DNA of 23,894 nt, taken from IMG/VR virus record IMGVR_UViG_3300038760_000037, positions 1 to 23,894 of that record; one strand, given 5' to 3'. Each line of letters begins with the position of its first letter. Position 1 is the first letter of the stretch. A model generated the notes under the pieces. That model worked only from the letters and a program-made list of their open reading frames with translations, searched no databases and was not told the DNA's origin. This DNA comes from a virus. The translations under genes were made by a program, and so were the position numbers. Shown here piece by piece: positions 1 through 23,894 of the stretch.

Positions 1-128
1 GGCGTACAGGTGGCAATGAATCTAGCGGGGCTGGAGTCAATGAAGTGAGTCGGTCGGAGTTTGACCGAATGAACCAAGCGCAACGCGCAAACTTCGCCAA
101 AAACGGCGGTAAACTTAAAGACGATTAA
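1..128 (+). CDS. C-terminal end of a scaffold-like head protein (partial)
   Basis: Only the last 41 residues are in the window; the frame runs from base 3 to a TAA at 126-128. The tail is rich in Asn, Arg and Lys and contains SRSEFDRMNQAQRANFAKNGG. Short C-termini of this kind (a hydrophobic and charged helix, then a Gly-Lys-Asp end) are common in the protein encoded just before a phage coat gene, usually a scaffold or head-assembly protein. The position 12 bases before the coat gene is the main support. It could equally be another small structural protein; the start and most of the sequence lie outside the window. Confidence 0.5.
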   Translation, partial: RTGGNESSGAGVNEVSRSEFDRMNQAQRANFAKNGGKLKDD

Positions 129-140
129 AGGTAATCTCTC

Positions 141-1283
141 ATGGCTAATGTTCTAACTGACTTAGCGGCAGACATCTACAAGGCGGCAGACATTGTTGGC
201 CGTGAGCTTGTTGGTGTTATCCCTTCAGCAACAATTAACTCAGACGCAACTGCTCGTGCGGCACAGGGCGATACTATCCGCTCTTTCGCTACTCGTAATG
301 CGACTGTTACAACCGTTTCACCTTCAATGACTATCCCTGAAGGCACAGACCAAACTGTAGACAATAAGACAATGGCTCTTAGCACTACAGCTTCTGTTCA
401 GATTCCGTGGACAGGCGAAGATATGAAGCACGTTAACAATGGCGCAGGCTTTGAAACTATCTACGGTGACCAGATTCAGCAAGCTATGCGCGCTATCTCT
501 AACCAAATCGAAGCTGAAGTTGCTGCGGATGTAGCTAAGAATGCTTCACGCGCTTTCGGTACTGCGGGAACTACTCCTTTTGCTAGTAACTTTGCGGAAG
601 TTGCTGAGATTCGCCAGATTCTCGTAGATAACGGTATGCCTTCAAATGACGGTATGGCTTCTATTGTAATGAACAGCGTTGCGGGTACTAACCTGCGTCA
701 GCTCGCTTCACTACAGTCAGTCAATACTGCGGGTTCTAGCGACCTGCTCCGTCAAGGCACTTTGCTCGACCTCCAAGGCTTAATGATTAAAGAGTCTGCG
801 GGTATTGCAAGCCACACCAAAGGCACTGGCGCAAGCTACATCACTGACGGCACTTACGCTGTTGGCGCTACTGCAATTACAGTTGACGGCGGTACTGGTA
901 CTATTCTCGCAGGTGATGTAATCACTTTCGCGGGTGATACTAACAAGTATGTCGTAACTGGCGCTCTTTCAGGTGGTGTTGTAACTATCGGTGCTACTGG
1001 TCTACGCGAAACTCTCGCTGATGGCGTTGCTCTGACTGTTGGCGATAGCTCTACTGCTAACATCGCTTTCCATAAAGCGGCTGTTGAAATCGGTATGCGT
1101 CCAATGGCACAGCCTGCCGGCGGTGACGCTGCGGTTGACCGTCTGACAGTACAAGACCCAGTTAGCGGTCTGGTATTTGAAGTAGCTGCATACAAAGGCT
1201 ACAACAAGGCAATGTTTGATGTGTCTTGCTTGTACGGCTACAAAGTATGGAAGCCTGACTTCGCTGCTGTACTTCTCGGCTAA
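141..1283 (+). CDS. Major capsid protein, P22 coat-like
   Basis: 380 residues. The N-terminus (MANVLTDLAADIYKAADIVG) and the segment with DTIRSFATR and IPEGTD match the pattern of P22-gp5-type coat proteins, which have the HK97 fold. Around residues 235-310 lies a Gly/Thr/Val-rich beta segment with the phrase AGDVITFAGD. It sits where P22 coat has its inserted I-domain, and the phrase parallels the RGDKISFAG of P22 as I recall it. The C-terminus returns to the core fold. The protein builds the icosahedral head shell. An AAAGG sequence lies about 9 bases before the ATG. A strong terminator follows directly, which should lower downstream transcription relative to this gene, as fits the most abundant virion protein. 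Confidence 0.9.
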   Translation: MANVLTDLAADIYKAADIVGRELVGVIPSATINSDATARAAQGDTIRSFATRNATVTTVSPSMTIPEGTDQTVDNKTMALSTTASVQIPWTGEDMKHVNNGAGFETIYGDQIQQAMRAISNQIEAEVAADVAKNASRAFGTAGTTPFASNFAEVAEIRQILVDNGMPSNDGMASIVMNSVAGTNLRQLASLQSVNTAGSSDLLRQGTLLDLQGLMIKESAGIASHTKGTGASYITDGTYAVGATAITVDGGTGTILAGDVITFAGDTNKYVVTGALSGGVVTIGATGLRETLADGVALTVGDSSTANIAFHKAAVEIGMRPMAQPAGGDAAVDRLTVQDPVSGLVFEVAAYKGYNKAMFDVSCLYGYKVWKPDFAAVLLG

Positions 1284-1290
1284 ACGGAAC

Positions 1291-1312
1291 GGGGGGCTTC
1301 GGCTCCCCTTTT
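1291..1312 (+). terminator. Intrinsic terminator or attenuator after the capsid gene
   Basis: G1291-C1297 pairs with G1302-C1308, closed by a UUCG tetraloop (1298-1301); one pair is G-U. A short T-run follows at 1309-1312. The hairpin starts 8 bases after the capsid stop. The head and tail genes continue on the same strand, so it probably works as a partial terminator or as a 3'-end stabiliser for the coat mRNA. Confidence 0.8.
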
Positions 1313-1329
1313 CCCTTTCTGGGGTTATC

Positions 1330-1611
1330 ATGGCAAAAGATTCAAGACTCACTCGTTTAGGTTTGGATAAGTACAACCAACCAAAGCGCACTCCTAATCA
1401 TCCGACCAAATCTCATGTTGTTGTCGCTAAAGAAGGCGATGAAATAAAAACGATTCGCTTCGGACAACAGGGAGTTTCAGGTTCACCTAAACGCGCTAAC
1501 GAAAGTAAAGCTGATGCTGCTCGCAGGGCTTCGTTTCAGGCAAGACACGCTGAAAACATAAAAAAAGGTAAGATGAGCGGCGCGTATTGGTCAAATAAAG
1601 TTAAGTGGTGA
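1330..1611 (+). CDS. Small conserved phage structural-region protein
   Basis: 93 residues from ATG 1330. The frame is open further upstream, but that part would run through the capsid end and the terminator, so the internal ATG is preferred. The protein is very basic, with the order LTRLGLDKYNQPKRTPNHPTKSH, then a KTIRFGQQG motif, then a Lys/Arg-rich helix ending in MSGAYWSNKVKW. I remember this arrangement as a recurrent small protein next to coat and connector genes in marine phages. The role is not known to me. The charge suggests contact with packaged DNA or acidic virion surfaces, which is inference. Confidence 0.75.
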   Translation: MAKDSRLTRLGLDKYNQPKRTPNHPTKSHVVVAKEGDEIKTIRFGQQGVSGSPKRANESKADAARRASFQARHAENIKKGKMSGAYWSNKVKW

Positions 1612-1615
1612 TTTT

Positions 1616-1657
1616 ATGTACAACAAAGGCAAGAAAAAGAAGCCGAAAGGCAAGTAG
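1616..1657 (+). CDS. Possible 13-residue Lys-rich peptide
   Basis: The reading frame MYNKGKKKKPKGK fills almost exactly the gap between the previous stop (1611) and the next start (1667). Eight of 13 residues are Lys. No convincing ribosome-binding site precedes it apart from possible coupling to the preceding stop. It may be a real micropeptide or simply a purine-rich spacer providing the ribosome-binding site of the next gene. Confidence 0.3.
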   Translation: MYNKGKKKKPKGK

Positions 1658-1666
1658 GGATATTAA

Positions 1667-2176
1667 ATGGCTACCTTGATTGTTGAAAATGGCTCTATTA
1701 TCGCAGGTGCTAACACCTATGTGACTATAGCTGAATACACAGCCTACGCTGAAGGCTTTGGCGTTACGGTTGAAGATACTAATGCTTTCAGAATACAGCT
1801 AATCAAAGCTGCCCAATATATCGCTAGTAAAGAATCTCAGTTAATGGGTGATATGGTAGAGCGTTATCAGCCGCTATCTTATCCACGAAACAATCTGACC
1901 GACTTGGATAACTTCAGTTGGCAGAATAACGAAATACCTACACTGGTGAAAAATTGCCAGATGTCGCTCGCACTAGACATACAAGCGGGTGAAGATTTAT
2001 ATAACCTTTCACAATCTGGCTCGGTAGGCATTAAGAGTGAAGAAGTGAAAGGCGCAGTTAAGGTTGAATATGCTGTAGCTGATAGCCAACGCATCGCTAG
2101 ACATTCACGCAGCCAATCATTGCTAGCTGCTCTTATGATTCGTGGCGGTCTTGGTATTCCGTTGGTGATGGGCTAA
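1667..2176 (+). CDS. Head-tail connector (adaptor), DnaT-like fold family
   Basis: 169 residues. The opening pattern (a short strand, then NGSIIAGANTYVTIAEYTAYAE) is the hallmark of the phage family usually named 'DnaT-like ssDNA-binding protein', which in virions acts as the adaptor below the portal. The middle has an AAQYIASKE helix and a YPR turn; the C-terminus has a second helical pair. The position directly after the coat genes and before the neck genes supports the adaptor role. The DnaT name comes from family annotation and should not be read as a replication function. The stop overlaps the next start (TAATG). Confidence 0.7.
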   Translation: MATLIVENGSIIAGANTYVTIAEYTAYAEGFGVTVEDTNAFRIQLIKAAQYIASKESQLMGDMVERYQPLSYPRNNLTDLDNFSWQNNEIPTLVKNCQMSLALDIQAGEDLYNLSQSGSVGIKSEEVKGAVKVEYAVADSQRIARHSRSQSLLAALMIRGGLGIPLVMG

Positions 2177-2535
2177 TGAGCGAAGCCTTCTATAACAGCA
2201 TGGCGGCGACAGCTTCTAAGCTGATTACAAAGTTTGGCGCTGTAGGTGAGATTAAACGCACCACAGGAGACTCTATAGACCCCGTGACAGGCACTGTAAC
2301 TGCGGGTACTACGGTTATCTATAGCCCAAATACAATCGTTCAGAAGTACGCTGACGAGCTTGTAGATGGTACTAGGATATTAAGCAGTGACCGAATGATT
2401 ATTTTAGATAATACTATTGAGCCTGTTTCTACTGATACTATAACCATTCGTGGTGCAAACTGGTCAATCGTATCAATCAAAGAGTCTAATCCTGCGGGTG
2501 TTCCGTTGGTTTATTTTGTACAGGCTAGACGATGA
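2176..2535 (+). CDS. Probable head-closure (stopper) protein
   Basis: 119 residues, mostly predicted beta strands: a GEIKRTTGDSIDPVTGTVTAG hairpin, a central TRILSSDRMIIL segment, and a C-terminal GANWSIVSIKESNPAG region. Length, beta content and position, second after the capsid module and just before a gp10-like neck protein, match head-closure proteins that seal the portal once DNA is in. No sequence motif proves this, so the assignment rests mainly on gene order. It starts inside the stop of the adaptor gene and overlaps the following gene by 4 bases (ATGA). Confidence 0.55.
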   Translation: MSEAFYNSMAATASKLITKFGAVGEIKRTTGDSIDPVTGTVTAGTTVIYSPNTIVQKYADELVDGTRILSSDRMIILDNTIEPVSTDTITIRGANWSIVSIKESNPAGVPLVYFVQARR

Positions 2536-2885
2536 TAATCAAAAACGCAGACGATATAGCCAAACGCGCTAACTCTACAGTCGATGAATTTGTTAGACAA
2601 ACATGGATATCATTATTTAGTGGAACTATTCGTGATACTCGCGTTGATACAGGTCGAATGAGAGATAACTGGCAGTGTACAGTTGGTTCTGCTGCTAAAG
2701 GTACTGTACCAATTTCTAGTGAAGCTGAAACCATATCTAATATGAAAAATAATATTGGCGGTGCAGGTGATACAACCTATCTGACTAACAATGTCCCTTA
2801 TGTTGGAGTCTGGGAAGAGCGCGATGGAATGGTCGCTAAAAACATTGCCAGAATAGAAACAAATATTAGGAAGTTTGCAAAATGA
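2532..2885 (+). CDS. Probable neck / tail-completion protein (gp10-like)
   Basis: 117 residues. It has an N-terminal amphipathic helix (about 1-35), then RVDTGRMRDNWQ, a typical 'D-T-G-x-L/M-R-x-S/N-W' turn of HK97-gp10-type proteins. Near residues 85-97 comes NNVPYVGVWEERDGMV, matching the usual 'PYA...E.G' segment of that family. The C-terminal helix has IARIETNIRKF. Proteins of this type join head and tail. It is translationally coupled on both sides by 4-base overlaps. Confidence 0.65.
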   Translation: MIIKNADDIAKRANSTVDEFVRQTWISLFSGTIRDTRVDTGRMRDNWQCTVGSAAKGTVPISSEAETISNMKNNIGGAGDTTYLTNNVPYVGVWEERDGMVAKNIARIETNIRKFAK

Positions 2886-3280
2886 GCATAAAAATTGACC
2901 AAGCATTCGTGCAGTCTTTTGTAGATGGCTCTTTTAGCATTCCAGTTAATTACGAAAATATGCCTTACACACCTGTATCGGGTACAGCGTATGCGGAGCT
3001 TATAAACATACCAAACCCTATAGATTCTATGACTCTCTCTGATATGAACGAGACAAGTGGAATTTTTAGAGTTATCTTGCGCTATCCTATAGACGGCGGG
3101 GCGATTGCTCCAAAGACTAAAGCAGAGGAAATTATGGCGCATTACCCAATTGGGAGTAGCGTTGCATATTCTGGACAATCTGCGACAATACGCTCAGTAA
3201 GCCGCCAAGCAGGAACCGTAATGGAAGCTTGGTACACAATTGTCGTTTCGATACGATATATTTCATTTATAACGAGGTGA
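2882..3280 (+). CDS. Tail terminator-like protein (DUF4128 type)
   Basis: 132 residues. The N-terminal helix (IKIDQAFVQSFVDG) is followed by PVNYENMPYTP, a strand with YAELINIPN, a central GIFRVILRYPI strand and an AEEIMAHYPIGSSV helix. This order is that of the DUF4128 / tail-terminator family (lambda gpU analogues), which cap the tail tube and set its junction with the head. The gene lies directly before the tube protein, where that function is normally encoded. Its ATG overlaps the previous stop. Confidence 0.7.
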   Translation: MSIKIDQAFVQSFVDGSFSIPVNYENMPYTPVSGTAYAELINIPNPIDSMTLSDMNETSGIFRVILRYPIDGGAIAPKTKAEEIMAHYPIGSSVAYSGQSATIRSVSRQAGTVMEAWYTIVVSIRYISFITR

Positions 3281-3283
3281 TTT

Positions 3284-3727
3284 ATGCCTGATACAGTACA
3301 GACCCTTGTCGAAACCACGATTGGTGTTTCGGCTTCTTTACCCGCAACTTTTGATGACGCAGGTTATGGCGCTCTTACTTTTACTACTGTTGGTCAAGTA
3401 ACTGATTGGACTCCTGGTGGTCAAGTGTACAATGTTGTAACGAGCAACCCTATTGCTCAACGCAGCACTGATAAGTACAAAGGTACTTTCAATAACGGCG
3501 CAGATTCAATTACGGTAAACCGTGATGATGACGATGCCGGACAAGTTCTTGTTCTCGCAGCTCTAGCAGCGGATACAGATTATTCTTTCGAGGTTACATA
3601 CCGAGACGGAACAATTGACTATTTCACTGGTAAGGTTGTTTCTTTTGACACTGTCGCTGGGGGCGCAGACTCAATAGTTCAAAGGACTATTAGTTTGGAG
3701 CGCACTCGTTCGACAGTTACTGCATAA
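3284..3727 (+). CDS. Major tail tube protein
   Basis: 147 residues, almost wholly beta and Thr/Val/Asp-rich. Segments include TTVGQVTDWTPGGQVYN near the N-terminus, a YKGTFNNG hairpin, and FTGKVVSFDTVAGGADSIVQ followed by a final strand ISLERTRSTV. Conserved 'F.G.V..' and C-terminal 'QRT.SLE.T' segments are typical of siphovirus tube subunits. GAGGTGA 4 bases before the ATG is a strong ribosome-binding site, fitting high expression. It lies between the tail terminator and the chaperones, the standard place for the tube gene. Confidence 0.75.
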   Translation: MPDTVQTLVETTIGVSASLPATFDDAGYGALTFTTVGQVTDWTPGGQVYNVVTSNPIAQRSTDKYKGTFNNGADSITVNRDDDDAGQVLVLAALAADTDYSFEVTYRDGTIDYFTGKVVSFDTVAGGADSIVQRTISLERTRSTVTA

Positions 3728-3738
3728 GGTAGCTCAGA

Positions 3739-4140
3739 ATGGATTTAGCGCAATTTGATTTGAAAGAAGCTGCGAACAGCGGCATTAGTGTTGACCTTGC
3801 TCACCCTATAACAGGTGAGACGCTTGAAGACGATAAAGGCAAAAGTATTAGCATTAAAATACTTGGGCGTGATTCGGCTAAATGGCAACAGGCTCAAAAA
3901 CGAAATGCCGCAAAAAACGCAAACAAGTATCGCAATGGCAAAGTGCCTGACGCTGAAGTCGAACGACAAGTTCGTGATTTATTAGCTGAATGCACAGTGT
4001 CTTGGTCGGGCATTGTATACAACGAAGAAGCTCTAAAGTGCAGTAAAGAGAATGCTTTGATGATATACGAAAAACGGTCATGGATTGCGGAGCAAATGTT
4101 GGAAGCTGCTGCTGATAGGGCTAACTACATTTTTACTTAA
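3739..4140 (+). CDS. Tail assembly chaperone, short (G-like) product
   Basis: 133 residues. The N-terminal half has beta strands (GISVDLAHPITGETL, SISIKILGRDS), then a basic linker with KRNAAKNANKYR and a C-terminal helical part ending in a ADRANYIF helix. The layout is that of lambda gpG-type chaperones located between tube and tape measure. The zero frame ends at TAA 4138-4140, while the -1 frame is open from 4125 and encodes a chaperone-like extension. I infer that a fraction of ribosomes shift at a T-run (4130-4134) to make a longer G-T protein that loads the tape measure. Confidence 0.7.
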   Translation: MDLAQFDLKEAANSGISVDLAHPITGETLEDDKGKSISIKILGRDSAKWQQAQKRNAAKNANKYRNGKVPDAEVERQVRDLLAECTVSWSGIVYNEEALKCSKENALMIYEKRSWIAEQMLEAAADRANYIFT

Positions 4141-4520
4141 GCCAGCTACTTGAAGATTATGTTCGCTACTGGGCTTGGCTCACTACGAACCAGAAAGGCG
4201 CTACGAAGGCACGAATTGAGTCGATTGTTGACCCAATTATGCCCGACATAGCGCCTTTTTCTTATGTCATAGACTTGCTTGCACAAATTGGACCGAGCGA
4301 AGTTACATGGCAGGAAATCAGTAGTTGGTGTGCGTTAACTGGAATAGAATTAAGCGCGTGGGAAAGTCACACGTTAAAAAGGCTTTCATCAATTTATACT
4401 TCTTGTGCTAGTAGATACCATGACAGTACATCGGTAGCACCCTACAAGCATATTGAAGCAGCCACGATAGATGACGATGCTATTAAACAGGCATTACGGA
4501 CAGGTAGTTTTAGGAAATAA
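4125..4520 (+). CDS. Tail assembly chaperone, frameshifted T-like extension
   Basis: This -1 frame is closed by stops at 4113-4124, then open until TAA 4518-4520. An internal ATG exists at 4239, but the 38 codons before it encode a coherent helical segment with SQLLEDYVRYWAWLTT and KGATKARIESIVDP. The real product is probably the fusion 3739-4134 plus 4134-4520, about 261 residues. After the shift, IF is followed directly by YLSQLLEDY. In lambda-like tails the T domain binds the tape measure, whose gene starts 3 bases after this stop. Independent translation from 4239 has no evident ribosome-binding site. Confidence 0.65.
   Translation, partial: LHFYLSQLLEDYVRYWAWLTTNQKGATKARIESIVDPIMPDIAPFSYVIDLLAQIGPSEVTWQEISSWCALTGIELSAWESHTLKRLSSIYTSCASRYHDSTSVAPYKHIEAATIDDDAIKQALRTGSFRK
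4130..4180 (+). promoter_or_regulatory. Candidate -1 ribosomal frameshift site with downstream stem
   Basis: In the zero frame the mRNA reads TAC ATT TTT ACT TAA. The TTT codon 4132-4134 can slip back one base onto TTT 4131-4133 with perfect pairing. This is not a full X-XXY-YYZ heptamer, so A-site re-pairing would be poor. Five bases on, A4140-C4146 can pair with G4173-T4180 (seven pairs, one bulged T), a suitable place for a stimulatory stem. The stop codon directly after the slip site may add a pause. Confidence 0.5.
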
Positions 4521-4522
4521 TT

Positions 4523-7500
4523 ATGGCGACTGATTTATATACCGTTGAGATACAAGCCAAATCCACAGGCATTGCGGAAGCTACTGCCCAAATGGAAAAA
4601 CTTGGCAATCAAAGCTCATTAGCCTCTAAAGCTGTGAAGTTGTTTGGTGCTGCTGCGGCAGGTCTCAGCGTTGGCGCTATTTTCCAAAAGATTACTCAAG
4701 ACACTATCGGCTTTACTAAATCAATTAGCGAGCTATCTGCTATTACTGGTGCTACTGGTAAAGACTTACAATTTTACGAAGAGCAAGCAGCGTTAATTGG
4801 TAAAACAACAACTCTATCTGCAAGCCAAGCGGCAGACGCATTTAAGCTAATCGCTAGTGCAAAGCCTGACCTACTTGCAAACAAAGAAGCGTTGGCTGCT
4901 GTTACAAAAGAAGCGGTCAAGTTAGCCGAAGCAGCAGGTATTGGTTTGGCTGATGCTGCGTCTACTGTCGGTATATCTCTTAACCAATTTGGCGCAGGTG
5001 CAGAAGAAGCTAGCCGTTTTGTGAATGTATTGGCAGCAGGTGCTAAAGAAGGTTCGTCCTCAATTACAGACACAGCGCAAGCGATGAAGAATGCGGGTGT
5101 TGCTGCGAGTTTGGCAGGTCTAAGTTTTGAAGAGGCTAATGTTGGCGTTCAGCTATTAGCTAAAGGCGGTCTATTTGCTGCTGAAGCGGGTACAGGCTTT
5201 AGGCAAGTGTTATTAAAGCTAGAAAACGAAGCTGATGATAGATTTAAACCTTCGATGGTTGGTCTTGCGGGTGCGCTAGAAAATCTTGCTGCTGAAAACA
5301 TGAATCTTACCGAACTAACTGATTTGTTTGGTGCTGAGGCAATGAAGTCTGCGGCTATTATGATTAATGGCTCACGAGATGCTAGAAAGCTAGAAAGGGC
5401 TATAACAGGCACAAGCATTGCAACTGATATGGCTGCAACGAACTTTGATAACATGACAGGCGATTTGCTAAGTCTTAATTCTGCTAACGAAGGTTTAGCG
5501 ATTACGATGGGTAAAATGCTAGAGCCTATTATTCGCAAAGTTATTAAAGCAACTACAGAATTTTCACGAAAAGTAGATGACTTTGTTAAGTCTGAAAAGT
5601 TTAATGATGTTCTAAAAGCTATGACTATTGGTGCTAAAACACTGGCGGCGATTCTTGTTGGTCAAATTGCTAGTGCATTAGCAGGAACGGTTATCGCATT
5701 TACATCTGCTGCAACAAGCGCAGGGTTAGCTTCTACTGCTGTTGGAATACTTAGGGGTGCGCTAACTTTATTAGGTGGTCCAATAGGCATTACTGTTACT
5801 GCACTCGTTGGGCTTTATGCAATTATGTCTAATGTGTTTGGATTTGACTTTGAGGATTTTAAAAGATATTTCAGCGCAACTTTTCAAGTTATATCTGGCT
5901 ATGTAACTTCATTCGCAACTGCTGTAACTGATAAATTTAAAGCAGTATTTGAATACTTATCAGGTTTATTTCAACCATATATAGATATTTATGTTTCAGC
6001 GTTTAATAAGATACTAGAAGTTGTTTCTGGATTCTTTACAAGTTTCACTAATGGCGCAACTACAGCAATAAATTTTGTTGTTACTGGTTTTAGTAATGGT
6101 TTTCTAAATGTTCGTCAGTTTATAGAAACCACAAAAATAAACATCGAAGCCTTTTACGAGACTATGAAGGTTAAGGCTACTTCGTTTTTTGAAAGTGAAG
6201 AAGAAACAGCTAGGAAGTTAGCTACGATAAACGAAAACAAAGCGACAAGTCTGCAAGCAGTTACAGATAAATATGCTGACATGGCTACAAAGCAAGTTAC
6301 TACTCGTGAAGAAACAGGGTTTTTAGATACTGCTTTTAGCGCACTTGATTCTACTGCAACAACAATATCTACAACTTTTGGCTCTTTTATTACTGAAGTA
6401 AAAAACACTGCTTCTGAAATGGAAACAGCTCAAACATCAACAGAAAATTATAGTGCGGCAATTATTTCTGCTAATACTTCTGTTGGAGTTCTTAAAACCT
6501 CTTTTCAAAACACAAATACAGACTTAAATACTTTAGGTGCTAATTTTGATTTAAGAACAAGTGAAACTGGCACTTTTAGTGTAGTAAGTGGCTCAATGTT
6601 AGCTATTGCGTCAAATACTGAATCTGTTGGCACAAAGATGGGAACTACTGGCACTGCAATTGGTGTTACACAAGCTGCAATGGACGGTTTGAAAACATCA
6701 ACAGACGATGCCGCAGATGCTATCGGTGGTGCTGACGGCTCTAAGGGTCTTACATTAGCTCAGAAAACTTTTCAAACTGCTGTAGAAAACACCCAGACTG
6801 CTTGGGCAACATTGATTAAAGATACTATTACAAACGGCAAATTAGACTTCGGCAGTTTCTTTGATACGGTTAAGTCTGGATTTATCACAATGGTTTCAGA
6901 GATAGCTTCTCAGAACATTACCAATGCCATATTTGGTCAAGGCGGTCTTTCTGGTTTCCTAAGTAATCTCACAAATGGTTTCGGTTCGATTATTAGTTCT
7001 ATCGCCTCTGGTCTTGGCGGCATTATTTCAAGTTTTGTTTCTCAACTAACTGGATTAAACATAGGCGGCACTGCTGCATCTACTGGAAGCGCTGCTGCTT
7101 CTGGCGCAGGCATGGCTGGGATTGGTTCAACTATAGCGGGAGCAATGGGTGCTGCGGGTCAATTTGTTTCTGGTGCTATGGGAACTGCTGTAGGAACAAC
7201 AGCAACATCTGTAGGTCCACCTACCGCTGCGGCTCTTGCGGGTTCAGGTTTTAAAGCCGGCTTAGCCACTATGGGTTCAAAAGCCTTAGCGTTTATGACC
7301 AACCCTCTTACGTTGGCTGTTTTAGGTACGCTTCTTGTTGCTAAAATGCTTGATAAAGGGGGAACCCCAACATCAACTGTTGGAATGACAATGGCTAAAA
7401 CTGGCGGCATGAGTGACGCTAATATATTCCAAACATCACCATTTGCTTCTGGCTTTGCACCGTTAGGCTTTAAACAAAACGGCACTAATTCAGAAGCAGA

Positions 7501-8116
7501 GCAAGCTATACAGCCGTTCCGTGATTTAGATATGACTTTAACCGAAATAGCTAAGTCGCTTGGCTACAACGTCAATTTGGCAGGTCATACTTTTAGCGGA
7601 TATGGCGTAGAAGGTACTGGTGCAGGAACTGTAATGGGTTCGTTTGTCGAAGAAGGCAAAATTAAAGGTACGCCGATTGAACGACAGATGGATAGATACG
7701 CTACGGAATGGGTTCACGCTGTAGGAGTAAGAAACGGTCTAAGCGCACAAGTTATTAGAGATATTCAAGGCAGCGGAACTTTTGAAGATGTCATATCTAA
7801 TTCAACTCGTATGCCAGTAGATAATGACACTTTTAATACTGCCACTGATAACTCTGCTACAACTCTAACTGTTGATGGTAGACATCAAAGTGGATTAGGT
7901 TCTGTGCCTTACGATGGTTACATTGCAGAGCTACACGCAGGTGAAAGAGTGCAAACTAGGGCTCAGGTAGCGGCTACTGACAGAATGTCCGGTGAAATGG
8001 TAGGATTGCGCAATAATTTGAACGAACTAATGTTAGTTGTTGCTAAAGCGGTAACAAAAACTGCTCGTATCGAAGACCGTTGGGACAAGAATGGCTTGCC
8101 GCCAGTGAGGGCATAG
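4523..8116 (+). CDS. Tail tape measure protein
   Basis: 1197 residues, the longest gene here, which sets tail length. Residues about 1-330 are helical with the phrase ATGKDLQFYEEQAALIGKTT, the core of the TP901-type tape-measure domain. Hydrophobic segments at about 370-440 (two or three stretches rich in Ala, Gly, Leu and Ile) may insert in the host membrane. The middle is a Thr/Ser-rich coiled region. About 750-830 has KTFQTAVENTQTAWATLIKD and FFDTVKSGFITMVSEIASQN, resembling the lambda-family tape-measure C-terminal domain. The end has VPYDGYIAELHAGERV, a widespread closing motif of these proteins. It follows the chaperones, as expected. Confidence 0.9.
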   Translation: MATDLYTVEIQAKSTGIAEATAQMEKLGNQSSLASKAVKLFGAAAAGLSVGAIFQKITQDTIGFTKSISELSAITGATGKDLQFYEEQAALIGKTTTLSASQAADAFKLIASAKPDLLANKEALAAVTKEAVKLAEAAGIGLADAASTVGISLNQFGAGAEEASRFVNVLAAGAKEGSSSITDTAQAMKNAGVAASLAGLSFEEANVGVQLLAKGGLFAAEAGTGFRQVLLKLENEADDRFKPSMVGLAGALENLAAENMNLTELTDLFGAEAMKSAAIMINGSRDARKLERAITGTSIATDMAATNFDNMTGDLLSLNSANEGLAITMGKMLEPIIRKVIKATTEFSRKVDDFVKSEKFNDVLKAMTIGAKTLAAILVGQIASALAGTVIAFTSAATSAGLASTAVGILRGALTLLGGPIGITVTALVGLYAIMSNVFGFDFEDFKRYFSATFQVISGYVTSFATAVTDKFKAVFEYLSGLFQPYIDIYVSAFNKILEVVSGFFTSFTNGATTAINFVVTGFSNGFLNVRQFIETTKINIEAFYETMKVKATSFFESEEETARKLATINENKATSLQAVTDKYADMATKQVTTREETGFLDTAFSALDSTATTISTTFGSFITEVKNTASEMETAQTSTENYSAAIISANTSVGVLKTSFQNTNTDLNTLGANFDLRTSETGTFSVVSGSMLAIASNTESVGTKMGTTGTAIGVTQAAMDGLKTSTDDAADAIGGADGSKGLTLAQKTFQTAVENTQTAWATLIKDTITNGKLDFGSFFDTVKSGFITMVSEIASQNITNAIFGQGGLSGFLSNLTNGFGSIISSIASGLGGIISSFVSQLTGLNIGGTAASTGSAAASGAGMAGIGSTIAGAMGAAGQFVSGAMGTAVGTTATSVGPPTAAALAGSGFKAGLATMGSKALAFMTNPLTLAVLGTLLVAKMLDKGGTPTSTVGMTMAKTGGMSDANIFQTSPFASGFAPLGFKQNGTNSEAEQAIQPFRDLDMTLTEIAKSLGYNVNLAGHTFSGYGVEGTGAGTVMGSFVEEGKIKGTPIERQMDRYATEWVHAVGVRNGLSAQVIRDIQGSGTFEDVISNSTRMPVDNDTFNTATDNSATTLTVDGRHQSGLGSVPYDGYIAELHAGERVQTRAQVAATDRMSGEMVGLRNNLNELMLVVAKAVTKTARIEDRWDKNGLPPVRA

Positions 8117-8117
8117 A

Positions 8118-9041
8118 ATGAAAGTTATTAAGTCCAATACAGTTACGCCTACCACATTAACGGCTACTGATGTACCAGAGGCAGATGCAACTGAGTGGAC
8201 ATCTGCTGCTAACTTTGCAACTGGCGATACCTGCATGGTAACGACTACTGCTAATGGGGCTGCGACTGCTACTCACAAGATTTATGTATCAGTTCATACT
8301 GGAACAAATCAAGGACACGACCCAACTATTGATGACGGCACTAACTGGACAGAAGTATCTAGCACCAACAGATTCAAAATGTTTAACGATGTTGTACAAG
8401 AGCAAACAACTCAAGCGAATATTATTGATGTAACGATAACTCCTGCGGTAGTAACTACGGCTTTAGCTGCTATTAATGTTGACTGTGCGAGTATTACGTT
8501 AACAGTTACAGACCCATCTGAGGGTGTTGTTTACAATCAGACTTTTCAAATGACATCGTATTCAGGAATAACAAACTGGTACGATTATTTCTTTACAGCT
8601 ATTAACCGCAAAAAAGAGTTAAGTGTTTTAGGTTTACCGCCTTACTCGCAAGCGGCTATTGATGTGACATTTAACGATTCTGGTGAAACGGCAAAAGTTG
8701 GTGCATTAGTTCTAGGAACTTCGGCAACTATCGGTGATTCACAATATGGTGCATCGTTTGGTATTATTGACTATTCACTTAAGTCAGTTGATGCTCAAGG
8801 CAGGACTACGGTTATCGCAGGTACTTACTCTGACGAAGCTGATATTGATGTTGTTATTGAAACTGGACGATTTGCAGAAGTTAAAAAGATTCTGACAGAC
8901 TTGCGAACCACGCCAAGCGTTTGGATTGCAGAAGATAATACCGAAGGTACAATTATCTACGGATACTATCGTGAATTTGATGTATTACTCACAGGACCAG
9001 TAGTGTCTATGTGTACCTTATCTATAGAGGGCTTGACCTAA
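8118..9041 (+). CDS. Tail-tip / distal tail protein with carbohydrate-binding-like N-terminus
   Basis: 307 residues. Residues about 25-85 read like a small carbohydrate-binding module of the chitin-binding (CBM5/12) kind: W-x-x-x-x-x-F-x-x-G-D, then HKIYVSVHTGTNQGHDP and a closing NWTEV. Next comes NRFKMFNDVVQEQT, a phrase I associate with virion proteins of marine phages. The remainder alternates beta strands with YDYFFTAINRKK and ends in strands around LLTGPVVSMCTLSIEGL. Position after the tape measure fits a distal tail or baseplate hub component that touches the cell surface. Exact role unproven. The stop overlaps the fibre start (TAATG). Confidence 0.6.
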   Translation: MKVIKSNTVTPTTLTATDVPEADATEWTSAANFATGDTCMVTTTANGAATATHKIYVSVHTGTNQGHDPTIDDGTNWTEVSSTNRFKMFNDVVQEQTTQANIIDVTITPAVVTTALAAINVDCASITLTVTDPSEGVVYNQTFQMTSYSGITNWYDYFFTAINRKKELSVLGLPPYSQAAIDVTFNDSGETAKVGALVLGTSATIGDSQYGASFGIIDYSLKSVDAQGRTTVIAGTYSDEADIDVVIETGRFAEVKKILTDLRTTPSVWIAEDNTEGTIIYGYYREFDVLLTGPVVSMCTLSIEGLT

Positions 9042-11539
9042 TGACTATCCCAACGCTTACCACGCTACCAGTTGCACCCGCTAGAACTGACCCACCTGCG
9101 ACCTTTGTAACTCGTGCTGACGCTTTCCTTGCTGCGATAGTAACTTTTCAAGGCGAAATGAATACTAGCATTGGCGCAATGAACACAGACATTGCAGGAG
9201 TGAATGCAAACGTAACTCTGGCACAAGAATGGGCGACAAAAAACGATGCCGCTGTTTCTGGCACTGATTGGTCGGCATTTGCTAATGCAACAGGAGCAGC
9301 TCCAACAGGCTCGGCAAAAGCGTGGGCAACTACAGCGACAGGAGTAGTAGTAGCGGGCGGCGAATATAGCGCCAAAAGTTACGCTTCGGATTCTGCTACA
9401 AGCGCAACGGAATCTGCTGCTAGCGCAACAGCGGCGGGATTAACTGCCGGAGCAAGTCTCTGGGTAAGCGGTCAAAGTTATGACGCAGGAGATGCGGCTG
9501 TTTCTGGTATTGACTTCCAAACGTATCGAGCAGAAACAACTACTAGCGGAACAACTGACCCAAGCGCGGATGCAAACTGGACTTTGTTGGGCTACTCATT
9601 GCCGAGTCAAACTGGTAACAATGGAAAATATCTCACCACGAATGGAACAGTTGAAAGTTGGGGTGACGTTGAAGCACTTCCAGACCAAACAGGAAATTCT
9701 GGAAAATTCTTATCAACTGATGGAAGTTTAGCTAGCTGGGAAACTCTAGCAGTTCTCGGCGGCGGTGGAACTACAACTGCGGTTCCTGCGACTTTAACTT
9801 CAGCAAGTGTGGCAGCTCATTCTTTAACTTCAACTGGTTGGGGGAAAGCTGTTACGTTGCCAGATGCCACTACGCTATCAAAAGGCGTGACGGTCTTCGC
9901 TTTTAAAAATGATTCTAAATATGACATTTCAATAAAAAATAATAGCGGAGAGATAATAAACTTTATCTATGCTTCAGATTATGTGATTTGCTCATTGATG
10001 GATAATTCTACCGCTGATGGCAAATGGGAATTTTCTAGTAAAAAGATTTTAGGATTACTAGCGCAAACACAAATCCCATCAATAGCCACAACTAGCATCA
10101 CGAGTTTTACTTATACCAAAATGTCTAACGACAAGTGGTTAATTTTGATACAGCACAGCACTACTCAGTATGGAATTGTTTATGATGAGGCGACTTTATC
10201 ATTCGGCTCGTTGACTGCAATAGATACGCAGGGTTCAAGTAAAGGTTTATCGGTTGTAGAGACAGGAACAGACAAAGCATTAATGATGATATGTCAGGGG
10301 GCTAGTCAAAATTACATCTTCTATAGGTCTTTGACAATCTCGGGAACCACGATAACGCTAGTTGACTCGCAGACTCAACAGGTTAATCAGATAAATCATC
10401 TTCATGGTCCTCAACTATATAAGATTCAAGACAATATAATTGGAGTTATTCCGGGCAACTATCAAATGCAGCTTCAAGCCATAACTATTGATGGCTCAAA
10501 TAATATTACGCTTGGCACTATAACTGCTTTTGCTGAGGGTGCGCTTGCGAATATGTATGGCGGGATTTACCCTGTTTCTGCCGTTAATGGGCGATTTAGT
10601 TGTATTTACTGGGAAGATGCAGGAGATAATATAAAAATAGCGACGCTAGATGTTTCTGGCACAACTCTGACAACTTTGGCTGGTCCGACAGCCATCTCAA
10701 GTAATAGTCAGGGATATGAGCATTATGTTTTCCCAGAAAATTCAAATGGAAACAGGTTTATAAGATACGCAAACGCTTCGAGCGACTATAATTCTGCCAT
10801 TTTGTTGAAGATAAACGCTAACGGAACTTTTACGGCTAACAATGTGTCAGGTGGAGTTTTTGGAAATAATTACCCATATATTCTTTCTTGGAAAGTTGTC
10901 GGTAATAAGGTTATGTGGCTCTCATGTACTAGCGACAAAGTTACGGTTCACGCTGTAACAGATACCAACGGAACACCAACAATAGAAAAGAAATACTGGG
11001 TCTCTAATTATGACGGGTTCCAAGCAGGAACATACGATGATGGATTTTATTTTGTTTCTAATGATTTTCAGCAGAGCGAATTTCAACTTTATAGATATTT
11101 TATAAACGGCTCAAACGAGCCAGATAGAGAGTTGGAAGACTGGTTTGAAGGAACAAATTCTGCGCCACAGTTTCAATATTTTGGAGTAAAGACTCAAAGT
11201 TTCTGGATTCCAAATTCAGGAAGCAACTGGCTGAAAAACATGGGAAATGGCGATATACCAGAAGTCGGAAATTATATGCAAGCCAGTAATAGATACCAGC
11301 AAATTGCTTCTAATAACGACAGCGGTCTTGTTACTGGATTCTGGGACAAAGAAAACAATCATATTGTGCCATTTGAATCAAAAAGACTTGGCGCGCTAAA
11401 TTACGATTTTTATCAAGTAAATTGGTCTACTGGTGCAAATAACTTAGCAGAAGGTTGGGACGTATACGCTAATCAGGACACTGATTCGCCAAACACTTAC
11501 AACATAAAGCTATTATTGAGGAAGGTTTGTAATGCTTAA
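9041..11539 (+). CDS. Tail fibre / host-recognition protein
   Basis: 832 residues from ATG 9041; the frame is open ten codons earlier, but TAATG coupling to the previous stop and an AGAGGG site favour 9041. Residues 1-60 form a helical attachment region (NTSIGAMNTDIAGVNANVT). About 140-190 is a carbohydrate-binding-like unit (SLWVSGQSYDAGDAAVSG ... TDPSADANWTLLG). Residues about 187-240 hold two tandem copies of P-x-QTGN-x-GK-x-L-x-T-x-G-x-x-x-SW, a short repeat common in phage fibres. The large C-terminal part, about 280-832, is beta-rich with many aromatic residues and may be a propeller or adhesin head, so receptor binding is likely. No autoproteolytic chaperone motif was evident. Confidence 0.8.
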   Translation: MTIPTLTTLPVAPARTDPPATFVTRADAFLAAIVTFQGEMNTSIGAMNTDIAGVNANVTLAQEWATKNDAAVSGTDWSAFANATGAAPTGSAKAWATTATGVVVAGGEYSAKSYASDSATSATESAASATAAGLTAGASLWVSGQSYDAGDAAVSGIDFQTYRAETTTSGTTDPSADANWTLLGYSLPSQTGNNGKYLTTNGTVESWGDVEALPDQTGNSGKFLSTDGSLASWETLAVLGGGGTTTAVPATLTSASVAAHSLTSTGWGKAVTLPDATTLSKGVTVFAFKNDSKYDISIKNNSGEIINFIYASDYVICSLMDNSTADGKWEFSSKKILGLLAQTQIPSIATTSITSFTYTKMSNDKWLILIQHSTTQYGIVYDEATLSFGSLTAIDTQGSSKGLSVVETGTDKALMMICQGASQNYIFYRSLTISGTTITLVDSQTQQVNQINHLHGPQLYKIQDNIIGVIPGNYQMQLQAITIDGSNNITLGTITAFAEGALANMYGGIYPVSAVNGRFSCIYWEDAGDNIKIATLDVSGTTLTTLAGPTAISSNSQGYEHYVFPENSNGNRFIRYANASSDYNSAILLKINANGTFTANNVSGGVFGNNYPYILSWKVVGNKVMWLSCTSDKVTVHAVTDTNGTPTIEKKYWVSNYDGFQAGTYDDGFYFVSNDFQQSEFQLYRYFINGSNEPDRELEDWFEGTNSAPQFQYFGVKTQSFWIPNSGSNWLKNMGNGDIPEVGNYMQASNRYQQIASNNDSGLVTGFWDKENNHIVPFESKRLGALNYDFYQVNWSTGANNLAEGWDVYANQDTDSPNTYNIKLLLRKVCNA

Positions 11540-11885
11540 ACTAACGATAGAAGATAAAGTTATCGGACCTCATAAATCCATCGAAAGAGTTGAAGATGCT
11601 TATATTATTGATTCTGCTATTTTCCCAATAGCGGTAATCGGAGAAGGCATTATTTCGACTTGGGTGGGCGATTATCCAGAAATTGAGATTGACCCAATAC
11701 GATACGAAGCAGTGAGAAAAAAGCGAGATGCTTTGATTAAAGAGTCTGATTGGCGAGTTATTCGTGCGACCGAAACTGGTGTTGCTATGAGTCAAGATTG
11801 GACAGACTATCGTCAGGCTTTGCGCGATATATCTAATCAGGATAGATTCCCAGTTTCTATAAATTGGCCTACTGAACCAGAGTAA
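11532..11885 (+). CDS. Tail fibre assembly-type protein (Phage_tail_APC-like C-terminus)
   Basis: 117 residues, overlapping the fibre gene by 8 bases. The C-terminal half contains KKRDALIKESDWRVI, then DWTDYRQALRDISNQDRF and a final NWPTEPE. This 'R..LL..SDW....W..YRQ.LRD....P....WP' pattern is characteristic of the Phage_tail_APC family and of fibre assembly proteins. The N-terminal half (about 1-65) is variable and may contact the cognate fibre. The product is expected to help fold or attach the fibre encoded just upstream, or to be a small virion component. Confidence 0.75.
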   Translation: MLKLTIEDKVIGPHKSIERVEDAYIIDSAIFPIAVIGEGIISTWVGDYPEIEIDPIRYEAVRKKRDALIKESDWRVIRATETGVAMSQDWTDYRQALRDISNQDRFPVSINWPTEPE

Positions 11886-11886
11886 A

Positions 11887-12105
11887 ATGATTCACGCCTT
11901 TATGCTTATGATTGTGGTCAACGGCGAGATAATATCAAACCGTGAACCCATGTACTTCTTTGATATAAATCGCTGCAATTATTTCGCCGCGCAGATTGTA
12001 TCGGGGAAGCGTGAGGCTAGAGGCGTTCAGCACAATACCACTAAAGTCGCTGCGTATTGTGTTCCGAAGCTTGTTGACCCTTCTAAGATTAAAGTTTACT
12101 CGTGA
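11887..12105 (+). CDS. Small conserved phage protein, function unknown
   Basis: 72 residues. A hydrophobic N-terminus (HAFMLMIVVNGEIIS) is followed by MYFFDINRCNYFAAQIVSG and a C-terminal KVAAYCVPKLVDP. The layout 'hydrophobic strand - F.D...CN.FA..L' recurs in small proteins of marine phages as I remember them; no function is known to me. The hydrophobic start could be a weak membrane anchor or a buried strand. Two conserved-looking Cys (in RCNYF and YCVPK) may form a disulfide. It opens the run of small genes before the holin. Confidence 0.6.
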   Translation: MIHAFMLMIVVNGEIISNREPMYFFDINRCNYFAAQIVSGKREARGVQHNTTKVAAYCVPKLVDPSKIKVYS

Positions 12106-12566
12106 TAGAAATTATTGCAGCAATATCTGCTGCGAGTAGAGCATTTAATTATATCAATGCTGCCGTAAATAAAGGACACGAAGTTCAAGACCTCGTGCAT
12201 AAGTTTTCGGCTTTTTTTGACGCTAAAGATAAAATGTCAGAGATAGAAGCCAATATACAAAACGCTTCTACAATGGCAAAGCTATTTGATAAAGGTTCTG
12301 TAGAGTCTGCTGCATTAGAAATAACTATGGCAAAGCAAAAAACTTTGCAAATGGAGCGTCAACTTAGAGAGATTATGGTTTATACAGTTGGCGAAGATGT
12401 CTGGATAGATATGATGCGGACTCGCTCACAGATAAGAAAACAAAGGTTAGATATTGCTCGTGCTAGAGCTACAAGAAAGCGAATGATTATTGATGGTATT
12501 GGTTTTGGCTTTATAGGTTTAGTTTTGTTTGCTTGTGTAATGGCAATATTGAGGGTTTCACTATGA
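12102..12566 (+). CDS. Helical membrane-anchored phage protein, probably virion or lysis-associated
   Basis: 154 residues from a GTG at 12102, which overlaps the previous stop. Nearly all helical: IEIIAAISAASRAFNYI at the N-terminus, a long charged middle with KMSEIEANIQNASTMAKLF, a basic stretch about residues 108-128 (RTRSQIRKQRLDIARAR), and a single transmembrane helix at about 130-150 (IGFGFIGLVLFACVMAIL). Proteins with this start and layout are found next to the lysis genes of marine podo- and siphoviruses, often as structural proteins. The basic segment before the membrane helix points to an N-terminus facing the cytoplasm. Function unproven. Confidence 0.6.
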   Translation: MIEIIAAISAASRAFNYINAAVNKGHEVQDLVHKFSAFFDAKDKMSEIEANIQNASTMAKLFDKGSVESAALEITMAKQKTLQMERQLREIMVYTVGEDVWIDMMRTRSQIRKQRLDIARARATRKRMIIDGIGFGFIGLVLFACVMAILRVSL

Positions 12567-12973
12567 TTTTACAAATCGCGCAAAGTTTAATTGCTCCTGT
12601 TTCTGGGTTACTAGATAAAGTAATTCAAGATAAAGACCAGAAAGCGGCACTAGCGCATGAGATAGCGACTCTTGCAGACAAGCAAGCCAACGAGCAAGCT
12701 AAGGCACAGATACAGTTAAACGCCGTAGAGGCTGCTCATACATCGCTTTTCGTAGCAGGTTGGCGTCCTAGTATTGGTTGGGTGTGTTCGCTTGCCATGC
12801 TTCTTAACTTCATCCTCATTCCATTTATTAATTTAGGGTTAGAGTTTGGTGGTTTAGATTTGAAGCTAGATTTGATTGATATGCAAACGATGATGCCAGT
12901 GCTATTCGGAATGCTTGGCTTAGGCGGCATGAGAACTGCTGAAAAAATCAAAGGCGTCCAAAGAGAGAAGTAG
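12563..12973 (+). CDS. Holin of the 3-TM GTA-holin type
   Basis: 136 residues from ATG 12563, chosen because it gives a 4-base ATGA overlap with the upstream gene; the frame is open ten codons earlier. The order is an N-terminal hydrophobic helix (LQIAQSLIAPVSGLLDKVI), a charged middle (KDQKAALAHEIATLADKQA), then SLFVAGWRPSIGWVCSLAML with the G-W-R-P turn, and a last hydrophobic part ending in PVLFGMLGLGGMRTAEKIKG. The GWRP-x-x-GW signature and 'GLGG.RT.EK..G' end are diagnostic for the GTA/phage 3-TM holin family. The protein would permeabilise the inner membrane for the lysozyme encoded 2 kb downstream. Confidence 0.85.
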   Translation: MILQIAQSLIAPVSGLLDKVIQDKDQKAALAHEIATLADKQANEQAKAQIQLNAVEAAHTSLFVAGWRPSIGWVCSLAMLLNFILIPFINLGLEFGGLDLKLDLIDMQTMMPVLFGMLGLGGMRTAEKIKGVQREK

Positions 12974-14164
12974 ATGTCAGATTTAATTGATTACGCTAAG
13001 ACAGACAGACAACGCGAAACTATTAAAGTCTGGGAAGACTGCGGTCGAAACGGTGCAAAGGCGGCGGGAATACTTAACATCTCGCCGTCTACGCTGCGCG
13101 ACCATGTTAACGCTGTGAAAAGCAAGGCATCTGCTTCGGGTTACTCGGACAACTGGGATGCAACTCGCCACGTTCCTGAAGGCGAGATTGTTATTGGTCG
13201 CAGCATCTACACGGCTGACGATGAAGGAAACAAGGCTTGGCTAAAGACTAAGCGCACAATGACCGAAGCGCAGCGTGACCAGGCTCTAAAAAGTTTTGTT
13301 GATGGTTTGATTAGCGGTTTGCCTAAATACAAAACAAAAGCTAAACCTAAGCAAAAGAAATTTTCCACTGACTTATTGCCAACAATAATAATTGGTGACG
13401 CGCATTTTGGCATGAGGGCAGATGCTAGAGAAACAAAGGCTAGAGATTACGACACTAAGATTGCTTCCACAGATATGCTAGATGCGATTGATTATTTGGT
13501 AGAAGCTGCGCCTCCTAGTGAACAATGTTTATTAGTCAATGTCGGTGATTTTATCCACGCTAATGGGTCAGGCGGTACAACTTTTGCGGGTACAAAACTA
13601 GACGTAGATACGCGCATCGAGGTAGTGCTAGAGATAGCTGCTCAGACGTTCCTATTTGCAATAGATAAGTTGCTTGCGAAACATAAGAGTTGCGTTGTGG
13701 TAATGGCTAGAGGCAACCACGACTCAGATACTGCAATCGCCTTGGCGTTAATCCTGAAGTTTTATTACTCAAAAGAGCCACGAGTTACCATCTTAGACCC
13801 TCATGGATTCTTTCATACTGTTCAGTTTGGTAAGAACCTTTTGGCTGTACATCACGGTGACAAGGTGAAAGCGGCAAAGTTGGGTGCTATACTCCCCAGA
13901 ATGTTACCTGAGCAGTGGGCTAGCACTAACTACCGCAAGTGGTTACTGGGTCATGTGCATCACCAGAATATAATCGAGACAGATAATGGCGTTATTTGTG
14001 AAGCCTTTTCTACTCTCGCTCCACCAGATTCTTGGCATGCAGGGGCAGGGTACTCAGCGGCAAGCGCGATGCACCAAATTATATTCCATCGTGACGGCGG
14101 TGAAGCAATACGCCATGTTTATCAAATCAGAGACAGCGCAAAGTCACCTGATTTAACGCTATAG
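12974..14164 (+). CDS. Helix-turn-helix plus calcineurin-like metallophosphoesterase
   Basis: 396 residues. Residues about 10-50 look like a helix-turn-helix (RNGAKAAGILNISPSTLRDH). Residues about 134-380 carry the metallophosphoesterase motifs in order: GDAHFG 141-146, GDFIH 191-195, GNHD 247-250, HHGD 293-296 and GHVHH 326-330. All metal ligands appear intact, so a two-metal phosphodiesterase or nuclease is likely. A DNA-directed role is suggested by the HTH-like part. The gene sits between holin and lysozyme and starts directly after the holin stop. Related fusions occur in many marine phages, to my knowledge without an established substrate. Confidence 0.8.
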   Translation: MSDLIDYAKTDRQRETIKVWEDCGRNGAKAAGILNISPSTLRDHVNAVKSKASASGYSDNWDATRHVPEGEIVIGRSIYTADDEGNKAWLKTKRTMTEAQRDQALKSFVDGLISGLPKYKTKAKPKQKKFSTDLLPTIIIGDAHFGMRADARETKARDYDTKIASTDMLDAIDYLVEAAPPSEQCLLVNVGDFIHANGSGGTTFAGTKLDVDTRIEVVLEIAAQTFLFAIDKLLAKHKSCVVVMARGNHDSDTAIALALILKFYYSKEPRVTILDPHGFFHTVQFGKNLLAVHHGDKVKAAKLGAILPRMLPEQWASTNYRKWLLGHVHHQNIIETDNGVICEAFSTLAPPDSWHAGAGYSAASAMHQIIFHRDGGEAIRHVYQIRDSAKSPDLTL

Positions 14165-14166
14165 GT

Positions 14167-14424
14167 ATGAAGATGGAAGACCGACTAAGCAGAGTTGAAG
14201 CCAAAATAGACAGCTTACAAGAAGCAATAATCTCGCTAGCTAGGGTTGAAGAAAGGCTAGTTACAGTATTTAACCGTCAATCTTCTATTGAAGACAAGGT
14301 TAATAACCTAGATGATAAAATTGTAAAACTTTCCGAAAGTGTTATAAAAACACGCTCAACTGAGCGTTTCGTTTGGATAATTATAGCGGCAGGTATTGGC
14401 GCTGCATTCAGGTATTTAGGCTAA
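14167..14424 (+). CDS. Coiled-coil protein with C-terminal membrane helix
   Basis: 85 residues. Residues about 1-60 show heptad-like spacing of hydrophobics (RLSRVEAKIDSLQEAIISLA ... VNNLDDKIVKLSESV), a coiled coil. ERFVWIIIAAGIGAAFRYL at about 66-84 is a single transmembrane helix at the C-terminus. The layout resembles XhlA/hemolysin-like and other small accessory lysis proteins, so a part in lysis (holin partner or spanin-like) is plausible from position, but no lipobox or Rz signature is seen. The stop overlaps the next start (TAATG). Confidence 0.6.
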   Translation: MKMEDRLSRVEAKIDSLQEAIISLARVEERLVTVFNRQSSIEDKVNNLDDKIVKLSESVIKTRSTERFVWIIIAAGIGAAFRYLG

Positions 14425-14612
14425 TGGATACTATACCTTTCCCCGATACACGCTCTGACCGTTTAGCCGAAACTGCTATGGATGAATTAGCGCAGTGGGC
14501 AGAAGAGAAATTAGAAATTGGCGTAAGTGCAATGGTGCTTATAGGGTTATTAGAAACCTATAAATCGGCATTAACTTACAATTTGTTAGTAGATGAAGAG
14601 TACGAGGATTAG
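14424..14612 (+). CDS. Small acidic helical protein, function unknown
   Basis: 62 residues from ATG 14424; the frame is open upstream to 14373, but the TAATG overlap with the previous stop favours this start. Predicted helices with LAETAMDELAQWAEEKLEIG and VLIGLLETYKSALTYNLL; the C-terminus is acidic (DEEYED). No motif recognised. It is co-transcribed with the lysis cassette. Confidence 0.6.
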   Translation: MDTIPFPDTRSDRLAETAMDELAQWAEEKLEIGVSAMVLIGLLETYKSALTYNLLVDEEYED

Positions 14613-14615
14613 ACA

Positions 14616-14876
14616 ATGGGTTTATTAGCTTATCTTGGTTGGGTAAAAAAACTTTGGACGATGGTAGTTGATATTGTCAAATTGATTGAACAAACAATCC
14701 CTGACGATGGCGCAGGTAAAGAAAAGTTAGCTGCGTTTGATTTGCTGCTAAAAGCTGCTATTGAAAAAGCAGATGACATAGACGAAGAGTTTGAGAAGTT
14801 GCAGCCAGTTGCTCACGATATAGTTAGAGCGGTGGTAACTTTGTTTAATGCCACAGGTATGTTTAAAAAGAAGTAA
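14616..14876 (+). CDS. Small amphipathic phage protein in the lysis cassette
   Basis: 86 residues. The N-terminal 25 residues are hydrophobic and aromatic (GLLAYLGWVKKLWTMVVDIV) and could lie along a membrane. The rest is amphipathic helix with clustered Asp/Glu (KADDIDEEFEKLQP), a hydrophobic helix (AHDIVRAVVTLFNATGMF) and a Lys3 end. I do not recognise the family. The place between a coiled-coil membrane protein and the lysozyme suggests a lysis accessory or regulator; this is position-based inference only. Confidence 0.6.
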   Translation: MGLLAYLGWVKKLWTMVVDIVKLIEQTIPDDGAGKEKLAAFDLLLKAAIEKADDIDEEFEKLQPVAHDIVRAVVTLFNATGMFKKK

Positions 14877-14880
14877 ACAA

Positions 14881-15297
14881 ATGGCTAAACTGATAGAAAT
14901 GATTAAGCGGCACGAAGGCGTCAAAAAATATGTTTACGAAGATTCGCTTGGAATTAAAACTATCGGTGTTGGTCGTAACCTAGAAAGCATGGGTTTAACG
15001 AGTAAAGAAATAGACTTTTTACTCATGAATGACCTAGAGCGGGTAATTACTGAGCTAGAACGCAACTTTGATTGGTTTTCTGACTTAGATAATGCCCGAA
15101 GGGACGCGATGATAGACATCTGTTTTAATCTAGGTATAACCAGACTGCTCACATTCAAGAAAGCCTTAGCAGCAATGGCTAATGAAGATTACGCTAAGGC
15201 TTCTTTTGAATTTATGGACTCGCGTTGGTCTGAGCAGGTAGGTAGTCGCGCAGTTGAATTGTGCGACATGATAGAAAGCGGAGAATACTATTTTTAG
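14881..15297 (+). CDS. Endolysin, T4-type lysozyme (GH24)
   Basis: 138 residues from ATG 14881, 4 bases after the previous stop; the longer frame from 14848 would overlap that gene. The catalytic triad of T4 lysozyme is present at nearly identical spacing: Glu12 in RHEG, Asp21 in YEDSLG, Thr27 in KTIGVGRN. The C-terminal lobe has RRDAMIDICFNLGITRLLTFKKAL and SRWSEQVGSRAVEL, the typical 'L.D..FN.G......F......L ... W..Q...RA..L' pattern. It cleaves the MurNAc-GlcNAc bond in peptidoglycan. No signal peptide or signal-anchor is visible, so release through the holin hole is expected. Confidence 0.95.
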   Translation: MAKLIEMIKRHEGVKKYVYEDSLGIKTIGVGRNLESMGLTSKEIDFLLMNDLERVITELERNFDWFSDLDNARRDAMIDICFNLGITRLLTFKKALAAMANEDYAKASFEFMDSRWSEQVGSRAVELCDMIESGEYYF

Positions 15298-15413
15298 TAT
15301 CATATAATGTACATTAAGCACTTTTATGCGCTATAAAATGGTCATTTATACACTTTACTGCACTTCAATGACGTAACTATTTATTTCTTATATGGCACTT
15401 TATGTAATTTTAA
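15298..15413. other. AT-rich space between converging gene blocks, with CACTT-type repeats
   Basis: The + strand late genes and - strand early genes end here. The stretch has a hairpin TTTTAT (15322-15327) / ATAAAA (15333-15338), a second GTCATT / AATGAC inverted repeat around 15341-15372, and four related decamers: CACTTTTATG 15319, CACTTTACTG 15351, CACTTCAATG 15361 (directly abutting the last) and CACTTTATGT 15396. No strong intrinsic terminator with a U-tract is seen for either strand. Confidence 0.4.
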
Positions 15414-15578
15414 TTACTCTTCTACCACTCGCTCTCTGCCAATAGCTTTTTCAAAGGCTTTGCATTCAGGGCAATACCATCCGACTCTATAAGGCACATA
15501 AGTATCATCTGTTGAGCGATGATTAAACCCTATCACCTCTCCTGCTATATCACCGCAGGGGCAGGGCTTTTCTGTCAT
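15414..15578 (-). CDS. Small zinc-ribbon-like protein
   Basis: 54 residues. Two Cys pairs, PCPCGD near the N-terminus and WYCPECKAF in the middle, are about 27 residues apart, as in small zinc ribbons. The charged tail is RERVVEE. It somewhat resembles Lar-type restriction-alleviation proteins in its 'PCPxCG ... C..C.' layout, but the first pair is C-x-C rather than C-x-x-C, so that assignment is not made. It is the last gene of the minus-strand operon and overlaps the MazG-like gene by 4 bases (ATGA), which strongly supports it as a real gene. Confidence 0.65.
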   Translation of the reverse strand: MTEKPCPCGDIAGEVIGFNHRSTDDTYVPYRVGWYCPECKAFEKAIGRERVVEE

Positions 15579-15874
15579 ATATCCGTCTCCTTAATAAAAA
15601 TTCCGTTCGGCTGCATCATTCCCTTACGGTCTTTAATATCCTCGTAAGCAAACGCTAGACACTCTTCTAGGCTTGTTCCGTGCATAACCGCTAAGTTATT
15701 AAGAACCACTAGACAGTCGCCTATATCATCGTAAACATCCCTGCCTTTGGCGATGTTGTCAGATAACTCGCCAACCTCTGAGACTAGCTTGAGACACTGT
15801 GACTCTGTAGAGCCGTATTGAATAATGCCTCTGTCTTTACTCCACTGCGTACACTTATCAATTAACTCATCCAT
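15575..15874 (-). CDS. MazG-like nucleotide pyrophosphohydrolase
   Basis: 99 residues from the ATG at 15874, preceded by AAGGAG 8 bases away; the frame is open 23 codons further, but that part overlaps the upstream gene and lacks a site. The MazG metal-binding pattern is visible: SEVGEL with Glu33-x-x-Glu36, and about 14 residues later DDIGD with Asp50-x-x-Asp53, where Asp replaces the usual Glu. Such enzymes hydrolyse (d)NTPs to monophosphates and pyrophosphate. In phages they may adjust nucleotide pools or reduce alarmone signalling. The residual C-terminal helix has LEECLAFAYEDIKDRKG, the usual ending. Confidence 0.85.
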   Translation of the reverse strand: MDELIDKCTQWSKDRGIIQYGSTESQCLKLVSEVGELSDNIAKGRDVYDDIGDCLVVLNNLAVMHGTSLEECLAFAYEDIKDRKGMMQPNGIFIKETDI

Positions 15875-16085
15875 GATTAAACTCCTTATTCTTAGATTCA
15901 AAATAAGTCGAATACTTTTCGGCACATTCTGGGTGCGCTGCAAAAAATTCTGCTGACTCGTTTATCATTTTGATTAGAGTGCCAACTGCGCGTAACTCTG
16001 CTGATTCTTTAGGCAGTTCATTTGCGCCAGTTAATATCCAAGCCTGTAGTTCTGCTTGGCTCATTGGTTGCATTAAATCTTCCAT
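15867..16085 (-). CDS. Small helical protein, function unknown
   Basis: 72 residues with AGGAG 8 bases before the ATG. It contains SQAELQAWILTGANELP near the start, then KMINESAEFFAAHPECAEKY. No known motif. The frame overlaps the MazG-like gene by 8 bases, indicating a co-translated operon. Confidence 0.65.
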   Translation of the reverse strand: MEDLMQPMSQAELQAWILTGANELPKESAELRAVGTLIKMINESAEFFAAHPECAEKYSTYFESKNKEFNHG

Positions 16086-16094
16086 TACTTTCTC

Positions 16095-16340
16095 CTAGTG
16101 TGTGGTTTCGCTTTCTCTGCTCATTTCGTTTGTTGTGTTCATAAAAACTTTGTACTTTTCCCAAATCTGTTCATCTGAGTCTAAAAAATCATCAAACAAA
16201 TTATAGAAAATCATTAGGGTTAAAAGACCACGATAATCTTCACCCTTGAATTCTTTTAATTTATAGCTCCATTCTTCTAGCTCAACACTGGTTAATAGCT
16301 CTACTGTTTTTCCATTTACTACTGCATGGGTTGGGCGCAT
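16095..16340 (-). CDS. Small acidic protein, function unknown
   Basis: 81 residues from ATG 16340, which forms a TGATG overlap with the ninG-like stop; a TTG one codon earlier is possible but AGGAGA spacing (about 6 bases) favours the ATG. It has an N-terminal RPTHAVVNGKTVELL hairpin, the helix LEEWSYKLKEF and an aromatic acidic region (FYNLFDDFLDSDEQIWEKY). No family recognised. Confidence 0.65.
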   Translation of the reverse strand: MRPTHAVVNGKTVELLTSVELEEWSYKLKEFKGEDYRGLLTLMIFYNLFDDFLDSDEQIWEKYKVFMNTTNEMSRESETTH

Positions 16341-16744
16341 CAACAGTCTCCTATGCGGTTTTGATGATATTTAATTAACTCAGACCACTCTTTGTACATT
16401 TCTTCGTAGTCTTTTTTGTAAAGTTTAATTGGGTTTCTGCGCTTCTCAAGCATTTCCTGCACGAAGTCTCGCCCATACATATCTTCCATCCACAGCGTGT
16501 ACTCTTGAGCGGCTGCGCCACTTTTCATACCGAAGATATTGCAGCCAACGCATTGCGGATGGACATTCTCAATTTCTAGCGCCCAATAAGAGCTGCTGCC
16601 TTTCGGGATATAGTGACCGCCCTGCATTCCATCTCTGTAATGCTTAATGACTCCGCAAGATACACACTGTACATAGCCGTTATCATCTGCCGCTGCGATA
16701 CGAGACAATAGCTGTATGGTCTCAAGACATTTTTTTCTGTTCAT
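16340..16744 (-). CDS. ninG: NinG/Rap-like recombination protein
   Basis: 134 residues. The core is diagnostic: Cys27-x-x-Cys30 in VQCVSCGV, then GGHYIPKG at 42-49, then Cys65-x-x-Cys68 in VHPQCVGCN. This is the treble-clef/HNH-like zinc-binding arrangement of lambda NinG (Rap), a nuclease that resolves recombination intermediates. The C-terminal helical tail with RRNPIKLYKKDYEEMYKEW also fits. The protein is shorter than lambda Rap (about 200 residues), lacking most of the N-terminal basic part. It lies in the same operon as an ERF annealase, exonuclease and SSB, giving a coherent recombination set. Confidence 0.9.
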   Translation of the reverse strand: MNRKKCLETIQLLSRIAAADDNGYVQCVSCGVIKHYRDGMQGGHYIPKGSSSYWALEIENVHPQCVGCNIFGMKSGAAAQEYTLWMEDMYGRDFVQEMLEKRRNPIKLYKKDYEEMYKEWSELIKYHQNRIGDC

Positions 16745-16865
16745 CGCAGACCTTTTTCAGTTCTTTAATTTGCTTTTTAAGTGATTCAACGCAGTAGGCT
16801 AACTCTCGCGCCAGTTCCATAATTTCTTCAGCTTCGCTTTCGTCTATCTCAATTTTCAGTTTCAT
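16722..16865 (-). CDS. Short coiled-coil peptide overlapping ninG start
   Basis: 47 residues, too short for a long-ORF listing. Strongly helical with alternating acidic and basic halves: KIEIDESEAEEIMELAREL then ESLKKQIKELKKVCDEQKK. It closes an otherwise untranslated gap between two operon genes and overlaps both (23 bases with ninG, 17 with the upstream gene). The ribosome-binding site is weak (GAGAAA). Probably a real small gene, but the overlaps leave doubt. Confidence 0.5.
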   Translation of the reverse strand: MKLKIEIDESEAEEIMELARELAYCVESLKKQIKELKKVCDEQKKMS

Positions 16866-17274
16866 AGGTTTCTCGTGATGGGAACGGTACGCTTACGCCG
16901 AACTTGGTGGCTATCTGCCTGTTTAGAACATCGTAGACCTTAGAATACTCGTCCGTATTGGCTTCGGTCGTGGACTCTTTGTTAATCACTATCAGCTGAA
17001 TCGGCTTCCATAGAAACTCTCGCACTTTGTCTTCAGTCCAAGGTATGTCTATTTCTTGCTTCAGGGTGCGCTTCATATCATAGCCCGCATCGTTAAGGGC
17101 TTCTGCTAAATGACGGCAGTAGACCGCTAAGGCGTTATTCTGAGCATTCGTGCGCCTCTTACCCTTTTTCCACTGTACGGTAATAAACTTGTCGCGCTTC
17201 CACTCTTCAATGATTAGCTGCGTAAACTCTTCTAGACTTTGGCTTGAGTTGATATGGAAACGGTTATCGCTCAT
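16849..17274 (-). CDS. Conserved phage recombination-region protein, possibly NinB-like
   Basis: 141 residues. The sequence has TVQWKKGKRRTNAQNNALAV at about 32-52, then LAEALNDAGYDMKRTL, IPWTEDKVREFLWKPIQ and a tail YDVLNRQIATKFGVSVPFPS. A basic 'K..R...QN' turn leading into a helical core is shared with phage NinB/Orf-type ssDNA-binding recombination mediators, and it lies beside a NinG-like gene. I remember close relatives from marine phages, annotated as hypothetical or NinB. Direct identification as NinB is not secure. The start overlaps the upstream stop (ATGA). Confidence 0.6.
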   Translation of the reverse strand: MSDNRFHINSSQSLEEFTQLIIEEWKRDKFITVQWKKGKRRTNAQNNALAVYCRHLAEALNDAGYDMKRTLKQEIDIPWTEDKVREFLWKPIQLIVINKESTTEANTDEYSKVYDVLNRQIATKFGVSVPFPSRETYETEN

Positions 17275-17462
17275 TTTTTAGTCCCATTTTCACCCATGCG
17301 TTTTGTAAACTCGCTCTTTCTGCCCCATTCGGGGTCTACGGTATCTGAGTAAGTTTGCCCTCGCATTACTTTGATTTTACCGCCTACCTCTAGGTAGCGT
17401 TTAGTGTCACGCTCTAGCTGTTGGCGCAGCTCTTCTTTTTCTGCGTCTATAGTGCTACGCAT
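17271..17462 (-). CDS. Small basic/charged protein, function unknown
   Basis: 63 residues. An N-terminal coiled helix, DAEKEELRQQLERDTKRY, is followed by a short strand segment (GGKIKVMRGQ) and a charged end. AGGAA lies 8 bases before the ATG. The gene overlaps its neighbours by 4 and 8 bases, so it belongs to the same translation unit. No motif. Confidence 0.6.
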   Translation of the reverse strand: MRSTIDAEKEELRQQLERDTKRYLEVGGKIKVMRGQTYSDTVDPEWGRKSEFTKRMGENGTKK

Positions 17463-17670
17463 CGCTAATTCCTAAGGCGATAAATTCGTCTACCGTATAA
17501 CCGAAGATTTCTGCCAGTTGCTGAACTTTATGGATTGATGCCGACTTCTGTCTGCGCGTGTAGTAAACCGCCTGACGCGATTCTCTGAGCTTATTGGCTA
17601 GTTCAACTGTAGTCATTCTTTTAACGTGCTGTGCTTCTATGATACTTGCACCGATATTTGCTGTTTGCAT
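17455..17670 (-). CDS. Small HTH (Cro/XRE-like) DNA-binding regulator
   Basis: 71 residues. Residues about 20-64 hold a helix-turn-helix of XRE/Cro type: TTVELANKLRESRQAVYYTR with recognition-helix Q33-A-V-Y, then SASIHKVQQLAEIFGYTVDEF, the usual fourth and fifth helices. AAGGAC precedes the ATG by 8 bases. It has no ligand or multimerisation domain, like phage Cro-type repressors. An inverted repeat 28 bases upstream (17699-17719) is a candidate operator. It would control part of the minus-strand operon, or itself. Confidence 0.8.
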   Translation of the reverse strand: MQTANIGASIIEAQHVKRMTTVELANKLRESRQAVYYTRRQKSASIHKVQQLAEIFGYTVDEFIALGISDA

Positions 17671-17716
17671 TTCTAAGTCCTTGTTGGTATGTTTGGGTCA
17701 CATGGTTACTTGCCAT
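17621..17716 (-). CDS. Possible 31-residue upstream ORF overlapping the HTH gene
   Basis: An ATG at 17716 follows an AAGGAG by 7 bases, the best ribosome-binding site in this gap. Its frame runs 31 codons to a TAA at 17623-17621, entering the HTH gene in a different frame. The peptide is rich in Gln, Asn, Tyr and Arg and looks unfolded. If translated it could act as a leader that influences initiation at the HTH ATG. It could also be a false start produced by purine-rich DNA. Confidence 0.3.
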   Translation of the reverse strand: MASNHVTQTYQQGLRNANSKYRCKYHRSTAR

Positions 17717-17719
17717 GTG
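17699..17719. promoter_or_regulatory. Inverted repeat CACATGG-N7-CCATGTG, candidate operator
   Basis: A perfect 7-bp inverted repeat, CACATGG (17699-17705) and CCATGTG (17713-17719), separated by 7 bases, lies 28 bases upstream of the HTH start. A 21-bp dyad of this size is typical for dimeric Cro-like proteins. As RNA on the minus strand it would form a hairpin that hides the upstream ATG at 17716-17714. Confidence 0.5.
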
Positions 17720-17741
17720 CCTTCTCCTTGAAAAGAAGTTG

Positions 17742-17788
17742 AAGCCCGACTAGGATTTTGCTTTTTCCTACCTAGTCGGGCTTTTTTT
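17742..17788. terminator. Strong hairpin terminator between ssb and the HTH gene
   Basis: GCCCGACTAGG (17744-17754) pairs perfectly with CCTAGTCGGGC (17771-17781); two flanking A-T pairs extend it to 13 bp. A run of seven T (17782-17788) follows on the + strand, so in its cleanest sense it stops + strand transcripts. On the minus strand the hairpin is followed by the poorer tract TTCAACTTC, so partial termination after ssb is possible. Confidence 0.75.
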
Positions 17789-17790
17789 AT

Positions 17791-18201
17791 CTAAAACGGA
17801 ATGTCATCGTCAAAGTCACTACCGAAGGGGTTATCTGGCTGTGCAGGTTTGTGTTGCGGCTGCGGTGCTGACTGAGGCTTAGAGTCTAAGAATTGCATAG
17901 AGCTAGCAATGATTTCGGTGCTGTAACGCTTTTCGCCGTCTTTCTCGTAGGAACTGGTAGTAATCTTGCCTTCTATGTAGAGCTTCGAGCCTTTCTTTAC
18001 ATACTGCCCCGCAAGCTCCGCAAGTTTGTTAAACATTACGACACGATGCCATTCTGTCTTTTCTTGCTGCATTCCCTGCTTGTCTTTCCACTTTTCTGTA
18101 GTAGCGATGGGCATATTGACCAGTGCTGTACCGTTAGCAGTAGATTTAAATTCTGGGTCGCGCCCAACATTACCGATTAGCATTACTTTATTGAGTGACA
18201 T
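17791..18201 (-). CDS. ssb: Single-stranded DNA-binding protein
   Basis: 136 residues. The OB-fold region is about 1-105, opening with SLNKVMLIGNVGRDPEFK and including EKTEWHRVVMFNKLAELAG and KKGSKLYIEGKITTSSYE. A Pro/Gln-rich linker (about 110-128) leads to an acidic C-terminal tip, FDDDIPF, the docking peptide for recombination and replication partners. This is a full bacterial-type SSB. It is preceded by AAGGAGAAG and coupled to the nuclease gene by TAATG. It protects the single strands made by the exonuclease and used by ERF. Confidence 0.95.
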   Translation of the reverse strand: MSLNKVMLIGNVGRDPEFKSTANGTALVNMPIATTEKWKDKQGMQQEKTEWHRVVMFNKLAELAGQYVKKGSKLYIEGKITTSSYEKDGEKRYSTEIIASSMQFLDSKPQSAPQPQHKPAQPDNPFGSDFDDDIPF

Positions 18202-18812
18202 TACACTTCTCCTTTTTTAAATTTCTCGACACATTCGCCGATTAGGTCTGTTGCTCTTATTAAATGGTCTGATAGCAGACCGATAAACTCTTCATCTCTG
18301 TGTACTTCGACCATCAACTGCTCGCCGAAATCTGGGTGGTAACTGTAGAAATTCCAAACGTCTCTATCAGTCACGAGCAAGCTACCTTGCACTTGCTGTA
18401 TATATTTTGTCGGTAGCACTCCGTCTCGTAGATACGCTAGATGGTTATGGGCTAATGGGGCTTTTATCTCCAAGCCCATGTTGTCGCGTATCAATCCATC
18501 GGGGCTACAACCAACGCCTAGCTGTTCGTTAATGCAGAAACCAACCTCGTCAACTTCGTAATCGTACATAAAGGCAAAATTCTTTCTGGCTTGCTCTTCT
18601 AACTCCACACCTCGCAGCATGGCATCGCTTACAAAGCCGTTTGAACGCTTGCCTGTAATAACCTCTGCTGCTAGTTCGTTAATGTAGCTATCAGCCTGTG
18701 CAGACCATTTACCAGTAGTCGTGCATATTCTGCTGAAGTTGCTAGCACTAGGAACGCCCATACGCGCTTCAAACCATTCTTCTGTACCCTGCTCGCAATC
18801 TATAATAATCAT
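18201..18812 (-). CDS. YqaJ / lambda exonuclease-type recombination nuclease
   Basis: 203 residues from ATG 18812 (AAAGGAGG 7 bases upstream); the frame is open 20 codons further but that overlaps the previous gene. Near the N-terminus EARMGVPSASNFSRI holds the conserved Arg/Ser pattern of the YqaJ family; GVELEEQARKNF follows. The PD-(D/E)XK core is SPDGLIRDNMGLEIKAP with Asp105, Glu115 and Lys117, and YIQQVQGSLLVT gives the QxxQ-type helix. It is expected to degrade one strand of double-stranded ends 5'-3', feeding the ERF annealase. The gene order nuclease-ssb-erf is typical for phage two-component recombination. Confidence 0.9.
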   Translation of the reverse strand: MIIIDCEQGTEEWFEARMGVPSASNFSRICTTTGKWSAQADSYINELAAEVITGKRSNGFVSDAMLRGVELEEQARKNFAFMYDYEVDEVGFCINEQLGVGCSPDGLIRDNMGLEIKAPLAHNHLAYLRDGVLPTKYIQQVQGSLLVTDRDVWNFYSYHPDFGEQLMVEVHRDEEFIGLLSDHLIRATDLIGECVEKFKKGEV

Positions 18813-19159
18813 GTAGCCTCCTTTTGCAGCCTGAGCTTCTGCATATCTAGCTCGTCCTCTACGAATCCCCAAAGTATTAAACCAAGCTCGTGGTAGTTCT
18901 TGCTTTCCTTTTCTTCAAAGTCTTCAAGAATTAGCCGTACCATTTCGTGGCGCTTATAAGAATCCGTTGCTAGGTCGGTATCATATTCAACAGTGTCTTC
19001 TAGCGGTTCTAGCTTCTGTGGTGCAGGGTCGTTATAACGCTGCTCGTCAATTACTACTGGGTCTAGTTCCATTTCCTTGCTCCTGAAAATTTTATCGAAG
19101 TTATCTTCAAACTGTTTTTGGCTGACCGATAACGGTCTAGGCTTACTGCCCTTGCTCAT
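18809..19159 (-). CDS. Conserved phage protein of unknown function (recombination operon)
   Basis: 116 residues from ATG 19159; an ATG three codons upstream is possible. The N-terminus SKGSKPRPLSVSQKQFEDNFDKIF matches a short family common in phages, with a conserved 'SKG..PRP.......F..N.D.IF' start and no function known to me. The rest is acidic and disordered up to a helical C-terminus (LILWGFVEDELDMQKLRLQ). It overlaps the nuclease start by 4 bases. Confidence 0.7.
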   Translation of the reverse strand: MSKGSKPRPLSVSQKQFEDNFDKIFRSKEMELDPVVIDEQRYNDPAPQKLEPLEDTVEYDTDLATDSYKRHEMVRLILEDFEEKESKNYHELGLILWGFVEDELDMQKLRLQKEAT

Positions 19160-19253
19160 CTTTACCATCCAAAATGTCTAAGGCTTTTTGAAGCGTGTTT
19201 TTAACTCTGTCCGCTTCTTCGCTAGTGGTATGAGATAACCAATCAAGGTTCAT
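19143..19253 (-). CDS. Possible 36-residue acidic peptide
   Basis: The frame from ATG 19253 to TAA 19145-19143 fills the only sizeable gap in this operon, overlapping its neighbours by 11 bases upstream and 17 downstream. The peptide, MNLDWLSHTTSEEADRVKNT then a helical acidic end, looks protein-like. No good ribosome-binding site is present; reinitiation from the overlapping upstream gene would be needed. Confidence 0.4.
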   Translation of the reverse strand: MNLDWLSHTTSEEADRVKNTLQKALDILDGKDEQGQ

Positions 19254-19458
19254 CAATATCGCGTATCTGGCTTTCCTGATTTTGTCTGTCAGCTCGCGTT
19301 CTGTTTCCATCGTCTTTCTCCAAGTGTTCTTCCATCAATGCCATTAGCTTTGCGGCTATCGCTACAGAGTCAAAGTCTTTAGGTGTTGTGTAAAAGAAGC
19401 CTTTATTATCATCTCTTTGGTCGGGTGATGTAAACCTTTCCTTTGCATCTATTATCAT
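19243..19458 (-). CDS. Small protein, function unknown
   Basis: 71 residues. The middle has FFYTTPKDFDSVAIAAKLMALMEEHL, with a short aromatic strand and one amphipathic helix. The C-terminus is polar and probably disordered. AAAGGAG lies 7 bases before its ATG, and it overlaps the ERF stop by 4 bases (ATGA), indicating coupled expression with the annealase. It might be an ERF partner, by position only. Confidence 0.65.
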   Translation of the reverse strand: MIIDAKERFTSPDQRDDNKGFFYTTPKDFDSVAIAAKLMALMEEHLEKDDGNRTRADRQNQESQIRDIDEP

Positions 19459-20042
19459 TTTTTTACTCCTTTCAGTTTATTAATCTTGTCGTACACTGGT
19501 CGGAACTGATTGCTTTGCAGGTGTTCTAGTTGAGCTATGCCATAAGCGTCCATAAGCTGCTCCTTGAGCTTTTCATCTCCCGCTAATAGATTCACTAGGG
19601 CTTTTACTTGGTCGCTTGTAATCGCGTCTACGGGCTTCTTAGGGGCTTCCGCTGCGAGCTGCATGGCATTAGCGTCATCGTCTGTCTGTGGAATAGCAAA
19701 TATAGCTGCGAGCGCGTATCTGCGAAAATAAGAAATTAAGGAGCCGTATTCTTGTGGACCTGCTTTAACAGGCTTGATGCCGAACGATTCTTCTATCCAC
19801 TGCCCTGACTTGTGCATGACTCGCGTGGTGATTGCTACGCCTTGCTCGTTGTTGATAGGGAACTGAACTACGGATAAGCCGTTATCGCTTAAAGGTTGCT
19901 TAATAACATCACCGATAGATGCTAGGTCAGCGAATGACGATTTAAAGTGCGGGTTTGAGCTGTTCTTATACGCAGCACCCATCTGCCCTTGGGCGATAGC
20001 CATAGCTGCGGCTAACTCATTGATTTCATTAGATGTTTTCAT
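19455..20042 (-). CDS. erf: ERF-family single-strand annealing protein
   Basis: 195 residues. The ERF core lies at about 5-130: AIAQGQMGAAYKNSSNPHFK, SFADLASIGDVIKQPLSDNGLS, VITTRV-type strand (AITTRVMHKSGQWIEE) and the signature GSLISYFRRYALAAIFAIP. 'P..YGS..SY.RRYAL....' is the family hallmark. A C-terminal helical domain (about 135-195) follows. ERF forms rings on single strands and anneals complementary DNA in phage recombination or circularisation. It is the first gene of the minus-strand operon; CAGGAGAAGG lies upstream of the ATG. It is somewhat shorter than P22 Erf. Confidence 0.92.
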   Translation of the reverse strand: MKTSNEINELAAAMAIAQGQMGAAYKNSSNPHFKSSFADLASIGDVIKQPLSDNGLSVVQFPINNEQGVAITTRVMHKSGQWIEESFGIKPVKAGPQEYGSLISYFRRYALAAIFAIPQTDDDANAMQLAAEAPKKPVDAITSDQVKALVNLLAGDEKLKEQLMDAYGIAQLEHLQSNQFRPVYDKINKLKGVKK

Positions 20043-20060
20043 TATGCCTTCTCCTGTAAT

Positions 20061-20071
20061 GTCAAAATGAC
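20061..20071. promoter_or_regulatory. Small inverted repeat GTCA-N3-TGAC before erf
   Basis: The 11-bp dyad GTCAAAATGAC lies between the predicted minus promoter and the erf start, a suitable place for a repressor half-site pair. Short dyads of this length also occur by chance. Confidence 0.3.
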
Positions 20072-20079
20072 TAGGACAA

Positions 20080-20107
20080 GGTATACTATTCTTTTACAGA
20101 AGTAAAA
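20080..20107 (-). promoter_or_regulatory. Predicted promoter for the erf operon
   Basis: On the minus strand, TTTTAC (20107-20102) and TATACC (20085-20080) are 16 bases apart, each matching the sigma70 boxes at 4 of 6 positions or better. They point toward erf, whose ATG is 38 bases past the -10. It is divergent from the + strand promoter at 20130-20159. Confidence 0.5.
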
Positions 20108-20129
20108 CGATTTATTTATGGTTTAAGAG

Positions 20130-20159
20130 TTTACACCACGATGGGAAAAGTATTTAATA
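20130..20159 (+). promoter_or_regulatory. Sigma70-type promoter for the structured RNA, copy 1
   Basis: TTTACA (20130-20135) and TTTAAT (20153-20158, inside TATTTAATA) are 17 bases apart; each matches consensus at 5 of 6 positions. The predicted start, about 7 bases past the -10, is near 20165, precisely where the long RNA helix begins. The same architecture, TTTACA-N15-TATTTAATA, recurs at 21748-21777. Confidence 0.65.
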
Positions 20160-20164
20160 GGTAA

Positions 20165-20453
20165 GTCGGTGGTGTTGGCGCACCTAAAGTCCGATATAGA
20201 GCGAGGAAGATACGGTCACCCGACTTAGGTAATCTTATCACGCCTCCCTTCTATATCCCTAGCACCTAATCTACCGACACTGAACCAGTGGGCTTCAGGC
20301 TTGGGAATAATTAAACCCAAGAGACGGCGACACTTGTGAGCGAAAGAGCCTCAACCGTTAATGCTTAATACGGTTGAATAGATACCCTATTCGATACACT
20401 GGTAATCAGTTAGCGCTATAGAAAATCCAAAAAGGGCGTGAAGCGCCTTTAAG
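20165..20453 (+). ncRNA. Candidate structured RNA of about 290 nt, or long structured leader
   Basis: This is the main part of the 442-base gene-free stretch 20043-20484. Domain 1 (20165-20278) is a rod. Its outer helix 20165-20181/20262-20278 has 13 pairs and 4 mismatches. An inner helix GATATAGA 20193-20200/TCTATATC 20250-20257 continues to GAGG 20203/CCTC 20243. The tip has AAGAT 20207/ATCTT 20232 and GGTC/GACT around ACCC. Domain 2 is closed by ACCAGTG 20284-20290 with CACTGGT 20397-20403. It holds GGCT/AGCC, CTTGGG 20300/CCCAAG 20316 and TCAACCGT 20351/ACGGTTGA 20370 helices. A final hairpin, AAGGGCG/CGCCTTT at about 20433-20451, has only a short T-run. G-U pairs at 20171/20272 and 20214/20225 favour the + strand. 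The transcript may end there or read into the gene at 20485. No known RNA family was recognised. Confidence 0.55.
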
Positions 20454-20484
20454 GTTACTTTGCTTAAAATTTAAGGAGATTGTA

Positions 20485-20736
20485 ATGAACGATAAGAATG
20501 AACCTAGAATGGAAGATGAGTACAAGCACAGTCTTTTAGTGGTGACTATTATTGAGTTGAAAACTATCTTAAGTTTATTAAAACCTGAGAAAAAAAGATT
20601 ACGCGCTAAATTAAAAGACGCAGATTTTCAACTTCCTGAAACTGTTTCGGTAGTTCATAACTTGAATATAGTGAACAAGTTAGAAAACTTAATACTTGAT
20701 GACTTAGAATATAGAAGACAAGAAAATAAAGCGTAG
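20485..20736 (+). CDS. Small early protein, function unknown
   Basis: 83 residues with AAGGAGA 8 bases before the ATG. Helical: YKHSLLVVTIIELKTILSLL, then a basic stretch PEKKRLRAKLKDADF and a C-terminal helix IVNKLENLILDDLEYRR. No family recognised. It is the first + gene after the candidate structured RNA and may be expressed from the promoter at 20130. Its TAG is part of a 16-base motif repeated after another gene (20734 and 22385). Confidence 0.6.
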   Translation: MNDKNEPRMEDEYKHSLLVVTIIELKTILSLLKPEKKRLRAKLKDADFQLPETVSVVHNLNIVNKLENLILDDLEYRRQENKA

Positions 20737-20765
20737 GGTACGTCTAATAACCGCATTTAAGGTAC
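20734..20765. repeat. Post-stop repeat element, copy 1
   Basis: TAGGGTACGTCTAATAA starts at the stop codon of the preceding gene, followed by an ATTTAAGGTA part. A second copy, TAGGGTACGCCTAATCA then ATTTAACGTA, also starting at a stop codon, is at 22385. The first 17 bases agree at 15 positions. Confidence 0.5.
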
Positions 20766-20790
20766 TTTAAAATAATGCATATTAAGTACC
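20761..20790. repeat. Inverted repeat GGTACTT / AAGTACC
   Basis: GGTACTT (20761-20767) and AAGTACC (20784-20790) are perfectly complementary with a 16-base, very AT-rich spacer. It adjoins the tandem repeats. It has no T-run, so a terminator is unlikely; it could be a binding dyad or an easily melted origin segment. Confidence 0.45.
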
Positions 20791-20795
20791 CTGCC

Positions 20796-20839
20796 GGCTT
20801 ACTTGCAGCTTACTTGCGGCTTACTTGCGGCTTACTTGC
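20796..20839. repeat. Four tandem 11-bp repeats (GGCTTACTTGC), possible iterons
   Basis: Units at 20796-20806, 20807-20817 (first base A), 20818-20828 and 20829-20839 are otherwise identical and abut without spacers. A period of 11 bp places each copy on nearly the same helix face. The array is 20 bases before a small gene and 200 bases before the O-like/P-like replication pair, and next to AT-rich DNA. This is how phage replication origins are often built; a regulator-binding array is the alternative. Confidence 0.65.
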
Positions 20840-20858
20840 AATTTAAAAGGAGATAGCA

Positions 20859-21038
20859 ATGGAAAACTTAACAAACGAGCATAAACAGATTCTTATATCT
20901 TTACTAGAAGTGGCTTTAGATAACCTTATTACAGATATGGAAGGAGCTAATTTAACTCATGATGGATTTACAGCGGTAAGTAGCCATCATGAAAAAATGA
21001 CTTTTATTTATAGCGAATTGAAGGGTGAGCAAAAGTGA
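20859..21038 (+). CDS. Small protein before the replication genes
   Basis: 59 residues, below usual length cut-offs. AAAGGAGATAG precedes the ATG, a strong ribosome-binding site, and its TGA overlaps the next GTG start (GTGA). It contains NEHKQILISLLEVALDNLI and HHEKMTFIYSELKG, an all-helical layout. No family recognised. Coupling to the O-like gene implies a link with replication. Confidence 0.65.
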   Translation: MENLTNEHKQILISLLEVALDNLITDMEGANLTHDGFTAVSSHHEKMTFIYSELKGEQK

Positions 21039-21442
21039 AAAGAAGAAAATACCCTGAACACTTTGAGAGACTATGGCAGGCTTTCGATACTGACTACGGT
21101 GAAAAAGGCAGTAAGACAAAGGCACACGAAGTCTTTGTTGCTATGGAGATAGACTCTGACGATGTAGATTTCATTATAGATAACTACACGAAACAACGCA
21201 TGGCAAAAGAAATACAAAGAATGCGTGGCGAGTTTTCACCTAATTTTCAGCACATGGAAAGGTATCTTAAAAATGAACGATTCGATGACCAAATCAGTCT
21301 CAACTCTTATCAACAAAAATCAATCACAAAGTCAGACCAATCAGACGCAGCGCTCAGGCAATATCTCACAGGAGGTGATGGCAAAGGGATGGAGAATGCT
21401 GCAAGCGATGAAGAAGGCATCGGACCCAGTTGGCTCAACTGA
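21035..21442 (+). CDS. O-like replication initiation / replisome organiser-type protein
   Basis: 135 residues from GTG 21035, coupled to the upstream gene. The segment YPEHFERLWQAFDTDYGEKG, then SKTKAHEVF, a helix with EIQRMRGEFSPNFQHMERYL and a final ERFDDQ reproduces the C-terminal module shared by many phage replication proteins: 'F..FW.AYP...GK..A...W.......F......WL..ERW.D'. The tail (about 88-135) is polar and ends in GIGPSWLN. The usual N-terminal winged-helix DNA-binding domain is missing, so another protein would have to bind the origin, or this is a helicase-loading partner. It overlaps the P-like gene in another frame. Confidence 0.6.
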   Translation: MKRRKYPEHFERLWQAFDTDYGEKGSKTKAHEVFVAMEIDSDDVDFIIDNYTKQRMAKEIQRMRGEFSPNFQHMERYLKNERFDDQISLNSYQQKSITKSDQSDAALRQYLTGGDGKGMENAASDEEGIGPSWLN

Positions 21443-21683
21443 GTTCAAGGTCTGGTATCGCTCGCTTACTAATGACTTCACCGAGGAGGAGTTTATGAAC
21501 GGCATTAAAGCAGCGCAAGACCATACCAAGTTCCTAGACCTGCCCAACTTTAGACAGCTGTGCCGACTGACCAAGAGTCATAGGTCACACGCTATATTCG
21601 CTATCGAAAAGAAGGAAAAGATGCTCACAGGGGCTGAATTACGCGCTAAAATAGCTGAAATGCGTAAAAATCTTAATATTTAA
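21273..21683 (+). CDS. P-like helicase-loader-type replication protein
   Basis: 136 residues if it starts at ATG 21273 (AAAGG about 10 bases upstream); ATG 21378 has GGAGG but only 2 bases away, too close. The frame opens even earlier. The N-terminal about 35 residues are Ser/Gln/Asn-rich. The core is VMAKGWRMLQAMKKASDP, FKVWYRSLTNDFTEEEFMNG and LDLPNFRQLCR. 'W...L.dft.eef..gi..a..h..y..lP.Fr..cr' is the pattern of P-type DnaB loaders. The C-terminus is basic and helical (GAELRAKIAEMRKNL). Following an O-like gene strengthens the case. It shares up to 170 bases with it in a different frame. Confidence 0.65.
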   Translation: MNDSMTKSVSTLINKNQSQSQTNQTQRSGNISQEVMAKGWRMLQAMKKASDPVGSTEFKVWYRSLTNDFTEEEFMNGIKAAQDHTKFLDLPNFRQLCRLTKSHRSHAIFAIEKKEKMLTGAELRAKIAEMRKNLNI

Positions 21684-21747
21684 TCCTTTATAAAACAATA
21701 ACTTACGATTAAATGACAAAAAAGATGAAATATATGTAAAAAAACGC

Positions 21748-21777
21748 TTTACAGGGTCATCGGTAGGGTATTTAATA
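21748..21777 (+). promoter_or_regulatory. Sigma70-type promoter, copy 2 of the early type
   Basis: TTTACA (21748-21753) and TATTTAATA (21769-21777) with 15 bases between; equivalently a TTTAAT -10 at 17-base spacing. Box sequences and spacing are the same as at 20130-20159. The predicted start near 21783 leaves a leader of about 42 bases before the next gene. It should drive the right-hand block of small genes. Confidence 0.65.
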
Positions 21778-21824
21778 CACACATCGAAGGCAATTACGCA
21801 CTCAAACTTCGAAGGATTATCAAA

Positions 21825-22040
21825 ATGAAAAAAGGTAGCACACTTCAGCTTATTGATACTTTCGTTAAAATTAAAGCCAAGCAAAACACAGATAAAGATT
21901 ACGACCTTGCAAATCTTACTTTTGAATTATCTAAATTATTAGAAGCTTTTCCAGAAGCTGAACAGAAATTTAGACAAAGGACGGAAATGTTTTATCAAAT
22001 GTCTTTAGGCACAGAAGACTACAACCCTGTAACTTATTAA
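21825..22040 (+). CDS. Small early protein, function unknown
   Basis: 71 residues, first gene after the promoter at 21748; GAAGGA lies about 9 bases before its ATG. It is helical: STLQLIDTFVKIKAKQNTDK, then LANLTFELSKLLEAFPEAEQ. The leader carries a TCGAAGG direct repeat (about 21785 and 21809). No family recognised. Confidence 0.6.
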   Translation: MKKGSTLQLIDTFVKIKAKQNTDKDYDLANLTFELSKLLEAFPEAEQKFRQRTEMFYQMSLGTEDYNPVTY

Positions 22041-22048
22041 AAATCACC

Positions 22049-22064
22049 GCCCCCTTCGGGGGGC
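22049..22064 (+). promoter_or_regulatory. GC hairpin with UUCG loop after the small gene
   Basis: GCCCCC (22049-22054) and GGGGGC (22059-22064) enclose the loop TTCG. No U-tract follows (ATCAAGGAGG instead), so it is more likely an mRNA 3' end protector or part of the structured leader that starts 20 bases on than an intrinsic terminator. Confidence 0.6.
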
Positions 22065-22084
22065 ATCAAGGAGGGCATTGAAAA

Positions 22085-22194
22085 GATTTGTTTGTATCAG
22101 CTCAAGGGTAAATAGTGCGACCTCGGTCTATAGACTTTAGTCAACATCGTTCCCCTACAAGCAGAAGGCTAGAACCCTTCGATACAGACAAATC
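22085..22194 (+). promoter_or_regulatory. Structured leader closed by a 14-bp helix
   Basis: GATTTGTTTGTATC (22085-22098) pairs with GATACAGACAAATC (22181-22194): 13 Watson-Crick pairs and one U-G. Directly inside, AAGGGT (22104-22109) pairs with ACCCTT (22174-22179). The 64-base interior has further options: GACC/GGTC, the palindrome GTCTATAGAC and GACT/GTC. The closing helix ends 37 bases before the ATG of the gene at 22232. This is a riboswitch-like or protein-binding leader; it matches no family I can name. Confidence 0.55.
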
Positions 22195-22231
22195 CTTTGA
22201 ACGCCCACTAAATAAAAACAGGAGAAGCATC

Positions 22232-22387
22232 ATGGAACTAGAACAAAACGATTTTTGGCAGACTAAGGCTCGTGGCAGTAACTCTGACGAGTATGAGATT
22301 TACCTAACCTGCGCTGACGATGGCAAGGGTAACGACTTCACCACTGGCGAGCCGCTTAAGAGCTACGAAGAGTGGATGGATAGCTAG
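22232..22387 (+). CDS. Small acidic protein downstream of structured leader
   Basis: 51 residues from ATG 22232, with CAGGAGAAG about 7 bases before it; the longer frame from 22115 lies inside the structured leader and is less likely. It has the phrase NSDEYEIYLTCADDGKGNDF, then TTGEPLKSYEEWMDS. Strongly acidic, probably a small beta hairpin with a terminal helix. No family recognised. The stop codon is the first part of the repeat at 22385. Its leader suggests regulated expression. Confidence 0.6.
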   Translation: MELEQNDFWQTKARGSNSDEYEIYLTCADDGKGNDFTTGEPLKSYEEWMDS

Positions 22388-22413
22388 GGTACGCCTAATC
22401 AGCTATTTAACGT
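22385..22413. repeat. Post-stop repeat element, copy 2
   Basis: TAGGGTACGCCTAATCA begins with the preceding gene's TAG and continues to CTATTTAACGT, paralleling 20734-20765. It lies 24 bases before the next gene's start, so it may be a regulatory or RNA-processing site placed between genes. Confidence 0.5.
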
Positions 22414-22436
22414 ATTGTAAAAACAAGGAGAATAAT

Positions 22437-22814
22437 ATGTCTACAAGAGCAACTTACCTTTTCACGAATAACTCAATGGCAGCAGAAGACATCTGCGTTT
22501 ATATCCACCACGATGGCTACCCTACAGGCGCAGCAGAGTATTTCAGAAAGGCACTCTTTATCGCCAAGACTGACCGTCGCCCAATCTTAGAAGCATTCAT
22601 TGCAGCCAATAGTCGCGCAGAGATTACGCGCAGCCATCAAGCCCACGGTGATACTGAGTATCGCTACACAATAGACCGCAAAGATGTGCAAGTTCAGAAG
22701 CGCATTAGCAATTTCAGTGAAGAGCATGGTTTCGATAATTACTGGGAGACAATTTACACAGGCTCTATAGAAGAATTTATTGTTAGAAATGTTCAATTGG
22801 AGTTTGCATCATGA
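22437..22814 (+). CDS. Conserved phage protein, 'STRATY...HHDGYPTGAA' type
   Basis: 125 residues from ATG 22437 (ACAAGGAG about 6 bases upstream); the frame is open 39 codons further back, but that would run through the previous gene. The N-terminus STRATYLFTNNSMAAEDICV leads to YIHHDGYPTGAAEYFRKALF, a phrase recurring in small phage and bacterial proteins without known function as far as I know. The C-terminal half is beta (HGDTEYRYTIDRKDVQVQKR) followed by YTGSIEEFIVRN. The His-His-Asp might bind a metal, which is inference. It overlaps the next gene by 4 bases. Confidence 0.7.
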   Translation: MSTRATYLFTNNSMAAEDICVYIHHDGYPTGAAEYFRKALFIAKTDRRPILEAFIAANSRAEITRSHQAHGDTEYRYTIDRKDVQVQKRISNFSEEHGFDNYWETIYTGSIEEFIVRNVQLEFAS

Positions 22815-23014
22815 AGAATATACTAGGCACAGGTGTTATAGTGATAGCACTCGCTACCCTAGCTAGCTCCATGGGTGTTCTTTTAAGCGAAACAGACTTA
22901 GAAGTGCAGCAGATAGAGGGTGATACCTACTGCGAAATGCACCAATTGTTTATAGATACAGATGGCGACTTTGGTTGGCCTGATTACAAAAACACTTTCA
23001 AGGAGTGCAAATAA
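22811..23014 (+). CDS. Small exported or membrane-anchored protein
   Basis: 67 residues. N-terminal Lys then a hydrophobic stretch TGVIVIALATLASSMGVLL (about 7-25), either a signal peptide or an anchor. The exported part has TYCEMHQLFIDTDGDFGWPD and a final FKECK; the two Cys could form a disulfide. The 'C.M..L...T.G..GWPDYK..Y..C' layout is common in small marine-phage proteins as I remember. It overlaps both neighbours (ATGA and TAATG). Confidence 0.65.
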   Translation: MKNILGTGVIVIALATLASSMGVLLSETDLEVQQIEGDTYCEMHQLFIDTDGDFGWPDYKNTFKECK

Positions 23015-23328
23015 TGAGCGCAGAAATTACTAAAATCCTGCTAGAGAATATGCCTGAACTAATAACAGACGATAAGGTTCAGCCCACAGAGTTAGTATTA
23101 GACATCGTTTGGCGGCACTTGCGAACCATTCAGCCAGACTTACTAGAGGTTGCCATAGGCGATGATATAGACAAGTTTGACGCTCTTATCTACGACTTAG
23201 CCGACTTTCAGTACTTATCCACAGCTAAAGAGATTCAGAAGTTTACGCTCCAACGATTACGCGCTGTAGCCTACGAAACCATTATGGGCTACGAGTCATC
23301 CATCATTAGCGCGCACCACTGCTTATGA
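23014..23328 (+). CDS. Small helical phage protein, function unknown
   Basis: 104 residues from ATG 23014 (AAGGAG, 8-base spacing, TAATG overlap); a GTG three codons earlier is possible but would place the ribosome-binding site too near. All-helical with TKILLENMPELITDD, LVLDIVWRHLRTIQPDLLEV and KEIQKFTLQRLRAVAYETIM. No motif recognised. The stop overlaps the hydrolase start by 4 bases, implying co-expression with it. Confidence 0.6.
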   Translation: MSAEITKILLENMPELITDDKVQPTELVLDIVWRHLRTIQPDLLEVAIGDDIDKFDALIYDLADFQYLSTAKEIQKFTLQRLRAVAYETIMGYESSIISAHHCL

Positions 23329-23720
23329 TTACCTCAGTTGCTTGTATTGCTATGGCTATCTACTTCGAGGCTCGCTCAGAACCACTAGAGGGACAGGTAG
23401 CCGTAGCTAATACGATAATCAATAGAGTTAAATCCCCTGACTACCCAAACACTCCCTGCGAAGTTACCAAACAAGCTAAATATTGGGCAGGTCACCCTAT
23501 TCGCCATCAATGCCACTTCTCATACTGGTGCGATGGCAAGCCAGAAACGATTGACGATGCCGAGGCTTATACCTTGGCACTATCAATCGCTATCCACGCT
23601 GAGACAACCTTGGTTGATGTTACTGGTGGCGCTGTGTTCTACCATCGTAACGATATACAGCCGTACTGGTCGGAAGGCTTGGGTGTTAGACGTAAGATAG
23701 GAAGACACATTTTTTATTAA
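23325..23720 (+). CDS. SleB-type cell wall hydrolase
   Basis: 131 residues. The family core is clear: AIYFEARSEPLEGQVAVANT with the catalytic Glu15, IINRVKSPDYPNTPCEV, then CHFSYWCDG at 63-71. These are the usual 'E.R.E...G..AVA.VI.NRV....YP...C.V ... CQFSW.CDG' blocks. Domain members are lytic transglycosylase-type or related peptidoglycan-cleaving enzymes. A hydrophobic N-terminus (TSVACIAMAIYF) is part of the fold, and no clear signal peptide is seen. It is a second wall-degrading enzyme far from the lysis cassette, in the early-type block. Confidence 0.9.
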   Translation: MITSVACIAMAIYFEARSEPLEGQVAVANTIINRVKSPDYPNTPCEVTKQAKYWAGHPIRHQCHFSYWCDGKPETIDDAEAYTLALSIAIHAETTLVDVTGGAVFYHRNDIQPYWSEGLGVRRKIGRHIFY

Positions 23721-23762
23721 TCAAGGGGCGGGATTAAAAATTAATAGCGACCCCAATAATGT

Positions 23763-23801
23763 TAGGTCAGGAAATACCCCTCATTTGTTGAGCCTGACCT
23801 A
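23763..23801 (+). promoter_or_regulatory. Leader hairpin before the last gene
   Basis: TAGGTCAGG (23763-23771) and CCTGACCTA (23793-23801) form a 9-bp stem. AAAT 23772/ATTT 23783 extends it around ACCCCTC with a bulge. It ends next to the AGGAGA ribosome-binding site of the gene at 23814, so it may be an operator or an attenuator or translational switch. Confidence 0.5.
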
Positions 23802-23813
23802 TAGGAGAAAGTT

Positions 23814-23894
23814 ATGAGTCAGGAAATTAAAGTCTTAAACCATATCAAACGCTATAAAAAAATCAGCTCAATGCAAGCCTTCAGCAAGTACAAC
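23814..23894 (+). CDS. N-terminus of an HTH_39-like regulator (partial)
   Basis: 27 residues are in the window, cut by its end: SQEIKVLNHIKRYKKISSMQ then AFSKYN. AGGAGAAAG precedes the ATG by about 4 bases. 'VL.HI....ISSM.AF.KY' is the opening of the small winged-helix family HTH_39 found in many phages, which usually continues with 'RL.ARI..LR'. A regulator of the early genes is likely; the rest is unseen. Confidence 0.6.
   Translation, partial: MSQEIKVLNHIKRYKKISSMQAFSKYN

Follow-up and report, generated by a model that had tools for sequence, protein, structure and literature searches.

What is carried by the 442 bases that separate two divergent genes in the IMG/VR virus record analysed here, whose 23,894 bases are hereafter referred to as the window? 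The leftward neighbour of this region is an ERF recombinase gene (19455-20042, minus strand; phrog_2324) and its rightward neighbour an open reading frame (ORF) starting at 20485, and the gap between them proved to be the gene-free control region that had been described in an initial annotation of the sequence, as no plausible gene was found inside it. A near-consensus, sigma-70-like promoter is predicted on the plus strand at 20130-20158, again at the place originally proposed, with a -35 element TTTACA (20130-20135), a 17-bp spacer and a -10 element TTTAAT (20153-20158), while the predicted start, G 20165, lies six bases past the latter. The -10 element is kept in nearly all of 11 aligned relatives and the -35 element reads TTTAC(A/T) in most of them; the predicted start begins an invariant GTCGG that is conserved at +1 in the relatives, the six bases in front of it being variable. 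The predicted promoter start coincides with the first base of the structured RNA described below. Further upstream, two palindromes, GTCAAAATGAC and CTTTTACAGAAGTAAA (20061-20071 and 20090-20105, respectively), are kept in relatives amid diverged surroundings, and in this divergent control region they probably act as operators.

The plus strand of 20165-20453 folds at -87.0 kcal/mol, compared to -71.3 +/- 4.8 kcal/mol for shuffled controls (z -3.3; 0/200), while the minus strand yields a z of -2.1; when folded separately on the plus strand, the 5' domain and the second domain are associated with z values of -2.7 and -3.2, respectively. The 5' domain (20165-20278, plus strand) had been read as a long imperfect rod, and while a folded domain is indeed present, it is more elaborate than a simple rod, consisting of an end helix (20165-20169/20274-20278), a covarying hairpin (20171-20174/20181-20184) and a variable rod (20193-20199/20251-20257). 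In this domain, which is recognisable in closer relatives only, 96% of cells are paired and two-sided changes number 12, as opposed to 4.0 in shuffled alignments; the hairpin, for example, occurs as GGUG/CACC, GGCA/UGCC, GGCG/CGCC and GGCU/AGCC. The GUCGG at 20165-20169 pairs equally well with two conserved copies of CCGAC, at 20220-20224 and 20274-20278, and the two mutually exclusive helices that result could constitute a switch.

The first relatives of this region were obtained by means of an ERF protein search, which returned three contigs sharing it, and further relatives by scanning viral contigs for conserved DNA motifs taken from the RNA. As no neighbouring gene contributed to these motifs, the gene context of the motif-found records is unselected. 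A covariance model, designated R1, was built on the conserved core (20276-20423, plus strand; 147 positions, 30 pairs) and identifies 19 IMG/VR phage records with scores of 111-168 bits, the next best match scoring 15.5 bits. All 19 records are metagenomic and many are fragments, and the phages concerned are uncultured and of approximately 30-40 kb; 14 of the 19 form one related group, so that the family comprises about six independent lineages.

Covariation within this family is extensive. In the model alignment, with 17 distinct rows, 97.3% of pair cells hold standard pairs and 24 of the 30 core pairs show two-sided compensatory changes in some member, the total of 106 two-sided cells comparing to 24 +/- 4 in shuffles and at most 17 in slid controls. 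Since the model alignment was fitted to the model, a plain MAFFT alignment was also counted, and this gave 93.5% paired cells and 88 two-sided cells versus 21. Furthermore, wobble cells are of the G-U type in 29 cases and of the A-C type in four (p about 1e-5; without the most biased pair, 19 versus three), from which it follows that the functional form is the plus-strand RNA rather than DNA or the minus strand. At the level of sequence, covariation thus proves a conserved plus-strand RNA, and together with the fold excess and the conserved predicted promoter it bears out the original suggestion of a functional RNA with a promoter of its own and with G-U pairs that work on the plus strand only. 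Two outcomes named beforehand as refuting that suggestion, a lack of excess folding energy and a lack of covarying pairs in relatives, are both contradicted. The core also changes more slowly than the neighbouring genes: between the window and relative L004 its identity amounts to 93.2%, compared to 59.1% for the ERF gene and 68.4% for the lambda-O-like gene discussed below, the corresponding values for L049 being 93.9%, 58.6% and 69.1%. Judged by these identities, no other DNA of the region is as conserved as the core.

Two helices, two hairpins and two almost invariant single-stranded junctions make up the core, one helix closing it and the other, inner helix carrying the first of the hairpins. 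The closing helix, P1 (20279-20290 paired with 20397-20410), contains the stem ACCAGTG/CACTGGT (20284-20290/20397-20403) that had been picked out from the window alone, and all 11 of its 11 counted pairs covary; for example, CCAGTG/CACTGG is replaced by GGTTGTG/CACGACC in L050. The inner helix, P2 (20291-20295 paired with 20346-20350), was found from the relatives and adds a conserved helix to those proposed earlier, its GGCUU/GAGCC being represented by GGCAU/AUGCC in L054, GGCGC/GCGCC in L202 and GGGCAC/GUGCCC in L201. P2 encloses hairpin H1, CUUGGG-AAUAAUUAAA-CCCAAG (20300-20321), in which 99% of cells are paired and three pairs show two-sided changes, while hairpin H2, UCAACCGU...ACGGUUGA (20351-20377), is 98% paired and all eight of its pairs change on both sides somewhere. 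These two represent the conserved members of three inner hairpins that had been put forward. The third, GAATAG/CTATTC (approximately 20376-20393), was rejected because it is not conserved, and it falls within a nearly invariant single-stranded junction. This junction, J3 (AUAGANACCNUAUUCGAUAC, 20378-20396), and its counterpart J2 (AGACGGCGAYACUUGUGAGCGAAA, 20322-20345; nearly invariant in all rows) are both unpaired in the consensus. A candidate pseudoknot between 20327-20329 and 20414-20416 displays weak covariation, with one pair showing GC, AU and GU types. Beyond the core, the predicted final stem forms a 3' hairpin, AAGGGCGU-GAA-GCGCCUUU (stem 20432-20450), which is followed by a conserved AAGGUU, the whole element spanning 20432-20456; its form persists in several relatives, and in L002, L049 and L195 it is rebuilt from different bases.

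The initial annotation recognised no known family, and database searches agree with that assessment. At the gathering threshold, none of 4227 Rfam families matched the whole window, nor did any match 20040-20490 at E values of up to 10; L201 likewise returned no match, while L202 and L057 returned sub-threshold, chance-level matches only. No 6S-like Rfam relative was found, and the Rfam profiles of ROOL and GOLLD, tested at the gathering threshold, were without match in the window and in six relatives. ROOL and GOLLD are also structured phage RNAs of unknown function, counted among the ornate RNAs, yet they are unrelated to the present RNA by Rfam search, and they measure 659 nt in one member and often more than 800 nt (PMC12286853). 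The present RNA, in contrast, precedes replication genes and lies near a tRNA in one member only, L057, where a tRNA-His gene and, behind it, an unassigned stretch that has pairing ends and a T-arm-like GGTTCGAGTCC (together 3025-3420) lie just upstream of the RNA; the latter stretch is perhaps a degenerate or unusual tRNA-like element. DNA similarity searches of GenBank phages and plasmids revealed no relatives, a pattern scan of bacterial genome contigs gave chance hits only among the matches listed, and no hit to R1 was obtained among 369 gammaproteobacterial and 289 alphaproteobacterial genomes, which is a weak negative in view of strict filters and the lack of a positive control. The RNA is undescribed in the open-access literature searched, and it represents a previously undescribed family that belongs to no known family tested.

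What, then, does the RNA accompany? The gene directly 3' of it varies, being the 83-residue ORF at 20485 in the window (for whose protein no relatives were found) and elsewhere a different short ORF or the replication gene. One of the roles first considered, that of a leader dedicated to the gene at 20485, was dropped because this slot varies while the RNA stays, relatives keeping the RNA with other genes or none at that position. The constant companion lies further downstream: in all 19 RNA-bearing records the C-terminal, replisome-recruiting part of an initiator is encoded alone, on the same strand. In lambda O, the N-terminal half binds the origin iterons and the C-terminal half contacts P. 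The window encodes a stand-alone C-terminal domain of a lambda-O-type initiator (21035-21442, plus strand; 135 residues), which is identified by profile matches, lacks a DNA-binding domain and matches only positions 173-273 of phrog_9474 (of 288) and 173-294 of phrog_270 (of 383). A profile of this stand-alone domain matches 18 of the 19 records with the RNA and has no hit in the 24 ERF records that lack it, while the nineteenth RNA-bearing record, L202, encodes the C-terminal part of a different initiator family (phrog_1032, positions 188-251 of 281). From these profile matches, the RNA appears to be paired with at least two distinct initiator-domain families.

The truncation is consistent across the family. 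Several RNA-bearing records match the recruiting domain, at phrog_270 positions 138-327 or phrog_9474 positions 173-273, and the initiator frames of RNA-bearing records are of 120-177 residues, with the protein beginning with the C-terminal domain; their matches to phrog_270 run from position 138 on, whereas those in RNA-free records are nearly all N-terminal (29-172) and mostly belong to frames of 220-447 residues. HTH_36, the initiator winged helix, was detected in none of 16 RNA-bearing records compared to 13 of 16 ERF-matched RNA-free records tested; the comparison set is defined by another gene, ERF, and several of the records are fragments. The corresponding Fisher p of 3e-6 assumes independent records and, by ignoring kinship, overstates the certainty. 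Similarly, Phage_rep_O was found in none of the 16 RNA-bearing records as opposed to three RNA-free records, and a phage-encoded DnaB was found in none of the 16 RNA-bearing records. In cultured phages, homologues of the L057 and L202 domains form the C-terminal part of full-length initiators of approximately 262-330 residues, the annotations of which read HTH, winged-helix, O-like or replisome organizer, and R1 had no match around those genes. The RNA's constant partnership with an initiator devoid of its DNA-binding half represents the strongest clue to its role.

The structure of the O-like domain was predicted with moderate confidence (pLDDT 69.6), and a fold search against viral models returned weak matches, several of which are named replisome organizer; comparison with PDB folds gave Z scores of about 3 or less, including 4pqk (C-terminal domain of a DNA binding protein; Z 2.6), and was too weak to be relied on, and a PDB sequence search gave implausible matches only. 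The O-like ORF overlaps, by up to 218 bases and in a different frame, a downstream ORF (21225-21683, plus strand), an arrangement that is conserved in L041 and L049. No convincing database match was obtained for the latter ORF; by eye it possibly resembles a helicase loader of the lambda P type. Between ORFs further downstream, a G+C-rich hairpin of the CGCCCCC/GGGGGCA type (22048-22065) was called as a minus-strand terminator in a scan, while its neighbours run rightward.

Because the RNA always lies upstream of an initiator without its DNA-gripping half, it may help to mark where copying of the genome begins. The reading that we favour, tentatively and on comparative grounds, is that the marking of the origin, otherwise the task of the absent DNA-binding domain, falls to the RNA or to its transcription. 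According to this proposal, a compact, cis-located RNA stands at the head of the rightward replication operon and most likely belongs to the replication-initiation machinery. The RNA, or an RNA-DNA hybrid arising from its transcription, would mark and open the origin in place of the winged-helix domain, after which the host DnaB helicase would be brought to the origin by the stand-alone C-terminal domain, perhaps in concert with the product of the overlapping downstream ORF. The RNA could act as a nascent transcript that binds this domain while still attached to its template, or it could form an R-loop or primer in the manner of ColE1; its position, strand, operon and invariant junctions fit the tethered-scaffold and R-loop options alike. 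The more specific version, in which the origin is specified by the RNA itself, with the nascent structured transcript replacing the DNA-binding half and bringing in the recruiting domain and the host helicase, is possible, and is put forward with greater reserve. Counterpoints to the proposed origin-marking role include that the association between the RNA and truncated initiators could result from shared descent, and that a small HTH regulator might supply origin binding instead. A gene for such a regulator is present in the window at 17455-17670, with similar genes in L201 and L202.

Known origins provide partial parallels for such a role. The ColE1 origin is opened by a transcript, RNA II, which is 550 nt long before hybrid formation (PMC5043065), compared to approximately 290 nt for the phage RNA. 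In both cases a structured transcript encoded in cis could open the origin where no origin-binding protein domain is at hand, yet no Rfam relation between the two was found and, unlike ColE1, the RNA-bearing phages still encode a recruiting protein domain. The lambda origin comprises O-binding iterons and an A+T-rich stretch and requires transcription (PMC3349717; PMC5043065). Its location within an early operon and its need for transcription are among the traits that it would share with the present system, as is the match of the downstream phage protein to the C-terminal part of O-type families; in contrast to lambda, the RNA-bearing phages are without the N-terminal DNA-binding domain or conserved iterons, and a conserved structured RNA is present instead. 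In or near the initiator gene, no conserved iterons common to the relatives were found. Neither measure of base composition located an origin: GC skew follows gene strand and does not turn at the RNA in L202 or L201, whose genes run one way, and A+T content rises only slightly after the core. Four tandem 11-bp repeats, GCTTACTTGCA (20795-20840), lie in the replication operon of the window, with a small ORF on either side, and are absent from relatives; these are possibly iterons or operators of this phage only.

Among the other explanations, the one that survives best is that of a cis-acting operon leader or antiterminator, which would modify RNA polymerase or control the rightward early operon, the truncated initiator then being a feature of the lineage that is not directly linked to the RNA; it is doubtful, although several observations are in its favour. 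The put element of phage HK022, a structured antitermination RNA that acts in cis, heads an early operon of that phage, and the present RNA is similarly placed as the first element of its operon, right after a conserved promoter. It keeps this place while the next gene changes, and the two exclusive partners of its 5' GUCGG are switch-like. However, put is far smaller, acts on polymerase and differs in sequence, and no plus-strand terminator-like site that would have to be overcome separates the RNA of the window from its replication genes, which weakens this explanation; it also leaves unexplained the absence of the initiator's DNA-binding domain in every carrier. A trans-acting small RNA, serving as a phage regulator or as a decoy for a host protein or RNA such as RNA polymerase, is unlikely: the extensive unpaired junctions, with their high conservation, hint at a binding surface, the downstream gene varies and the 3' hairpin could define an end, but no strong terminator was found after the RNA, an Rfam relative such as 6S is lacking, and in every carrier the RNA keeps to one strand and one position ahead of the same replication domain. 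Of the roles envisaged at the outset, antiterminator, small RNA and decoy are each possible, and nothing found points specifically to them. Still less probable is a ligand-sensing riboswitch or self-cleaving ribozyme within an operon leader, since, for all the resemblance of the three-way-junction layout, the approximately 45 nearly invariant unpaired bases and the candidate pseudoknot to known aptamers and ribozymes, Rfam yields no match to such classes and no expression platform is conserved by one gene, the directly downstream gene being variable. That the conserved unit is DNA, i.e., a cruciform or a single-stranded hairpin for primosome assembly, is very improbable in view of the plus-strand wobble bias and the predicted promoter start at the first structured base, even though the unit adjoins replication genes and palindromic elements are conserved in DNA too.

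The RNA family described here thus combines unusually strong comparative proof with the absence of known relatives and a constant genetic partner, and this combination provides a concrete, testable function, which is rare among orphan phage RNAs. What is new is the RNA class and its pairing with initiators that lack a DNA-binding half, while the mechanism would be near known kinds if it involves R-loop priming or leader control. Even as an operon leader, the RNA would add a structured class to phage early regulation and account for a conserved non-coding block in uncultured phages. If, on the other hand, it stands in for the origin-binding domain, it would represent a new way of starting DNA replication and a natural case of an RNA assuming the job of a protein domain.
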